DNA of 64,000 nucleotides from Bacteroidota bacterium (GTDB lineage: Bacteria; Bacteroidota; Bacteroidia; M30B66), in the NCBI GenBank assembly GCA_027490225.1, contig JAIXYK010000007.1, positions 1-64,000 on the forward strand, in the 5' to 3' direction. The notes under the pieces are model-generated. The model had not been told where the DNA came from and ran no database searches. It saw only the letters and a list, made by a program, of their open reading frames with translations. The translations under genes and the position numbers were made by a program. Below are positions 1 through 64,000 of the stretch, piece after piece; the stretch's first letter is position 1; every line of letters begins with the position of its first letter.

Positions 1-444
1 AACTACATCAAACATTATTGGTATAGACGGCCCATAAATATCAGCATCTACCAAACCTACCTTTGCACCTAAATCGGCCAAGGCAATTGCCAAATTAGCC
101 GATACTGTAGATTTTCCAACTCCACCTTTTCCAGATGCAACAGCAATAATATTTTTCACCTTTGGCAAAAGCGGACGCTCATCGCCTCGCTTGCTGGTAA
201 CATTCGCTGTCATATTGATATTTACTTGCGCTTCTTTATCTACATAATGCACAATTGCATTCACACATGCATTGTGTATCATGTCTTTCATGGGACAAGC
301 TGGCGTTGTAAGCACCACTGTAAATGCTACATTTTTATTGTCAATTGCAATGTCCTTGATCATATTCAATGTAACAAGGTCTTTTCCTAAATCAGGATCC
401 ATTACATTGCTAAGCGCATCTAATACTTGTTGTGTAGTAATCAT
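1..444 (-). CDS. mrp: Mrp/ApbC-family iron-sulfur carrier ATPase, partial (N-terminal 148 residues)
   Basis: This gene reads leftwards off the window edge, so only the first 148 residues are seen. The N-terminal MIP18/DUF59-like domain occupies roughly residues 1-90 and contains a TTPACPM motif near residue 48. It is followed by the deviant Walker A motif of the Mrp/NBP35 class (SGKGGVGKS, around residues 102-110) and the conserved [10 protein letters not shown] stretch. Known members bind and deliver Fe-S clusters to apo-proteins in the cytoplasm. The ATG at 444-442 is the first start after a TAnnTTTG box and gives the usual N-terminus. purS lies 83 bp upstream on the same strand. Family assignment is firm; the physiological client is not visible from sequence. 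Confidence 0.93.
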
Positions 445-462
445 TGTAAATTTTTCAGGGCA

Positions 463-470
463 CAAAGGTA
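463..470 (-). promoter_or_regulatory. Candidate -7 box (TACCTTTG) for mrp
   Basis: Read on the minus strand this is TACCTTTG, an exact match to the Bacteroidota -7 consensus TAnnTTTG. It ends 18 nt before the mrp ATG. I see no good TTG at the -33 position, so the call rests on the -7 box and its placement in the purS-mrp gap. Confidence 0.5.
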
Positions 471-527
471 ATGCAATAGGTAGATTCGCCATGCATAGCG
501 TTTCTATTAATACATCACCCCAAAAAA

Positions 528-779
528 TTAATTGGCAGTAATTTCTATTTGGAAACCTTCCATTATTGGGTTAGAAAGTAATTCTTTGCAGGCTTTTTCT
601 ACTTTTTGCAAAGCTTCATCTTCTGAAACAGCCTCAATTTCGAGTTCGAAATGCTTGCCTATGCGCACGTTTTGTATTTCAGGAATTCCTAAATTTTTCA
701 TGCTGGCGGTTACTGCTTTTCCTTGCGGATCTAGCAAGGCTTTATGTGGCATTACGTTTATGTGGGCTGTGAATTTCAT
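528..779 (-). CDS. purS: Phosphoribosylformylglycinamidine synthase subunit PurS
   Basis: The 83-residue product has the size and pattern of PurS: it opens [20 protein letters not shown], then has the [10 protein letters not shown] strand and the [14 protein letters not shown] ending. PurS is the small structural subunit that, with PurQ (glutaminase) and small-type PurL, converts FGAR to FGAM in purine synthesis. purQ lies about 4.6 kb away on the opposite strand, and purL is not in the window. The gene is preceded by lptB (28-bp gap) on the same strand, but a -7 box immediately upstream suggests its own promoter. Finding both PurS and PurQ implies a three-subunit enzyme rather than the fused large PurL used by many Bacteroidota. 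Confidence 0.93.
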
Positions 780-783
780 GGCT

Positions 784-791
784 CAAAAGTA
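784..791 (-). promoter_or_regulatory. Candidate -7 box (TACTTTTG) for purS
   Basis: On the minus strand the box reads TACTTTTG, matching TAnnTTTG, with only 4 nt between it and the purS ATG at 779. A start site about 5 nt past the box would fall on or next to the start codon, giving a leaderless or nearly leaderless mRNA. No -33 TTG is evident at the usual distance. Confidence 0.5.
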
Positions 792-807
792 GGAAAATGA
801 ATATAAA

Positions 808-1533
808 CTATCTGCGCAGTTCGAAATTTTTACCAAGATATAATCTTCTTACGTTTTCATCTGCAGCAAGCTCTTCGGCAGTGCCTGCTTTTAGAATGCT
901 ACCTTCAAATAAAAGGTATGCACGGTCGGTAATGTTAAGTGTTTCGTGCACATTGTGGTCGGTGATTAAAATTCCGATATTTTTTTCTCTCAATTTAGAA
1001 ACAATGCTCTGTATATCTTCTACCGCAATAGGGTCAACACCGGCGAAAGGTTCGTCTAAAAGAATAAACTTCGGGTCAGAAGCCAGTGCCCGCGCTATTT
1101 CTGTTCTTCTGCGCTCACCACCCGATAAAACATCTCCACGATTGGTTCTTACTTTTTGCAAAGTGAATTCATTCAATAAAGATTCTAGCTTTTCTTCTTG
1201 TTCAGCTTTACTAATTGGCCGCATCTCGAGCACTGCACGGATATTGTCTTCAACAGTCAATTTCCTGAAAACTGATGCTTCTTGAGCCAGGTAACCAATG
1301 CCCAATTTTGCTCTTTTGTACATGGGCAAATCGGTAATGTCGAGCTCATCTAAAAAGACTTTTCCTTCATTTGGTTTTACTAAACCAACAGTCATGTAGA
1401 AAGTAGTAGTTTTTCCGGCCCCATTTGGACCAAGCAGTCCCACTATTTCGCCTTGACTCACTTCAACCGATACATCGTTTACAACAGTTCTTTTCTTATA
1501 TCTCTTAACAAGATGCTGGGCGTGTAATTTCAT
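808..1533 (-). CDS. lptB: LPS export ABC transporter ATP-binding protein LptB
   Basis: This 241-residue ATPase powers the LptBFG inner-membrane machine that extracts lipopolysaccharide and sends it to the outer membrane. Visible motifs are Walker A GPNGAGKT (residues 35-42), the Q-loop region [14 protein letters not shown] (81-94, with the FRKL sequence typical of LptB), signature LSGGE (136-140), Walker B FILLDEP (156-162) and the H-loop histidine at 193. Length is normal. It follows the DUF5686 gene with a 4-bp gap, so the two are probably co-transcribed, consistent with a shared outer-membrane role. lptF, lptG and other lpt genes are not in the window. Confidence 0.96.
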
Positions 1534-1537
1534 GTTT

Positions 1538-4015
1538 TTAAAATCTGAAATTCATAGAAACACGCACACCAAATCGTTTTGCATTGGGCCTTTCGAGGTG
1601 CGTCATTCTCCAAAGCCAGTCAATACGAACTATTTTAAAAATATTTTCAACAGCAAAGCCCGACTCTAAATATGGTCGGTGTAACTGAGGGTCGAGTCCT
1701 CCAGGATAAGTGAGTTGTTCAAAATTTGTTTTGCTCATATCGCCAATAACGGATTTAATGGTAAAAACTTCTCTCCATTTTAATTTGCGCAACAAAGGTA
1801 CTTTATTGAGGAAGAATCCTTCAAAATGATGGTCTAAAAAGAAATATGCGTATTTATCGCTGGCAAATTCGAAGATGTTCATCATGTTAAAAGCCAAAGG
1901 ATCGAGTGCATAAGTTTGTGAACCTTGATGCAATTCCAAGAAAAGATAGGGCGCTGTCCCCCAGATTTTACCGACATTAATTACATAATCTGTATAGCCC
2001 AATGGATTAATTCTGAAACGGTCTGAAATTCTGAATCGCGCTTTTACATAAGAAAATTGAGAACTAAATATATTGGGAACGCCCAAACCTAATTCGAACT
2101 GAAGCACCGGATATTTACTTCCAAGACTTGTTCTATCAAATTCTCCACTTATGTATTTTTCCTGATAAGCAAACCTGGTAAGAATGCTAAATTCGGTAGT
2201 GGTAAGGTCTTTTAAAGAAGCTAAACCTCCAGGTGTATTGCGTTCGAATTTAAAATCACCTAAAGGAAGAAGGTTCCTGTTAAACATGGTAATTTTATTC
2301 ATAAAACCTGTAAACCATTCGTATTCAAAGTTAACGCGTAGCTCTCTCACATTCGTAACAGAGATCAATGCAGTTCTTCGGAATGCGGAAGTAAGAATGT
2401 TATCAAGCTGTAAGGAGTTGGCACTTAAACTAAGCTGCTCTAAGTCTGATTTATAGTTTACTGTAAGCAAACGCCGATTTGTTTTGTCTTTTTGCACAAA
2501 CCACCTAAAACCGATTCTTGGTTTGAAGCGTTCGTCTTTTAAGCCGTAGGCGAGTGCTCCGCGAATTTCGAGGCGCTTGCTAAAATCGTTGGAGGTAACG
2601 CCACCAAATTTTATACGATTGCCTTCAATATCGTTCCAGCTGTAGAAAGTATAATATTGACCAACATCAAACTTATTCCAATGCAAAAAACCTGTTGCAA
2701 GCATTTGTGCCAAATACCTCACGTTAATTAATCTTGGTACTTGTTTCAGAGAATCGACCATTATGTAAATGTTCTTTTCTTTGGTGCTTAATGTGTCAGG
2801 TCTTAAATTGGACCAATATTCTTCAGTTTTATCAGCCGCATCAAGGTTCACCACGATGTTTACGCCAGCTTTGAATAGCGAATCTGGGTAAGGCTTGTTT
2901 AAAATGAAATTTTGGTAGGTGCTGGTTTTCCTCCCATAAACACCCATTCCATTTGCTTTTTCAAACGGTGCGAAATCACCTACCGATATTTCTTTGGTAA
3001 GCATCCATTGTTTTCCGTCTACCCTTTGAAAGTCCTGACGAACAGCAAATTGTTTGATGAAATTGATGTTAGCATTATCATTAAACTCCAGGCTAACTCT
3101 TTTTACTGCAAAAGTGCTGTCGTGAATGTAAATATCGCCTTTAAAAGTAAGATCTTGCTTGCGTTTTGGTAAAAAGAGCAGCTTGTAACAGCGCTCATTA
3201 TCAATGTAAACACTGTCTACCAAATAATACTTGTAATACCTCAAAAAATTATCAGTGATTGGACTTACGAAACTCTTGTTAAAGATGAGCAAGAAATTAT
3301 CGTAAATATTGATATTCTGGTACATATCTCCCAAAAACTGGGAGGCGCTATTGTTTTTTATACCTGAAATTTGACTGGCTTTTATGATTTCCTTTTTTGG
3401 TGGAGCATCAGCCCTGAAATATACGTTTGTGAAAGTTTCTGTGAGTGCAATTGGTAAATATGCTTTCCCGTCTTCAGTTGTATCAGAATAATCAAATACA
3501 AAATTAAAGGGCTTAAACATCTTTTTCTTGGTAAGCTTCTTATTGTAGTTGTTAATGTCGAACTCAATCTTATTGTAAGCTTCGTATTGATAAGCCTTTA
3601 TTTGTTCAGGGTTATTGTTTTCTTTGTTGGCAATAACCTTGCGCATAATTCGGTGAGCAGGATTTTCACCAGGAAGAATTACTACTTCTTTGAGCGTATA
3701 ATTTTCCGGCTTTAACTTGATGTTTATACCATTGTTGGTTTGCAATCTTTTAACCCCAACTTTTGTTGTTTTGTAGCCCATAAATGAAACTACAATGGTA
3801 TCCAGCGCACGCTGTGCCTGAATTTCAAAATAGCCGTTTATGTCTGTTGAGGTGCCTACAGTTGTTCCTTTGAAAACAATATTTACAAATGGTAGTGTTT
3901 CGTTGGTAACAGCATCCGTAATTTTTCCTGTAACACGCGTTACCTGCGCTGAAATGTTGGCAGGAAGCAAAAATGCACTTAAAAGAAAGAATACGAAACG
4001 TAAATAATACTTCAA
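1538..4015 (-). CDS. DUF5686 outer-membrane protein with N-terminal carboxypeptidase-like regulatory domain
   Basis: This is an approximately 825-residue exported protein. After a signal peptide ending near ANISAQ comes a carboxypeptidase regulatory-like beta-sandwich ([24 protein letters not shown], then the TDINGYFEI stretch). A long DUF5686 region follows, ending in alternating barrel-like strands with a terminal Phe (SMNFRF), as in outer-membrane barrels. The function of DUF5686 is not established. I chose the TTG at 4015-4013 as start because it yields a compact signal peptide ([17 protein letters not shown]); the longer in-frame start at 4042 would overlap the likely -7 box. It lies 4 bp upstream of lptB, suggesting an envelope-related operon. 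Confidence 0.85.
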
Positions 4016-4039
4016 AATCTGTGAAACTGCTATAAATAA

Positions 4040-4075
4040 CAAAAGTAACAGATTGGAAGCTATAGAAATTGCAAA
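4040..4075 (-). promoter_or_regulatory. Candidate promoter for the DUF5686-lptB operon
   Basis: On the minus strand a TTTG (4075-4072) is followed 24 nt later by TACTTTTG (4047-4040), a perfect -7 box; the spacing is 1-4 nt longer than usual for Bacteroidota. It supports a start codon at 4015 rather than 4042. Confidence 0.5.
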
Positions 4076-4116
4076 AACTTTAGGAAGTTTTCACAAAATT
4101 TTGTGCAGTTTTTTTC

Positions 4117-4281
4117 TTATTGCTTAGCGTCTTTTGTATGACCAAACATCTCCTTAATCCAATAAACAGTGAAGATTGTAATAACTACACAAGCAGTAAT
4201 GTTGAATGCTGCACCAATTGTAGGCATGAATCCGAATAGAAATTCAAAAAAGTCGCGCAAAGCATATACAATTGTATCCAT
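4117..4281 (-). CDS. Small single-span membrane protein, possibly DUF6341-like (54 aa)
   Basis: A complete 54-codon frame runs from ATG at 4281 to TAA at 4117. The product starts MDTIVYALRDFFEFLFGF, has a hydrophobic helix (about residues 27-42, AFNITACVVITIFTVY) and ends in a short polar tail (KEMFGHTKDAKQ). The layout of an amphipathic N-terminus, one helix and a short charged tail recalls the small DUF6341 proteins found near DUF6427 genes in Flavobacteriia; that link is my recollection of the family and is not proven here. It lies head to head with the DUF6427 gene, 59 bp away. No known function. It could be a chance frame, but codon use and membrane-protein pattern argue for a real gene. 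Confidence 0.62.
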   Translation of the reverse strand: MDTIVYALRDFFEFLFGFMPTIGAAFNITACVVITIFTVYWIKEMFGHTKDAKQ

Positions 4282-4289
4282 GATTCTAA

Positions 4290-4297
4290 TAAATTTG
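4290..4297 (+). promoter_or_regulatory. Candidate -7 box (TAAATTTG) for the DUF6427-purQ operon
   Basis: An exact TAnnTTTG match lies 43 nt before the GTG start of the DUF6427 gene. A TTG at 4272-4274 is present, but the 15-nt gap to the box is short for a -33 element. It sits in the divergent gap between 4281 and 4341. Confidence 0.4.
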
Positions 4298-4340
4298 CTG
4301 CGAAAATAATAAAAATCCGGAACGCCAAAGCCATTATGTT

Positions 4341-5351
4341 GTGTTTATAAATTTTTTTCGCTCTGCCCGTTTCGTCAATTTGTTGATGTTGCCTCTGGTA
4401 TTGCTGGTTATGTGGGTGTTTATTCTTCCAAAACCAGAAATTACCAATACCGAAAATGCATTCCCTTTGTTTCTGTATATCTTACAAAGTATAAAGAATA
4501 ACAGGGAATTGCTCATGGGGAGCTCCGTATTCTTAATTGTTTTGCAAGCGTTTTTTTTAACAGAAGTCATCAATCGGCAAAATGTTTTAAGAGAGTCGAG
4601 CCATTTACCAGCATTAATGTATGTTGTATTGATGAGCTGTTTCCCAGAGCAATTGTCTTTCAATCCATTATTGATTGCCAATTTCTTCATTATCATTTTT
4701 CTAAACTCCCTTTTCAATTTCTATAAATCAGAAGAAATAGCCTTCGATGCATTTGATGCCGGACTTTTTATAGGAATTGCCACACTTTTCTATTGGCCAA
4801 GCATATTTTTGTTTCCGTTAATTTGGTCAGCGCTTATTGTACTAAGAACATTTGTTTGGAGAGAATGGGTAGCTAGTCTTATTGGTATTTTATTGCCTTT
4901 CTTTTATTTCTGCGCTTTGTTGTATTGGTACGACCAGCTTTCTATCAATAGCATCATCTCTATTTTAGCACCTTTCTATTCTGTGCAGTTTTCAACAGAG
5001 TTTAATACTACGTACATTATTCTATTTGTTATTCTTGCTACCATAGCAATTGCTTCTATTATAAAATTCTCACAAGATTTAAATACATACGCCAAATTAC
5101 GCACAAGAAAATTCCTCGCCTTGTTTGTTTGGTTCTTTTTGTTTGCAGCATTTAGTTATTTGGTTTCCTCCAAAAAAACAATGATTAGTTTATCATTTCT
5201 TGCCATTCCCTTGTCGGTTATTATGTCAAATTATTTTCTTTCAGTTAAAAAGCAATTGGTGGCTGAAGTCATTTTTATAATTTTGCTCATCGCTGTGGTT
5301 TATAACCAAGTGCAATATTTTCTTCAATATTCACCCTTCACTTTTAAATAA
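4341..5351 (+). CDS. DUF6427 family polytopic membrane protein
   Basis: The 336-residue product is almost entirely hydrophobic, with about eight to ten predicted membrane helices; charged residues fall mainly in short loops (SHLP, FYKSEE, SSKKT). The N-terminus (MFINFFRSARFVNLLMLPLV) and the central SIFLFPLIWSALIVLRTF-WREW region match the DUF6427 family of Bacteroidota membrane proteins, whose function is unknown. Start is a GTG at 4341; the nearby ATG at 4336 is out of frame and stops after four codons. The gene ends one base before purQ, so both are probably translated from one mRNA. I see no catalytic motif. Confidence 0.8.
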   Translation: MFINFFRSARFVNLLMLPLVLLVMWVFILPKPEITNTENAFPLFLYILQSIKNNRELLMGSSVFLIVLQAFFLTEVINRQNVLRESSHLPALMYVVLMSCFPEQLSFNPLLIANFFIIIFLNSLFNFYKSEEIAFDAFDAGLFIGIATLFYWPSIFLFPLIWSALIVLRTFVWREWVASLIGILLPFFYFCALLYWYDQLSINSIISILAPFYSVQFSTEFNTTYIILFVILATIAIASIIKFSQDLNTYAKLRTRKFLALFVWFFLFAAFSYLVSSKKTMISLSFLAIPLSVIMSNYFLSVKKQLVAEVIFIILLIAVVYNQVQYFLQYSPFTFK

Positions 5352-5352
5352 A

Positions 5353-6096
5353 ATGTCCAATCAAATTAAAATCGGCGTAGTTGTATTTCCAGGTTCAAAT
5401 TGCGACCAAGACATGGTCGATGCATTAAGCATTTATGAAAATGTAAATGTTTTTAAACTATGGCATAAATCTGAAGACTTAAATAATGCCGACTTAATTG
5501 TGCTTCCTGGTGGGTTTTCTTATGGCGATTATTTGCGTTCTGGTGCCATTGCGCGCTTTTCGCCTATTATGAAATCTGTAATTGATTTTGCAGCTCGTGG
5601 AGGATTTGTGTTTGGTGTTTGCAATGGTTTTCAAATTTTATGTGAATCAAACTTATTGCCTGGTGCGCTTTTGCACAACAATAACCATCAGTTTATTTGT
5701 AAAAATACTTTTATAAAAGCCGAAGGAAATGCAACACCAATTACGCAATCTTTAAAAGCAAACAAAGCGTATAAAATTCCTATTGCCCACGGCGAAGGGC
5801 GTTTTTATGCAGATGAAGAAACCCTGAAACAATTAAACGCTAATCAGCAGATTATTTTCAGGTATTGCAGTGAAGAGGGTGAAGTTGGCAGCACGTTTAA
5901 TCCAAACGGCGCAGCAGAAAACATTGCCGGAGTTTGTAACGCGACAAAGAATGTTTTCGGCATGATGCCTCACCCAGAGAGAGCTGCAAACAGTCTTCTT
6001 GGAAACACCGATGGAAAAGAAATCATCGAAAGTTTGCTAAAAAATCTTTTTGGAGACTTAGTCGAGAGATCGGCGATGATTGAAACACATAGTTAA
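5353..6096 (+). CDS. purQ: Phosphoribosylformylglycinamidine synthase glutaminase subunit PurQ
   Basis: A 247-residue class I glutamine amidotransferase. It has the PurQ opening VVVFPGSNCDQD (about residues 10-21), the oxyanion region LPGGFSYGDYLRSGAIA, the nucleophile Cys in VFGVCNGFQIL (about residue 94) and the His-Glu pair in MMPHPERA near residue 208. It hydrolyses glutamine to supply ammonia to PurL for FGAM formation, in complex with PurS. Length is normal for stand-alone PurQ. It follows the DUF6427 gene by one base, an unexpected partner for a purine enzyme, while purS is on the other strand 4.6 kb away. Confidence 0.96.
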   Translation: MSNQIKIGVVVFPGSNCDQDMVDALSIYENVNVFKLWHKSEDLNNADLIVLPGGFSYGDYLRSGAIARFSPIMKSVIDFAARGGFVFGVCNGFQILCESNLLPGALLHNNNHQFICKNTFIKAEGNATPITQSLKANKAYKIPIAHGEGRFYADEETLKQLNANQQIIFRYCSEEGEVGSTFNPNGAAENIAGVCNATKNVFGMMPHPERAANSLLGNTDGKEIIESLLKNLFGDLVERSAMIETHS

Positions 6097-6112
6097 CATA
6101 CACTTTTTTATT

Positions 6113-6200
6113 TGGGCGCATCCCTGCGGGCCGTGTGTTCGGCCATAGTTGCTTCCTACGTCAGCAAGCTATTTGCCTCACCCACTTGCGCGGGCATTTA
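6113..6200. repeat. Dispersed GC-rich hairpin repeat, family 1, copy A
   Basis: The 302-bp gap between purQ and the converging gene at 6399 contains this GC-rich block. It shares its order of elements with 60507-60588: TGGGCGC, then TAGYTGCTTC, a short spacer, GCARGCTA, TTGCCTCA and a final GCGC..GGCATT part. The TAGTTGC and GCAAGCTA segments can pair into a hairpin. A second small hairpin (ACCCC-TTC-GGGGT, 6269-6281) lies downstream. No ORF or tRNA is seen in the rest of the gap; 6330-6395 is AT-rich with ATTATTCATT-type direct repetition. Confidence 0.6.
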
Positions 6201-6398
6201 GGAAAGAAGATACATTATAAGCTACTGAAGAAAATACCGTTGAGATGAGCTTATGTTACAATAATGTCACCCCTTCGGGGTTGGCTTTAAGGTAAAAATA
6301 AAGGTTTCTAATACTTAAACTCAAAAGGTATAGCGGAAAGTACCAAGCAAATAGAAACCCCAATTATTCATTCTTCATTATTAACTATTCATTATAGA

Positions 6399-9300
6399 TC
6401 ATCTTCCGCCTACTACCAAACGACTTACTGCTCTAAAACTAGCATCGCTCACTATTACTTCGTAGTTGCCTTTGGGAAGGTTGTTTACATTCAGTTCTAG
6501 TAAGGTGCCAGGGGTGATTCTGTTGTAAGGTGTTTGTTGTACAATTTTACCTGAAATGTCTACTACGTAAAGTGTAGCGTTTTCGAGGTCTTTCTCTGCA
6601 TTTAACTTTAGAAATGCCTGCGTACTTGCAGGATTCGGGAAGATGTTGAAAGTGCTGAGGTCTTTGGCTGGTGTTTCGTTTATGCCAGTTACGGTTACTA
6701 CGTGCACTAACATGGTGGCTGTGTCGGAGCAGTTGCCTCTATTGGCTGTTAATACAACTGGATATGTTCCGGGTGTTTCAAACTGATGGGTAACTTGTGT
6801 TTCTCCAGATGCCATCATATTATCGCCGAAGTTCCAGAAAAGCTGGTCGGCATTAGCAGTGGTGCTGGTAAATGTAATTTCTGTATTGGTGGTTAATTCT
6901 TCGGTATTGTCTGCCACGAATGAGGCGATAACATTATTGCTTTCGGCTACTGTACACCATTCTTCTACTTCTAAATTCTGTCCAGTAAGGGTAAAATGGA
7001 TGCGGTATTCGTCTGCTTTTAAATGGTTGATGTTCCAGTTTCCAGTAAAAGCATTTCTTTCTCCTACTAAACTGTCGTTGCTGTTAAATACTTGTACGTC
7101 CCAGTTTGTTGCGGTATTGTTGGTTAATGTAATTCTGCCATCTCCACCCGAGCAACCTTCTTGAAACGCAGTAACGTTCACGCCTGGTCGCACTTGCAAG
7201 TAAAAACGACCAATGGAATTTCCTGCTGGCAAAGTTGCAGTATAAGTTGCTTGTTGCCTTAAATTTTGAAGTGTGCCAGTTTGTCTATCTTGCAAGAAAA
7301 CCATGGCAGTAGCCGGCAAATGAATGGCTTCTGACATGCGAAGCAAATAGCTTCCTGCAGAAGGAACAGAAATTCCCAATGGAATACTATCTGGTTGTTC
7401 TAATTTGTTTCGTCCTTGAATTCCTAAGCGCACCGAATCTTTGAGACTAAACCAATATGCATTGTTGGCAGTTGGTTTTAGCTTTTCAGCATCTTTTCCA
7501 TCTATCGCATTGGTATTGTTGCATTGCTGTGAAAAATAAACCAGCGTTTCATCTGCTTGTTGCCCATTCAGCAAACTCATTCTTATAAACGGCACTGTTT
7601 CGGGCACTTGTACAGATTTGGTATTCAACACTTCTGCACGGTGAGAATTGTTGAGTCTTAGGGTATCTGCCGAAAATGCACGTACAAAGAAACCTTCTTG
7701 TGCACCAACATACCTTGTTGCGCCATTAATTCCTAAACCTTCTTCTGAACCAATTGGTAACCAAGTAGCAAATTGGTTGTTGAATCTATTTCCACTGGCC
7801 ATTTTGCTCATGGCTCGGCTAATATTCAAAGAAGCATTCGCTGCAATCTTGTTCCAATCAATAGGTGAAGGATATGGATTTCCAACTAAATTCCAACCTT
7901 TATTGGGTCCGCTGGAAATGGTTACAGACAATGGTGCATTTTGATTGCCAGCATTTACAATTCCTTTGGTGGTAATAGTACTTCCGCCTTGCACCAAAGC
8001 CATATAGCCGCGCATTTGTGCTAATAAGCTTTCTGAATTGGTAAATCCAAGCCAGCCATCAGAAAAATTGTTTTGGTTGCTACTTTCCTGGTATTTGAAT
8101 ACAGAAGTATTTGGATTACTGTTCAGCGGAGCGCCATCAGGACCAAGAATAGGAAAATCATCTGCAAAATCAGACAAAAACAACTGTTGGTATGCCGCAC
8201 TTAAAAATACATTTTGATTTCCAGTGCCGTGGATGTAGCGTTCTATTTCTACATTTCCAGTAATTTGTCCTGTGCCTTGTCCTGAGATAAGTGCCGTAGC
8301 GGTGCTATCTGATTTCAAACTCAAGCTATCGTTGGTTTGCAATGTACCAGCATTCAATTTTAAAATACCTGCTAAATTAACTTTGCCTTGTATAAAACGC
8401 TGTCCTGCGCCATTAATTTGTAGGTTATTGTAATTTCCTTTTACCAAGGTTTGTTGATTGGCGCTGCTATAAGCAACACTTCCTGCAAAAGTTGGAGTGC
8501 CAAAACCACTCAATACTGTTTGGTTATTGGTAGAAGAATGGGTGATGTTAAGGTTGTCTTTTTCACCCATTTCGAAGTTACCGTTTCCAGATAGTCTGGT
8601 AATGGTGTGATTGAGCTCTAATTCTGTTCCCGGTAAACTGTCAATTCCAAGTTTAAAATTACCCGTTACAGTAATATTTCTGGCAGTGAGCGCTCTTCCA
8701 CCTGGTTCTCCGGGATTGTAAAAAAGAAGATTTTTACAAGTAAAATCTTGGTCAGAACCCAATTGAACAGTGAAGTTTTTATTGGTTCTTACCCATAGGT
8801 TATTATAGGTAACAGACGGTACAAGTTGATTTACTTCGGTTGACCAAACTTCGCCATTTCCAAAAAAGGTTGTTCCGTTATTTTCTATGAATGTTGAATC
8901 ATTCAATTGTACAACCGAAGCATCTCCTTCTATTACCAAAACACCTGTTCCTTGGTCAATGGTGCCTTGTTGTTGAATAGAAAATACATCTAGTACTTTA
9001 TTTTCTAAAGAAAGAGATGAACCTCCATTTATCCAAAGGTTACGAATAACCATGTCGTTACTTAATCTGTAAGCAGAATTAGATGTAATATAAAGGTCGG
9101 TTCCAATGTAATGTCCAGTACCACCAATTTCTTTGTTGTTTCCTCCACTTAATGTGAGGTAGGAATTGGTATTATTGCTAATTACACCATTATTGATGAG
9201 GTCGCCAAAGCAAGAAAAGAAAGAAGTGTAGGATTCTTTTAAGGTAAATGCTGCACCATCGGCAATTTGAAGATTTTTGCATTCAGCAGGTTGATTTCCA

Positions 9301-10250
9301 ATTAACTCGGGGTAATGGCTTTTTCCGGAAGGGATGCTAACATCGTTGCAGCGCATGGGAATAACATTACCTGACCAATTACTAGGATTGTTCCAGTTTT
9401 CGTCTGTTCCAACCCAGTTTAAAGAAGCTGGTGTGGAAGGAAAGAAAGTAAATCGTGTATTTTCTGCAGGAATGGTAACTGGGGAAGATGACTTTATAAT
9501 GGCTGTAGCGCTTCCTGCACCTAACATAGAATTTGCCCAGGCATTTGCTCCTGCTGGAATGTTTCTGGTATGCACATCGTTACGTGTTGCACCTCTTAAG
9601 CCAACCTGAAAAAGCTGGTTATAACCTTGCCAGCAATAATTTGCCGTATTGTAGGCGAATGAAATCTTGTTTCCGTTTTCTTGTAAAATTATTTGAAAGT
9701 CGAAACGGTTTCTGTTTTCACCGCAATAACCTGTTCCTTCGGCATCATCTAGGGCTTTAAAATTTTTCCATTCAATGGTGAATGTTCTGTTGGGTGATGT
9801 GCCATCTAATTTTGTCCGAATAGTTGCTAAACCTGCCGACCAGCGGCCTTCAAGGTCAGCATTCAAAGCAGAAATAATTCCATCTATGGGAGCATCACTA
9901 GCCAAAACATTGGTAAATGGTATCACTAAGCCAGCTGCTTTTACAGGACCTGTTGCACCAAACCATATCCATCCGTTTGTTGCAACACCAAGCGAAGAAT
10001 ACGAATTTCCATTAAATTGAAAAGGAAAACCTATCGGTTGATTCGGAAATATATCTTCGTCTGTTGGAGAAATATCTGTTGGGTCGCTTGGTTGGTCTGC
10101 GCCACTGGCTAATATTAAACCAGAGTTGCCTTCTGTTAAATGGGTGTAGTTTGTGTTAGTTGAATATGTAAAACCATAGCCACAAGAAACTTGCGCAAGA
10201 GTAGGCTTCACTAAGGTAAGTATTACAAGAAATGCGTAAAATAATTTCAC
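6399..10250 (-). CDS. Large secreted protein with PKD domain and T9SS type A sorting signal
   Basis: About 1283 residues. A signal peptide (KLFYAFLVILTLVKPTLAQ) is followed by an N-terminal module with repeated G-F-P-F and W-I-W-F strands. A long beta-strand-rich middle follows, with WVGTDENWNNPSNWSGNVIPMRCNDVSIPSG typical of autotransporter-like or adhesin surface proteins. Near the C-terminus are a PKD domain (VIASFVADNTEEL to FWNFGD to HQFETPGTYPVVLTA) and a type A T9SS sorting domain (FNIFPNPAS to LPKGNYEVIVSD). It should be exported through the T9SS and anchored to or released from the surface. The GTG at 10250 fits the signal peptide better than the upstream TTG at 10280. No enzyme motif is visible; adhesion or a structural role is inference. 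Confidence 0.88.
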   Translation of the reverse strand: MKLFYAFLVILTLVKPTLAQVSCGYGFTYSTNTNYTHLTEGNSGLILASGADQPSDPTDISPTDEDIFPNQPIGFPFQFNGNSYSSLGVATNGWIWFGATGPVKAAGLVIPFTNVLASDAPIDGIISALNADLEGRWSAGLATIRTKLDGTSPNRTFTIEWKNFKALDDAEGTGYCGENRNRFDFQIILQENGNKISFAYNTANYCWQGYNQLFQVGLRGATRNDVHTRNIPAGANAWANSMLGAGSATAIIKSSSPVTIPAENTRFTFFPSTPASLNWVGTDENWNNPSNWSGNVIPMRCNDVSIPSGKSHYPELIGNQPAECKNLQIADGAAFTLKESYTSFFSCFGDLINNGVISNNTNSYLTLSGGNNKEIGGTGHYIGTDLYITSNSAYRLSNDMVIRNLWINGGSSLSLENKVLDVFSIQQQGTIDQGTGVLVIEGDASVVQLNDSTFIENNGTTFFGNGEVWSTEVNQLVPSVTYNNLWVRTNKNFTVQLGSDQDFTCKNLLFYNPGEPGGRALTARNITVTGNFKLGIDSLPGTELELNHTITRLSGNGNFEMGEKDNLNITHSSTNNQTVLSGFGTPTFAGSVAYSSANQQTLVKGNYNNLQINGAGQRFIQGKVNLAGILKLNAGTLQTNDSLSLKSDSTATALISGQGTGQITGNVEIERYIHGTGNQNVFLSAAYQQLFLSDFADDFPILGPDGAPLNSNPNTSVFKYQESSNQNNFSDGWLGFTNSESLLAQMRGYMALVQGGSTITTKGIVNAGNQNAPLSVTISSGPNKGWNLVGNPYPSPIDWNKIAANASLNISRAMSKMASGNRFNNQFATWLPIGSEEGLGINGATRYVGAQEGFFVRAFSADTLRLNNSHRAEVLNTKSVQVPETVPFIRMSLLNGQQADETLVYFSQQCNNTNAIDGKDAEKLKPTANNAYWFSLKDSVRLGIQGRNKLEQPDSIPLGISVPSAGSYLLRMSEAIHLPATAMVFLQDRQTGTLQNLRQQATYTATLPAGNSIGRFYLQVRPGVNVTAFQEGCSGGDGRITLTNNTATNWDVQVFNSNDSLVGERNAFTGNWNINHLKADEYRIHFTLTGQNLEVEEWCTVAESNNVIASFVADNTEELTTNTEITFTSTTANADQLFWNFGDNMMASGETQVTHQFETPGTYPVVLTANRGNCSDTATMLVHVVTVTGINETPAKDLSTFNIFPNPASTQAFLKLNAEKDLENATLYVVDISGKIVQQTPYNRITPGTLLELNVNNLPKGNYEVIVSDASFRAVSRLVVGGR

Positions 10251-10322
10251 AGTTGCAACAAGACAATTTTTTAATTGCAATGTTTTACTCTTTTTTACTC
10301 AGTATGTTACATATATATGAAG

Positions 10323-10347
10323 AAAAAGGGACCGAAGCCCCTTTTCC
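10323..10347 (-). terminator. UUCG-tetraloop hairpin terminator
   Basis: On the minus strand the sequence forms GGGGC-UUCG-GUCCC followed by a run of T, a classic stable tetraloop hairpin with U tract. It lies 150 bp after the stop of the gene at 10498-12945 and before the 10250 start, so it probably ends the upstream transcript. Confidence 0.65.
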
Positions 10348-10407
10348 TTTTCACAAACCACCATTTGAATTCCGATAATCTACCAAAAACAGATTCATTT
10401 GGCTAAT

Positions 10408-10438
10408 AGTTATGATAATCATAACTGTAGCAAAAGTA
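10408..10438 (-). promoter_or_regulatory. -7 box (TACTTTTG) with 19-nt perfect palindrome just downstream
   Basis: On the minus strand TACTTTTG (10438-10431) is followed after 4 nt by AGTTATGAT-N-ATCATAACT (10426-10408), 9-bp arms around one base. The palindrome lies where transcription would begin, so it could be an operator or a 5' end hairpin. The UUCG terminator lies between it and the 10250 start, so which transcript it serves is unclear. Confidence 0.35.
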
Positions 10439-10497
10439 GAATAAATATTTAATCTAATTTACAGACCGTTAATATTAATTTATAAGATGAACCAATC

Positions 10498-12945
10498 TTA
10501 CTCAGTCTTAATTAATTTAATCGAACTGCTTTTATTTCCGCGATCTAGCTGAAGAAAATAAACACCCTTTTCTAGTAAATTTCCCTCAATTATGAAGTTG
10601 GTATCAGATAAAATGTTTAGACTTTTTGTCATAATAAATCTTCCTGCCATATCGTACAATTTGATGTTTACAGCTTCCTGATTCATTTTTTGAACGTTAA
10701 CATTGAAGTTGCTGTTAGAAGGATTTGGATACACAGCTATTCCAAGTTCTTGCTGCAAATCTTCGTAACCTACTTGAGCTACAATAATAAGTTTGGTAAC
10801 CGAATCTGTGTCGCATGGATTACTTACATAAAGCGTAATGTAATAAGGGCCGCTATCAGGAAAAGTAAATGTAGGGTCTTTAATCGGTGAAACACCTAAT
10901 GAATCAAAACTCCAGTAGAAATTTAGTCCATTTTGAGAGTTATTTTCAAATTCAATTGTATAACCACCAGGAGTTTGAACATAGTTAAAGTTAGGCACAG
11001 GAAACTGTGATTCAATTACTTCTACAAGTGCAGATTGGCCGGGGCAGCCATTAGCGTCAAGAGCACTTTCTACGTTATAATATCCTGTTTGTGTTACAGT
11101 AATTGATTGGCCAGTAGCACCATTGTTCCATAAGTAATTAGTAAAACCACCGCCAGCAGTAATTGTAGCAGGCTCTCCATCGCAAATTGCCGCTATACTA
11201 GGACTTACAGGAACAGGAACGCCAGTGCCAGTAACAGCTTGAATAGGCCCAAATGTAGCTACACAACCATTACCATCTAAAGCAGTTAATTGAACACTAC
11301 CGGGGCCAGTTACTGTAATAGGATTACCTGTTAAACTTGCAGTCGGTCCCGACCATGTGTAAGTTGTGAAACCTGCACTTGCAGTAAGTTGTGCATTGGC
11401 CCCACAAATAGTTAAAGGGCTTGGAGGTGTTACATTTAAAGTGGGAGGCGTTGTTTGAATAAAAGTTAAAGGGGCAGATTCTGCCGGGCATCCACTAATA
11501 TCATTTCCAGTGACCGTTAAGGTTCCGGGCGTAGATACAACAATGGCAGATGTTCCAGATTGGCCATTCGACCATGTTAATCCGGTAAATGTTCCTATTG
11601 TTGATACGGTTACAGGTCCGTTACAAAGGTTTAGAGTATTTGGAGCCGATATCAATGGAATTGTAACAACATTTGTTAATGATACGGTCCATGTTATAGA
11701 TGTGGCAGTACCGCAATTTGTTGTAACAGTTACTCTGTAATAGGTTGTTTGTGCTAATGGTCCGCTTACGTAAGTTAGTGATGTTGCTCCTCCAATAGGA
11801 TTAAATGGTCCACCAATAGCATTAGAGCTGGACCATTGCACGGCTCCATTACTTCCACTATACGTTAAAGTTGCAATTCCATTGGCGCAAACTGTAGTAC
11901 TACTTGCATTTGAAACAGCGGCAGTTGGTGAGCCCGACACTTCAATTGTTGTTGTACTTGCCGAACCATTTGTGTTAGGTGAATTACTTACTACTCTTAC
12001 AAGATAGCCTACACCAGGAGCTGTGCCCAGCGGAATTGTTGCAATTATAACTCCATTACCAGTGCCAGGATTAGTGCCGATTGCAATTGGTGCAGCAAAA
12101 CTACCAGCAGCATTTGACAATTGGGCTGTAAATACATTGCCAGCATTAAAAGTGCCCGATACTGAATAAGGTATTGTAATTGTTTCTCCAGGACAATAAG
12201 GACCAGCAGTTGGATTACCTGTTGTAATTGTGTTTCCAGTTGCAGGTTCTGAAGTAACTTGTATGTCATCTACCCCAAAAGCAGGATCGGTAGCTGATAA
12301 GGAAACGTTATTTACAAATCGAAAAGCAAAAAGAAGATTTGGCTGATTGTTATAATCAGGATTGCTTATGCTCTCAAAAACCCAGTTTGAACTTCCTTGG
12401 AATTGAGATGTACTGCCGTTATTTTCTAGTACCCAAGTATTTCCTCCATCGATACTGTAATACACCTCTCCATAATTGTCCGCGCTCCCTTGACAAAGCC
12501 ACCAAAAAGACAGATTTACATTTGATTGTCCTGCTGTATTAATGTTGGTTGTCATTTTTGCGAAGTATGACTCAGCAGGAGGACAAACAGTATTAGCAGT
12601 AATAAAAGAGCAATTTGCAATTCCCAGAGCAGCAGCTTGTGCGCAAGTAATGTGAAGATAGTTGCTTTCTGGACCGTTTGCAATAGCTCCCGGCTGATTT
12701 GGAGTATTTGCTAACGGAATATTTTGTGTACCAAATATGGGACAAACGAAATCGAAACTTCCTCCTGTATAGGCGTTGTTTATAGTCCAATAGTTCTCAC
12801 TACCGCTAACACCACTTAAATCTGCGGTGTTGAGCTGAAATGTTGGGGAAGCCCCTTCAAAATCTTCGGAATAGATTATAGTTTGAGCTTTAGTAGAAAA
12901 AGCGAAAGCGAAAATAAAACTTGCAATGAGTAAAATCTGTTTCAT
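10498..12945 (-). CDS. Secreted multidomain Ig/PKD-like protein with T9SS type A sorting signal
   Basis: An 815-residue exported protein with a signal peptide ending STKAQ. Residues about 20-230 resemble a MAM-like or jelly-roll module (IIYSEDFEG, then LSFWWLCQGSADNYGEVYYSIDGGNTWV, then FGVDDIQV). Three to four Ig-like repeats of the Bacteroidota surface type follow (NGIATLTYSGSNGAVQWSS; TFTGLTWSNGQSG; TASAGFTTYTWSG; TITAGGGFTNYLWNNG). A PKD-like domain (NFNYVQTPGGYTIEF to YWSFDSLG to PDSGPYYITLYV) and a type A sorting domain (AVYPNPSNSNF to LLEKGVYFLQL) close the protein. It is likely a surface or released adhesin; no catalytic site is evident. Its own promoter is well placed at 12964-12997. 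Confidence 0.88.
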   Translation of the reverse strand: MKQILLIASFIFAFAFSTKAQTIIYSEDFEGASPTFQLNTADLSGVSGSENYWTINNAYTGGSFDFVCPIFGTQNIPLANTPNQPGAIANGPESNYLHITCAQAAALGIANCSFITANTVCPPAESYFAKMTTNINTAGQSNVNLSFWWLCQGSADNYGEVYYSIDGGNTWVLENNGSTSQFQGSSNWVFESISNPDYNNQPNLLFAFRFVNNVSLSATDPAFGVDDIQVTSEPATGNTITTGNPTAGPYCPGETITIPYSVSGTFNAGNVFTAQLSNAAGSFAAPIAIGTNPGTGNGVIIATIPLGTAPGVGYLVRVVSNSPNTNGSASTTTIEVSGSPTAAVSNASSTTVCANGIATLTYSGSNGAVQWSSSNAIGGPFNPIGGATSLTYVSGPLAQTTYYRVTVTTNCGTATSITWTVSLTNVVTIPLISAPNTLNLCNGPVTVSTIGTFTGLTWSNGQSGTSAIVVSTPGTLTVTGNDISGCPAESAPLTFIQTTPPTLNVTPPSPLTICGANAQLTASAGFTTYTWSGPTASLTGNPITVTGPGSVQLTALDGNGCVATFGPIQAVTGTGVPVPVSPSIAAICDGEPATITAGGGFTNYLWNNGATGQSITVTQTGYYNVESALDANGCPGQSALVEVIESQFPVPNFNYVQTPGGYTIEFENNSQNGLNFYWSFDSLGVSPIKDPTFTFPDSGPYYITLYVSNPCDTDSVTKLIIVAQVGYEDLQQELGIAVYPNPSNSNFNVNVQKMNQEAVNIKLYDMAGRFIMTKSLNILSDTNFIIEGNLLEKGVYFLQLDRGNKSSSIKLIKTE

Positions 12946-12963
12946 CGTAGATGGTTAATGAAG

Positions 12964-12997
12964 CAAATTTAATCAAATGTTTCAAGGAAAGTACAAA
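12964..12997 (-). promoter_or_regulatory. Bacteroidota-type promoter for the 815-residue T9SS cargo gene
   Basis: On the minus strand TTTG (12997-12994) is followed 22 nt later by TAAATTTG (12971-12964), matching both -33 and -7 elements. The box ends 18 nt before the ATG at 12945. Confidence 0.62.
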
Positions 12998-13017
12998 TCA
13001 CTTAAAACTACTATTAA

Positions 13018-13491
13018 TTAATGACAAAGCCTGTCGGCACAAACAGAGCTTGCAAAAGCATCTGGCTTTGATTTAAAAGTGAAACCCATTCCTTTTGTAT
13101 ACCCCATTGCATCATGAAATGCCGCGTATGATTGGTGCATTGGATCCTGATTGATATCTGCATGAATTTCCATTTCCACACCTAACTTTTTAAGAACATC
13201 ATTCAATTCCCAGCCAGTTTCTATAGATGCTGTTACTTCGGCCATCATTCTCTCTCGCATGTTCATTTTTTGTGAAAGGCGTTGCTTGTTTACATACATA
13301 AAACCACCATTGCCTATCACATAAAAAACGATAACTGTTACCATGTCAATGGTATTACCTTTTACTTGTGAATCTGTTCCTATGCATATTTTAATGCGTT
13401 GTCCATTTTCTTTAAAGCGGGTAATAATTTTTTCAACAGCCATTGTTATAGGTTCCTCAATGGGTGATCCTCCGTAAGTTTTCCAAGCCAT
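13018..13491 (-). CDS. YkuK-family (DUF458) ribonuclease H-like protein
   Basis: A 157-residue protein with the YkuK/DUF458 hallmarks: CIGTDSQVKG near residues 36-45, with the acidic Asp of the RNase H-like fold; the KQRLSQKMNMRERMMAEV region; and VEMEIHADINQDP near residue 115, with a second acidic cluster. The C-terminus has KGMGFTFKSKPDAFASSVCADRL. Family members are predicted RNase H-like nucleases, but no substrate is established that I can name. It is a single gene on minus between a T9SS cargo gene and divergent nadB (131 bp to the nadB ATG). Family recognition is confident; enzymatic activity is inferred. Confidence 0.85.
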   Translation of the reverse strand: MAWKTYGGSPIEEPITMAVEKIITRFKENGQRIKICIGTDSQVKGNTIDMVTVIVFYVIGNGGFMYVNKQRLSQKMNMRERMMAEVTASIETGWELNDVLKKLGVEMEIHADINQDPMHQSYAAFHDAMGYTKGMGFTFKSKPDAFASSVCADRLCH

Positions 13492-13579
13492 GTTATAGTT
13501 TTTCTAATGCAGAAATCTACATATAAGTGATTACTAAACAACTAATTATACAAGAAAGTTTTGAACTGAAAATTTATTA

Positions 13580-13614
13580 TTTGTTAATATCTCGATTTCT
13601 ATCTAGTATCTTTG
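13580..13614 (+). promoter_or_regulatory. Bacteroidota-type promoter for nadB
   Basis: TTTG (13580-13583) and TATCTTTG (13607-13614) are separated by 23 nt, within the range reported for Flavobacterium. The box ends 8 nt before the ATG at 13623, so the longer upstream frame start at 13527 would be upstream of transcription and is unlikely. Confidence 0.65.
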
Positions 13615-13622
13615 CGAGCATT

Positions 13623-15191
13623 ATGAGGAAGGATTATAAAACAACAGATTTTTTAGTGATTGGTTCAGGAATAGCCGGCCTGAGTTACGCTTTAAAAGTC
13701 GCTGAATTTGGCAAAGTGCTCATGATTACAAAAAGCGATGAGGACGAATCAAATACCAAATACGCACAAGGAGGAATTGCAGCAGTAACCTATGCGCCAG
13801 ATTCTTTTGAAAAACATATTCAAGATACTTTAATTGCTGGAGATGGATTGTGCGATGAAGCTGTGGTTCGTTTGGTAATTACTGAGGCGCCAGAAAGAAT
13901 TCAGGAACTTATTTCCTGGGGAGCACAGTTCGATAAAAATGAACAAGGAAATTATGATTTGGGCAAGGAAGGCGGACATTCTGAAAACAGAATTTTGCAT
14001 CATAAAGACAATACTGGGTATGAAATAGAACGTGCATTGATTCATCAAGTGCGCACCCACAAAAACATTGAAGTACTCGACCACCATTTTGCAATTGAAA
14101 TTATCACCCAACACCATTTGGGAATGTATATAAATAGCTCAACGCCAAACATTGCCTGTTATGGTGTTTACGCGTTGAACCTAGAAACTGGAAATACAGA
14201 TGTTATTTTGGCAAAAGTTACCTTAATGGCATCAGGAGGAGCCGGAAATGTATATGCTACCACAACAAACCCTAAGATTGCTACAGGCGATGGTGTTGCG
14301 ATGGTTTACCGAGCAAAGGGCAAAGTTGAAAATATGGAGTTTATTCAGTTTCACCCTACGGCTTTATACCAGCCAGGCGTGCAACCTGCTTTTTTGATTA
14401 CCGAAGCTATGCGCGGTGATGGGGCCGTTTTAAGAAATCAATCGGGCGAAGAATTTATGAAACGCTACGATGAAAGAGGTTCGCTTGCTCCGCGCGACAT
14501 TGTGGCAAGAGCAATTGATAATGAAATGAAATTGCGAGGAGAAGATTTTGTTTGGTTAGACTGTAAAGGCATTTCGAAGGAAAGATTGTTAAACCATTTT
14601 CCAATGATTTTCGAAAAATGCCTTTCGCTGGGAATTGATATCAGCAAAGACATGATTCCTGTTGTTCCTGCTTGTCATTACATGTGTGGAGGAATAAAGG
14701 TGGATGTAAATGCAAAAACATCTATTTCAAATTTATTGGCTGCAGGTGAATGCTCTTCTACTGGCTTGCATGGTGCCAATCGTTTGGCGTCTAATTCTTT
14801 ATTAGAAGCTTTGGTTTACAGCCATAGAGCTGCAAATTCTGCAATAGAAATGATGAATGAAAGTACATTTAAAGATGGAATTCCGGAATGGGACATTAAA
14901 GGTACTGCCGATCCGGAAGAAATGGTATTGATTACACAAAGTTACAAGGAGTTGCAAGCTATTATGAGCAATTACGTGGGTATTGTTCGTAGCAATATTA
15001 GGCTGGAAAGGGCCTTGCAACGCTTACAGATTTTGAACAGGGAAACCGAAAATATGTATAGAAGAACAACGCTTTCTACTGCCTTGTGTGAACTCAGAAA
15101 CTTAATTTTAGTTGGTTATTTAATAATAAAGGCCGCCAAGCAACGTAAAGAAAACAGGGGTTTACATTATTCTATCGACTTTAAAATTTAA
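13623..15191 (+). CDS. nadB: L-aspartate oxidase
   Basis: A 522-residue FAD-dependent enzyme that oxidises L-aspartate to iminoaspartate, the first step of de novo NAD synthesis. The N-terminal dinucleotide motif VIGSGIAGLSYA (GxGxxG at residues 14-19) is followed by SNTKYAQGGIAAV, the active-site region EFIQFHPTALY and TEAMRGDGAVLRN, RDIVARAID, and the fumarate-reductase-like CHYMCGGI and LLAAGECSSTGLHGANRLASNSLLE stretches. The C-terminal helical domain is present, so length is normal. I chose ATG 13623 because the dinucleotide fold starts right after it and a good promoter ends 8 nt upstream. nadA and nadC are not in the window. Confidence 0.96.
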   Translation: MRKDYKTTDFLVIGSGIAGLSYALKVAEFGKVLMITKSDEDESNTKYAQGGIAAVTYAPDSFEKHIQDTLIAGDGLCDEAVVRLVITEAPERIQELISWGAQFDKNEQGNYDLGKEGGHSENRILHHKDNTGYEIERALIHQVRTHKNIEVLDHHFAIEIITQHHLGMYINSSTPNIACYGVYALNLETGNTDVILAKVTLMASGGAGNVYATTTNPKIATGDGVAMVYRAKGKVENMEFIQFHPTALYQPGVQPAFLITEAMRGDGAVLRNQSGEEFMKRYDERGSLAPRDIVARAIDNEMKLRGEDFVWLDCKGISKERLLNHFPMIFEKCLSLGIDISKDMIPVVPACHYMCGGIKVDVNAKTSISNLLAAGECSSTGLHGANRLASNSLLEALVYSHRAANSAIEMMNESTFKDGIPEWDIKGTADPEEMVLITQSYKELQAIMSNYVGIVRSNIRLERALQRLQILNRETENMYRRTTLSTALCELRNLILVGYLIIKAAKQRKENRGLHYSIDFKI

Positions 15192-15212
15192 CCTAGAAGC
15201 CGCGCTACTGGG

Positions 15213-15254
15213 TGAGCCAAATACCGCCCGACGAAGGAGGGCAGTATGGGCGAA
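15213..15254 (+). repeat. Dispersed hairpin repeat, family 2, copy C
   Basis: In the 91-bp convergent gap after nadB, this 42-bp core (GAGCCAAATACCGCC, spacer, GGAGGGCAGTATGGGCG) recurs in inverted orientation at 51059-51101. The ATACCGCC and GGCAGTAT arms can form a hairpin. No gene is seen in it. Confidence 0.65.
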
Positions 15255-15282
15255 CACAGGTTAAAGCGCCCAAATTAAAGCG

Positions 15283-16941
15283 CTAATACAGCCCATTGAG
15301 AATCATTTTTTTTGGAAACTTAACAGAATAGCTAAAAGTTAATTTTTTAGATTCTGCAGGATTAAGTTTCAATTTCCAGGTGAGCTTCCCGGTTTCTTTA
15401 TTGTATTCTGCGTTTCCTGTGTTGATGGCTTCGATTATCAATTCTTCGTTGTTGCTCAATGGAATTTGGTCTTCCAGCTCAATTTCAATGGCCGATTTTC
15501 TTGTGTTTTTTACTTCAATATCGAAGCTGCGGGTAATTTTCTTTGTATTGCCAGAAATACTTGTTTTTTCGTTGAAGTCTTTGGTTTGCTTGCGTTTGAT
15601 GGTGATGTTATTATCACGCCCCAAAGCAAAACTCAAGGTATCATCTACAATACGGGCATCAAAATATGTGGTTCCTACATAGTTGTTTTCGAAATACACA
15701 TTTGCATCGCCAGAAAGCAATTCACCTTTGTCCCAACCTATTAAATCTGCCACTAAAAACGCATCGTTATCAATTTTTGGAATAGAGAAATAGGAATAAT
15801 TAGCAGCTACTTCGTATTGTTGAATTTCTACTATGTTTTCCTTTCCGTTGCTGGCAATATTGTAAGGAACGGAAATGTTGAAGATGGCATTGGTGAGTTG
15901 GTTGTTGTCTACCCTTGTAATTTCAGCAGCTGTTATGCTTTCGGTTGCTACATAACCATTATTGCGAGAAGAGATTACTACTTCACTTAATAAAGCGTCA
16001 CTCACTGGAGCTTCTTCTTTATCATAAGCTGCAGCTGGGGCTTGTGTTTTATACCTTGCTTTTCTGTAAACAATTGGGTCGCTCAAAGAAAGTGTCCAGG
16101 GGTTGAGGTTAGGTTTGGTATTGCCTAAGGTTGGATTTCCGGTACTCAATGAAAGTTTTACATTTTTCCAGTCTTGTCCGGTATTTTGAACTACGTTGGC
16201 TTTTGCAACAACTGTTGTAGGGGTGTTTACATCTTTTACACGAATATCATACAATGGCGACCAGCTGCAATTGTTTACAAAATAACCCAATTCGAAATTT
16301 GCATTTCCTGCGGTTGCTGCGATCAATTGCACTACAACTTCTCCAGTTACAGTTTGCTCACCTTGGCGAAGTTGCGCCAGTTGCTGGTCCATTTTTACAA
16401 TGCGTTCGCTTAACTTGGTTTCTTTTTCTTCGATTTCTAATTTGCGTAAAGCGGCTTCTGCATAACGTGTTCGAATTAAATCAGCCATTTTGGTTAGTTC
16501 AGTTGCTGTAACACCAACATTATCGCCTTTGATGGATTTATTTGCCTGTAGCAATGAAATTTCCTCTATGTAGCTGTTTTTTGTAATGCTGAGTCTTTGT
16601 ATTTGTTGTCTGTAATACTTTAGAGAATCTTCTAATTGCATAAAATCTTTTTTCTCTTCGGGTTCTAAATAGTTGAATTGATAATTTACGGATAAAATGG
16701 TGATGTCTTTATCTGCTTTTACCTGAACTGAATTGGCATTGATAAAATTCGAAAGTTTATCGAAAACCACTGTTTGTCGTCCCGATTTTAAGTTAGTGTT
16801 TCCTTTTGCGGTTACTTGTGCACCACTCACATATAAAGTAACTTGTTCGGGTTTGGTGGTAATTCTCGCATCAATATCTGTGTTTTGGGCGAATATTGAA
16901 TTTGATATAAAAATTAAAATGGCGAAAAATGTGGTTTTCAT
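15283..16941 (-). CDS. MuiA-family secreted protein (DUF4140/DUF4139)
   Basis: A 552-residue protein with a signal peptide ending NSIFAQ. The N-terminal DUF4140-type region (residues about 25-125) begins ITTKPEQVTLYVSGAQVTAKG, then a helical, coiled-coil-prone segment (about 100-200) rich in E, K and Q follows. The DUF4139 beta-rich domain runs to the end, with the characteristic NCSWSPLYDIRV near residue 230 and NTGQDWKNVKLSLSTGNP. These proteins are annotated as mucoidy inhibitor MuiA family; the biochemical role is unknown. An insert around residues 300-350 (APAAAYDKEEAPVSDALLSEVVISSR) is typical of Bacteroidota members. The stop is 91 bp from that of convergent nadB. Confidence 0.85.
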   Translation of the reverse strand: MKTTFFAILIFISNSIFAQNTDIDARITTKPEQVTLYVSGAQVTAKGNTNLKSGRQTVVFDKLSNFINANSVQVKADKDITILSVNYQFNYLEPEEKKDFMQLEDSLKYYRQQIQRLSITKNSYIEEISLLQANKSIKGDNVGVTATELTKMADLIRTRYAEAALRKLEIEEKETKLSERIVKMDQQLAQLRQGEQTVTGEVVVQLIAATAGNANFELGYFVNNCSWSPLYDIRVKDVNTPTTVVAKANVVQNTGQDWKNVKLSLSTGNPTLGNTKPNLNPWTLSLSDPIVYRKARYKTQAPAAAYDKEEAPVSDALLSEVVISSRNNGYVATESITAAEITRVDNNQLTNAIFNISVPYNIASNGKENIVEIQQYEVAANYSYFSIPKIDNDAFLVADLIGWDKGELLSGDANVYFENNYVGTTYFDARIVDDTLSFALGRDNNITIKRKQTKDFNEKTSISGNTKKITRSFDIEVKNTRKSAIEIELEDQIPLSNNEELIIEAINTGNAEYNKETGKLTWKLKLNPAESKKLTFSYSVKFPKKMILNGLY

Positions 16942-17096
16942 AGTTTTAACAAATTAATGCGGCTGTCGTATGTAGGCAAAATAACAAAGTTCAAAGTAAA
17001 TCTAAATGTTTTGAAGTTTGTTATGTAAAAATGTTTAGCAAATTAATAACAGGCATAATAGAAGAAAAGTAGTTAAATTGCCCCATCGAAACGCAA

Positions 17097-17456
17097 ATGA
17101 AAAAAACTTATTTTCTGTTATTATGTTTTGCTTTTACATTCTTTTTAAATGGATGTAAGCACGAAGTTATTTTGAAGGAAGACTGCACAGGAATAACTCC
17201 AACTTATAATAATGATATAAAAGCAATTATGGATGTTTCATGCGCTACACCTGCTTGTCATAGTGGTTCATATGCTGCTGCGAACATTAGTTTAGATACT
17301 TATTCATCTGTGAATTCTGAAAGTAAAAAAAGCAGGTTTATGGGTTCAATAAGACATACAACTGGTTATGCATCAATGCCGCAAGGTGCAGCACAACTGG
17401 ACTCTATCACTATAAAAAAACTTGCTTGTTGGATTCAAAACGGTAGACCAAATTAG
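17097..17456 (+). CDS. Small cytochrome c-like lipoprotein with a CX4CH motif
   Basis: A 119-residue lipoprotein. The signal peptide ends in lipobox LNGC with the lipidated Cys at residue 20. The mature part reads YNNDIKAIMDVSCATPACHSG: Cys49, Cys54 and His55 form a CX4CH motif, and Met94 in YASMPQG is a plausible distal haem ligand. Bacteroidota have many small lipoproteins of this form annotated as cytochrome c domain proteins. CX4CH is wider than the standard CXXCH but is known in some multihaem cytochromes, so haem binding is plausible, not certain. The stop is 4 nt before the gamma carbonic anhydrase gene, so they are probably co-transcribed. Confidence 0.75.
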   Translation: MKKTYFLLLCFAFTFFLNGCKHEVILKEDCTGITPTYNNDIKAIMDVSCATPACHSGSYAAANISLDTYSSVNSESKKSRFMGSIRHTTGYASMPQGAAQLDSITIKKLACWIQNGRPN

Positions 17457-17460
17457 TTGT

Positions 17461-17979
17461 ATGGCTTTGATTAAAACAGTGCGCAATTTTACTCCTGAAT
17501 TTGGAGAAAATTGCTATTTCGCAGAAACGGCAACTATTATTGGAGATGTTGTTATGGGCGACGAATGCAGTATTTGGTTTAATACTGTTGTGCGAGGTGA
17601 TGTAAATAGCATTAGAATAGGCAATAAGGTGAATATTCAAGATGGGGCAGTGATTCATTGTACATATTTAACAGCTCCAACAATTATAGGAAATCGTGTT
17701 TCTATAGGTCACAATGCTTTGGTGCACGGCTGCACTTTACATGACAATGTACTGATTGGAATGGGAGCTATAGTTATGGACCATGCAATAATTCATTCTG
17801 GAAGTATTATTGCGGCCGGCGCGGTTGTTTTAGAAAATACAGTAGTAGAATCTGGCTGGATATGGGCTGGTGTGCCTGCAAAACCAGTTAAAAAAGTTAG
17901 CGAAGAATTGTTAAAAGGTCAGGTTGATAGAATTGCTGATAATTATTTAATGTATTCGAGCTGGTTTAAAGAGCAGTAA
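17461..17979 (+). CDS. Gamma carbonic anhydrase-family hexapeptide-repeat protein
   Basis: A 172-residue left-handed beta-helix protein with repeating [IV]-G-x-x-[VA] hexapeptides (ATIIGDVVMGDECSIWFNTVVRGD, then IRIGNKVNIQDGAVIH). His66, His84 and His89 (in GAVIH and GHNALVHG) match the three zinc or iron ligands of the gamma carbonic anhydrase (Cam/CaiE/PaaY/YrdA) group. Family members either hydrate CO2 or act as thioesterase-like or unknown proteins, so activity is not proven. I used ATG 17461 rather than the longer TTG frame, which would overlap the preceding lipoprotein gene. It ends 8 bp from a converging gene. Confidence 0.88.
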   Translation: MALIKTVRNFTPEFGENCYFAETATIIGDVVMGDECSIWFNTVVRGDVNSIRIGNKVNIQDGAVIHCTYLTAPTIIGNRVSIGHNALVHGCTLHDNVLIGMGAIVMDHAIIHSGSIIAAGAVVLENTVVESGWIWAGVPAKPVKKVSEELLKGQVDRIADNYLMYSSWFKEQ

Positions 17980-17987
17980 GCCCTTTT

Positions 17988-18704
17988 TTAATCTTCAATT
18001 CCACGATACTGCTTGTATTTTACAAAAAGCTCTTTTACATACACCACCAATTCGTATTCGGTTTCAAATTGTGTGTAATTATTGCTGAGGTTTGAATATT
18101 TTATAAAATCGTCCACCTGCAGCTCATCAATATCAATAATATGGGCTACCATATATCTTGTAAACAATTCGCGCAAGAGTTCCATTTTTGCATCTTCCGA
18201 CCTTAACTCTGCAATCTTGGTGCGTGCTTTACCCTCACGACTAAACTGATTGTACAAGTATGTAATTGGGCTTGAAATAGCGTCTGCCAATGGTGTTGCT
18301 GCAACTTTGGTTCGTTCAGCTATTTCTAGTTCCTTTAAAATTTGGTCGTAGGTTTTGGGAGCTTTAATGGTAAACTCTTTTAATTGAACCCTTTTAACAG
18401 TTAAATAAACATTTAGGTTATAACTCGTTTTTAGAACAGAATCTTTTAAAAAAACTTTGGTGTAATTATAACCTGTTAGAGAGAATAGTAAAGAATCTGT
18501 AGGCAATGCTGTTAAAGAAAATTGACCTTTTTGATCAGCAAAAACTCCATTTTGGGTGCGCTGGTTAATTACAAATGCATATGAAAGCGGTCTTTTTGTT
18601 TCTTTATCTCTTATTGTACCTGTAACAGAAATTTGTGCAGCCAAATTGCTCATCACCAATAGATTGACAAGCAATAAAATATTAAATCGCACAATTTTCT
18701 TCAC
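17988..18704 (-). CDS. Secreted protein with carboxypeptidase-like regulatory domain
   Basis: A 238-residue protein with a signal peptide ending NLAAQ. A carboxypeptidase regulatory-like or TonB-type plug beta-sandwich (ISVTGTIRDKETKRPLSYAFVINQRTQNGVFADQKGQFSLTALP, residues about 25-105) is followed by a helical C-terminal half rich in K, E and Y with no family I recognise. It should be periplasmic or attached to the outer membrane. It lies 22 bp after the acyl-CoA carboxylase gene on the same strand, at the 3' end of the recJ operon. Function is unknown. Confidence 0.75.
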   Translation of the reverse strand: MKKIVRFNILLLVNLLVMSNLAAQISVTGTIRDKETKRPLSYAFVINQRTQNGVFADQKGQFSLTALPTDSLLFSLTGYNYTKVFLKDSVLKTSYNLNVYLTVKRVQLKEFTIKAPKTYDQILKELEIAERTKVAATPLADAISSPITYLYNQFSREGKARTKIAELRSEDAKMELLRELFTRYMVAHIIDIDELQVDDFIKYSNLSNNYTQFETEYELVVYVKELFVKYKQYRGIED

Positions 18705-18726
18705 TTTTCTTAGTGCTTATGATTTA

Positions 18727-20304
18727 TTATAACGGAATGTTTCCATGTTTCTTTTTAGGAAGCTTGGCAACTTTATTTTCCAACATCTTAAAGGCTTTGA
18801 TTAATTTTTCTCGTGTTTGTTCAGGAAGAATTACTTCATCAATATATCCTCTTTCGGTTGCGCTGTATGGATTTGCAAATAGTTCTGCATATTCTCTTTC
18901 TTTTTCGAGTAACTTTTCTGCTGGATTTGCAGCTTCTTCAATTTCTTTTTTGAAGATGATTTCAGCCGCACCTTTTGCGCCCATCACTGCAATTTCGGCA
19001 GTTGGCCAAGCATAATTCATATCAGCGCCGATGTGTTTAGAGTTCATTACATCGTAAGCTCCACCGTATGCTTTGCGGGTAATTACTGTAATTCTTGGTA
19101 CCGTTGCTTCGCAGAATGCGTACAATAGTTTTGCGCCATTGGTTATGATTGCATTCCATTCCTGGTCAGTTCCTGGTAAAAATCCCGGAACATCTTCGAA
19201 AACCAACAAAGGAATATTGAAACAATCGCAAAAGCGCACAAATCGGGCGGCTTTTTGGGATGATTTTATGTCCAAAACACCAGCTAGATAAGCAGGCTGA
19301 TTGGCAACAATACCAATGCTTCTACCTCCTAATCGCGCAAAACCAACTACGATATTTTCAGCGAAATTTTTATGCACTTCGAAGAATGTATCTGTGTCTA
19401 TTACTTGCTCGATTACTTCTCTTATATCGTAAGGTTGATTTGGATTTTCTGGAATAATGGTGTTCAATTTTGGTCTTCTCTCATTTCCCGGAGCATAAGA
19501 AAGTCGTGGTGCCTCTTCTTCGCAGTTTTGAGGAATATAGCTTAACAACTGCTTTATTTCGTTGATACAAGTAACTCCATTTTCTGATGAAAAATGTGTA
19601 ACACCAGATTTTACGCTGTGTGCAGAAGCTCCACCTAATTCTTCTGAGCTTACTTCTTCGTGCGTAACTGTTTTTACCACATTCGGACCAGTAACAAACA
19701 TGTAGGAATTATTTTCGACCATGAAAATAAAATCTGTAATAGCTGGAGAATAAACTGCGCCTCCAGCGCATGGACCCATGATGGCGCTAATCTGCGGAAT
19801 TACGCCAGAAGCCATTGTGTTTTTGTAAAAAATATCAGCATAACCACCAAGTGAAACAACACCTTCTTGAATACGTGCTCCTCCAGAATCATTTAACCCA
19901 ATAATCGGAGCGCCATTTTGCATTGCAAGGTCCATAATTCGGCAAATTTTTGTTGCATGCGCTTCCGCTAAGGAACCTCCAAAAACCGTAAAATCTTGTG
20001 CAAAAACGTATACTAAACGCCCATGAACAGTACCATAGCCGGTAATTACACCATCACCATAAAATTTCTGCTTATCTAAACCGAAATTCATGCTGCGGTG
20101 TGTTACCAATTGACCAATTTCTTCAAATGAATCTTCATCTAATAACAATTGAATTCGCTCACGGGCTGTTAACTTCCCTTTCTTGTGTTGCGATTCAATT
20201 CTTTTTTGTCCCCCACCCAAAAGGGCTTCAGCTTTCATTTTTTCGAGTTGGGCAATTTTTGCATCCATGCCAGATATTGTAGGTTGAAGTGTTGTAGTAT
20301 CCAT
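18727..20304 (-). CDS. Acyl-CoA carboxylase carboxyltransferase (beta) subunit, propionyl-/methylmalonyl-CoA type
   Basis: A 525-residue carboxyltransferase of the PccB/MmdA family. It has the [20 protein letters not shown] start and the first oxyanion motif GGARIQEGV near residue 142, plus [16 protein letters not shown] near 178, with a second set of glycine-rich motifs ([11 protein letters not shown] near 424; [16 protein letters not shown] near 456). It transfers the carboxyl group from carboxybiotin to acyl-CoA, typically propionyl-CoA to methylmalonyl-CoA, in the cytoplasm. A biotin carboxylase/carrier subunit is not in the window. It follows yebC by 8 bp in the same operon as an SulP transporter and beta carbonic anhydrase, which could supply bicarbonate. 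Confidence 0.92.
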
Positions 20305-20312
20305 AAAGTATT

Positions 20313-21053
20313 CTATAATTCGTTCACTAATTCTTCTGTTAATTCTAAGGTATGATAAACTTGTTGTACGTCATCGAGTTCTTCTAGCATGTCTATCATT
20401 CGCATTACTTTTTTTGAAGATTCGAGGTCTAAAAGTACGGTTTCTTTTGGAATTTGCTGAATACTGGCGCTTTCCACTTCAACTCCTAAGTTGTCGAGTT
20501 TTTTCTGAATTTCACCAAAGGCATCAAAAGTTCCATAAACAGTAAAATACTCCTCATCTACTTCAACGTCTGTAGCATTCGCATCAATCATTTCCATGGT
20601 GAAATCATCTTCATTTAAAGCCCCTTTTTTAAGTGCAAAAACGCTCATTTTATCAAAAATAAAACTCAAAGAACCGTTCGTACCAAGATTTCCATCAAAC
20701 TTGTTAAAAACCATGCGTACATCTTTTACCGAACGATTGATGTTATCTGTGGCACATTCCACAAAAACTGCAATTCCAAATGGTCCATAACCCTCGTAAG
20801 TAGGCTCTAAAAATGTAGTTCCATCTTTACCTGAACCTTTATCCACGGCACGAGCTATGGTGTCTTTAGGAATATTTGCACCTTTTGCATTTTGAATCGC
20901 AACCCGCAACCTGGGATTTGAATCAGGATTAGGTAAGCCTTCTTTGGCTGCAATCATTACCTCTTTGATTAAACGGGTAAACAATTTCCCTCTTCGCTTA
21001 TCCTGTGCACCTTTTCGATGTTTAATGTTCGCCCACTTACTATGACCTGCCAT
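20313..21053 (-). CDS. YebC/PmpR-family protein
   Basis: A 246-residue protein that starts [22 protein letters not shown], the hallmark of the YebC/PmpR/TACO1 family. The conserved [20 protein letters not shown] and [15 protein letters not shown] stretches follow, and a later acidic region is typical. Members were described as DNA-binding regulators and, more recently, as ribosome-associated factors helping translate proline-rich stretches; the sequence does not decide which. It sits between beta carbonic anhydrase and the acyl-CoA carboxylase gene with short gaps (32 and 8 bp), so it is probably co-transcribed. Confidence 0.94.
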
Positions 21054-21085
21054 GTTTTTTTTAATGATTGGGCAAAAATAGGGTT

Positions 21086-21733
21086 TTAAATTTCTTCTTG
21101 TTTTGAAAAGTCGAATTTATATATCTCATCCATTTGATAGGTATGATCGATTTTTATCAAGTCTCTTAAAATTCCATCATCTAAATGATACACCCATCCA
21201 TGTAAAACGGGAGATTGCTTTTTGTTCCAAGCATACTGAACAATAGATGTTTTGGCTAAGTTCATAACCTGTTCCATCACATTAAATTCAACCAACTTAT
21301 TAGTTTTCAATTCTAAATTTGGTTGCTTGTCGATTTCGTCTCGGTGAATTCTATAAACATCTTTTATGTTTCTCAGCCATTTGTTTAACAATCCATGAGA
21401 GAATTGGTCAAGTGCAGATTTAACTCCACCGCAACCATAATGTCCACAAACAATGATATGCTTCACTTGTAAAACCTCTACAGCAAATTGCAAAACACTC
21501 AATAAGTTGAGGTCTGTGTGCACTACTAAATTGGCAACATTCCTATGCACAAAAATTTCACCTGGAGAAGTATTTGTCACCTCGTTGGCTGGTACGCGGC
21601 TATCTGAACAACCGATCCAGAAATAATCAGGGTGCTGTTCTCCCGATTGCCTTATAAAATATTTAGGGTCAGTACTTAGTTTATCAGCAGCCCATGCTTT
21701 GTTTTCTAAAAGCAGCTTTTCGTAAATTTCCAT
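21086..21733 (-). CDS. can: Beta-class carbonic anhydrase
   Basis: A 215-residue cytoplasmic enzyme that interconverts CO2 and bicarbonate. Zinc ligands are visible: Cys42 in CSDSR (42-46, with the catalytic Asp44 and Arg46), His98 and Cys101 in CGHYGCGG. The PGEIFVHRNVANLVVHTD region and the LQFAVEVLQVKHIIV strand are typical of plant-type beta enzymes, and length is normal. It starts one base after the SulP transporter gene, a common pairing in which the enzyme and anion transporter together handle bicarbonate. Function is highly confident; direction in vivo is inference. Confidence 0.95.
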   Translation of the reverse strand: MEIYEKLLLENKAWAADKLSTDPKYFIRQSGEQHPDYFWIGCSDSRVPANEVTNTSPGEIFVHRNVANLVVHTDLNLLSVLQFAVEVLQVKHIIVCGHYGCGGVKSALDQFSHGLLNKWLRNIKDVYRIHRDEIDKQPNLELKTNKLVEFNVMEQVMNLAKTSIVQYAWNKKQSPVLHGWVYHLDDGILRDLIKIDHTYQMDEIYKFDFSKQEEI

Positions 21734-21734
21734 G

Positions 21735-23282
21735 TTATTCGTTTTCTATTCTAAAGTATTCGTTTAAACTGATTTTAGATTTTTTTAATTCTGTGTTTAT
21801 TTTTCTTAAAGCAGCGTTTTTTGTAAAATTATCAATGGTTTCCATTATATCATTGTCAATAAAACTAGCTCCAGTTCCATCAATTATAACATAAGAATTA
21901 GGTGGAATCTTGTTAAATATATCTCTCAAGATAGACTTATTTAAAAATGAAACATTGTAGCGAAGCTTTATCAAAAAGGCTTCATTATCTTGAGTTACCT
22001 GAATAGAGCGTTTAAAGTTTGAAATGGCAACAAAGAATAAACCTACAAATAATCCAATGGAAATTCCTTTCAGTAAATCGGTAAACAATATTGCAAGTAT
22101 AGTAATTACAAAAGGTATGTAGTGATTTCGACCTTTTGAAAACATCGATTTGAATAATTGAATTGAAGTTAGTTTATACCCAACTACAAAAAGGATTGCC
22201 GCCAAGGAAGGCAATGGAATTAAGTTTAATACATGTGGTAAAAACACCACACAAACGAATAATAGTATACCATGAATTATTGTTGAAAGCTTTGAAACGG
22301 CACCTCCAACTACATTTGCAGAACTCCTTACAATTACAGCAGTAACAGGTAATCCGCCTAAAAAACCAGAGAAAATATTTCCTACACCTTGCGCAAATAA
22401 CTCTCTGTTTAATGGTGTATTTCTTTTGAATGGATCAAGTCTATCTGAGGCTTCAACACTTAGCAAAGTTTCTAAACTTGCTACAATTGCTATAGTAAAT
22501 GCTACAAATAACACGTTAGCATTAATAGTTGAGAATGCAGGGAAAGCAAAAATTGATTTAAAATCAACTTGGGTTGGAATTCCTACCAAGTGATTTGCCT
22601 GCAAAGCCCATTCAGGAGCAAAATTACTCAACAAAAGGTTTGTGAAAACGCCCAATAAAATAGCTATCAATGCAGCAGGAATAAGCGAAAAGGCTTTGTG
22701 TATTGAACTGTATTTATTCCATAAAATTAAAGCACCCAAAGAAATCCCACTAATTAGTAAAGCAGGCCATTCAAACTCAATTATTGCATAGTAAATATCT
22801 GTTAATGTATTATGACCGCCCGCTTCATCAAAATTTTCATCTCCTAAATAATCAAAATCATACCCTAAAGCATGTGGTATTTGTTTTAAAATAAGAATAA
22901 TACCGATGGAAGCTAACATCCCGTTAATTACCGAAGATGGAAAGAAGTGCGCTAATTTTCCAGCCTTTAGAACTCCAAGAATTAATTGAAATATTCCAGC
23001 CAAAACAACGGCCAGCAGGAAAGTTTCAAATGACCCTAATTTCTTTAATGCATCTAACACTATAATAGTTAGGCCAGCAGCCGGACCACTCACACTGATA
23101 TGAGAGCCGCTTATTGCACCAACAACAATTCCTCCAACAACTCCGGCAACTATACCCGAAAACACAGGAGCTCCTGAAGCAAGGGCAATTCCCAAACAAA
23201 GAGGCAATGCGACTAGGAAAACTACTAAACCAGATGGGAAGTCTTTTTTAAGTTTTTCTTGAAAGCTTAAATTCAATGGCAT
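21735..23282 (-). CDS. SulP-family inorganic anion transporter (putative bicarbonate transporter)
   Basis: A 515-residue inner-membrane transporter. After a short cytoplasmic start (FQEKLKKDFPSGLVVFLVALPLCLGIALASGAP) come about 12 to 14 hydrophobic helices, including the SulP signature GSHISVSGPAAGLTIIV, GYDFDY, NTPLNRELFAQGVGNIFSGFLGGLPVTAVIVRSSANVVGGA. A short STAS-like C-terminal end (NSYVIIDGTGASFIDNDIMETIDNF) follows. SulP proteins carry sulfate, chloride or bicarbonate; location 1 bp from beta carbonic anhydrase favours bicarbonate (or a sodium-bicarbonate type BicA function), which is inference. It is preceded by recJ with a 1-bp gap. Confidence 0.93.
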   Translation of the reverse strand: MPLNLSFQEKLKKDFPSGLVVFLVALPLCLGIALASGAPVFSGIVAGVVGGIVVGAISGSHISVSGPAAGLTIIVLDALKKLGSFETFLLAVVLAGIFQLILGVLKAGKLAHFFPSSVINGMLASIGIILILKQIPHALGYDFDYLGDENFDEAGGHNTLTDIYYAIIEFEWPALLISGISLGALILWNKYSSIHKAFSLIPAALIAILLGVFTNLLLSNFAPEWALQANHLVGIPTQVDFKSIFAFPAFSTINANVLFVAFTIAIVASLETLLSVEASDRLDPFKRNTPLNRELFAQGVGNIFSGFLGGLPVTAVIVRSSANVVGGAVSKLSTIIHGILLFVCVVFLPHVLNLIPLPSLAAILFVVGYKLTSIQLFKSMFSKGRNHYIPFVITILAILFTDLLKGISIGLFVGLFFVAISNFKRSIQVTQDNEAFLIKLRYNVSFLNKSILRDIFNKIPPNSYVIIDGTGASFIDNDIMETIDNFTKNAALRKINTELKKSKISLNEYFRIENE

Positions 23283-23283
23283 G

Positions 23284-25023
23284 TTAAAGTTTAATGTCTT
23301 TTATATTGAGCTGCAAGTTTACTGTATTATTCCAATTATTATCTTCTATGTTATAGCAAATATCTATTGGAATTCCTTTGCTTATTGGGTCGAAAAACTG
23401 TCCTAAATTAAAAGCAATTGCAGGCACCCCAATTCCATTTTCATCTACCATTTTGAGTTTGAGGTGGTTGCTTCCAACAATTCTTAGGTTTCCTTCATCT
23501 AGTAAATTGCGGGTTAAGAAAACTGGAGCCATATTTCCAGGTCCAAAAGGAGAAAATTGTTTTAAGATGCGGTTAAACTTTGCATCTATATGATCCAGAT
23601 TAATTTCCAAATCGATTTCCTGTACAGGTGTTTTTTGATATTCTTGAATGTTTGCGCTTACAACCTCTTCGAATCTTTTTTGAAAAGCACCTACGTTTTC
23701 TAATTTTAATGTCATGCCAGCGGCATATTTGTGTCCTCCAAACTGCTCTAACAAATCTGCACATTGCTCCAAAGCTGCGTGTACATCAAAATCTTTAACC
23801 GAACGTGCGCTACCAGTTGCCATTCCATTAGATTCGGTGAGAATAATTGTAGGCTTATAGTATTTTTCAATTACCCTCGAGGCAACTATTCCAACCACGC
23901 CCTTGTGCCAATCTGGTTTATAAAGCACCGTAGAATTGCCGTTTTTTATGGCTTCATTTGTTTCAATTATCTCAAGGGCTTCGGCAGTGATTTGCTTATC
24001 GAGGTCTTTTCTTGTGTTGTTATTTACATTGATTAATTTTCCAATATCAAAAGCATTAATCTCAGTTTCTGCAATTAATAATTCTACCGCTTTTTTTCCG
24101 TGTTCAATTCTACCAGCAGCATTAATGCGAGGCGCAATACTAAAAACTATATCTGAAATGGAAATTTCCTTTTTAACCTCCGCAGCAGTATTGCTTTTGC
24201 TTGCGTTTTCTTTCCTTACATTTAATAACTCCTGAATTCCAATTCTCGGAGAATCATTTATTTTTTGCAAGCCATAATAAGCCAATATTCTATTTTCACC
24301 TGTAATAGGAACGATATCAGCGGCAATGCTTGTTACCACTAAGTCGAGCCATTTTGTAACATCTTTATTTAATTGTAAACTTGAATTTAATGCTTGAATT
24401 AATTTATATCCGATACCACAACCAGAAAGTTCTTTATAAGGATATTTACAATCTTTTCTTTTAGGATCTAAAACCGCAGCAGCAGCCGGAATTTCTTCAG
24501 CAGGTAAATGGTGGTCACAGATAATAAAATCTATTTTTTTTTCAGTCGCATATTTGATTTTATCGTTACTGCGAATGCCGCAATCTAAGGCAATAATTAA
24601 ACTCACATTCATTTCAGCAGCAACGTCTATTCCAGTGAACGAAATTCCGTAACCTTCTGAATACCTGTCTGGAATATAAAAACTTAATAAATTTTCATCT
24701 ACAAATTCTCTTAAAAAGCCATACACCAAAGCAACAGAAGTAGTTCCATCTACATCATAATCTCCGTAAATCATTATTTTTTCTTTATTGGAAATTGCAG
24801 ACTTGATGCGGTCAATAGCTTTATCCATATCTTTCATCAGAAATGGGTCGTGTAAATCATTCAAATCTGGGCGAAAGAATTTTTTTGCTGCTTCAAAAGT
24901 TTCAATTCCACGTTGCACCAATAAAGTACTTATTAATTCATCCGTATTTAAAGCTTGACTTAATGCCTCGATTTTTAGTTTTTCTGGGTTTGGCTGAAGT
25001 TGCCAATTTTTTTTAATAATCAT
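23284..25023 (-). CDS. recJ: Single-stranded-DNA-specific exonuclease RecJ
   Basis: A 579-residue 5'-3' single-strand exonuclease used in RecFOR recombination, mismatch and base-excision repair. The DHH-family motifs are clear: DYDVDG at residues 88-93, the Asp147 motif ALDCG, DHH at 170-172 (CDHHLP), and the DHHA1 region FGGHKYAAGMTL. Length is normal for RecJ. The gene heads a minus-strand run with 1-bp spacing to the SulP transporter, so transcription from its promoter probably covers the downstream bicarbonate genes. The combination of DNA repair with anion transport has no obvious functional logic. Confidence 0.95.
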   Translation of the reverse strand: MIIKKNWQLQPNPEKLKIEALSQALNTDELISTLLVQRGIETFEAAKKFFRPDLNDLHDPFLMKDMDKAIDRIKSAISNKEKIMIYGDYDVDGTTSVALVYGFLREFVDENLLSFYIPDRYSEGYGISFTGIDVAAEMNVSLIIALDCGIRSNDKIKYATEKKIDFIICDHHLPAEEIPAAAAVLDPKRKDCKYPYKELSGCGIGYKLIQALNSSLQLNKDVTKWLDLVVTSIAADIVPITGENRILAYYGLQKINDSPRIGIQELLNVRKENASKSNTAAEVKKEISISDIVFSIAPRINAAGRIEHGKKAVELLIAETEINAFDIGKLINVNNNTRKDLDKQITAEALEIIETNEAIKNGNSTVLYKPDWHKGVVGIVASRVIEKYYKPTIILTESNGMATGSARSVKDFDVHAALEQCADLLEQFGGHKYAAGMTLKLENVGAFQKRFEEVVSANIQEYQKTPVQEIDLEINLDHIDAKFNRILKQFSPFGPGNMAPVFLTRNLLDEGNLRIVGSNHLKLKMVDENGIGVPAIAFNLGQFFDPISKGIPIDICYNIEDNNWNNTVNLQLNIKDIKL

Positions 25024-25058
25024 TTTAATAAATGCTAATATAATTTCTTATAATCATT

Positions 25059-25066
25059 CAAATTTA
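25059..25066 (-). promoter_or_regulatory. Candidate -7 box (TAAATTTG) for recJ operon
   Basis: On the minus strand this reads TAAATTTG, an exact -7 consensus, 35 nt before the recJ ATG in the divergent recJ/crtD gap. No clear -33 TTG at the proper distance. Confidence 0.45.
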
Positions 25067-25163
25067 GCAATTGTAGACCAAAGCATGTGAAGTCATGTTT
25101 ATATTTTTCAACAAAATCAAGCAACCTGCTGAACCTTTTAAGAAAATCCGTTGTTTTGTGCCT

Positions 25164-26627
25164 ATGCATGCAATAGTAGTGGGATCAGGCATTGCTGGTC
25201 TGGCAGTGGCTTTGCGCCTCAAGAAGAAAGGCTTTTCTGTAGAAGTATTTGAGAAAAACGACTATGTGGGCGGTAAGCTAACGGCGTTCGAGCAAGATGG
25301 ATTTAGGTTTGATGCGGGCCCATCCTTATTTACATTACCTAAACAAGTGGATGAGTTATTTGAGCTTTTTAACGAGAATCCGAGAGCACATTTTAACTAC
25401 TTGAAATTGGATATTGCTTGCAATTATTTTTGGCAAGACGGCACACAATTAACTGCCTCAGGAAACATTGAAAAGTTTGCTAAAAATGTCGAAAAGACAT
25501 TCAAAACACCTGCAAAATCTATCATTAAGTACCTTAAAAAAAGCGCATTTGTTTATAATACTGTTGCTCCCGTTTTTTTGCATATGTCTTTGCATAAATG
25601 GACAAACTTTATTAATTTAAAAACACTTAAAGGCATTTTATTCATGCCATTTCTGGGCATATTTTCTAAATTAAATAATTATAACCAGCAGCAGTTTTCG
25701 CATCCTAAATTGGTGCAATTGTTTAATAGATACGCTACATACAATGGTTCAGATCCATTTCAGGCTCCAGCGGTTTTACAAAGTATTCCGCACCTGGAAT
25801 TTAATATTGGTGCATATTTACCTAAAAATGGAATGCATGATATTACTAAATCATTAGAAGATTTAGCAAAAAGACAAGGCGTAATATTTCATTTAAATTC
25901 ACCAGTTTCTAAAATTGAAACTTCAAATAATAAAGTAACTGGAATTTGGGTAAATGGTGAATTAAAATCTGCAGATGTAGTAGTTTCAAATGTGGATATT
26001 TTTCCTTCATACAAACATCTTTTAAGTAATCAGAAAGCCCCTGAAAAAGTAATGAGTCAGCCAAGATCTAGTTCTGCGCTTATTTTTTATTGGGGAATAA
26101 AAAAGGAATTTGCACAATTAGATGTACACAATATTTTTTTCTGTAAAGATTACAAAGATGAATTTGATTTTATTTTTCAAAAGAAAACAGTTGGAAACGA
26201 TCCAACAATCTACATAAACATTACTTCAAAAAAAATAAAAGAAGATGCTCCGGCTGGTTGCGAGAATTGGTTTGTTATGATAAATGTTCCTGGAAATACA
26301 GGTCAAAATTGGGACGAAATCATTGAAACAAGCAGGAAGAATATTTTAAATAAATTAAGCAGTATTCTTAAAGAAGATATAAGCGCATGCATTTTAAATG
26401 AAAGTATTTTAGATCCACGTAGCATCGAAAGCAAGACTTCTTCTTATCAAGGTTCCTTATACGGTAGTAGTTCTAACAACCGAAATGCAGCTTTTCAAAG
26501 ACATGCAAATTTTAGCAGTAAGCTAAAAGGTTTGTATTTTTGTGGCGGAAGTGTTCACCCTGGCGGCGGTATTCCATTGTGCCTGCAATCTGCCAGAATA
26601 GTTGCCGATTTAATACCCAAATCATGA
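25164..26627 (+). CDS. Phytoene-desaturase-family carotenoid desaturase, probable 1-hydroxycarotenoid 3,4-desaturase (CrtD-like)
   Basis: A 487-residue FAD-dependent desaturase of the CrtI/CrtD/CrtN family. The N-terminal MHAIVVGSGIAGL carries GxGxxG at residues 7-12, followed by EVFEKNDYVGGKLTAFEQDGFRFDAGPSLFTLP. The C-terminal LYFCGGSVHPGGGIPLCLQSARIVADL is the family signature. CrtI and CrtD cannot be told apart firmly by eye; the 4-nt ATGA overlap with a CruF-like hydratase gene favours CrtD, which introduces the 3',4' double bond into 1'-hydroxy carotenoids. I prefer ATG 25164 to the frame start at 25095, because the fold begins at once after it. crtB and another crtI are not in the window. 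Confidence 0.85.
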   Translation: MHAIVVGSGIAGLAVALRLKKKGFSVEVFEKNDYVGGKLTAFEQDGFRFDAGPSLFTLPKQVDELFELFNENPRAHFNYLKLDIACNYFWQDGTQLTASGNIEKFAKNVEKTFKTPAKSIIKYLKKSAFVYNTVAPVFLHMSLHKWTNFINLKTLKGILFMPFLGIFSKLNNYNQQQFSHPKLVQLFNRYATYNGSDPFQAPAVLQSIPHLEFNIGAYLPKNGMHDITKSLEDLAKRQGVIFHLNSPVSKIETSNNKVTGIWVNGELKSADVVVSNVDIFPSYKHLLSNQKAPEKVMSQPRSSSALIFYWGIKKEFAQLDVHNIFFCKDYKDEFDFIFQKKTVGNDPTIYINITSKKIKEDAPAGCENWFVMINVPGNTGQNWDEIIETSRKNILNKLSSILKEDISACILNESILDPRSIESKTSSYQGSLYGSSSNNRNAAFQRHANFSSKLKGLYFCGGSVHPGGGIPLCLQSARIVADLIPKS

Positions 26628-27271
26628 GTGCCCTTGCTAAAAAATTGCCATTTTCTTTTACTTCAAATCAAGCAGGTGTAATTTTAATTATTTTACATTT
26701 AGTAGGTGTAATTGGAATTTTGTCTTCATTCTCAACATATATTATTGCGCTTACTCCAGTAAATCTGTTCATTTCATCTTTTTTCGTTCTCATTTTTCAT
26801 CCAAAATTCGATTGGAAATTCCTTTTATTCTTCACCATTGCATTTCTTATTGGAATGAGTTCAGAATGGATAGGAGTGCACACGGGTTATTTATTTGGAA
26901 ATTATAAATATGGCAACGTTATGGGGCCTTCTTTTGATGGAATTCCATATATAATTGGCTTTAACTGGTTTATGCTGAGCGTTTGCATGGGAACCTTTTC
27001 CAATTATGTTAAGGCTTCGGTTTTAGTAAGAAGTATTATTGGTGCTATTTTAATGGTTTTGATGGATTATATTATTGAACCAGTTGCTATTAAACTTGGG
27101 TTTTGGACCTGGTTCGGGGCTTCTATTCCAATTAGTAATTACATAAGTTGGTTTTTTGTAGCTTTTTTAATTCAATGGTTGTATCATTCTCAAAAAAATC
27201 AGAACAATCCTATCGCAACTTGGTTAATTTTGTCGCAAGTTTTTTTCTTTATTATTTTGCGTTTCGTTTAA
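26624..27271 (+). CDS. cruF: Carotenoid biosynthesis protein, CruF-like 1',2'-hydratase (DUF422)
   Basis: A 215-residue membrane protein with about six to seven helices. The conserved block GMSSEWIGVHTGYLFGNYKYG (about residues 85-105), then YIIGFNWFMLS and LMDYIIEPVA, matches the CruF/DUF422 family of carotenoid 1',2'-hydratases, which add water to the psi end of lycopene-type carotenoids. The ATG overlaps the TGA of the desaturase gene (ATGA), indicating translational coupling. The next gene starts one base after the stop. The stop-start linkage to crtZ and lycopene cyclase genes makes the pathway role strong; the hydratase assignment itself is by family. Confidence 0.85.
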   Translation: MSALAKKLPFSFTSNQAGVILIILHLVGVIGILSSFSTYIIALTPVNLFISSFFVLIFHPKFDWKFLLFFTIAFLIGMSSEWIGVHTGYLFGNYKYGNVMGPSFDGIPYIIGFNWFMLSVCMGTFSNYVKASVLVRSIIGAILMVLMDYIIEPVAIKLGFWTWFGASIPISNYISWFFVAFLIQWLYHSQKNQNNPIATWLILSQVFFFIILRFV

Positions 27272-27272
27272 C

Positions 27273-27734
27273 ATGGAAACTTTTATTAATATTTTAATTG
27301 TTGTAGCAACATTCTTTTTTATGGAATTTATGGCTTGGGCTACACATAAATTTGTAATGCACGGTTTTCTTTGGTCGCTGCATAAAGACCACCATGAACC
27401 ACATGAACATTTATTTGAGCGAAACGATTCATTTTTCTTGATTTTTGCAGTTCCTAGTTGGTTGTGTATTATGTTTGGAATGATGAATGGCAACGATTTT
27501 AGATTATATATTGGAATTGGAATTGCCGTTTATGGTCTAGCTTATTTTTTAGTCCACGATGTGTTTATTCACCAAAGAATTAAGTGGTTTAGAAGAAGCG
27601 ATAATTGGTATTTGAGAGCCATTCGGAAAGCACACAAAGTTCACCATAAAACTACCGGTAAAGAACACAGTGAATCTTTCGGAATGCTTGTAGTAGCTAA
27701 AAAATTCTTCAACGAGCAGCGTGCTTCCAGATAA
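27273..27734 (+). CDS. crtZ: Beta-carotene hydroxylase CrtZ
   Basis: A 153-residue membrane di-iron hydroxylase of the fatty-acid-hydroxylase/CrtZ type. All histidine clusters are visible: HKFVMH (H25, H30), HKDHH (H37, H40, H41), HDVFIH (H95, H100) and HKVHH (H121, H124, H125). It adds a 3-hydroxyl to beta rings (for example beta-carotene to zeaxanthin). Size fits bacterial CrtZ. It starts one base after cruF and overlaps the next gene by 14 nt, so the four genes form one operon. Confidence 0.92.
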   Translation: METFINILIVVATFFFMEFMAWATHKFVMHGFLWSLHKDHHEPHEHLFERNDSFFLIFAVPSWLCIMFGMMNGNDFRLYIGIGIAVYGLAYFLVHDVFIHQRIKWFRRSDNWYLRAIRKAHKVHHKTTGKEHSESFGMLVVAKKFFNEQRASR

Positions 27735-28452
27735 GTACACTTACTTGGCTTTGATGCTAATAAGCTTAGCGTATCCTTTGGCGCAGAGCTTCGAAAAGCG
27801 TGTTTTTATCTGGAAACGATGGAAATTTATGTTTCCTTCAATACTCATAACTGCTGCATTTTTTATTGTTTGGGATATTTTTTTTACAATAACAGGTGTT
27901 TGGAGCTTTAATCCAAAATATGTTACTGGAGTTTACTTGATAAAGATGCCTATTGAGGAATGGCTTTTTTTCTTCATCGTTCCATATTGCTGTTTTTTCG
28001 TGTATTTTGTAAGTAACTTCTTTATAAAGAAAGATTTATTAGCTCCCTATCAAAAAAGAATAACCTTGTTTTTTGCAATTTTAACGGGTGTTATTGGAAT
28101 TATTTATTTCAATCGTTGGTACACTGCAGTTGCCAGTTTGGCAAGTTCAATTTTATTGTTCTACTTATATTTCTTTACAGACGTTAAGTGGCTGGGAAGA
28201 TTTTTCGTAGGATATTTTTTTAGCTTAATTCCATTTTTAATGGTAAATGGTATTTTAACTGCATGGCCAGTTGTAGAATATAATGATGCTGAAAATTTAG
28301 GAATTCGAATCTTTATTGAAGGTTGGGCTAATATTCCAATTGATGATACCATTTATTGTTTGTTACTTCTGTTAATGAATATTAGTTTATACCATTATTT
28401 CGAAAATAGGGCAGGAGTAAACCTTCCAATTACTAAAGATCAGTTTATTTAA
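27721..28452 (+). CDS. Lycopene beta-cyclase, fused CrtYc/CrtYd type
   Basis: A 243-residue polytopic protein in which two homologous lycopene cyclase domains follow each other. The first carries WDIFFTITGVWSFNPKYVTGVYLIKMPIEEWLFFFIVPYCCFFVY (residues about 52-97), with the conserved PxE(E) motif. The second repeats it in degenerate form (GRFFVGYFFSLIPFLMVNGILTAWPVVEY, then IPIDDTIYCLLLLL). It makes the beta ring from a psi end. The GTG at 27721 overlaps crtZ by 14 nt. With CruF and CrtD acting at the other end, a monocyclic product is expected, because a hydrated psi end cannot be cyclised. Confidence 0.88.
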   Translation: MLPDKYTYLALMLISLAYPLAQSFEKRVFIWKRWKFMFPSILITAAFFIVWDIFFTITGVWSFNPKYVTGVYLIKMPIEEWLFFFIVPYCCFFVYFVSNFFIKKDLLAPYQKRITLFFAILTGVIGIIYFNRWYTAVASLASSILLFYLYFFTDVKWLGRFFVGYFFSLIPFLMVNGILTAWPVVEYNDAENLGIRIFIEGWANIPIDDTIYCLLLLLMNISLYHYFENRAGVNLPITKDQFI

Positions 28453-28459
28453 AATGTTC

Positions 28460-28467
28460 TATATTTG
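28460..28467 (+). promoter_or_regulatory. Candidate -7 box (TATATTTG) for the 28490 lipoprotein gene
   Basis: Exact TAnnTTTG, 22 nt before the ATG at 28490. It falls inside the upstream-extended frame from 28454, which argues for the shorter start; no -33 TTG is obvious. Confidence 0.45.
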
Positions 28468-28489
28468 GGTTTCCAAATTCATCACAATA

Positions 28490-29047
28490 ATGAGATTAAA
28501 AATTTTCTTCGGAATCCTGGTTGTTTTATTTGCTCTTCAATCCTGCAAGGATAAAAACAAAATTGTAAGTTTTAATTTAGAAACAAATGATCCGGTATTT
28601 TTTATTCCACTTGGCGATTCTCTATTAACAGACACAATTTTAGGAAACGAAGGGATTTCCTTACAATCTGAGGACTTTAAATTTAGCAGCTACGAAAAAT
28701 TCAAAACCAACACGGTTATTCCAGCTGAATTAGAAGATGTAGAGGCTTACAATCTAATTTTAACTTTAGATTCAGGCATTTCAAATTTAAGTTTTATGAA
28801 GGATTTGAAAGTATTTATAGGAAATGGTACAGGTAAAGATATTGAGTTAATTTCTGTTGATTTCCCTGGGCAAATTGATACTTTAGGACTGTTGATGCGG
28901 CCAACAACTGACGAATGGTTAAACATAATGAGAAAAGATAAATATTACTTTAGGTCAGATTTTACCCAAGTTAGTGCAATTCCAGACTCTGTAGCTTTAC
29001 GTTATAAAATGAGCTTCAGATTGAAAGGAAATCCAACTAAAGATTAG
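28490..29047 (+). CDS. Predicted lipoprotein of unknown function
   Basis: A 185-residue protein starting MRLKIFFGILVVLFALQSC, with a lipobox (LQSC, Cys at residue 19). The mature region is beta-rich with repeated hydrophobic-polar alternation (VFFIPLGDSLLTDTILGNEG, then YNLILTLDSGISNLSFMKDLKVFIGNG) and no motif I recognise. The extended frame start at 28454 puts 12 extra residues before the signal peptide, so ATG 28490 is preferred. It follows the carotenoid operon by 37 bp and precedes a glycosyltransferase gene by 7 bp. Role unknown, probably inner-leaflet or outer-membrane attached. Confidence 0.75.
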   Translation: MRLKIFFGILVVLFALQSCKDKNKIVSFNLETNDPVFFIPLGDSLLTDTILGNEGISLQSEDFKFSSYEKFKTNTVIPAELEDVEAYNLILTLDSGISNLSFMKDLKVFIGNGTGKDIELISVDFPGQIDTLGLLMRPTTDEWLNIMRKDKYYFRSDFTQVSAIPDSVALRYKMSFRLKGNPTKD

Positions 29048-29054
29048 TCTTTTA

Positions 29055-30014
29055 ATGGAATTGCCTGAAGTATCTATTATAATCCCAACATTTAATTACG
29101 GACATCTTATTGAAGAAACATTAGAAAGTATTTCTAATCAGAGTTTTGAAAATTGGGAATGTATTATTGTAGACAATGAATCAACGGACAACACGGAGGA
29201 GGTTGTAAAACAATGGATTCAGAAGGATAAAAGATTTAAATACTTAAAAATTAAACATTCTACTACTTCTACTTGCAGAAATAAGGGTCTAGAAATTAGC
29301 AGAGGAAAGTTTCTTCAGTTTGTAGATGCAGACGACCAAATTTCGGAAGGGAAGCTAGAAAATCAATTAGAACTATTTAAAGCCAATACAAACGCTTCTA
29401 TTGTTTATAGCAATGCAAAGTATTATGACCATGGCAATAGTAATAAATTACGGTATACTTTAGATGAAAGTAATACACCTTGGATGGTAGAATTTACTGG
29501 CTATTCATGGGAATTGCTGCCTCAAATGTTGAAGAAAAATTTGTTCGTAATTTCCTCTCCTTTATTAAAGCGGGTTGTTTATGAAGAAACTCAGGGGTTT
29601 TTAGATAAGTTGAATTGGGTAGAAGATTGGGAGTTTTATTTCCGATGTTTTGCAAATAATTATTACGTTGTTTTTGACAATTCAGAAAACTCATCTTCAC
29701 TAATTAGGGTGCACCCCAAAAGCTTAAGCAGAAATAAAATTAGGATGAAAGAGCAATCATTACTAGCTAGAAATGAAGTTATGATTACTTTGAATAGCAT
29801 AAATAAGCATCCTCAATTTTTATTATTAAAAGAAGATAATCACAAACAGTTACTTTTTTTGCATAAATCACTTGCAAAAGAATATTCTTCTACCTCTTCT
29901 TTTCAAAGTAAAAAGCACCTCATAAATTATTCTTTAAAAAGTAAAGAATATAAATTTCTTTTAAAGATAATTTTATCTTTTTTTATGAATACAAAAATTG
30001 AAATACCTGATTAG
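29055..30014 (+). CDS. Family 2 glycosyltransferase
   Basis: A 319-residue GT-A fold enzyme. The N-terminal VSIIIPTFNYGHLIEETLESISNQSF (residues 6-31) and NWECIIVDNESTDNTEEVV are typical GT2, with DxD-like VDADDQ near residue 95 for nucleotide-sugar metal binding and an ED pair in NWVEDWEFYFRC near residue 195. The donor and acceptor cannot be read from sequence. It has a polar, K-rich C-terminal end and no clear membrane helix, so it should be a cytosolic or peripheral enzyme. It sits between an unknown lipoprotein and a small secreted protein, not in a visible polysaccharide cluster. Confidence 0.88.
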   Translation: MELPEVSIIIPTFNYGHLIEETLESISNQSFENWECIIVDNESTDNTEEVVKQWIQKDKRFKYLKIKHSTTSTCRNKGLEISRGKFLQFVDADDQISEGKLENQLELFKANTNASIVYSNAKYYDHGNSNKLRYTLDESNTPWMVEFTGYSWELLPQMLKKNLFVISSPLLKRVVYEETQGFLDKLNWVEDWEFYFRCFANNYYVVFDNSENSSSLIRVHPKSLSRNKIRMKEQSLLARNEVMITLNSINKHPQFLLLKEDNHKQLLFLHKSLAKEYSSTSSFQSKKHLINYSLKSKEYKFLLKIILSFFMNTKIEIPD

Positions 30015-30143
30015 ATTTCCCTCTAACTTTAGTTAATACTAGGTTAGTTATAAGATTAAAATTTTAGTTTTTCAGATAATTTCATCCATTCATTTTGAAT
30101 TAACAGTTAGTTAAACTACTTTAGCGTGAAATAAACAAAAGAC

Positions 30144-30521
30144 ATGAAGAAAATCTTATTTCTACTACTTTTAGCTATGTTTACTCAACTATTTGTAGTA
30201 ATAGCAGAAAGCAATTTTAAGCAGTTGCACAAGACCGTTTCTAATGAAGAGGAGTTTGTGAAGTTTATTTCAAAGAATGAACGAAAGGCAACTTATCATA
30301 TTCAAGTAAATCAAATTAAAAGCGATGAAGAAAGAGCTTCTTTCATGGATGGTTTATTTGCTTCTTCCTTAATAGTGGTTGTTTCAAGACCAGATGAAAA
30401 TGGAGTGCTGAAAATTACTGCCCTTAATCAGTTTACAACTGAACAAGTGAAACAGGAGGTTGAATCGATTTTGGTTGCTTCAAAATCAAAAACGAGCAAA
30501 GACGTTCAGAAAAATAAATAG
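30144..30521 (+). CDS. Small secreted protein of unknown function
   Basis: A 125-residue protein with an N-terminal signal peptide (KKILFLLLLAMFTQLFVVIAES). The mature part is a mixed alpha-beta protein (KQLHKTVSNEEEFVKFIS, then FMDGLFASSLIVVVSRPDENGVLKITALNQFTTEQVKQEVESIL) with a lysine-rich tail. No recognisable family. The stop is 17 bp before a T9SS type B cargo gene, so it might be co-transcribed with it. The 129-bp gap upstream contains a near match to the -7 box (TACTTTAG). Confidence 0.65.
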   Translation: MKKILFLLLLAMFTQLFVVIAESNFKQLHKTVSNEEEFVKFISKNERKATYHIQVNQIKSDEERASFMDGLFASSLIVVVSRPDENGVLKITALNQFTTEQVKQEVESILVASKSKTSKDVQKNK

Positions 30522-30538
30522 TTTTAAATCATCACACA

Positions 30539-32488
30539 ATGAAAAAAATCTTAATAACCATCACACTATTATTGTTTGCTGTAGTTCAAGCTTTCTCTCA
30601 AAATACAAATTGCGCAGGAGCGGCTCCATTTTGTACAGGAACAGAATATGTTTTTCCTGCTGGCGTTAATGCAGGAACAGCAGAAGTTGGCCCAGACTAT
30701 GGTTGCCTTGGATCTGAACCTAATCCTGCATGGTATTTTATGCAAATTGAAACCCCAGGTAACATTGATATCTTCATGTCAGCTAATGCAGATATAGATT
30801 TTATATGTTATGGACCATTTGCCAATTTAACAAATGTGTGTGACCCTGCAAATTTATCAGCAGCTAATACTGTAGATTGCAGTTATTCTGGGGCCGCTAC
30901 AGAAACTGTAAATATTACAAATGGCATATCAGGAGATTTTTATATGTTGTTGATTACGAATTTTTCTAATCAACCAGGGAATATTACTTTCTCCCAAACA
31001 GGAGGAAACGGAACAACAAATTGTGGTATCTTAAATTCAAATGCAACAAACAATGGTCCATTATGCGAAGGTGACACCTTGTTTCTTAGTACTTCACTAG
31101 ACCCTAATTTATATACTTTAGAATGGTCTGGTCCTAATGGATTTAGCAGTAATCTAGCAAATCCTTTTATTGCAAATGTGGCTTTATCAGATACAGGACT
31201 TTACCGTTTAATTGCTAGCGATTTAGATACTGCTGACACTGCGTACACCAATGTATACATCAACGAAAGGCCAGATCCAACAGGTTTTGAAGTAGAAGGA
31301 TTTCTTTGTGATGGCAATTTGCTTACACTTACGCCAGATACTATAATTGCTGGATTAAATTACAATTGGACATTTCCTGTAAATGGAACATCTTCTGCAG
31401 TGCCTTTTACAGTGATTGCTGACACGCTTTTTTCCTCTCTTGGAATTGGCCTATCGGTTTCATTAGCAGCTTGTACCAGTGCCGTCACCACTCAACTAAT
31501 ACCTGTCAATCAGCCAATTGTTCCTGTAGTTATAGGCGACAACCATACCTGTTTTGATGAGGTGGCTGTAATATCAACCTCAGAGGAATTTGTTTCTTAT
31601 GTTTGGTCAACAACTGATGTAACAAGGATTAATACGGTCCTTCCGGGAAGCTATACCGTAACTACAACAGATAGTAATGGTTGTGTTGCTACATCGCTAC
31701 CTTTTATTGTAACAAATTCAACTCCCGACGCTGAAATTGTAGGCATAGTTCCTTATTGCGATGGTGATACTATTACACTTTTTGCTTCTCCTTCTCCATC
31801 AGATTTCCCTTATACACAATACTACTGGATTCAAAAAGGAGATACGCTTTCAACGATTGATTCATTAAATATTACAGAAGGAAGTATACAATTGGTGGTA
31901 ATAGACTCAAAGGGATGTGTTGATACAATTTCAACTTCGGCTCCAACCACGGCAAGACCTAAAGCTGGTATGCTCGTTAATCCTAATACTCCAAGGGTTT
32001 TGGTAAATACGCAAATTGCGTTCACTGATAATTCTTCAGCTAATCCAATTGACCCTATTGTAGGCTGGGATTGGTATTTTGAGCCACCAAATGATAGCTC
32101 GTATTTAGAAGATGTAAACTATACCTGGGCAAGACCAGATACAGGAGATAAACAAATTACACATATTGTTATCTCTGAATTAGGTTGTAGAGATACTGTT
32201 GTATATAACGTAAGGATTATAGACACTCCATTTCTACCAAATGTAATCAATCCAGAGTCAGGTATTTCAGAAAATGCAAGATTGAAAATCCCTTTTTTGC
32301 AAGATTACCCTAATAATAATGTTACAATATTTAACAGATGGGGCAGAAAGGTTTACGATAAAGATAATTATGACAATTCTTGGGCAGGAGAAAATTTACC
32401 TGCAGGAACTTATTTTTACGTAGTATCTGCGCCAGAATTAAGCCCAACTTTAAAAGGAACTATAACCTTGCTAAGAAGCAACCCTTAA
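30539..32488 (+). CDS. Secreted protein with gliding motility-associated C-terminal (T9SS type B) domain
   Basis: A 649-residue exported protein with a signal peptide ending QAFSQ. An N-terminal module (NCAGAAPFCTGTEYVFPAGVNAG, then WYFMQIETPGNIDIFMSANADIDFICYGPF, with conserved Cys pairs) resembles pre-peptidase-like surface modules of Bacteroidota. Several Ig-like repeats follow (DTLFLSTSLDPNLYTLEWSGPNGFSS, then EVAVISTSEEFVSYVWSTTD, then LFASPSPSDFPYTQYYW), with PKD-like GWDWYFEPPNDSSYLEDV near residue 510. The final approximately 85 residues (NVINPESGISENARLKI to NVTIFNRWGRKVYDKDNYDNSWAGENLPAGTYFYVV) form the CHU_C-type T9SS signal. Likely a surface adhesin; no enzyme motif. Confidence 0.9.
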   Translation: MKKILITITLLLFAVVQAFSQNTNCAGAAPFCTGTEYVFPAGVNAGTAEVGPDYGCLGSEPNPAWYFMQIETPGNIDIFMSANADIDFICYGPFANLTNVCDPANLSAANTVDCSYSGAATETVNITNGISGDFYMLLITNFSNQPGNITFSQTGGNGTTNCGILNSNATNNGPLCEGDTLFLSTSLDPNLYTLEWSGPNGFSSNLANPFIANVALSDTGLYRLIASDLDTADTAYTNVYINERPDPTGFEVEGFLCDGNLLTLTPDTIIAGLNYNWTFPVNGTSSAVPFTVIADTLFSSLGIGLSVSLAACTSAVTTQLIPVNQPIVPVVIGDNHTCFDEVAVISTSEEFVSYVWSTTDVTRINTVLPGSYTVTTTDSNGCVATSLPFIVTNSTPDAEIVGIVPYCDGDTITLFASPSPSDFPYTQYYWIQKGDTLSTIDSLNITEGSIQLVVIDSKGCVDTISTSAPTTARPKAGMLVNPNTPRVLVNTQIAFTDNSSANPIDPIVGWDWYFEPPNDSSYLEDVNYTWARPDTGDKQITHIVISELGCRDTVVYNVRIIDTPFLPNVINPESGISENARLKIPFLQDYPNNNVTIFNRWGRKVYDKDNYDNSWAGENLPAGTYFYVVSAPELSPTLKGTITLLRSNP

Positions 32489-32498
32489 AATATTTAAC

Positions 32499-32542
32499 AA
32501 AAAAAATGGCGAACAGCTTTTAAACTGTTCGCCATTTTTTTT
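32499..32542 (+). terminator. Rho-independent terminator after the T9SS type B cargo gene
   Basis: Arms AAAAAATGGCGAACAG (32501-32516) and CTGTTCGCCATTTTTT (32525-32540) pair perfectly over 16 bp around an 8-nt loop, ending in a T run. It starts 10 bp after the stop and could work in both directions. Confidence 0.9.
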
Positions 32543-32549
32543 GTTACCC

Positions 32550-32557
32550 TATCTTTG
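32550..32557 (+). promoter_or_regulatory. Candidate -7 box (TATCTTTG) for metF
   Basis: Exact TAnnTTTG, 16 nt before the metF GTG, directly after the terminator. No -33 TTG at standard distance because the terminator stem occupies that place. Confidence 0.5.
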
Positions 32558-32573
32558 CAAATCAAAGTAAACC

Positions 32574-33527
32574 GTGAAAGTAACAGACCACTTAAAAAAT
32601 GCGAAAGGAACAATCTTCTCTTTCGAAGTTTTGCCTTCTCTAAAAGGAAGAGACATCCAAGATTTGTATGATGGAATTGAACCTTTAATAGAATTTGATC
32701 CCAGTTTTATCAATGTAACTTATCACCGTGAGGAATATATTTACAAAAAATTGAATAACGGTTTACATGAGAAAATTGCTGCTCGCAAAAGACCAGGAAC
32801 TGTAAGCATTTGCGCGGCAATAAAGAATAAATACCGAGTTGATACTGTGCCACATTTGATTTGTGGAGGGTTTTCAAGAGATGAAACAGAAATTGCATTA
32901 ATTGATATGCAATACCTAGGAATGGACAATGTATTGGCTTTGCGCGGAGATCCTGTAAAAGGTGAAGGTACATTTGTTCCAGATAGAGATGGGCATGCAA
33001 ATGCTTCAACTTTGGTAAAACAAATCTCTGAAATGAATCATGGAAGATACCTTGACGATGAAATTGTTGAAGGTATACCTACAGATTTTTGTATTGGTGT
33101 AGCTGGCTATCCTGAGAAACATTTTGAAGCCCAAAATTTAAAAACGGATTTAAAATTTCTAAAAGAAAAGGTTGATGCTGGAGCAGATTATATCGTAACT
33201 CAACTATTTTTCGATAATAACAAATATTTTGAATACGTTGAAGCTTGCAGAAAGGCAGGAATAACTGTTCCTATTATTCCAGGATTAAAGCCAATAACAA
33301 CACTTAAGCACATTACATTTTTACCAAAAACATTTCATATCGATATTCCTGAAGCCTTGGCTGATGAATTAGAGAAATGCAAAAATAACCAACAAGTAAT
33401 GGAAGTAGGAATTGAATGGGGAATTCAGCAAACCAAAGAATTGATTAAAGCTGGTGCTCCTTGTATTCACTTTTACACAATGGGAAAATCGGAAGCTGTT
33501 AAAAGAATAATGAAAGCTGCTTTTTAA
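32574..33527 (+). CDS. metF: Methylenetetrahydrofolate reductase MetF
   Basis: A 317-residue FAD-dependent enzyme that reduces 5,10-methylene-THF to 5-methyl-THF for methionine synthesis. Visible are FSFEVLPSLKGRDI with the conserved Glu, VTYHREEY, VCAAIK-like SICAAIKN, HLICGGFSRDE, LALRGDPVKGEG (the FAD-binding LRGDP), and GADYIVTQLFFDN plus IPGLKPIT. Length is normal. Start is GTG 32574. The stop TAA shares TTAA with the converging gene at 33524, so the coding regions overlap by 4 nt tail to tail, with no room for a terminator. Confidence 0.95.
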   Translation: MKVTDHLKNAKGTIFSFEVLPSLKGRDIQDLYDGIEPLIEFDPSFINVTYHREEYIYKKLNNGLHEKIAARKRPGTVSICAAIKNKYRVDTVPHLICGGFSRDETEIALIDMQYLGMDNVLALRGDPVKGEGTFVPDRDGHANASTLVKQISEMNHGRYLDDEIVEGIPTDFCIGVAGYPEKHFEAQNLKTDLKFLKEKVDAGADYIVTQLFFDNNKYFEYVEACRKAGITVPIIPGLKPITTLKHITFLPKTFHIDIPEALADELEKCKNNQQVMEVGIEWGIQQTKELIKAGAPCIHFYTMGKSEAVKRIMKAAF

Positions 33528-35026
33528 TACTTAATCTTTAAGACGCTATTGTAATTCAAGTCACTTCTCAAAAAGTAATGAGCTGAGGACTTACTTTCAA
33601 AATAAGAATTATGTACCACTGGAAATTTGCAGGAAAGCGGAAAAGCAATTTCTTGAAATTGTCCTGAAGTATTTATAAGCATTGCTTTCAATACAGTAGC
33701 TGATTTTGCACTTATTTGGTTCTCTTGCTTTTTCTTTTCTGCAAGATCGTTATATAAAAAAAGTGAAGTTTTTTCTTCTTGTATTAGATTGAAAGATAAG
33801 AACATACCCTCATCATCTAAAGAGTATTGTTTTTTAAATAACCACTGAAACCAATCTACATTTGCACTGCTATTGAAGTTTATTATTAAAACTTTATCTG
33901 TTTTAAACTCGTCTTTACATATTTGTAAACCAGACCTGTAATCTGTTTCACAAAGTTCATCAGCTTGGGTTTGTTCTGCATATAATTGTAAACTCCCGTC
34001 TTTATTGCAAGACGCTGAGATTATCTTTAAATACTTGAAATCATCTTTGGTCATTTTTACTGCTTCCCCTGAAAAATTTCCTAAAAAAGAAGCATTAAAC
34101 GGAACTATGCTTTTTTGAATTACTTCTCCGGTTTCCCTATCAATATCCATGTAAAATGTGCCGGCAGAAATATCGGTCTTCTTAAAATCAGTTTGATACA
34201 ATCCACAAATTTTTAAATGATCATTTTCAGTTAAATCGTAATAAACGCTGGTAATCTGTTTTTCTGGCAAATCCAGTTGGTATTCCAAGATATCATCCGT
34301 AAAAATTGGAAAAGCGAACAGGGAAAAACCCAAATCTAAACTGTCCTCACTGCGTTGATATTGAACTAAAAATTGAACATTTCCTGGTTCATCAATAGAA
34401 AACTGATTAATTTTTACAACCCTACCTTTCAAATCTAATAAAGCACTTCTCTTTTTTATGATTTCATACTTGTTATCAATTATTGCAAAATGTACGATAT
34501 AATTTCCCTCTGCACCAGTTTGAACACCCAGGCTGAGCAGTAAATCTTGATTCTTACTCGTACAAAATTTAAACTTTCTACTACTCGCCTCAAAATATGT
34601 AGAAGGGTACTCCCAAAGCATTTTTTTTTCACTTACAATTCCCGAATCAGTCTCTTCTTTTCTGTAAAGCACATTGTTCTTTGTCTTTTTATCATAAGTA
34701 GAACCTAAAAAATTTAGTTTCCCATTTTTAAGTTGAATGTCCTCAGGATAAAAGTCGAACTTGTCGCTAAACACATTTTGAAAGTTTTTCGTTGAAACAT
34801 GTTTTAGTCCAGCAGTATCAATAGTTTCGATCTCTATGTGCTGAATATGAGAACTACCTTTTTCGCTTGCACCATAAGCCAGCATTAATTTATCATTTAT
34901 TTCTCCAACAAATTTTAAAGGATAAAAATTCTTTTCGTTTTGCCAAGATTCTCCTTCACTGGCTTTTTGTGCAAGCAGGTTGCTTAAAGAAAAAATACAG
35001 AGAAAAAATGCTAAGCAAAACTTCAT
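33524..35026 (-). CDS. Secreted protein of unknown function (500 aa)
   Basis: A 500-residue protein with a signal peptide ending NLLAQ. The mature part is beta-rich, with many lysine- and acid-flanked strands and several recurring SFYYDL and LKICGLYQTDFK-like segments, as in large beta-propeller-like or repeat proteins. No domain or catalytic residues are recognised. It overlaps rlmN upstream by 4 nt (ATGA), so translation is coupled, and it overlaps metF downstream at the shared TTAA stops. No T9SS tail is seen. Function unknown. Confidence 0.75.
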   Translation of the reverse strand: MKFCLAFFLCIFSLSNLLAQKASEGESWQNEKNFYPLKFVGEINDKLMLAYGASEKGSSHIQHIEIETIDTAGLKHVSTKNFQNVFSDKFDFYPEDIQLKNGKLNFLGSTYDKKTKNNVLYRKEETDSGIVSEKKMLWEYPSTYFEASSRKFKFCTSKNQDLLLSLGVQTGAEGNYIVHFAIIDNKYEIIKKRSALLDLKGRVVKINQFSIDEPGNVQFLVQYQRSEDSLDLGFSLFAFPIFTDDILEYQLDLPEKQITSVYYDLTENDHLKICGLYQTDFKKTDISAGTFYMDIDRETGEVIQKSIVPFNASFLGNFSGEAVKMTKDDFKYLKIISASCNKDGSLQLYAEQTQADELCETDYRSGLQICKDEFKTDKVLIINFNSSANVDWFQWLFKKQYSLDDEGMFLSFNLIQEEKTSLFLYNDLAEKKKQENQISAKSATVLKAMLINTSGQFQEIAFPLSCKFPVVHNSYFESKSSAHYFLRSDLNYNSVLKIKY

Positions 35027-36102
35027 GCGGTAGCCTTTTTCAAAACCTGACCAGCATCTTTATTTTTATTGGCCAATTGTCCGCAAGCCGCGTCAATGTC
35101 TCTTCCCCTGCTTCTTCTAACATTCGCAATTACACCTTTACTGTTTAAATAAGCAACAAATCGATTTACATTTTCCTCAGGAGCACGCAGAAACTCACTA
35201 TCATCAATTGGGTTATACTCAATAATATTCACCTTTGAAGGAACACGTTTTACAAAGCTTTCCAGTTCTTTTGCATCAGACAAACCATCATTAAAATCTT
35301 TAAAAATGATGTATTCCAAGGTTGGTCTAGTACCCGTTTTATCGTAAAAATGTTGCAGGGCATCTGCAAGTGTATCAAGATTATTGCTTTCGTTGATAGG
35401 CATAATCTTGCTGCGTTTTTCTTCATTTGCTGCATGAAGTGATAATGCCAAATTAAATTTAACATTGTCATCTCCCAATTTCACAATCATTTTAGCGATG
35501 CCTGCAGTTGAAACAGTAATGCGTTGAGGAGACATGCCCAATCCACTTGGAGAAGTAATTTTTTCAATACTTTCCAGTACATTTTTATAGTTCAGCAATG
35601 GCTCCCCCATTCCCATATAAACAATGTTTGAAAGCGGAATACCATATTCGGTTTCGCTTTGTTTTCTAATAGCTGCAACCTGGTCGTAAATTTCTCCTGC
35701 TTCTAAGTTTCTGAGCAATTTCAATTTACCTGTTGCGCAAAATTTACAGGTTAAACTACAACCAACTTGTGAAGAAATACAAGCTGTCATGCGTGTTGCA
35801 GTAGGAATCAACACACCTTCTACAACCGGCCCATCGTGCAGTTTAAACGCTGTTTTTATGGTGCGGTCAAAACTTTTTTGAAAATTGGCTACTGAAATTC
35901 CTTGAAGCACATAGCTTTCTTGCAAACTTGCACGTAGTTCTTTGCTCAGATTTGTCATACTATCAAAACTCAATGCCGATTTTTGCCAAAGCCATTCGTA
36001 TACTTGCTTTGCTCGGAATTTTTGTTGACCAGATGCTTTAAACCAATCTTCCAATTCTGTCAAAGTAAGTTTACGAATATCGGGTTTGTTTTGAGCTAAC
36101 AT
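35023..36102 (-). CDS. rlmN: 23S rRNA/tRNA (adenine-C2)-methyltransferase RlmN
   Basis: A 359-residue radical SAM enzyme that methylates C2 of A2503 in 23S rRNA and A37 in some tRNAs. The cluster motif CSLTCKFC gives Cys115, Cys119 and Cys122; the SQVGC context is typical. GEPLLNYKNVL near residue 168, and the methyl-accepting Cys in DIDAACGQLA (about residue 340) are present. Cfr-type resistance enzymes share the fold, but the RlmN-specific N-terminal KQVYEWLWQKSALSFDSMTNLSKELR region favours RlmN. It is coupled to the following secreted-protein gene by a 4-nt overlap. Confidence 0.95.
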   Translation of the reverse strand: MLAQNKPDIRKLTLTELEDWFKASGQQKFRAKQVYEWLWQKSALSFDSMTNLSKELRASLQESYVLQGISVANFQKSFDRTIKTAFKLHDGPVVEGVLIPTATRMTACISSQVGCSLTCKFCATGKLKLLRNLEAGEIYDQVAAIRKQSETEYGIPLSNIVYMGMGEPLLNYKNVLESIEKITSPSGLGMSPQRITVSTAGIAKMIVKLGDDNVKFNLALSLHAANEEKRSKIMPINESNNLDTLADALQHFYDKTGTRPTLEYIIFKDFNDGLSDAKELESFVKRVPSKVNIIEYNPIDDSEFLRAPEENVNRFVAYLNSKGVIANVRRSRGRDIDAACGQLANKNKDAGQVLKKATA

Positions 36103-36106
36103 GCTG

Positions 36107-36114
36107 CAAATGTA
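36107..36114 (-). promoter_or_regulatory. Candidate -7 box (TACATTTG) for rlmN
   Basis: On the minus strand TACATTTG ends 4 nt before the rlmN ATG at 36102, the same spacing as at purS. It predicts an mRNA starting at or next to the start codon. No -33 TTG at the usual distance. Confidence 0.48.
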
Positions 36115-36144
36115 AGGGAAATGGCGGAAGAATAATAATGAGAA

Positions 36145-36822
36145 TCAGTTAGCAACCTTTAATGTCCAACATATCAATAATTGAATACGATACCCTTGAA
36201 GTCCTAAAAACGTTGAGTTAATACCAATTAAAAGATTTGAATATCTACTTAAAGCAGTCGAATAGTTTAGCCCTAATTCCCCAATTACATAAACATTTTC
36301 TCTTTTAAAGGAGTTTTTTAATTCAAAATTGTTTTTTTGTTTTAAATAAGAACCACCTATTCCAAAGTTTAGCCCCCAGTTAGTTTCTTTATTCTTTAAT
36401 CTAAACATTATAATTTCTCTTGCCAATAATCCATGTTGTAAGAAATTTGTATTGTAAAATGAGGACTGCGTAGGTTCTGAACTAGAATAATTTCCTTGGA
36501 AATAATCTAAAGAAACTTGTCTGTAAATTCTTTTATAACTCCCTTTATAATGCCCCAAACCGATATTCCAATTTTTACTTCCTGTGGTTGATCCTCCTAA
36601 AAGTCCTATTGAGTTAGTAAATCCAGCCTTTAAATAAAAAGAAGAATCTAAAGAAACATCCAATTGTCCATTTAATCCTAATGTGTTTAACCCTATATTT
36701 AAATTAGCTTGCCCTTTTCTTGTAAAAAAATTAGGAATATTAGGAGCAACAGTATAACTAGCACAAGATCCAAACAAAAGTAACAACAGAAAAAATAGAT
36801 AAAAGTGTTTTATTGGTCTCAC
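36145..36822 (-). CDS. Predicted barrel-like lipoprotein
   Basis: A 225-residue protein with a lipobox (LLFGSC, Cys at residue 20) after a hydrophobic signal. The mature part has alternating strands (GQANLNIGLNTLGLNGQLDVSLDSSFYLKAGF, then NWNIGLGHYKGSYKRIYRQVSLDYF, then WGLNFGIGGSYL) like a small outer-membrane beta barrel, but the lipobox makes that an unusual combination. GTG start at 36822. No known family. It stands between rlmN and a divergent amidohydrolase gene. Function unknown. Confidence 0.7.
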   Translation of the reverse strand: MRPIKHFYLFFLLLLLFGSCASYTVAPNIPNFFTRKGQANLNIGLNTLGLNGQLDVSLDSSFYLKAGFTNSIGLLGGSTTGSKNWNIGLGHYKGSYKRIYRQVSLDYFQGNYSSSEPTQSSFYNTNFLQHGLLAREIIMFRLKNKETNWGLNFGIGGSYLKQKNNFELKNSFKRENVYVIGELGLNYSTALSRYSNLLIGINSTFLGLQGYRIQLLICWTLKVAN

Positions 36823-36829
36823 GGCTTCG

Positions 36830-36837
36830 TACTTTTG
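36830..36837 (+). promoter_or_regulatory. Candidate -7 box (TACTTTTG) for the amidohydrolase gene
   Basis: Exact TAnnTTTG on the plus strand, 37 nt before the GTG at 36875, in the divergent 36822/36875 gap. A TTG at 36813-36815 is closer (14 nt) than normal for a -33. Confidence 0.4.
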
Positions 36838-36874
36838 AGCAAGTTATACATTTAAAACAACTGTACTAAAAAGC

Positions 36875-38062
36875 GTGAAATTTTATTCAGCAGATGTAGT
36901 TTTTCCTATAGATACAGCAAGCATTCCAAACGGATTGTTAGTTACAGAAGACGATGGAACAATCATCGCTTGTTTATCGCCAGATCATCCAGATTACAAC
37001 TTACAAAATGCAGAAATACTCGCCGGCTGGCTGGTTCCTGGTTTTGTGAATGCACATTGCCACCTAGAATTGTCGCATCTTAAAAACAAAATTCCGCAAC
37101 ATACAGGTTTAGATGGATTTGTGCAGGATTTGATGCGGATGAACAACGCTTCAGACACTGAAAAACAAGAAGCAATACAAGCTGCTGATGCCGAAATGCA
37201 AGCCAATGGAATTGTTGCTGTTGGCGACATTTCAAATTGCAGCGATTCTTTTGCTTTAAAAGGAATTTCAAAAATTCAATATTTCACATTTATTGAGCGA
37301 TTTGGATTTAACCCAGCAGCCGCAGATATTGCTTTTGAATCTGGAAAAACTTTACTTGAAGTGTTGAAGCAATTGCCTCAAAATAACAAAGGAAATTTAA
37401 CACCACATGCTAACTATTCCGTTTCAATTCCGCTGTTAAGAAAAATAGTACATCAATTAGAAATTGAAAAAGGAATATTCACTATCCATAACCAGGAGTC
37501 TGCAAGTGAAAATGAGTTTTTTCAATTTAAAACCGGGAAAATGGTCGAAAGATTTGAGAAAATGAACATTCCCCTGAGCCATTTTGAAGCCAGTGGAAAA
37601 TCCTCCCTAGAAATGATGTTACCTTATTTTCCTTCAAAAATTCCCTTACAGTTGGTGCACAACACTTTTAGCAGCGAGTTAGATATTCAAAAAGCCATTC
37701 AACAAAATAGTAACACATACTTTTGTTTATGCCCAGCTGCTAACATATATATAGAAAACGAGTTGCCTAATCTTGAATGGATTCGGAGGAATACCAATCA
37801 AATTACAATTGGAACCGATAGCCTAGCTTCAAATTCGCAGTTAGACATAGTAGAAGAGCTTATTATACTTCAAAATGCAAATCCGGAAATTCCTGTAAAT
37901 GAGTTATTAAAATGGGGAACGCTAAATGGTGCAAATTATCTTGGATTTTCAAAGAGATTTGGCAGTTTTTCAAAAGGTAAAAAGCCGGGAATTTTTATTT
38001 TATTAGACGTAAATTCATTTTCTTATAAAATAAACTCTAGTGCAAAGAAAGCTATCGTTTGA
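36875..38062 (+). CDS. Amidohydrolase-family metal-dependent hydrolase
   Basis: A 395-residue TIM-barrel hydrolase. The metal-binding opening GFVNAHCHLELSHL (residues about 53-66) carries the HxH pair; TPHANYSVS, IHNQES (near residue 210), LVHNTFSS and GTDSLASNSQLD (near residue 310, with the metal-binding Asp) complete the amidohydrolase pattern. It resembles the deaminase branch (cytosine, guanine or aminofutalosine-type), and Bacteroidota using the futalosine menaquinone route have such enzymes; the substrate is not determined. GTG start. It stands alone between divergent gene 36822 and the split SNF2 gene. Confidence 0.78.
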   Translation: MKFYSADVVFPIDTASIPNGLLVTEDDGTIIACLSPDHPDYNLQNAEILAGWLVPGFVNAHCHLELSHLKNKIPQHTGLDGFVQDLMRMNNASDTEKQEAIQAADAEMQANGIVAVGDISNCSDSFALKGISKIQYFTFIERFGFNPAAADIAFESGKTLLEVLKQLPQNNKGNLTPHANYSVSIPLLRKIVHQLEIEKGIFTIHNQESASENEFFQFKTGKMVERFEKMNIPLSHFEASGKSSLEMMLPYFPSKIPLQLVHNTFSSELDIQKAIQQNSNTYFCLCPAANIYIENELPNLEWIRRNTNQITIGTDSLASNSQLDIVEELIILQNANPEIPVNELLKWGTLNGANYLGFSKRFGSFSKGKKPGIFILLDVNSFSYKINSSAKKAIV

Positions 38063-38125
38063 TTGCGTAAAATTGTAGTTTGTTTAGATGCAAGCTAATT
38101 CTTGCAAAGTGCTTAAAAGTAAATC

Positions 38126-39559
38126 GTGAAAACACAACTTATTTATAGTTTTTATAAACACCCTACTTATGGTTTAAGTTTGGAAGCCTTTATTGTTGAT
38201 TTGCTAGATAACAAAGCATTCTCTTATCAATACAAGCGAATAAATTATGAAATGATTTCCGATTATGGGTATCCTTTTACAGAAAATGATGTGAAGATAA
38301 TCAAGAAGATTGAGGACCTTTCACTTAAAAATATTGAGAAGCATTTTAATCCTAAAAAAGTAAAACTGGAGGTTTTTCTTGAGAAACTCTCAAAAGACAA
38401 AGAGCAATTGAAAATAGTTTCAGCCTATTTTGATAAAAGAGTTGCTTATTGCCTGGCACATTTAAAAGGCCAAAAAGTGTATTGGAAAAATCGCAATTCT
38501 GATCATCCAGGGATGATTCCATTGAATGTATTAGAAACTCCTGCGAAGCTTATATATTTTTTTAGTAAAACAGAAGACGGTATTTCTTACAGACTCGAAA
38601 TGCGTTATAAAGACCAGGTTATTTCTCTTCAAAAACCTGGTACAGAAGTCATCAGCAATGAGCCTGCCTGGTTAAAACACATGGATAATGTGTATCATTT
38701 TTCTGACCCAACAGATGGACAAAAATTAATGCCTTTCCTAAACAAGGAAGAGGTTTTAATTCCAGATAGATTATCAGAATTTTATTTGAGCTCCTTTATG
38801 TTGAAGGCTTCAAAAAAGTTTGATGTTAGGTATGAAGGCTTCAATGTTAAAGAAACTCCAGATAATAAGAAAGCTGTTTTAAGCATTGAAAAAGACGTTG
38901 CTGGAAATGCAGTTTTTCAAATCGGTTATTTTTATGACTCAATGTATATTACTGCAGCTCAGGAAAACGAAGTAATAGTAAAGTTGCAAAAACATGAAAA
39001 TGATTTGCAATTGCTCAGATATCAAAGAAATCTTAAATGGGAAAAAGAGTTTGAAAAAATGTTGGGCAAGTTAGATTTGGTGATTTCAAAACCTTCATGG
39101 TTTATACCCAACACATTGAAAGATGGTAAGATTAGTTTCGAAAAATTAGTTGCTTGGTTAAGCGAAAAGCGAACTGAATTGGCAGCATTTAATATTGAAA
39201 TAGAAGCCAATCAAGCCGGAAAGCAGTATAGTTTTAATGAGGCAAAATTTCAAACCAAGAACATCAGCGAAAATGAAGACTGGTTCGACATTCATATTGT
39301 AGTTTTGATTGAGCCATTTGAAATTCCTTTCGTTAAGTTTAAAAAACACATTCAAGATAAAAAACGCGATTATACCTTGCCAGACGGAAGAATATTTCTT
39401 TTGCCGGAAGCTTGGTTCGTTCAATATTCTGACATTTTTGAAGTGGATGAAAGTGACGAAACTTCCATTAGAATTCATAAACAACACCAAGGTCTTTTGC
39501 AAGGGCATCCAATTTTAAATGGAGAAATTGAACCAAACGCTAAAGCTGCGGTCACATGA
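38126..39559 (+). CDS. N-terminal half of SNF2-family helicase, ended by an in-frame TGA
   Basis: This 477-residue reading frame ends at TGA 39557-39559 but carries on in the same frame into the helicase at 39596 with no indel. The N-terminal region is the uncharacterised domain that precedes the helicase core in long (about 970 residue) bacterial SNF2 proteins; together the frames would give 983 residues plus the stop. It begins at GTG 38126 and shows no transmembrane or signal segment. Composition is K- and E-rich with many aromatic residues, in good coding style right up to the stop. It may be a nonsense-disrupted gene, two separately made proteins, or a readthrough product. Confidence 0.75.
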   Translation: MKTQLIYSFYKHPTYGLSLEAFIVDLLDNKAFSYQYKRINYEMISDYGYPFTENDVKIIKKIEDLSLKNIEKHFNPKKVKLEVFLEKLSKDKEQLKIVSAYFDKRVAYCLAHLKGQKVYWKNRNSDHPGMIPLNVLETPAKLIYFFSKTEDGISYRLEMRYKDQVISLQKPGTEVISNEPAWLKHMDNVYHFSDPTDGQKLMPFLNKEEVLIPDRLSEFYLSSFMLKASKKFDVRYEGFNVKETPDNKKAVLSIEKDVAGNAVFQIGYFYDSMYITAAQENEVIVKLQKHENDLQLLRYQRNLKWEKEFEKMLGKLDLVISKPSWFIPNTLKDGKISFEKLVAWLSEKRTELAAFNIEIEANQAGKQYSFNEAKFQTKNISENEDWFDIHIVVLIEPFEIPFVKFKKHIQDKKRDYTLPDGRIFLLPEAWFVQYSDIFEVDESDETSIRIHKQHQGLLQGHPILNGEIEPNAKAAVT

Positions 39560-39597
39560 CTGAATAATAAACCTGAATATGATATTCCCTCAGGTTT
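39557..39597 (+). promoter_or_regulatory. UGA-C stop plus downstream stem-loop in the SNF2 linker
   Basis: The stop is TGA followed by C (the weakly terminating UGAC tetranucleotide, also the RF2 recoding site context). Nine nt on, AAACCTGA (39569-39576) and TCAGGTTT (39590-39597) are perfect 8-bp arms around a 13-nt loop. The 3' arm overlaps the TTG at 39596 that could start the second half. It fits neither a T-tailed terminator nor a complete SECIS (no G in the first two loop bases). Confidence 0.55.
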
Positions 39598-41080
39598 GAA
39601 TGGAACACTAAGGGATTATCAGAAAAAAGGATACGACTGGTTATGCCATTTGGCAGAAAAAAACTTAGGAGCTTGTCTTGCAGATGACATGGGCTTAGGC
39701 AAAACCTTACAAGTTATTGCTGTATTACAAAGGGTAAAAGAGCAAATTGTAATTACCAGAGAATTAAAAGCCTCAGAAGAAACTAAATTTGTTCAGCTAG
39801 ATATTTTTGATGACGGAACTGCCGTTGCACCTGAAAAAGTAAGTGCCTGCAACTTAATAGTAATGGCCCCATCTCTTATATATAATTGGGAAAATGAATT
39901 GAAAAAGTTTGCTCCTCAGCTCAAAGTCTATAAGTATTTAGGACAACGTAGGAACCTTATTCAAGAAAGCATAGATTTTTACGATGTAGTGCTTACTACT
40001 TATGGCGTAATTAGAAATGACGTAAAGGATTTGCAAAAATTCACTTTTGAGTATATTATTTTAGATGAAAGCCAATTAATAAAGAATTCAAGTTCAGCTA
40101 GTTTTCAATCAGTGAAACTGCTGAAAGGAAATAAAAGGGTTGTTTTAACGGGAACTCCTGTAGAAAACTCACTCACAGATTTATGGTCTCAACTTACCTT
40201 TCTCCAACCTGGCTTATTGGGCAGTTTTAAATATTTTAAACAAGAGTTTGTGGTTGGAATTGAACAACAGAAAGATGCTACCAAGCTCGAAAAGTTAAGG
40301 AAGATTATTCAACCGTTTATTTTAAGAAGAACCAAAGAAGAAGTTGCTCCTGAGTTGCCAGACATTACACGCAATGTTAATTATTGCGAAATGAATGCAG
40401 AACAAAAAGATTTGTACGAAAGTGAGAAGTCTGTTTATCGCAATAAAATAATGGAAGTTATTGCAAGTGAAGGTATTGACCGCAGTCAAATAATGATTTT
40501 ACGAGGTTTAATGCAATTGAGAAAATTGGCCATTCATCCTGTGTTAAATGATGCCAATTATACTGGTAGTTCGGGAAAGCTGGAAGAAATTATGAGCCGA
40601 TTGGCATTAATAAAAGATGAAAATAGAAAAGTGCTCATTTTTTCGCCTTTTGTAAAACACTTGTATCTGATTAGAGAACAGTTGAAGTTAACCGGAACAT
40701 CTTATTCTTTCCTGGCTGGTGAAGTGCTTCAGCAACACAGAGCTTCAGTAATTTCAGAATTCGATAAACATAAAGGACACCGAGTTTTCTTAATCCAGTT
40801 AAAAACTGGAGGAGCTGGTTTGAATCTAACGGAAGCAGATTGTGTTTTTTTAATTGACCCATGGTGGAATCCTGCAGCTGAAGAACAAGCAATTGCACGA
40901 GCTCATAGAATTGGACAAAAAAAGCAAGTTTTTGTATGGCGTTTTATTACAAAAGATACCATTGAAGAAAAGATTTTGAAATTGCAGCAACGTAAGTCCC
41001 GTCTTGCTTTTGATGTTATTGAACATACCAATACTTTTGGAAAAATAACAGAAGAAGACCTGAAAGAATTATTTGGGTAA
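39596..41080 (+). CDS. SNF2-family helicase core (C-terminal half of interrupted gene)
   Basis: A 494-residue ATP-dependent DNA translocase core. It has the Q-motif-like LRDYQKKGYDWL, motif I DDMGLGKT (residues 30-37, Lys36), motif II DESQ (ILDESQLIKNSSS, near residue 155, instead of DEAH or DEAQ), LTGTPVENSLTDLWSQL, QPFILRRTKEEVAPELP, and in the second RecA domain VLIFSPFVKHL, LIQLKTGGAGLNLTEADCVFLIDPWWNPAAEEQAIARAHRIGQKKQVFVWRFI. All motifs are intact, so this half may be active. TTG 39596 is the only plausible start after the stop; the frame is open from 39560. It ends 11 bp before xseA. Known relatives remodel nucleoprotein or act in repair; the role here is unknown. Confidence 0.85.
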   Translation: MNGTLRDYQKKGYDWLCHLAEKNLGACLADDMGLGKTLQVIAVLQRVKEQIVITRELKASEETKFVQLDIFDDGTAVAPEKVSACNLIVMAPSLIYNWENELKKFAPQLKVYKYLGQRRNLIQESIDFYDVVLTTYGVIRNDVKDLQKFTFEYIILDESQLIKNSSSASFQSVKLLKGNKRVVLTGTPVENSLTDLWSQLTFLQPGLLGSFKYFKQEFVVGIEQQKDATKLEKLRKIIQPFILRRTKEEVAPELPDITRNVNYCEMNAEQKDLYESEKSVYRNKIMEVIASEGIDRSQIMILRGLMQLRKLAIHPVLNDANYTGSSGKLEEIMSRLALIKDENRKVLIFSPFVKHLYLIREQLKLTGTSYSFLAGEVLQQHRASVISEFDKHKGHRVFLIQLKTGGAGLNLTEADCVFLIDPWWNPAAEEQAIARAHRIGQKKQVFVWRFITKDTIEEKILKLQQRKSRLAFDVIEHTNTFGKITEEDLKELFG

Positions 41081-41091
41081 ATTGTACCGTT

Positions 41092-42534
41092 TTGCATACC
41101 GAAAAGAAATACATCAAACTCTCTGACCTCACCAATTGGATTCAAAGAACCATTGAGGAAAAGTTTGTTATGCAAACATTTTGGGTGGTGGCAGAAATTG
41201 CCAGCCTTTCTCATTATGCTCAAAAAAACACCTATTATTTCGACCTGATTGAGAAAGAAGAAGCCTCAGGTAAAATGGCAGCCCAACTTAAAGCTGCGGC
41301 ATTTAACCAAGCTTACAGTGAAATTGAACAATTTACGCTTGTAACCGGTCAGGCTTTTCAAAATGGTATTCAGGTTCTTTGCAATGTTTCGATTGGTTTT
41401 CACCCAGTTTATGGATTACGTGCTAATCTTTTAAACATTGATACTTCATTTACAATTGGCCAATTACAAAAACAACGCGATGCCACTTTAGCAAGGCTTT
41501 TAAAAGAAAATACCGATGCAGTTACATTGGTTGATGGTCGTTATATCACCCGAAATCAGTTACTAAAACTGCCTTTAGTATTGCAAAAAGTGGCCGTAGT
41601 TTCTTCGCAAAATTCTGCTGGACTGCAAGATTTTCTGCACACCATTTCACAGAATCCGCATCATTATGTAATTGAAACCGAATTGTTTCATGTAAATGTG
41701 CAAGGCGACGACAATGGAAAACAAATTGTAACGCGGTTTTTAGAAATTTACGAGCGTATTAATGATTTTGATTTGGTGGTGGTAATAAGAGGTGGAGGTT
41801 CACAAACTGATTTTATTTTGTTTGATGCTTACCCGATTGCAAAAGCAATTGCACGATTTCCTATACCGATTTTTACGGGTTTGGGCCATTTAAAAGATGT
41901 ATCAATCTCTGATTTAATGGCGCATACAGCCCTAAAAACGCCAACCAAAGTTGCTGAGTTTATCATAGAACACAACCGAAAGTTTGAAGAATATCTCTTG
42001 CGCTATCAAAGCAGATTGGTAATTAAAGTGCAAGAAAAAATGAATACTCAATTACAATGGATTCAGCAATTGCAATCGGCCGTTGTAATTGGTGCTCAGC
42101 AGAAATTAAATAGTAGTAATAATCGATTGACCCAACTTCAAAACGGTATTAGCAGGCTAAGTTTAAAAGAAATAGAAGATGCTAAGCGCTTATTAGCTGT
42201 GCTAACTTCCGACTTAACCTCCAAACCAAAACAAATTGTTCAACAACAAATGCATGTTTTGGAGTTGATGAAAACAAATATTGTCAACGATTCTAAAGGT
42301 AAAATTGAGAATAAAACCCTGGCTTTAGAAAATTACACCACACTTTTTAGGTTGTTAAGTCCTGCACAAACATTAAAAAGAGGATTCGCCATTGTTAAAA
42401 AAGACACAAAAATTTTAACCAATGCAGATAACATTCATATTGGTGATAGCATTACCGTATATTTGTCTGACTCTCAAATAACAAGCAATGTCACCGAAAA
42501 ACAGCAAAATACCGAGCGAGGATTTGACTTATGA
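41092..42534 (+). CDS. xseA: Exodeoxyribonuclease VII large subunit
   Basis: A 480-residue nuclease subunit. The N-terminal OB-fold region (YIKLSDLTNWIQRTIEEKFVMQTFWVVAEIASLSHYAQKNTYYFDLIEK) and the catalytic domain (VAVVSSQNSAGLQDFLHTI, VVVIRGGGSQTDFILFDAYPIAKAIARFPIPIFTGLGHLKDVSISDLMAHTALKTPTKVAEFI) are complete, with a long coiled-coil-like C-terminal region. With XseB it degrades single-stranded DNA. TTG start at 41092. The reading frame ends 47 nt inside xseB, so the two subunits are translationally coupled. DNA-processing neighbours include the SNF2 gene upstream. Confidence 0.95.
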   Translation: MHTEKKYIKLSDLTNWIQRTIEEKFVMQTFWVVAEIASLSHYAQKNTYYFDLIEKEEASGKMAAQLKAAAFNQAYSEIEQFTLVTGQAFQNGIQVLCNVSIGFHPVYGLRANLLNIDTSFTIGQLQKQRDATLARLLKENTDAVTLVDGRYITRNQLLKLPLVLQKVAVVSSQNSAGLQDFLHTISQNPHHYVIETELFHVNVQGDDNGKQIVTRFLEIYERINDFDLVVVIRGGGSQTDFILFDAYPIAKAIARFPIPIFTGLGHLKDVSISDLMAHTALKTPTKVAEFIIEHNRKFEEYLLRYQSRLVIKVQEKMNTQLQWIQQLQSAVVIGAQQKLNSSNNRLTQLQNGISRLSLKEIEDAKRLLAVLTSDLTSKPKQIVQQQMHVLELMKTNIVNDSKGKIENKTLALENYTTLFRLLSPAQTLKRGFAIVKKDTKILTNADNIHIGDSITVYLSDSQITSNVTEKQQNTERGFDL

Positions 42535-42718
42535 AATCGCATTTCAGGAATTAAAAGATATTGCCCTGGAAATTGAGAACGACAGTGTAACAGTTGATGT
42601 GTTGGCAGATAAAGTAAAACGTGCTTCAGAGTTAATACAGTTTTGTCAAATAAAATTAAGAAGCACGGAGGCCGAAATTACCAGTATTATCAAGCAAATG
42701 GAAAGTAAATCAGCATGA
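42488..42718 (+). CDS. xseB: Exodeoxyribonuclease VII small subunit
   Basis: A 76-residue protein with the XseB pattern LTYEIAFQELKDIALEIENDSVTVDVLADKVKRASELIQFCQIKLRSTEAEI (residues about 13-65). XseB is the small helical subunit that binds the C-terminal part of XseA. Length is normal. The ATG at 42488 lies inside xseA, giving a 47-nt overlap in a different frame. It is followed 7 bp on by a secreted esterase gene. Confidence 0.94.
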   Translation: MSPKNSKIPSEDLTYEIAFQELKDIALEIENDSVTVDVLADKVKRASELIQFCQIKLRSTEAEITSIIKQMESKSA

Positions 42719-42725
42719 TATTTTA

Positions 42726-44144
42726 ATGAAAAAAGGGTTCTTTATTTTATTTTCATTGCTTGCATTTTTAAATGTTTATGGACAAGTTCCGTACACACAA
42801 GAACTTTTTAATTATAGTGTTGAAACAGATATTGTTTATGGCATTGCTTCTAATTATGCTGGAAATCCAGATACCTTAAAACTCGATATTTATAAACCTG
42901 TAGCAGATAATAATCAAAAAAGGCCAATACTTGTTTTAGTGCATGGCGGTGCTTGGGTTGGAGGAACCAAAACAGATGGCGAAGTGCAAAGCCTTGCGCA
43001 ACTTTTTGCGAAACGCGGCTATGTTGTTGCCTCCATTAATTACAGGTTGGGAATGCATCCATCTGCAGGAGGCGGAAGTAATACCGCAACCTGTACCTTG
43101 GTTACACCAGAAGCAAATTGTGCTTATGTTGCTGATTCAGCCGAAGTTGTTCGTGCAATTTACCGTGGAATGCAAGATGTAAAAGGTGCTGTTCGGTTTA
43201 TGAAAGGCAGGGCTGCAATAGATTCTACTTGCAAAGAAAATACATATTTGAGTGGAATAAGTGCTGGTGGATTTTGTGCATTGGCTGCAGCGTTCTTAGA
43301 TGTAGAGGCTGAAAAACCAATTACCACATTTTTACTTCCTGACGCCGAGCAACCTGCAAATTCCCTTAATTATTGTCACAATTATTTTAATGAAACAGAT
43401 GCCAGCATTAACAGAGTGCGTCCAGATTTGGGAAGTATTGAAGGAGATGTAGCTTTAAATGGCAATTCTTCGAAAGTAAAAGGTGTAGCAAATTTCTATG
43501 GAGGAATGCTTACTAATTTGTTTGAGCAATATGCAGATGAAACTCCATTATTATATTTATTTCATCAAACAGCTGATGTTGTAGTGACTTGCGCCAGAGC
43601 GCCAATATTATCGAATCTTAGTTATGACTGTTTAGACCCATTAGGATTTTTAGGTTGTAATCATATTTGGAATATGCCATGGTCTTACGGCTCGTGTTCA
43701 ATTACTTCGCTTATAGAAAATAGCCCAGAACCTGTGCAATTTCAAAATGCAATTGTAAACAATGGAGGTCCTAATTGCTTATTGCAACCACCTGGTCATT
43801 CCATTTTAAATTTTCCTGAAAGGGTGAATGAAATAACTAATTTTTTTGGGGAGCGGATTTTAACAGTAGAACAAAGTAATTGCGAGAACCCAACAGGAAT
43901 TGCAAATGTAAAAAGTGCAATTAAAATTTTTCCAAATCCAGGAAATGAGCAAATTCGGGTAGAATTACCATTTGTACCTGATAAATTTGAAATTACAGAT
44001 TTAAACGGACGTGTACTTGTTTCTAAGTTTACCAATCAAAAAGAAATAATTGTTGAAACTAGTTTTCTTTCGAAAGGACTGTATTTATTGAATTGTTTCT
44101 CGAGTAGTGGAGAAAAATTTACATTTAAATGGATACACGATTAA
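42726..44144 (+). CDS. Secreted alpha/beta hydrolase (carboxylesterase-like) with T9SS type A sorting signal
   Basis: A 472-residue exported enzyme with a signal peptide ending NVYGQ. It has the esterase/lipase oxyanion motif HGGAW (residues 73-77), the nucleophile elbow GISAGG (Ser179), and a probable catalytic His in PGHSILNFP (near residue 355). The substrate is not evident; the fold resembles BD-FAE or carboxylesterase-type enzymes. The C-terminal KIFPNPGNEQIRVELPF to LSKGLYLLNCFSSSG is a type A T9SS signal, so it should be on the surface or outside the cell. It lies 7 bp after xseB and 46 bp before the sigma factor gene. Confidence 0.88.
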   Translation: MKKGFFILFSLLAFLNVYGQVPYTQELFNYSVETDIVYGIASNYAGNPDTLKLDIYKPVADNNQKRPILVLVHGGAWVGGTKTDGEVQSLAQLFAKRGYVVASINYRLGMHPSAGGGSNTATCTLVTPEANCAYVADSAEVVRAIYRGMQDVKGAVRFMKGRAAIDSTCKENTYLSGISAGGFCALAAAFLDVEAEKPITTFLLPDAEQPANSLNYCHNYFNETDASINRVRPDLGSIEGDVALNGNSSKVKGVANFYGGMLTNLFEQYADETPLLYLFHQTADVVVTCARAPILSNLSYDCLDPLGFLGCNHIWNMPWSYGSCSITSLIENSPEPVQFQNAIVNNGGPNCLLQPPGHSILNFPERVNEITNFFGERILTVEQSNCENPTGIANVKSAIKIFPNPGNEQIRVELPFVPDKFEITDLNGRVLVSKFTNQKEIIVETSFLSKGLYLLNCFSSSGEKFTFKWIHD

Positions 44145-44172
44145 ATGCTGTATTTAATTAAGGTCAATACCC

Positions 44173-44180
44173 TAAATTTG
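44173..44180 (+). promoter_or_regulatory. Candidate -7 box (TAAATTTG) for the sigma factor gene
   Basis: Exact TAnnTTTG ending 10 nt before the TTG start at 44191. No TTG at -33 spacing. Confidence 0.45.
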
Positions 44181-44190
44181 CCAACTTAGT

Positions 44191-44745
44191 TTGACAGTCA
44201 CTGAAACATATACAGAAGAAACTCAATTAGTAGCCAGTCTAATTAAAAAAGACAAAGCTGCTTTTGAATACCTTTATGACAACTACAAGGCTGCACTTTT
44301 TGGTGTAATTTCGAGAATGATACAACCAGATGAAGCAGCCGAAGATGTATTGCAAGATGTATTTATTAAAATATACCACAATATTGAGAAATTTGATGCC
44401 AGTAAAGGCAGGCTTTATACTTGGTTATTGAATGTAACAAGGAATTATTGTATTGATAAAATAAGAAGCTCGGACCAAAAAAACCAAAATAAAAACCGAA
44501 GTATTGACTATCTCGTACCTGATATTAATAATCAATTATTTACAGGAATTTCTGTTGACCATATTGGATTAAGAAAATTGGTAAATTCCTTAGTTCCAGA
44601 GCAAAGAGAAATTATAGAGCGCATGTATTTTGAAGGATATACCCAAACTGAAGTAGCTGAAATAATGAACATTCCGCTGGGAACAGTTAAGACCAGGGCA
44701 CGTGCAGCCATCTTGAAATTAAGAACACTTTTCGATACACCGTGA
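44191..44745 (+). CDS. ECF-type RNA polymerase sigma factor
   Basis: A 184-residue sigma-70-family protein of the extracytoplasmic function class. Region 2 (YLYDNYKAALFGVISRMI, then EAAEDVLQDVFIKIYHNIEKFDASKGRLYTWLLNVTRNYCIDKIRS, residues about 30-95) and region 4 (QREIIERMYFEGYTQTEVAEIMNIPLGTVKTRARAAILKLRTLF, about 138-180) are intact, with a helix-turn-helix in the latter. It directs RNA polymerase to a regulon set by the partner anti-sigma factor. TTG 44191 is the only start that fits. It overlaps the anti-sigma gene by 4 nt. The regulon cannot be read here; the following M36 protease gene is a candidate target. Confidence 0.93.
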   Translation: MTVTETYTEETQLVASLIKKDKAAFEYLYDNYKAALFGVISRMIQPDEAAEDVLQDVFIKIYHNIEKFDASKGRLYTWLLNVTRNYCIDKIRSSDQKNQNKNRSIDYLVPDINNQLFTGISVDHIGLRKLVNSLVPEQREIIERMYFEGYTQTEVAEIMNIPLGTVKTRARAAILKLRTLFDTP

Positions 44746-45572
44746 ACACTAACGAATACATAGCATCTGGTGTCTTAGAGTTATACGCTCTTGGTACCCT
44801 TTCTTCTGAAGAAATGAAAGAAGTAGAAGCCAATTTGCTTTTATATCCTGAGTTACAAGAGGAACTAGACCAAATATTATTGGGTTTGGAAGCTTTTGCA
44901 ACTGCGCATGCCAAAGAACCAAGTCCTGCTTTAAAAGACAAGATATTTTCTAAGTTATCTTTTGATGAAAATATCCAAAAGCAAGATGCTTTAGAAATTG
45001 AAGCCCCAATTCCAGCACCTGAAGTAAAAATTATACCTCTACAGCCTAACTATCTAGCAGCTGTGCGTTGGTTAGCAGCAGCTTGTATTGCATTGTTATT
45101 TACAAGCGGTTTTTTATTGTTTCAAAATTCAAATTATAAATCCACGATTAATGATTTGGCTTCGCAGTTAGAAACAAAAGATAAAGAATACGCAGACCTT
45201 AAAGTGAAGCTTACTTCTTCGGAATACTTATTAGCGGAAGTTCAAAAGCCAGAAACACATAAGATTTTACTCAACAGTAAAAGTGGAAAGGTAGATGAAT
45301 TGGCCGTAATATTTATGAATGTTAAAACGGAAGATGTAATGGTTTATACCAATCAATTGGCCAGTTTACCTGCAAATGAGCAATACCAATTGTGGGCAAT
45401 GGTTGATGGAAAACCAATGGATATGGGCGTTTTTGATGCAAACGATTCATTGCAAAGCGCAAAAAAATTCCCTGAATTAATGCAAGCTCAAGCATTTGCT
45501 ATTACAGTTGAACAAAAGGGTGGAAGTGCCTCCCCAACAATGGATAAAATGGTTGTTTTTGGTGCCATTTAG
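44742..45572 (+). CDS. Anti-sigma factor (RskA-like, DUF-type zinc-finger-free)
   Basis: A 276-residue membrane protein that should hold the preceding sigma factor. The N-terminal cytoplasmic helical region (GVLELYALGTLSSEEMKEVEANLLLYPELQEELDQILLGLEAFA) resembles the anti-sigma domain; one membrane helix lies at about residues 102-125 (AVRWLAAACIALLFTSGFLLFQ). The periplasmic part ends with an RskA-type region (ASLPANEQYQLWAMVDGKPMDMGVFDAND). GTG start at 44742 overlaps the sigma gene (GTGA). Membrane sensing and regulated proteolysis are inference. Confidence 0.88.
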   Translation: MNTNEYIASGVLELYALGTLSSEEMKEVEANLLLYPELQEELDQILLGLEAFATAHAKEPSPALKDKIFSKLSFDENIQKQDALEIEAPIPAPEVKIIPLQPNYLAAVRWLAAACIALLFTSGFLLFQNSNYKSTINDLASQLETKDKEYADLKVKLTSSEYLLAEVQKPETHKILLNSKSGKVDELAVIFMNVKTEDVMVYTNQLASLPANEQYQLWAMVDGKPMDMGVFDANDSLQSAKKFPELMQAQAFAITVEQKGGSASPTMDKMVVFGAI

Positions 45573-45631
45573 ATGTTTTTTGCATAGCAATACTGGAATA
45601 ATTTTATCGCTACTTTTTTGAAAATCTAGAA

Positions 45632-45703
45632 TGCCCGCGCAAACGATTGGAGCAAACCACCGTGTGGTGCGGAAAGCGTGGCCCTTTAGGGTGTGCCCAA
45701 AAC
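45632..45703 (+). repeat. GC-rich intergenic block with short hairpins
   Basis: Between the anti-sigma and M36 protease genes lies a GC-rich stretch with CACC-GTGT-GGTG (stem) and CCCT-TT-AGGG palindromes, much richer in G and C than its surroundings. It looks like the dispersed elements at 6113 and 15213, but I could not align it with them. No gene is seen. Confidence 0.4.
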
Positions 45704-45773
45704 AAATTAGTAGGTAATCGGTTTGTTAACTATATTCACACCTTGAAATCCTAGTTTCATACTATACATTAGC

Positions 45774-48700
45774 ATGCGTTTAATTTTTACCTCTCTTCTC
45801 CTATTGATTTTAGGAAATGTTTCTGCTCAAAAAAACTGGAAAACATACCAAAACAAACTTCAAGATTCTTTAGGAATCTCAAACAAAGTTCTTGAAAGCC
45901 TTATTGAATCAAGTCATTATACAGATAAAAAAGCGGGATTTGAGGTTATTTGGTTACGTGAATTTATAAACGGGACACCTGTTTTAGGTGCTGATATGCA
46001 GCTTACTATTGATAAAAATGGTAAGCTTATTAAAGTTCAACATGCTTTGATGGAGCATAACGTGTTAAACAACACCGCTAAAATTTCAGAACAAGGAGCT
46101 TTTGATGCGGTATTCGGAAATTTAAATTTACCAATTGAAATAGCTGTAAATACTAAGAAAATTGATAAAAAAGGCAGAACTAGCTTTGATTTGAAGCAAA
46201 ATCTTTTAGCGCCTGCAAGTTTGCAATTGGTGTTCAGTGTAAATAAAAGTAAGGAACTCGCATTGTGTTATGATATTTATTTAAGACCAAAACAAAGTAA
46301 AGATTATTGGAATTTTCTGGTAGATGCAGCAACTGGCGAGATTGTTAAAAAGCGAAATTTAATGTTAGAGTGCCATACTGAAAAAGCACATGCCTCTGCA
46401 GTTAAACCAATTGCATTTCCTGAAATTAAGCAGCAACAAACAGACGATGGTTTTTCGTATAATGTGTTTCCTTTTCCAATTGAAAGTCCGGTGCACGGAC
46501 CAAGAGCTATAGTTACCAATCCTTCTGATGATATTGCATCTCCATTCGGCTGGCACGATTTGGATGGAGCACCTGGTCATGAAACCACCAATACTTCTGG
46601 GAACAATGTAGATGCTTACGACGATATTGCCAACCAAGATGCTCCAGGCCAATTTGCAGATGCGGATGAAAACCTCCAGTTTAATTTTAATTATACCAAT
46701 TTAGCTGATCCTCTAGACAACTTAAATGCATCTATTACCAATCTTTTTTATTGGAACAATAGCATTCACGATTTTGCTTACAATTATGGTTTTGATGAAG
46801 AAAGTGGAAATTTCCAGTTTACAAACTACACTGGTCAAGGTGGAAATTTTGACCAGGTGCAGGCACAAGCTTTAGATGGTAGCGGAACCAATAATGCAAA
46901 TTTTGGAACTCCTCCCGATGGTTTAAATCCTCAAATGCAAATGTATTTGTGGAGCGTGAATAATGGATTGTACTTTACCGTAAATTCTCCTAGCAATGTG
47001 GCCGGAGTTTATACTTCGGCGGTGGCTGGTTTCAGCCCTCAAACATTGCCAAATCCTGTTACAGGAACTTTGGTACTTTATGATGATGGCACTGGAAACC
47101 CAACTTTAGGCTGCAATGCGCCTGTAAATGATATTTCTGGTAAAATAGTTTTGATAGACAGGGGCACTTGCAATTTTGTTACGAAGGCTCAAAATGCTTT
47201 CGATGCAGGAGCTATTGGAATTGTATTTATAAATAACCAGACTGGGGCTCCATTTAGTGCAGGCGGTACTTTAAGTATTTCAATTCCTTGTATTATGATT
47301 TCTCAATTTGATGGGCAATTGTTAAAATTAAATATTGACCAAAACATTCAAGCTACCATAAACTTAATAAATCAGGGAAGTTTTTTTGACAGTAGTTTTG
47401 ATAGTGGTGTTATTGCACACGAATATGGACATGGAATTTCTAACAGATTTACTGGAGGTCCTGATAACACAGATTGTTTAAACAATGAAGAACAAGCAGG
47501 CGAGGGCTGGAGCGATTTTATGGCATTGGTTATGACCACCACAAATGCAAATACGGGAGAACAAGGACGTGGAATTGGTAATTTCTTATTGGGAAATTCT
47601 CCTTCAGGCGAAGGAATTCGGCCTTTCCAATATTCCACAAACATGACTATTAATCCTGTTACTTACGATTATGTGCAACAACTTAGTATTCCTCATGGAG
47701 TTGGTTATGTTTGGTGCAGTATGATCTGGGATTTGTACTGGAAATTAGTAGAGGTTTATGGTTTCGACAATGATTTAGTTACAGGAAACGGAGGCAACAA
47801 CAAAGCAATAAAATTGGTTTTTGATGGAATGCGTTTACAAACTTGTACACCAGGTTTTATAGATGCTAGAGATGCTATATTATTAGCCGATGAACTTAAC
47901 TTTGACGGACAAAATAAGTGCATTATCTGGGAAGTATTTGCAAGACGTGGTTTGGGCTTTTTGGCAGACCAGGGTTCTTCTTTTGACGTGTTCGATGGAA
48001 CCGAAAATTACGATGTTCCACCAGAATGCTTGGTAGCTCCTTTGGCAAATTTTACTTCCAATACTCAAAATTTATGTGAGGGACAAACAGTTACATTTGA
48101 AGATCTTTCAGGTCCTGTTGTTTTAAGCAGAAATTGGACTTTCGTTGGTGGAAATCCAGCGACTTCCAGCTTGCCAAACCCAACAGTAGCCTACACTAGC
48201 GTTGGAGTTTATCCAGTAACTTTACAAGTTCAAACCAATTTAGGTCCAGCAGAAGCAACAGAGTCTACTTTTATAAATGTTGGTCCAAGTTTTACTGTTT
48301 CAGCAACCTTTATTCAGCCTACCGCAGGCAATAACAATGGAAGAATTACCCTTGTACTTCCCGGTTCAGCACTTAACTATACTTACAACTGGTATGGTGC
48401 CGGCCCTTCAGCCGGAAACAAACTATTGAATCAGTTTGCAGGAACTTATCAGGTTAGTATTACCAGTAACGAAGGTTGCACGATTGATACTTCATTTACA
48501 CTCGAAAATGCAACTGCTTTAAACGATTTCGAAATAGCAGATTTTCAAATAAGTCCCAATCCAACATCTAATACTATAAAAGTTAGTTGGGAAAATGCAG
48601 CAAAACCAACCGATCTTCAATTGTACGATTTACAAGGAAGAGTTTTAATGACCAAAGAAATACTGAATACATCTTTTGAGATTTTAGATATGAGTAATTT

Positions 48701-48776
48701 GGCAAGTGGGGTTTACAGCTTGCAACTTTCAACCAAATCTGGAAAGCAAAGTTTCTTGGTTGTTAAAGTAGATTGA
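45774..48776 (+). CDS. Secreted M36 (fungalysin-type) metallopeptidase with PA, PKD and T9SS type A domains
   Basis: A 1000-residue exported zinc protease. After a signal peptide ending NVSAQ comes an FTP-like propeptide (residues about 25-210; FEVIWLREFINGTPVLGADMQLTIDKNGKL), then the M36 domain with LTNLFYWNNSIHDFAYNYGFDE. A PA insert (GNPTLGCNAPVNDISGKIVLIDRGTCNFVTKAQNAFDAGAIGIVFINN) precedes the zinc motif HEYGH (about residues 549-553) and GEGWSDFMAL with the third ligand Glu. A PKD domain (FTSNTQNLCEGQTVTFEDLSG to TSVGVYPVTL) and the sorting signal (FQISPNPTSNT to LASGVYSLQL) follow. It should degrade protein outside the cell after autocatalytic removal of the propeptide. Confidence 0.93.
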   Translation: MRLIFTSLLLLILGNVSAQKNWKTYQNKLQDSLGISNKVLESLIESSHYTDKKAGFEVIWLREFINGTPVLGADMQLTIDKNGKLIKVQHALMEHNVLNNTAKISEQGAFDAVFGNLNLPIEIAVNTKKIDKKGRTSFDLKQNLLAPASLQLVFSVNKSKELALCYDIYLRPKQSKDYWNFLVDAATGEIVKKRNLMLECHTEKAHASAVKPIAFPEIKQQQTDDGFSYNVFPFPIESPVHGPRAIVTNPSDDIASPFGWHDLDGAPGHETTNTSGNNVDAYDDIANQDAPGQFADADENLQFNFNYTNLADPLDNLNASITNLFYWNNSIHDFAYNYGFDEESGNFQFTNYTGQGGNFDQVQAQALDGSGTNNANFGTPPDGLNPQMQMYLWSVNNGLYFTVNSPSNVAGVYTSAVAGFSPQTLPNPVTGTLVLYDDGTGNPTLGCNAPVNDISGKIVLIDRGTCNFVTKAQNAFDAGAIGIVFINNQTGAPFSAGGTLSISIPCIMISQFDGQLLKLNIDQNIQATINLINQGSFFDSSFDSGVIAHEYGHGISNRFTGGPDNTDCLNNEEQAGEGWSDFMALVMTTTNANTGEQGRGIGNFLLGNSPSGEGIRPFQYSTNMTINPVTYDYVQQLSIPHGVGYVWCSMIWDLYWKLVEVYGFDNDLVTGNGGNNKAIKLVFDGMRLQTCTPGFIDARDAILLADELNFDGQNKCIIWEVFARRGLGFLADQGSSFDVFDGTENYDVPPECLVAPLANFTSNTQNLCEGQTVTFEDLSGPVVLSRNWTFVGGNPATSSLPNPTVAYTSVGVYPVTLQVQTNLGPAEATESTFINVGPSFTVSATFIQPTAGNNNGRITLVLPGSALNYTYNWYGAGPSAGNKLLNQFAGTYQVSITSNEGCTIDTSFTLENATALNDFEIADFQISPNPTSNTIKVSWENAAKPTDLQLYDLQGRVLMTKEILNTSFEILDMSNLASGVYSLQLSTKSGKQSFLVVKVD

Positions 48777-48871
48777 AACTAGTTTTTAGCAAAAAAGAGC
48801 GCTAAATCCGTGATTCTGGAAAGAGCTCACTTAGACAGGCCCAAAAGGCGGCAATTAAGAGTCGTCAGAAA

Positions 48872-49215
48872 AACTCCGTGTTCTTCGTGCAACAACCTCA
48901 CTTCGACAGGCTCAGTGACCGCTGTGGTCTCTGTGTCAAATAATTGAGCGAAGCGAAGCTACCAGCAAATAACTCCGTGTTCTTTGTGCAACAACCTCAC
49001 TTCGACAGGCTCAGTGACCGCTGTGGTCTCTGTGCCAAAAAATGAGCGAAGCTAAGCTGCCGGCAAATAACTCCGTGCTCTTTGTGCAACAACCTCACTT
49101 CGACAAGCTCAGTGACCGCTGTGGGCTCAGTGCCAAAAATTGAGCGAAGCGAAGCTATAAGCAAAAAACTCTGTGTTCTTCGTGCTTCAACCTCAGTGTG
49201 CTCTGTGCCACAAAA
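48872..49215. repeat. Tandem 98-99 bp repeat array, 3 full copies plus part of a fourth
   Basis: Units begin at 48872, 48971, 49069 and 49168 (AACTCCGTG/AACTCTGTG) and are nearly identical over CTTCGACARGCTCAGTGACC and GAGCGAAGCGAAGCT. The fourth is cut off near 49215. It fills the 487-bp convergent gap between the M36 protease and the gene at 49264; the flanks 48777-48871 and 49216-49263 contain no gene I can see. A related part recurs at 61275-61340. It is too long per unit and lacks spacers, so it is not CRISPR. Confidence 0.85.
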
Positions 49216-49263
49216 GGAAAGCAAACACTATAACTTCAGTGCTATTATTTAAACATCTAAAAA

Positions 49264-50148
49264 TTACAAATTAAACTTCATCCCAATTCCTTGTTGAAAT
49301 GCAGAACTTGTAAATGTCTGTAACTGAGGAATGGAAGTTACATTCACCATTGGTCTAGCTTCATAATAAATAAAAATATTTTCCCACTTTCTTCCTCTTT
49401 TTCCAATTCGAAAGTTTATACCTACAGGCGCGTAAACAGAGAATGATGTATTGGTTTTTTGATCTACTTTTTGATAAAAACTAGAAATAGAACCAGATTT
49501 ACCAACATTAGATTCGAATACTTCTCCACCTATTCCGCCTGTTTTGTTATATCGTAATCCAATTTCCGAAGAGGTAGAAACCCCTGCATTCGCCCCAACT
49601 CCATAGAAAAAAGACCAGCGTTTTTCAGGACGAATGTTAAAAATAAGCGAAACATCAAATCTTAACTGTCTCGATTGATATGATATATCTACATATTCAT
49701 TTATAAATGAATCGAGCGGAAATTCCTCACCTGTTAAAACTGAAACAAGTGTGTCGTATGGTTTTGTTGATTTATTGAAAAAACTGTTATTAAGGTTTAT
49801 CCCCGAATTGGCTTGCAACCCAATTCTCAGAACAGGATTTGTTTTATATTCTGTTTTTTCCTTATTCCTGAATTTAATTCCAATTAAACCCGTAAAAGTT
49901 GGGTTTGCAGAAATATAGGTGCTATAGCCGTTATTAAAACTTGAATAATCATTGTTAAGTAACAAAGTTGGTGGATTTAGCTTTTTAAAATCTGCTAGAT
50001 TAATTGTTTTGTCTTCTTGAATCATAAATCCCGGTTGAACATACAGTTCCTGAATACTCATGCGCCTTATCTTTTTAGGCTTTATCTCTTGAGCCACTCC
50101 AATCAAACAAAAAAGCAACAATGAAAAAAGAAGAAAATTTACTTTCAT
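49264..50148 (-). CDS. Predicted outer-membrane beta-barrel protein
   Basis: A 294-residue exported protein with a signal peptide ending LIGVAQ. The rest has alternating hydrophobic and polar residues in strands (GLIGIKFRNKE, NPVLRIGLQANSGINL, RQLRFDVSLIFNIRPEKRWSFFYGVGANAGVSTSSEIGLRYN) and ends with GIGMKFNL, whose final strand suits an outer-membrane barrel. No family motif is seen. It is on minus, with its stop facing the repeat array and its start 216 bp from the fasciclin gene. Function unknown. Confidence 0.75.
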   Translation of the reverse strand: MKVNFLLFSLLLFCLIGVAQEIKPKKIRRMSIQELYVQPGFMIQEDKTINLADFKKLNPPTLLLNNDYSSFNNGYSTYISANPTFTGLIGIKFRNKEKTEYKTNPVLRIGLQANSGINLNNSFFNKSTKPYDTLVSVLTGEEFPLDSFINEYVDISYQSRQLRFDVSLIFNIRPEKRWSFFYGVGANAGVSTSSEIGLRYNKTGGIGGEVFESNVGKSGSISSFYQKVDQKTNTSFSVYAPVGINFRIGKRGRKWENIFIYYEARPMVNVTSIPQLQTFTSSAFQQGIGMKFNL

Positions 50149-50363
50149 GGTTTTTTAATTTAGGTTTTAAGGACAGTTTGTAACGATTTTACAAAATTGT
50201 TATTGCCAAAATTTGAACACTTTAAGTATTTTAGAACAGGAATACTATTTTATCATTCACATTATCAATAAAATATAAATAAATGTTACAATGTAAAAAT
50301 CCAAGATACTGAAGTTCCTCGTAACTGTTTTCAAATCAAAAAAAATCTAAAACAAATCAAATT

Positions 50364-50921
50364 ATGAAAACAACAATCAAATCTTTAGCAGTAGTATTTA
50401 TGCTTGCTTTTGCAGGAAATTCTCAAGCTCAAACTACAGTTATAGTTGGAGGAAACACCATGTACCCGACCAAAAATATTGTAGAAAATGCGGTTAATTC
50501 AAAAGACCATACCACATTAGTGGCAGCAGTAAAAGCAGCAGGTTTAGTCGATGCCCTACAACAAAAAGGTCCATTAACTGTATTTGCTCCAACCAACGAT
50601 GCCTTCGAAAATCTTCCAGCTGGAACAGTTGATGGCTTATTGAAACCAGAAAGCAAAGCTAGTTTAACAAAAGTTTTAACTTACCATGTGGTGGCAGGTA
50701 AATATGATTCAAAAACCCTATCAGAAAAAATCAAAGCCGGAAAAGGAAGCGTAGTGCTTACAACACTTGCAGGAGGTAAATTAACAGTAATGATGAATGG
50801 CGAGCACAATTTCATCATCAAAGACGAAAGCGGAAACACCGCCAACATTACCATTTCAGATGTAAATCAATCTAATGGAGTTATCAATGTAATAGATGCA
50901 GTGCTATTACCGAAAATGTAA
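50364..50921 (+). CDS. Secreted fasciclin (FAS1) domain protein
   Basis: A 185-residue protein with a signal peptide ending NSQAQ. One FAS1 domain (residues about 45-183) has the characteristic LVAAVKAAGLVDALQQKGPLTVFAPTNDAFENLP and LTKVLTYHVVAGKYDSKTL and the C-terminal GVINVIDAVLLP. FAS1 proteins mediate adhesion or cell-cell and matrix contacts; a role here is inferred. The protein is likely periplasmic or released. Transcription ends at a clear terminator 33 bp after the stop. Confidence 0.92.
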   Translation: MKTTIKSLAVVFMLAFAGNSQAQTTVIVGGNTMYPTKNIVENAVNSKDHTTLVAAVKAAGLVDALQQKGPLTVFAPTNDAFENLPAGTVDGLLKPESKASLTKVLTYHVVAGKYDSKTLSEKIKAGKGSVVLTTLAGGKLTVMMNGEHNFIIKDESGNTANITISDVNQSNGVINVIDAVLLPKM

Positions 50922-50953
50922 ATTCAACTATTCATTCATACTACCAATTGATG

Positions 50954-50987
50954 AAAATGCCTCCAAGTTTTGGGGGCATTTTTATTT
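50954..50987 (+). terminator. Terminator after the fasciclin gene
   Basis: AAAATGCCTCCAA and TTGGGGGCATTTT can pair with one T-G pair around a short loop, followed by a T-rich run. It lies about 33 bp past the stop at 50921. Confidence 0.75.
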
Positions 50988-51058
50988 GGGGCTTCCCCCA
51001 GCGGCTTTTAAACTTTTTATGAAACATAAGCAGTAAGATTCGCCGCTGCGGTCAGGCC

Positions 51059-51101
51059 TTCGCCCATACTGCCCTCCTAAAGTCAGGCGGTATTTGGCTC
51101 A
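51059..51101 (-). repeat. Dispersed hairpin repeat, family 2, copy D (inverted relative to copy C)
   Basis: The minus-strand reading GAGCCAAATACCGCC, spacer, GGAGGGCAGTATGGGCG matches 15213-15254 with two small length differences. It lies in the convergent gap between the fasciclin and TolC-like genes, so both C and D mark convergent ends. Confidence 0.65.
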
Positions 51102-51142
51102 GTCCTTAAGCCAGGCGCGTTTCATAATTCTCCGCATTATTC

Positions 51143-52465
51143 TCAAAAATCTGCTTTCCCCGCCAATCTCTTCAATTCAATCTCAGCCACTTTCCCCAAA
51201 TACAAATGGTTAAATAAATTGTAGGCCGCCACTTCATAACTTCTTTGCGTTTCAGTAAAATCTGAAAGGGTAATTTGGTTGGCATTCAAGCGTTTTAAAT
51301 TCCCATCTAGCAACTGTTGAGAAAGTTCATAGTTTCTTTGTTGCTTCTTGGTTTGCACCACTTCATTTTTATAAGCAGAAAATAGTTTTGCCAAAGTTGC
51401 TTCTTGATTGGTTTTTAACTGAAGCTCATTAATCGCTGAAATTTGCATTTGTTGCTGAGCAATTTTAACATTTCGTTGCAAGGTGTTTCCTGCATAAATA
51501 GGAATGTTCAATCCAATAACTGCCGATGGACCAAGTGATTGGCTCAATAAACTAAAACCCGCTTGGTTCTGATTTCTATTAAATGTGTAATTGGCCGAAA
51601 AACCTAAGGTTGGCATCCGCAATGCCTCAATTTGCTTGGCCTGATAACCAGCAGCTTTCGTTAATTCGCTCGCAATCTCAACATCAGGATTTTTTAAAAT
51701 GGCACTTTCCATTTGCGCAAAAGTTAGTGTGCTATCCACTTCAATTTTTCCATCCAAAACAATTGCATCGTTTTGAGGAATTTGTAAAAGACGTTTTAAT
51801 TCAATTTCTGCTTGTTCAATTATTAGTTGCTGGTCGGCCAATAATAATTCGTTGGTATTGAGTTCTACTTCTGCCTGGTAAACATCTAATGCAGGCACTA
51901 ATCCAACTTTTTCTCTAAGTTGTACTACTTTCAACTTTTCTCTGCTTACTTCAACTGTTTTTTCCAAAGCCACCTTCAAAGCCTTTTTCCTCATTACATC
52001 ATAAAATCCCAAAGCAATATTTGCAGCTGCATCAATTTGTGCTTTGGTAAGTGTTAAAGTTGCCAATTGCTCTGCCGACTGCAGGCCTAATTTTGTGTTC
52101 TTTATTCTTCCACCATTATAAAAAGTCATATTCAAATTGGCATTCGCATTAAATGTTTGGCTCAATGCATTTTTTCTGTCTATTACAATTCCATTCAACA
52201 ATTCTTGTCTCAACGAATTCATTTGACCATTCTGCGAAATTCCTCCGCTTATAGTTGGCAATGCTCCGGCAAAACCAAGTGAATTTCTAAGCTTAGCATT
52301 TTCCAACAAAATCTTGTTTTGCTGCAAACCATATTCTACACCTAACCCTTTGTTAATTGCATCTTTCAGCGTTAGTTTTGTTTGTGCAGTTGTTGATAGC
52401 TGCATTAATTGAATACTAATCCATAAACTGATACATATATATGTATACCTATTTTTAATTTTCAT
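51143..52465 (-). CDS. TolC-family outer membrane efflux protein
   Basis: An approximately 440-residue outer-membrane channel component. After a signal peptide (STTAQ end), the mature part is helical with two related halves (LTLKDAINKGLGVEYGLQQNKILLENAKL, then QAEVELNTNELLLADQQLIIEQAEIELKRLLQIPQ, and NVKIAQQQMQISAINELQLKTNQEATLAKLFSAYKNEV), the TolC fold. It pairs with the RND permease and adaptor upstream. The longest frame starts at 52510 and overlaps the permease stop by 17 nt; I prefer M at 52465 because it begins a typical signal peptide. The substrate is unknown. Confidence 0.88.
   Translation of the reverse strand: MKIKNRYTYICISLWISIQLMQLSTTAQTKLTLKDAINKGLGVEYGLQQNKILLENAKLRNSLGFAGALPTISGGISQNGQMNSLRQELLNGIVIDRKNALSQTFNANANLNMTFYNGGRIKNTKLGLQSAEQLATLTLTKAQIDAAANIALGFYDVMRKKALKVALEKTVEVSREKLKVVQLREKVGLVPALDVYQAEVELNTNELLLADQQLIIEQAEIELKRLLQIPQNDAIVLDGKIEVDSTLTFAQMESAILKNPDVEIASELTKAAGYQAKQIEALRMPTLGFSANYTFNRNQNQAGFSLLSQSLGPSAVIGLNIPIYAGNTLQRNVKIAQQQMQISAINELQLKTNQEATLAKLFSAYKNEVVQTKKQQRNYELSQQLLDGNLKRLNANQITLSDFTETQRSYEVAAYNLFNHLYLGKVAEIELKRLAGKADF
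52431..52446. promoter_or_regulatory. 16-nt palindrome inside the TolC signal-peptide codons
   Basis: ATACATATATATGTAT is self-complementary and identical to the sequence at 56612-56627 at the head of the same operon. It is within codons 7-12 of the TolC gene. It may be chance in AT-rich DNA. Confidence 0.3.
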
Positions 52466-52493
52466 CAATTCAAAACGGTTTCCATTCATTGTT

Positions 52494-55400
52494 TTATTCC
52501 TCTTCATCATTCTTTACTTTTTTACGCATCAACAAATAAGAGAAAATTGCTGGTATAACGAGAAGCGTTAACAATAGCGAGAATAATATTCCTCCCACAA
52601 TTACAATTCCCAACGGCATTCTGCTGGTAGAAGCGGCGCCCAAACTCAAGGCAATGGGTAAAGCACCTAAAGCTGTAGCCAAACTGGTCATTAAAATTGG
52701 ACGCAACCTTTGTGAAGAAGCCTCAAGAATTGCTTCCGTTGCTGACATTCCTGTTTTGAAAAGCTTATTCGAAAATTCAACTATCAAAATTCCGTTTTTG
52801 GTTACCAATCCTATGAGTAAAATCATTCCTATTTGAGAAAAAATATTTAATGTTTGTCCAAAAATCCACAAACTCAGCACCGCACCCGCCAAAGCCAATG
52901 GTACCGTGAGCATAATTACCAATGGATCTAAGAAACTTTCAAACTGTGCCGACAATACCAAATAAATGAGCAACAAAGCCAATAAAAATGCAAAAGTTGT
53001 ATTGCTCGAACTTTCAGCAAAATCCCGGGAAGGTCCGCTGAGCGAAGTTTGAAAACTGGCATCTAACATTTTTTTCGCAATGTTCTGCATGGCAATTACA
53101 CCTTCGCCCACCGTTTTGCCTTCTGCCAGAGAAGCTGAAATGGTGGCCGATTTATACCTGTTAAAATGATAAAGGGTAGGCGGGTTGCTGTTTTCAGAAA
53201 TCTGCAACACCGAACTTAATGGAATCAATTCTCCTTTAGAATTCCGAACAGACAATTTTAATAAGTCGCTTGGCTCATCTCTGTCACCAACATCTACTTG
53301 CCCTAATACTTGATATTGCAAGCCATTCATCGTAAAATAACTAATTCTTCTTCCGCTAAAAGCACCTTGAATCACATCTGCAACATCAGAAATATAAATT
53401 CCCAAATCGCGCGCTTTTAATCTATCTATTGTTATTTCTAATTCTGGTTTGTTAAATTTTAAGTTCACATCCACATTCCCAAAAGTTTTATCCTTTCTCG
53501 CTTCTTCTAAAAATTTAGGTAAAACCGATTTCAACTTCTCAAAATCCAGATTTTGCAAGATAAATTGCACTGGCAATGCACCCCTTGAAGCCAATCCAAC
53601 AGAAATAGTCTGTTCCTCTATGGCAAATATTCTCCCCTCATTAAATCTTCCGATTTTGGTATTCAAATCTTTAACTATTTCACTTTGTGTCCTATCTCTT
53701 TGGTTAGGCGGAACAAGCCCAATTCTTGCAAAACTGCTGTTTACACCGGAGGTAAAAAAACTTGGTACAGCATTAAACACAAAATCTCGTTCGGGAACAG
53801 AATCAATCAGAAAATCAACCACTTTAGTTGCATACTTTTCAGTATAATCATAGCTGGAGCCTTCGGGAGTAACCATACTAAAACGTATACTACTTCTATC
53901 TTCTAAAGGAGCCAATTCGCTTTTTAAATTCCTTCCGATAAAGAAAATAATCAAAACGCAACCAACAACAATCAACCAAGCCATCCATTTTTGCATCAGA
54001 AATTTTGAAAGCAATCGTTTGTAGTTGCGCTCCATTGCTTCAAAAAATGGCTCTGTTGCCTTGTAAAAACGCGTATGGCCAGCATCTTTTCTATTCAACA
54101 ACACATTCAAAACAGGCGTAATGGTCAAGGAAACCAATGCTGAAATTAATACAGCGCCCGCCACTACAATTCCAAACTCCCTAAAAAGTGAACCTACAAA
54201 TCCTTCTAAAAACACCACTGGCAAAAACACCACAGCTAAAGTGATGGAAGTAGAAATAACCGCAAAGAAAATTTCTTTACTTCCTTCTAAAGCAGCCTTT
54301 CTAATGGGCATTCCGCCTTCTAACTTTCTAAAAATATTTTCAGTTACCACAATTCCATCATCTACCACAAGACCTGTTGCCAATACAATTCCCAATAAAG
54401 TCAGCACATTCACCGAAAAATCGGCCATATACATAATAAAGAATGTAGCCACCAAAGAAATAGGAATGTCAATCAATGGCCGCACAGCTATGGACCAACT
54501 CCTGAAAAAGAGATAAATCACCAACACCACTAAAATCAGAGCAATCAGCAATGTTTCTTTTACTTCATCTATCGCTTGTAAAACATTTTTGGTGCTATCA
54601 ATCAATACTTTTAATTGAATATCGCTTTTCTCCGATGCTTTTACCTGCTCTAATCTTTTATAAAATTCTTTTGCAATGCGCACATAATTGGCGCCTGGTT
54701 GCGGGATAATTGCCAAACCAACTCCATTTACTCCATTTAAATGCCAGCTAAATTCTTCGTTCTCTGGACCAATTTCAACTTTCGCAACATCGCTTAATCG
54801 AACCACTCCACTTGCATCTTCGCGTAAAATTAAATCTTGAAATTCTTTCTCAGTAGTCAATTTACCTAACGTTCTAATGGTTAATTCTGTTTTTAAACCA
54901 TACACCTTTCCCGATGGAATTTCCACATTCTCCCGATTCAAGGCATTTTTTATGTCAGAAAATGTTATTCCATAAGCATTCAAAGCTTCTGGTTTAGCAT
55001 TGATGCGCATTGAATAGCGCTTTTGTCCAAAAATATTTACAGCACTAACTTCTGGTATGGTTTGAAATCTTTGCAACAAAACATTTTCTGCATAATCACT
55101 CAATTCTAACAAACCTTTGGTTTCACTTTGCACAGCCATCATTAAAATAAAATCGCTATTGGCATCTGCTTTACTCACCACAGGCGGAGCATCAATGTCT
55201 TGTGGTAAATTTCTCAAAGCCTGACTTACCTTATCGCGCACATCATTGGTGGCAGCTTCCAGATCTTCAGTTAAATTAAACTCCACAGAAATATTACTCG
55301 AACCAATACTGCTTGAAGATGAAATACTTCTAATTCCAGGTATACCATTAATGGCTTTTTCTAATGGCTCTGTAATTTGACTTTCCACCACTTCTGCATT

Positions 55401-55562
55401 TGCTCCTGTATACTTTGTATTAACCGAAACCAATGGAGGATCAATAGCTGGGTAATCTCTTACTGCCAAAAACGAGTAGCCAACAACACCAAACAAAATA
55501 ATTATTAGGTTAAGAACTGTCGCAAATACAGGTCTTTTCAATGATAATTCTGAAATATTCAT
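52494..55562 (-). CDS. RND-family efflux pump permease
   Basis: A 1022-residue inner-membrane transporter of the HAE1/AcrB-like group. The N-terminal LKRPVFATVLNLIIILFGVVGYSFLAVRDYPAIDPP is typical. Twelve membrane helices are expected, with the hydrophilic loops containing YTGANAEVVESQITEPLEKAINGIPGIRSISSSSSIG and, around helix 4, LGIVLATGLVVDDGIVVTENIFRKLEGG. It exchanges protons for drugs or other compounds. The MFP gene overlaps its start by 4 nt and the TolC gene follows. Substrate is not evident; an AcrB-type multidrug pump is likely. Confidence 0.95.
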   Translation of the reverse strand: MNISELSLKRPVFATVLNLIIILFGVVGYSFLAVRDYPAIDPPLVSVNTKYTGANAEVVESQITEPLEKAINGIPGIRSISSSSSIGSSNISVEFNLTEDLEAATNDVRDKVSQALRNLPQDIDAPPVVSKADANSDFILMMAVQSETKGLLELSDYAENVLLQRFQTIPEVSAVNIFGQKRYSMRINAKPEALNAYGITFSDIKNALNRENVEIPSGKVYGLKTELTIRTLGKLTTEKEFQDLILREDASGVVRLSDVAKVEIGPENEEFSWHLNGVNGVGLAIIPQPGANYVRIAKEFYKRLEQVKASEKSDIQLKVLIDSTKNVLQAIDEVKETLLIALILVVLVIYLFFRSWSIAVRPLIDIPISLVATFFIMYMADFSVNVLTLLGIVLATGLVVDDGIVVTENIFRKLEGGMPIRKAALEGSKEIFFAVISTSITLAVVFLPVVFLEGFVGSLFREFGIVVAGAVLISALVSLTITPVLNVLLNRKDAGHTRFYKATEPFFEAMERNYKRLLSKFLMQKWMAWLIVVGCVLIIFFIGRNLKSELAPLEDRSSIRFSMVTPEGSSYDYTEKYATKVVDFLIDSVPERDFVFNAVPSFFTSGVNSSFARIGLVPPNQRDRTQSEIVKDLNTKIGRFNEGRIFAIEEQTISVGLASRGALPVQFILQNLDFEKLKSVLPKFLEEARKDKTFGNVDVNLKFNKPELEITIDRLKARDLGIYISDVADVIQGAFSGRRISYFTMNGLQYQVLGQVDVGDRDEPSDLLKLSVRNSKGELIPLSSVLQISENSNPPTLYHFNRYKSATISASLAEGKTVGEGVIAMQNIAKKMLDASFQTSLSGPSRDFAESSSNTTFAFLLALLLIYLVLSAQFESFLDPLVIMLTVPLALAGAVLSLWIFGQTLNIFSQIGMILLIGLVTKNGILIVEFSNKLFKTGMSATEAILEASSQRLRPILMTSLATALGALPIALSLGAASTSRMPLGIVIVGGILFSLLLTLLVIPAIFSYLLMRKKVKNDEEE

Positions 55563-56617
55563 CGTTGACTCGAATTAACTGATGCCCCAAAAACTTTTTT
55601 AATGGTTAATGTTGCTTTTGGTTTTGCGTAAAGCATTCCACTTACCACAACCGAATCACCCATATTTATACCTGAAATTACTTCCACACTATCAGCAACC
55701 CTGTTTCCTGTTATCACTTCTGAAAACACGGCTATTCCGTTTTTTGCCAAAACTACCTTTTTAAATCTTGCTTCTGGAATTACAGCACTGCTTGGAATAT
55801 TTATTATGTTTCCTCCATTTTTATTCGGAACAAACACTTTAGCAAAACTTCCTGGCAAAACATCAGCTTTTAATAAATATGCCCTTACTTTCCAGTTACG
55901 TGAACCAACATCTAACCTCGATTCAAATGAGGCAACCCTAGCTTCTACCGATTCTGCTGCTCCAGCAATTGCCACTTTCACAATATCTCCCTTTTTTAAG
56001 CTTCTTGCATTTAATTCTGGCAAAGTAAAGTCAATCTTTAGCGCATCTCTTTGCTGCAAACTGGTAATCAACGTATTTTGGTTTACGTACGCTCCATTGC
56101 TCACATTTCTTAATCCTATTGTTCCGCTAAAAGGTGCCCGGATGATAGTTTTTTCTATCTGTGCTTCTAACACATCTACTTGCGCTTTTAAATTTACCAC
56201 CTGTGTTTGAACTGCATCATATTCAGATTGCGCCAGTGCTTTCTCTGCAAATAGTTGTTCTAATCTTGATTTATTCTTTTCTGCTAGAAGCAACTGCGCT
56301 TTTGCACCGGTTAACTGAGCTGTTAAATCAGCATTGTTAATTTTCGCTAAGATTGTTCCGGCACTTACTTTTTCCCCTTCTAAAATATTCAAATAGGTAA
56401 TCCTTCCGCTAATCTCTGGGTAAACATCAATTGCTTCCATGGCCAAAACAGTACCGTTTGCTTCGTAAAAGGAAACTGTTGTAGAAGGCTTTGCAATCAT
56501 TACACTTACTGCAATTGGCTTGTTTTGTTGGTTTTGCGGTTGTTTTTCCTTTCCTCCACAGGAAAAAAGTAAAAATAAGCCAAGGCATATCTCAGCTGGT
56601 AATAATTTTTTATACAT
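55559..56617 (-). CDS. RND efflux periplasmic adaptor (MFP) lipoprotein
   Basis: A 352-residue lipoprotein (lipobox LLFSC, Cys20). It has the barrel-sandwich hybrid (VYPEISGRITYLNILEGEKVSAGTILAKINNADLTAQL, residues about 65-105), a helical hairpin (AQLLLAEKNKSRLEQLFAEKALAQSEYDAVQTQVVNLKAQVDVLE) and the beta-barrel part (PFSGTIGLRNVSNGAYVNQNTLITSLQQ). It links the RND permease to the TolC-like channel. The start ATG lies inside a perfect palindrome (56612-56627). The stop overlaps the permease start by 4 nt. An intact three-gene pump operon is present; no regulator gene is next to it. Confidence 0.94.
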   Translation of the reverse strand: MYKKLLPAEICLGLFLLFSCGGKEKQPQNQQNKPIAVSVMIAKPSTTVSFYEANGTVLAMEAIDVYPEISGRITYLNILEGEKVSAGTILAKINNADLTAQLTGAKAQLLLAEKNKSRLEQLFAEKALAQSEYDAVQTQVVNLKAQVDVLEAQIEKTIIRAPFSGTIGLRNVSNGAYVNQNTLITSLQQRDALKIDFTLPELNARSLKKGDIVKVAIAGAAESVEARVASFESRLDVGSRNWKVRAYLLKADVLPGSFAKVFVPNKNGGNIINIPSSAVIPEARFKKVVLAKNGIAVFSEVITGNRVADSVEVISGINMGDSVVVSGMLYAKPKATLTIKKVFGASVNSSQR

Positions 56618-56627
56618 ATATATGTAT
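56612..56627. promoter_or_regulatory. 16-nt palindrome over the MFP start codon (candidate operator)
   Basis: ATACATATATATGTAT spans the MFP ATG (56617-56615). The same sequence occurs at 52431-52446. A repressor bound here could block translation start or transcription, but no regulator gene is next to it. Confidence 0.35.
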
Positions 56628-56757
56628 TAATTCGAAACGAATGATTTATGTGATTCCACAAATTTGAGAATATTTAGTTTATCAATCGTGATGTTTATGT
56701 GATGTTTTTATAAATAACAAATTATACCTTGTTCCCGAATTACTTCGTTTAGTCAAT

Positions 56758-57270
56758 ATGTTTTATAGAAATTTTTCATTTGCCCTATTAATGCTAATGC
56801 AGGCCTCTTGCGGAGGCGAAAAAATTAAACCAGAAGCCTATAATGATGCACTCGTTTCAGAGCAAATTAATGTTGTTAAAGCTGCTGACGAACTCCAAGC
56901 TGGCTTCGATACTTATATCAAAGAAGATATGGAAACATTGTTCAAGAGATATAACGACCAGGTGGAGTCATCTTTGAAAAAAGTGGAAGACATGGATGAT
57001 TATAACGATGATGCTTCTTTCCAAAAAGCTACCATCCAATTATTAGAAGTTTATAAATCCTTAGGGAAAAAAGAATATTTGCAGGCAAAAGAAATCCTTT
57101 CTAAGCCAGATAGCCTATATTCTAAAAATGATGAAGCACGCATTGAGTTGCTTTTCAAACAAATAGACCGCACCATTCAAAAAGCTACCACCGCTTACAA
57201 AAAGGAGCAAGAACAATTTGCCTCAAAAAACAAGATTCAACTCATTCCTGATACAACAGCCACAAAATAA
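56758..57270 (+). CDS. Helical lipoprotein of unknown function
   Basis: A 170-residue lipoprotein with lipobox QASC (Cys18) after a short signal. The rest is highly charged and helical (VKAADELQAGFDTYIKEDMETLFKRYNDQVESSLKKVEDMDDYN, then KATIQLLEVYKSLGKKEYLQAKEILSK), with coiled-coil tendency and no hydrophobic core motif I recognise. It may be an outer-membrane-attached periplasmic protein. It is 2 bp upstream of the BstA-like gene and so is likely co-transcribed. Function unknown. Confidence 0.75.
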   Translation: MFYRNFSFALLMLMQASCGGEKIKPEAYNDALVSEQINVVKAADELQAGFDTYIKEDMETLFKRYNDQVESSLKKVEDMDDYNDDASFQKATIQLLEVYKSLGKKEYLQAKEILSKPDSLYSKNDEARIELLFKQIDRTIQKATTAYKKEQEQFASKNKIQLIPDTTATK

Positions 57271-57272
57271 AA

Positions 57273-57800
57273 ATGGAAGATTTACACGAGCATTTACGAT
57301 ACCCTGTTGGAAGACAACAAATTCATGATACATATACTACTGAATTGAGAAATACACACATTTCTGAAATTAAGCATCTTCCAGTAGAACTCAATAAACT
57401 CTTGCAAAAGTTAAGTCCAGAACAGTTAGCGCAACCTTACAGACCCGACGGTTGGACAGGAAATCAAGTAATCCATCACCTGGCCGATTCTCACATGAAT
57501 TGCTTAATGCGTTTAAAACTTGCGCTTACTGAAAATGCCCCAGTAATAAAACCATATATAGAACAGGAATGGGCAAAATTGAGCGATTACAACTTGCCTA
57601 TTCAAGTAAGCATTAACATGCTAGAAGCGGTTCATTCCAAATTGGGTGTATTACTAGACAACATGAAAGACGAAGAATTCGAAAGAACTTTTACCCATCC
57701 GCAATACAATTTCACAAGACCTTTACATTATCTTGTATCACTTTACGCCTGGCACGGTCGTCACCATTTAGGTCATTTATCAATTTTATTAAATAAATAG
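57273..57800 (+). CDS. Bacillithiol S-transferase-like DinB-family protein (YfiT/BstA type)
   Basis: A 175-residue four-helix metal-binding protein. The start RYPVGR, then RPDGWTGNQVIHHLADSHMN (residues about 57-76), and YAWHGRHHLGHL at the end match the YfiT/BstA group. His68/69, His161 and His165 are the likely metal triad. BstA transfers thiols or other groups from bacillithiol to xenobiotics; many Bacteroidota make bacillithiol-like thiols, but the partner here is inferred. It starts 2 bp after the lipoprotein gene and ends 48 bp before asnS. Confidence 0.85.
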   Translation: MEDLHEHLRYPVGRQQIHDTYTTELRNTHISEIKHLPVELNKLLQKLSPEQLAQPYRPDGWTGNQVIHHLADSHMNCLMRLKLALTENAPVIKPYIEQEWAKLSDYNLPIQVSINMLEAVHSKLGVLLDNMKDEEFERTFTHPQYNFTRPLHYLVSLYAWHGRHHLGHLSILLNK

Positions 57801-57822
57801 ACTGCTACTTCATCGGATGTGC

Positions 57823-57830
57823 TATTTTTG
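57823..57830 (+). promoter_or_regulatory. Candidate -7 box (TATTTTTG) for asnS
   Basis: Exact TAnnTTTG ending 18 nt before the asnS ATG at 57849. No TTG at -33 spacing. Confidence 0.45.
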
Positions 57831-57848
57831 CGCTTTTATTAAAATAGT

Positions 57849-59285
57849 ATGAGCGCATTGCACCAATTAAGAATTGCAGACTGGTTAAAAACAACACCAA
57901 CGGGCCAAACCATTACCGTGTCTGGCTGGGTTCGAACCAAACGTGGAAACAAAGACATTGCTTTCGTCGCTTTAAGCGATGGATCAACCATCAACACTTT
58001 GCAAATTGTGGCAGAATTGGTAAATTTTGATGAAGAGATAATCAAAAAAATCCAGACAGGCTGCAGCCTTCGCGTTACAGGAGCCCTAGTTGCTTCTCAA
58101 GGAGCAGGACAAACAGTTGACCTTCAAGCACAGAAAATCGAAATCTTGGGCGAAGCCGATGCTGAGAAATTTCCGCTTCAAAAGAAAAAACACACCCTTG
58201 AGTTTTTACGTGAAATAGCACATTTACGTCCACGTACCAATACTTTTGGTGCCATACTCAGAATTCGTCATGCACTTGCATTTGCAATACACAAGTATTT
58301 CAACGACCATCACTTTTATTATATCCACGCGCCAATCATTACAGGTTCCGATGCCGAAGGTGCAGGAGAAATGTTTCGCGTAAGCACCATCGACCCTCAA
58401 AATCCTCCAAAAACAGGAAACGGCGAAATCGATTATTCCCAGGATTTCTTCGGAAAATCTGCAAACCTTACCGTTTCTGGTCAGTTAGAATCAGAACTGG
58501 CTGCTATGGCACTTTCCCGCGTGTACACTTTCGGACCAACATTCAGAGCCGAAAACTCTAATACTGCACGTCACCTTGCCGAATTTTGGATGATAGAACC
58601 AGAAATGGCTTTCTTCGAACTTACCGATAACATGGATTTAGCCGAAGATTTTCTCCAATACCTTATAAAATATGCAATGGAACATTGCGCAGACGATTTG
58701 GTATTCTTAGAAAAACGCTTGATTGAAGAAGAATCTCAACTCAAAAAAGAAGACCGCAATCCAATGCCATTATTGGAAAAATTGAAATTTGTTTCCGAAA
58801 CAGCATTCGAACGCATCACTTACACAGAAGCTGTTGCAATTCTTGAAAAAAGCGGCCGTAAATTCGAATTTCCTGTAAAATGGGGCATCGACCTGCAATC
58901 AGAACATGAGCGTTATTTGGTAGAAAAGCATTTCAAAAAACCAGTTATCCTTACCAATTACCCGAAAGACATCAAAGCTTTCTACATGAAACTCGATGAA
59001 GATGGCAAAACCGTGCGCGCCATGGATGTGCTGTTTCCTGGAATAGGAGAAATAATCGGAGGTTCTCAACGTGAAGAAGATTATGAAAAACTCAGCAAAC
59101 GCATCGACGAAATGGGCATTCACCGCGAAAGTTTATGGTGGTACCTCGAAACTCGTCAGTATGGAACTGTTCCTCATTCAGGTTTCGGCCTTGGTTTCGA
59201 ACGATTAGTCCTATTCGTAACTGGCATGGGCAATATCCGCGATGTGATTCCTTTCCCAAGAACTCCTAAAAATTTAGAATTCTAA
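57849..59285 (+). CDS. asnS: Asparagine-tRNA ligase
   Basis: A 478-residue class IIb aminoacyl-tRNA synthetase that charges tRNA-Asn. An N-terminal OB-fold anticodon-binding region ([24 protein letters not shown]) precedes the catalytic core with motif 1 ([38 protein letters not shown]), motif 2 ([28 protein letters not shown]) and motif 3 ([27 protein letters not shown]). The class IIb LDED-type specificity and C-terminal GFGLGFERL are typical of AsnRS. Length is normal. It ends at a strong terminator before the 107-bp repeat array. Confidence 0.97.
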
Positions 59286-59308
59286 AATTTAAACTTAGTA
59301 ACTAATTC

Positions 59309-59344
59309 AAAGCCCCGTTTAACTTATTTAATCGGGGCTTTTTG
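59309..59344 (+). terminator. Rho-independent terminator of asnS
   Basis: AAAGCCCCG (59309-59317) and CGGGGCTTT (59333-59341) are perfect arms with a 15-nt loop, followed by T. It lies 24 bp after the asnS stop. Confidence 0.9.
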
Positions 59345-59355
59345 TTTACAATACA

Positions 59356-59823
59356 ACTTAATAATCTTAATTCCTTAATGGTTCAAGGGAAAAATAGGAT
59401 AAGAAGCTAATCTTAACCTTTAAGAGATTAAGAATTTTATAAAATCATTTTGTCTTTGTAAAGCTTAATAATTTTAATTCCTTAATGGTTCAAAGGAAAA
59501 AACAGGATAAATAACTAAATTTAACCATTAAGAGATTAAGAATTTTATAAAATCATTTTGTCTTTGTAAAGCTTAATAATCTTAATTCCTTAATGGTTCA
59601 AATGAAAAAACAGATAAATAACTAATTTTAACCATTAAGAGATTAAGAATTTTATAAAATCATTTTGTCTTTTTAAAGCTTAATAATTTTAATTCCTTAA
59701 TGGTTCAAAGGAAAAAACAGGATAAATAACTAAATTTAACCATTAAGTGATCAAGAATTTTATAAAATTATTTTTCTATAAAAAGTTTAATAATCTTAAT
59801 TCCTTAATGGTTCAAAGGAATAT
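59356..59823. repeat. Tandem approximately 107-bp repeat array with internal inverted arms
   Basis: Units start at 59356, 59463, 59571 and 59678 with a partial fifth at 59785, a period of 107-108 bp. Each unit has CTTAATTCCTTAATGGTT near its start and AACCATTAAGAGATTAAG near its end, nearly reverse complements of each other (18 nt, two mismatches), so each unit can fold into a hairpin with a central loop of about 40 nt. It fills the 586-bp asnS/59872 convergent gap; 59286-59355 is terminator and leader, and 59824-59871 shows nothing. No ORF. Confidence 0.85.
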
Positions 59824-59871
59824 TTTAGTTAGAAAACTTTTAAATGGTTTAATAGTCCACTTAATTTTAAA

Positions 59872-60459
59872 TCACTCTGAAAGTTGAAACCTCACACTGC
59901 AAGCCAACATCTCTGTCTGCATTTCAGTACAAATTCCATATTTGTAAACAAAAGTGTTCTTCTTCCCATCTGGTTGTATCAATTCAAATACACCCTTTTT
60001 CGTTTCCTTAATTGGAATAAAAGCCCCAAGTCTTTCAGAAAAAATGCTTGTCAAACCTTGAGGCATAAAATGGTAAAGCTTTCCAACACTAAAATCTATT
60101 GGCGCTGGAAAATAAGTATTCACCTTTTCCGATGCGTTTACCAAATGATAGGTGTTTTGTTGTCTTGTTACAGTTATCTTCTCTTTTAGGTTGTCGTTAA
60201 TATGTTTTTGCGAAGACGAAGAAACCAATTCATTACCCGAATATCGAGTTTCAATCAAAGAAACAATATCTTTAAATGGCAAATGAATCCGTGTTTCCAA
60301 CCTAATGTAAAAAGAATTGTTTGCCTCTTTGGTGCACTCTGCTTTCAATTTCCCAACATTTTTCCCCGCCACATAAACAGTATAATTCAACTTTTGGCCA
60401 TTAACCGCCAAAGTCGAAAATCCAAAGAACATCACCAAATAAATACACCACAGTTTCAT
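59872..60459 (-). CDS. Secreted protein, probable DUF6134-family
   Basis: A 195-residue protein with a signal peptide ending AVNGQ. The mature part has the LNYTVYVAGKNVGKLKAECTKEANNSFYIRLETRI opening and strands of the lipocalin-like size, with no catalytic motif. The pattern resembles DUF6134 proteins of Bacteroidota, function unknown. It is single on the minus strand, with its stop facing the 107-bp repeat array and its start 188 bp from pth. Confidence 0.7.
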   Translation of the reverse strand: MKLWCIYLVMFFGFSTLAVNGQKLNYTVYVAGKNVGKLKAECTKEANNSFYIRLETRIHLPFKDIVSLIETRYSGNELVSSSSQKHINDNLKEKITVTRQQNTYHLVNASEKVNTYFPAPIDFSVGKLYHFMPQGLTSIFSERLGAFIPIKETKKGVFELIQPDGKKNTFVYKYGICTEMQTEMLACSVRFQLSE

Positions 60460-60506
60460 GCTACTATAATACGCATAATATATGTATAAGTTGTGTAGCT
60501 ATTTTT

Positions 60507-60588
60507 TGGGCGCCTTTTCGCGCTTTCGGCAGTAGCTGCTTCTTTCATCCGCAGGCTACTTGCCTCAATCACGGGCGCAGCATTCCGT
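60507..60588. repeat. Dispersed GC-rich hairpin repeat, family 1, copy B
   Basis: Shares the ordered elements TGGGCGC, TAGCTGCTTC, GCAGGCTA, TTGCCTCA, GGGCGCAGCATTCC with 6113-6200. The TAGCTGC/GCAGGCTA part can pair. It lies in the divergent gap between the DUF6134-like gene and pth. Confidence 0.6.
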
Positions 60589-60647
60589 TTACATTTAAAT
60601 TTCCATTTCAATTAGAAACACATTTGTTATTTAATTTAATTTGCCAA

Positions 60648-61211
60648 ATGAAATACCTCATTACCGGTTTAGGAAACATTGGCGAAGAATACCAACATAC
60701 AAGACATAACATCGGTTTCTCCGTTCTCGACTATTTTGCAAATCAAGCGCAAATTTCATTTTCAAATGTTAAACATGGTAGCTTTGCCGAATGCAAGTTC
60801 AAAGGAAGAACGCTTTTTCTTCTAAAACCTAACACCTATATGAACCTGAGTGGCAAAGCAGTTCAATATTGGCTACAACAAGAAAAAATTGCCTTCGAAA
60901 ACCAACTCATCATCACCGACGATTTAGCATTACCATTCGGAACCATCCGTTTACGAGGTAAAGGCAGCGACGGCGGTCACAACGGACTAAAAAGTATCCA
61001 AGAAATTACAGCCCGTCAAGATTATCCCCGTCTTCGTTTCGGTATCGGCGCCGAATTTGGAAAAGGCCATCAAGTAAATTATGTGCTTTCAAAGTGGAGT
61101 CCTCAAGAAGATACCTTACTTCCCGAACGCCTCGAAAAATGCGCCGAACTCATTAAAAGCTTTGTTTCCATAGGCATTCAACATACCATGGCAAATTTCA
61201 ACAATAAATAA
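60648..61211 (+). CDS. pth: Peptidyl-tRNA hydrolase
   Basis: A 187-residue enzyme that releases peptides from drop-off peptidyl-tRNA. KYLITGLGNIGEEYQHTRHNIGF (residues 2-24, with the His20-type catalytic residue in TRHNIG), FLLKPNTYMNLSGKAV, DDLALPFGTIRLRGKGSDGGHNGLKSI and RLRFGIG are diagnostic. Normal length. I chose ATG 60648 rather than the earlier frame start at 60624, because the family starts MKYLI-GLGN and a weak -7-like TTAATTTG lies just upstream. It converges with the gene at 61372. Confidence 0.95.
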   Translation: MKYLITGLGNIGEEYQHTRHNIGFSVLDYFANQAQISFSNVKHGSFAECKFKGRTLFLLKPNTYMNLSGKAVQYWLQQEKIAFENQLIITDDLALPFGTIRLRGKGSDGGHNGLKSIQEITARQDYPRLRFGIGAEFGKGHQVNYVLSKWSPQEDTLLPERLEKCAELIKSFVSIGIQHTMANFNNK

Positions 61212-61274
61212 AAATTATAAATCTCTGCTTTCTCAGTGCACTCCTTGAGAAAAAATCTCAGCAATCACATTATC

Positions 61275-61340
61275 AACCTCTGTGACCTCTGTGCCACAAC
61301 CTCATTTCGACAAGCTCAGCGGCCTCAGTGCGCTCCGTGT
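61275..61340. repeat. Diverged partial copy of the 99-bp repeat family
   Basis: The convergent gap after pth contains CTCTGTGCC, ACAACCTCATTTCGACAAGC and CTCAGTGCGCTCCGTGT, which match the core of the 48872-49215 units in the same order with substitutions. No gene seen in the 160-bp gap. Confidence 0.6.
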
Positions 61341-61371
61341 AAATAAACCACAGCAAACACTTCGAGTAACA

Positions 61372-61947
61372 TCAATATAATCCAAACATATAACCAACTC
61401 TATAAACCAGCGGGCCACCATAAATTGTGCTTTCAGCTGTTCCATCATCCGCTAAGTTATATAAGAGAGATATTGTAAAGTAAGAATTGTTACCAGTTTT
61501 TTGCCTAAAACCTGCTCCAACTAGATAAGCAGGAGTCCATCTTCTTGCCTGATCAAATTGAAATGTATTTGGATCATATATGATAGTTTCATTGTTTATG
61601 TTTTCTAACTCCGCAGCGAGAAATAACCCTGGCAATCTTTCTGGCGCAGGCAGAACTCTTAAGAACCCACGGGCACCAAAAAAATGAAATCTTACTGATT
61701 GTCCATTAAATCTTTCAGAATAGAAAGTATAGCTTGGTCCAAGGCCAGCCGAAAAATAACTATTGATGTTATAACCAACATAAGGCGACAATTCTATCAA
61801 AGAACCCAAGTTCGAAATGCCTAACCGAAAAGTACTCCCAATAAAAATCTTGCTTTTGGGTGTTTCTCCAAACTCAGTTTGAGCTTTTGTTTGTTGAAAG
61901 TTAATAAGCAGCGCACTGAATATTATAATGAGGTTTTTGATTTTCAT
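61372..61947 (-). CDS. Predicted outer-membrane beta-barrel protein
   Basis: A 191-residue exported protein starting MKIKNLIIIFSALLINFQQTKA. Strands alternate (FIGSTFRLGISNLGSLIELSPYVGYNINSYFSAGLGPSYTFYSE, then FHFFGARGFLRVLP, then TPAYLVGAGFRQKTGNNSYFTISLLYNL) and end with VGYMFGLY, as in small outer-membrane barrels of the OmpW/OmpX kind. I used ATG 61947 rather than the longer frame from 62001, because the signal peptide starts there. No family motif. It faces the aromatic amino acid hydroxylase gene head to head. Confidence 0.8.
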   Translation of the reverse strand: MKIKNLIIIFSALLINFQQTKAQTEFGETPKSKIFIGSTFRLGISNLGSLIELSPYVGYNINSYFSAGLGPSYTFYSERFNGQSVRFHFFGARGFLRVLPAPERLPGLFLAAELENINNETIIYDPNTFQFDQARRWTPAYLVGAGFRQKTGNNSYFTISLLYNLADDGTAESTIYGGPLVYRVGYMFGLY

Positions 61948-62037
61948 TGGTAACAAGTTTAAATAGAAACAATAAAACGGTGTAAATGTAACGTTTCGCA
62001 TAAAATTGATGTTTAACTTCCAACTAATTTTACTAGA

Positions 62038-62069
62038 TTTGAATTTGGCAAAATATAATTTTAGTTTTG
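62038..62069 (+). promoter_or_regulatory. Bacteroidota-type promoter for the aromatic amino acid hydroxylase gene
   Basis: TTTG (62038-62041) and TAGTTTTG (62062-62069) are spaced 20 nt apart, matching both elements of the Bacteroidota promoter. The box ends 26 nt before the ATG. Confidence 0.6.
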
Positions 62070-62095
62070 TCTGTTATCTTAATATATAATATCAC

Positions 62096-63850
62096 ATGGA
62101 GTCGAATCCGCTGATTGACCAACTTCCGCCGCACCTTAAACAATTCATAAAAGACCAGCCATATAGCGATTACTCTGCTATAGACCAAGCTGTTTGGAGG
62201 TATGTTATGAGGTTGAATGTAAACTACCTCAAAACAGTAGCTCACGAAAGTTATATAGAAGGACTTGAGAAAACGGGTTTGGAGATAGACAACATAGCTC
62301 ACATGTATGGCATGAATCGCATCTTGAAGGAAATCGGTTGGGCTGCCGTTGCGGTTGATGGCTTTATTCCTCCTTCAGCTTTTATGGAGTTTCAAGCATA
62401 CAACGTGCTTGTAATCGCAGCAGACATTCGCCAATTGAAGCATATCGAATATACACCTGCCCCAGATATCATTCATGAAGCAGCTGGCCATGCGCCAATT
62501 ATTGCCGATCCTGAATATGCTGAATATCTTAGGTATTTTGGCGAAATAGGCTGCAAAGCCTTAAGTTCAGCCAAAGATTATGAGCTCTATGAAGCAATTC
62601 GCCACCTCTCAATAATCAAAGAATATCCTTTTACACCACAGGAAAGTATAGATGAAGCCGAAAAGGTTATCGAAAATATACAATTAAACATGGGAGAGCC
62701 CAGTGAAATGGCGCTTGTAAGAAGATTACACTGGTGGACAGTCGAATATGGACTCATTGGAACCTTAGAAAATCCTAAAATTTATGGCGCAGGACTGCTG
62801 TCTTCTATTGGAGAGAGTAGTTCTTGTATGAAGCCCGATGTAAAAAAAATCCCATTCACTTTGGAAGCAATGAATGTTGAGTTTGATATCACCAAACCTC
62901 AACCTCACTTATTTGTAACACCAAGCTTTAAGCATCTTACTAATGTTTTAGATCAGTTTGCAGATACTATGGCATTGAGAAAAGGTGGTACATATGGAAT
63001 TCAAAAGGCTATTCAAAGCAACAATTTGGCTACAGTAGTAATGAGTTCAGGTTTGCAGATATCTGGTACCTTTAATTTTGTCTTAGAAAGCGAAAATGAG
63101 CAACCTGTATATTTTACAACTAATTCGCCAACAGCTTTAGCTTGCAACGACAGGCAATGGTTTGATCAAGGTAAGTCTCAGTATAGAAACGGATTTATTG
63201 GAATTTGCGGCACACCTGTTGGCATTGAAGGTGCTTTGGAGAACTATTCTATTTCAAGATTAAATGAAATTGGTCTAATAGAAGGAGAACTTGCAGTGTT
63301 AAATTGGGATTCTGGCGTTAGTTTAAAAGGCATCGTTGCCAGCTTTAGAAGAGCTTTAAACGGAAACTTATTGCTCATCAAATTCGAAAATGCTACAGTT
63401 TCCTTTAAGGATGATGTTTTATATGAAGGAGATTCTTTTCAACTTAGTGTAGGGCATAAAATAGTTTCTGTGTATAGCGGCGCAGCCGATAAGATTGCAT
63501 TTCACGATTTTGCAAAGATTCCTGCAGAACATACTTTTAAAGTTGTTGTAGACAAATCGCTAAAACGTTTACAAGATTTATATGCTGATATAAGAGAAAT
63601 CAGAAATAGCAAAAGGGAAATAGAAAAACTAAAGCCTATATTTTTAAATCTGAGAAAGAATTATCAAGACGATTGGTTGCTTGTTTTAGAAATATATGAA
63701 TTGTGTATCGAAAAGAATCAACCTGATAACTTCATTGCTGAAGTGTACAATTCACTACTGGATATAAGTAAAAGAAATCCTCAATACAGCAAACTAATTG
63801 AAAACGGACTTAAGTTAGTTGACAATAAAAGCCTATTAACAGCCCAGTAA
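62096..63850 (+). CDS. Aromatic amino acid hydroxylase with long C-terminal extension
   Basis: A 584-residue protein. Residues about 1-290 form a pterin-dependent aromatic amino acid hydroxylase domain with iron ligands His127 and His132 (HEAAGH) and Glu217 (HWWTVEYGL), as in bacterial phenylalanine hydroxylases. The remaining approximately 290 residues (DTMALRKGGTYGIQKAIQSNNLATVVMSSGLQISGTF, SKRNPQYSKLIENGLKL) match no domain I know. The substrate (Phe, Tyr or Trp) is not certain; the size and C-terminal extension are typical of the Bacteroidota form. The stop overlaps the next start by one base (TAATG), so a short-chain dehydrogenase is coupled to it, perhaps to recycle its cofactor. Confidence 0.9.
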   Translation: MESNPLIDQLPPHLKQFIKDQPYSDYSAIDQAVWRYVMRLNVNYLKTVAHESYIEGLEKTGLEIDNIAHMYGMNRILKEIGWAAVAVDGFIPPSAFMEFQAYNVLVIAADIRQLKHIEYTPAPDIIHEAAGHAPIIADPEYAEYLRYFGEIGCKALSSAKDYELYEAIRHLSIIKEYPFTPQESIDEAEKVIENIQLNMGEPSEMALVRRLHWWTVEYGLIGTLENPKIYGAGLLSSIGESSSCMKPDVKKIPFTLEAMNVEFDITKPQPHLFVTPSFKHLTNVLDQFADTMALRKGGTYGIQKAIQSNNLATVVMSSGLQISGTFNFVLESENEQPVYFTTNSPTALACNDRQWFDQGKSQYRNGFIGICGTPVGIEGALENYSISRLNEIGLIEGELAVLNWDSGVSLKGIVASFRRALNGNLLLIKFENATVSFKDDVLYEGDSFQLSVGHKIVSVYSGAADKIAFHDFAKIPAEHTFKVVVDKSLKRLQDLYADIREIRNSKREIEKLKPIFLNLRKNYQDDWLLVLEIYELCIEKNQPDNFIAEVYNSLLDISKRNPQYSKLIENGLKLVDNKSLLTAQ

Positions 63851-64000
63851 TGAAAGCAAATGTAATTGTTGCCGGTGCAAGTAAAGGTATAGGCCTAGAA
63901 CTTACGCAATGGTTTTTAAAAAATGAATGCAATGTTGTTTCAATTAGTAGGAGCGCAACAAAGTTAAAGCCCCAAACTAATCTAAAAACCATCAAAGCCG
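63850..64000 (+). CDS. Short-chain dehydrogenase/reductase, partial N-terminus
   Basis: The first 50 codons are seen. MKANVIVAGASKGIGLELT has the TGxxxGxG-type nucleotide-binding signature as GASKGIG (residues 9-15) of the SDR Rossmann fold, in the form used for NAD(P)H-dependent reductases. The gene starts within the stop codon of the aromatic amino acid hydroxylase gene. It runs off the window. Substrate unknown; a pterin or quinonoid reductase role is possible but not shown. Confidence 0.85.
   Translation, partial: MKANVIVAGASKGIGLELTQWFLKNECNVVSISRSATKLKPQTNLKTIKA

Follow-up and report, generated by a model that had tools for sequence, protein, structure and literature searches.

A single in-frame TGA in a Bacteroidota SNF2-family helicase gene, most simply read as a recent nonsense mutation

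When a stop codon interrupts an otherwise open helicase gene, is it a mutation, a sequence error, or a device by which the gene is expressed? The question is raised by a gene at 38126-41080 (+) in a 64,000-nucleotide stretch of a Bacteroidota genome; the whole stretch is called the window here. Its translation consists of 477 residues, one TGA, 506 residues and a terminal TAA, in a single frame throughout. The gene thus has 984 codons and is split by the TGA with no change of frame. As the initial annotation had it, one frame crosses both halves with no insertion or deletion and the base following the TGA is C. The codon directly 5' of the TGA is ACA, no homopolymer or repeat occurs at the site, and no second stop or frameshift was found in the gene. 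The features are as follows.

38126..39559, + strand: 5' half of the SNF2-family helicase gene, a 477-aa N-terminal region that ends at the in-frame TGA and aligns over its full length to the N-terminal regions of family homologues
39557..39559, + strand: in-frame TGA at codon 478, followed by C; it falls in a variable linker with pLDDT <50 at residues 466-481
39560..41080, + strand: 3' part, consisting of the remaining linker, the SNF2-related domain and the helicase C domain (PF00176, PF00271), with the TAA end
39569..39597, + strand: 8-bp inverted repeat with a 13-nt loop, unconserved in relatives and probably incidental
39596..39598, + strand: TTG, a proposed internal start that aligns with the codon of the nearly invariant Leu491 in uninterrupted homologues

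The 3' part matches PF00176 (E 1.4e-69) and PF00271 (E 1.3e-20), both far above the cut-off, and resembles solved helicases of the SNF2/Rad54 type, for example 1Z63. The SNF2-related and helicase C domains lie entirely downstream of the TGA. The 5' part matched no Pfam or NCBIfam model. By its domain content the predicted product is a bacterial SNF2-family helicase; no named subfamily is claimed, because the NCBIfam equivalog matches (NF058637 and NF053675) are partial and far below their cut-offs. In close homologues the N-terminal region and the helicase core form one polypeptide, which in the present gene is broken by the TGA at codon 478.

A structure was predicted from 11 sequences, with the TGA set to Trp purely as a placeholder. 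The mean pLDDT was 73.5 and the pTM only 0.42, which makes the relative placement of the domains unreliable. The N-terminal region was predicted confidently up to about residue 430, pLDDT fell below 50 at residues 466-481, a stretch that takes in codon 478, and the helicase core had its first helix from residue 497. The linker holding the TGA is thus probably flexible in the predicted structure. The stop does lie, as originally described, in a linker ahead of the helicase core, one that is variable in relatives and modeled with low confidence.

Homologues were sought in 60 related genomes, with stops read through and counted. Among the matches only the present gene had an internal stop. The gene was found in 8 of the 9 other genomes of the family at 49-61% identity, the remaining genome being 73% complete; of these homologues, six span both halves in full, a seventh comes in two contig pieces and the eighth is truncated at a contig end. 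Uninterrupted homologues from the family and the class have open frames of 973-1027 codons, and none of the family or class homologues has an internal stop. Opposite the TGA most relatives have T and others L or D, never a stop, in an alignment that is loose at the linker because the present gene is a few residues shorter. The source genome itself carries the gene once only, and nothing else in it matched the helicase half. Across the class the distribution is patchy, with any match in 29 of the 60 genomes, so that loss of the gene looks tolerable. The TGA, whose conservation had been an issue from the outset, is therefore not conserved at this linker in homologous SNF2 genes. Since all checkable relatives are free of it, a recent mutation or an error in the sequence is the most likely origin of the stop, in preference to programmed recoding.

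The simplest reading, which we consider probable, is that this SNF2 helicase gene, single-copy and patchy in its distribution, recently suffered a nonsense mutation. A gene that is intact in relatives would have gained one nonsense codon in the linker before the helicase core. Translation would end at codon 478 and give mostly the N-terminal region alone; any core made would come only from weak initiation inside the gene or from the background level of UGA readthrough. The lesion would be recent, probably a population-level variant and possibly still polymorphic, and its recency would account for the lack of decay in either half. A survey across bacteria found in-frame stops to last, for the most part, only as long as population polymorphisms do (Belinky et al. 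2021, PMC7918605). The comparison set is made up of family- and class-level relatives and the genus is represented by the source genome only, so the case for recency is built on distant relatives and the lack of decay; a contig scan for same-species copies returned distant relatives only.

Neither half of the gene is decayed, as the initial annotation had noted. N-half divergence divided by C-half divergence is 1.53-1.92 between the present gene and its relatives and 1.19-2.05 among the relatives. The terminal branches of the present gene (0.66 for the N half, 0.47 for the C half) are similar to those of comparable relatives (0.58 and 0.50 in L005, 0.58 and 0.35 in L008), and the codon-position GC of both halves is close to that of other ORFs in the window. 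With 523 single-substitution routes to a stop in the gene and 0 further stops, no more than about 1.7% neutral divergence per site can have built up since the first lesion (95% bound, all substitutions taken as equally frequent). With no excess divergence and no second lesion the stop is young, if the gene is now neutral; function was lost very recently, or not at all. The initial annotation had held that relatives with a single uninterrupted gene, combined with relaxed selection in one half here, would count against it. Uninterrupted relatives were found and relaxed selection was not seen, and the latter agrees with expectation for a young lesion or for an error. Intact halves are equally expected from an error or from lineage-specific recoding, a point against the recent-mutation reading.

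The main rival to a recent mutation is that the organism's gene is intact and the TGA comes from a base-calling or assembly error, or from a minor-strain base picked by the assembler. The assembly is a draft of 66 contigs, and the rest of the gene is intact and evolving normally, as this explanation would have it. However, the site is free of homopolymers and repeats, short-read contigs with good coverage seldom contain substitution errors, and a survey of the window turned up no further split gene. Only one other pair of open stretches of at least 100 codons shares a frame there; it lies at 35023-36843 (-), consists of a 225-aa lipoprotein-like ORF and, after it, an rlmN-like radical-SAM ORF, and has the look of two genes, not a split one. 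We judge an error or strain mixture rather unlikely, though a serious contender. What the sequence shows directly is the stop, its absence from relatives and the lack of decay; that the stop is real in the organism, and its effect on the protein, are inferred.

The decoding apparatus bears on whether the TGA could be read as sense. An alternative genetic code was rejected: TGA terminates 11 of the 37 ORFs of at least 200 aa in the window, where it is thus a normal stop, and RF2 is present. Selenocysteine was also rejected, with no match to SelB or tRNA-Sec over the family cut-offs in the genome (the best tRNA-Sec-like matches were tRNA-Ser, tRNA-Met and tRNA-Leu) and with T, L or D, not Cys or Sec, in the homologues. 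No suppressor tRNA with a UCA anticodon was among the 32 tRNAs listed by a tRNA-family search in which 150 of 322 candidates were scored. Reading of UGA by a short-stem tRNA-Trp, an idea taken from PMC13092985, was discarded, the anticodon stem of the tRNA-Trp(CCA) being 5 bp (GUGGU/ACCAU) when read by eye. Separately, a GC-rich tRNA-like gene of uncertain anticodon (called Asn att) is present at L082 (G000:C54) 732-816. ACGGG copies border it on either side, and its GC-rich flanks differ from the AT-rich window; it is possibly of phage or contaminant origin.

The RF2 gene is normal. At about 945-963 of L083 (G000:C64), prfB has a canonical autoregulatory +1 frameshift site, AGGAGGCATCTTTGAC, laid out as AGGAGG-CATCTTTGAC and of the CUUUGAC type, and the organism therefore probably uses UGA-C recoding at prfB. 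A frameshift of the RF2 type at the SNF2 stop was rejected because the frame is the same on both sides, ACA precedes the TGA, and slippery and SD-like elements are missing.

Downstream of the stop, the arms AAACCTGA (39569-39576) and TCAGGTTT (39590-39597) can form a perfect 8-bp stem with a 13-nt loop after a gap of 9 nt. This geometry is as the initial annotation gave it; the significance attached to it did not hold. The + strand of the window has 50 perfect 8-bp stems (loop 3-20), and about 1.1% of window positions have one starting in the next 20 nt, so that this one is uncommon but, after the fact, not remarkable. The minimum-energy fold of the 81-nt context is without the stem, which appears only after the flanks are trimmed. 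The longest perfect stems of relatives are 4-6 bp, at other positions, and the 8-bp stem is found in none of them. Given the 1.1% background and the other pairings preferred in the 81-nt fold, the stem is weak evidence.

UGA followed by C is a leaky termination context. With this context, an unchanged frame and a stem 9 nt downstream, programmed readthrough could be proposed, but relatives that retain the two coding parts have neither the stop nor the stem, and the stem is missing from the larger fold. The search for Sec machinery and the tRNA scan also speak against it, as do the 5-bp tRNA-Trp stem and the elements of the genome's real recoding site in prfB, which the SNF2 site does not have. 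Such readthrough is very unlikely. The literature found on the UGAC context was mainly eukaryotic work, and scans for promoters and terminators did not rise above chance.

Alternatively, the N-terminal region might stop at the TGA and the core re-initiate at the TTG at 39596, giving a working split enzyme. The TGA is in a low-confidence, probably flexible linker of the predicted structure, both catalytic domains are wholly 3' of it, and the TTG is in frame and partly within the 3' arm of the stem, as stated at the outset. But this TTG merely codes for the nearly invariant Leu491; since uninterrupted homologues share that residue, the codon predates the stop and is not a purpose-evolved start. 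No relative has a split gene, and the first in-frame ATG past the TGA encodes a Met directly before Walker A, too late for a complete core. We hold two separate proteins to be very improbable. A working two-piece enzyme confined to this lineage, or a lowered dose through UGA readthrough with the stop selected as dose control, appears highly improbable.

Among the four options first offered, readthrough and the two-protein split thus find no support, as the stop, the stem and the start are unconserved as such and the searches for Sec and suppressor machinery found none. A recent nonsense mutation and a sequencing error are left, the data fitting either. Isolated nonsense codons are common in draft bacterial genomes; one alone is of little significance. 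Were the stop fixed in conspecifics, with the helicase core under purifying selection, it would represent a tolerated or regulatory nonsense codon in a chromosomal gene.

Three known systems compare with this locus. First, the gene has the SNF2-related and helicase C domains in the order usual for bacterial SNF2/Rad54-family helicases, but its linker has one in-frame TGA. Second, the prfB +1 frameshift at CUUUGAC shares with the SNF2 site a UGA followed by C, whereas the SNF2 site is without the CUU slippery codon, the AGGAGG SD-like element and the change of frame. Third, the in-frame nonsense substitutions described by Belinky et al. (2021, PMC7918605) are likewise single stops in genes that still look under purifying selection, whereas the SNF2 stop is known from one genome alone. 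Many bacterial genes with in-frame stops have been argued to keep low-level function through readthrough (PMC7918605), and the SNF2 gene may do so as well.
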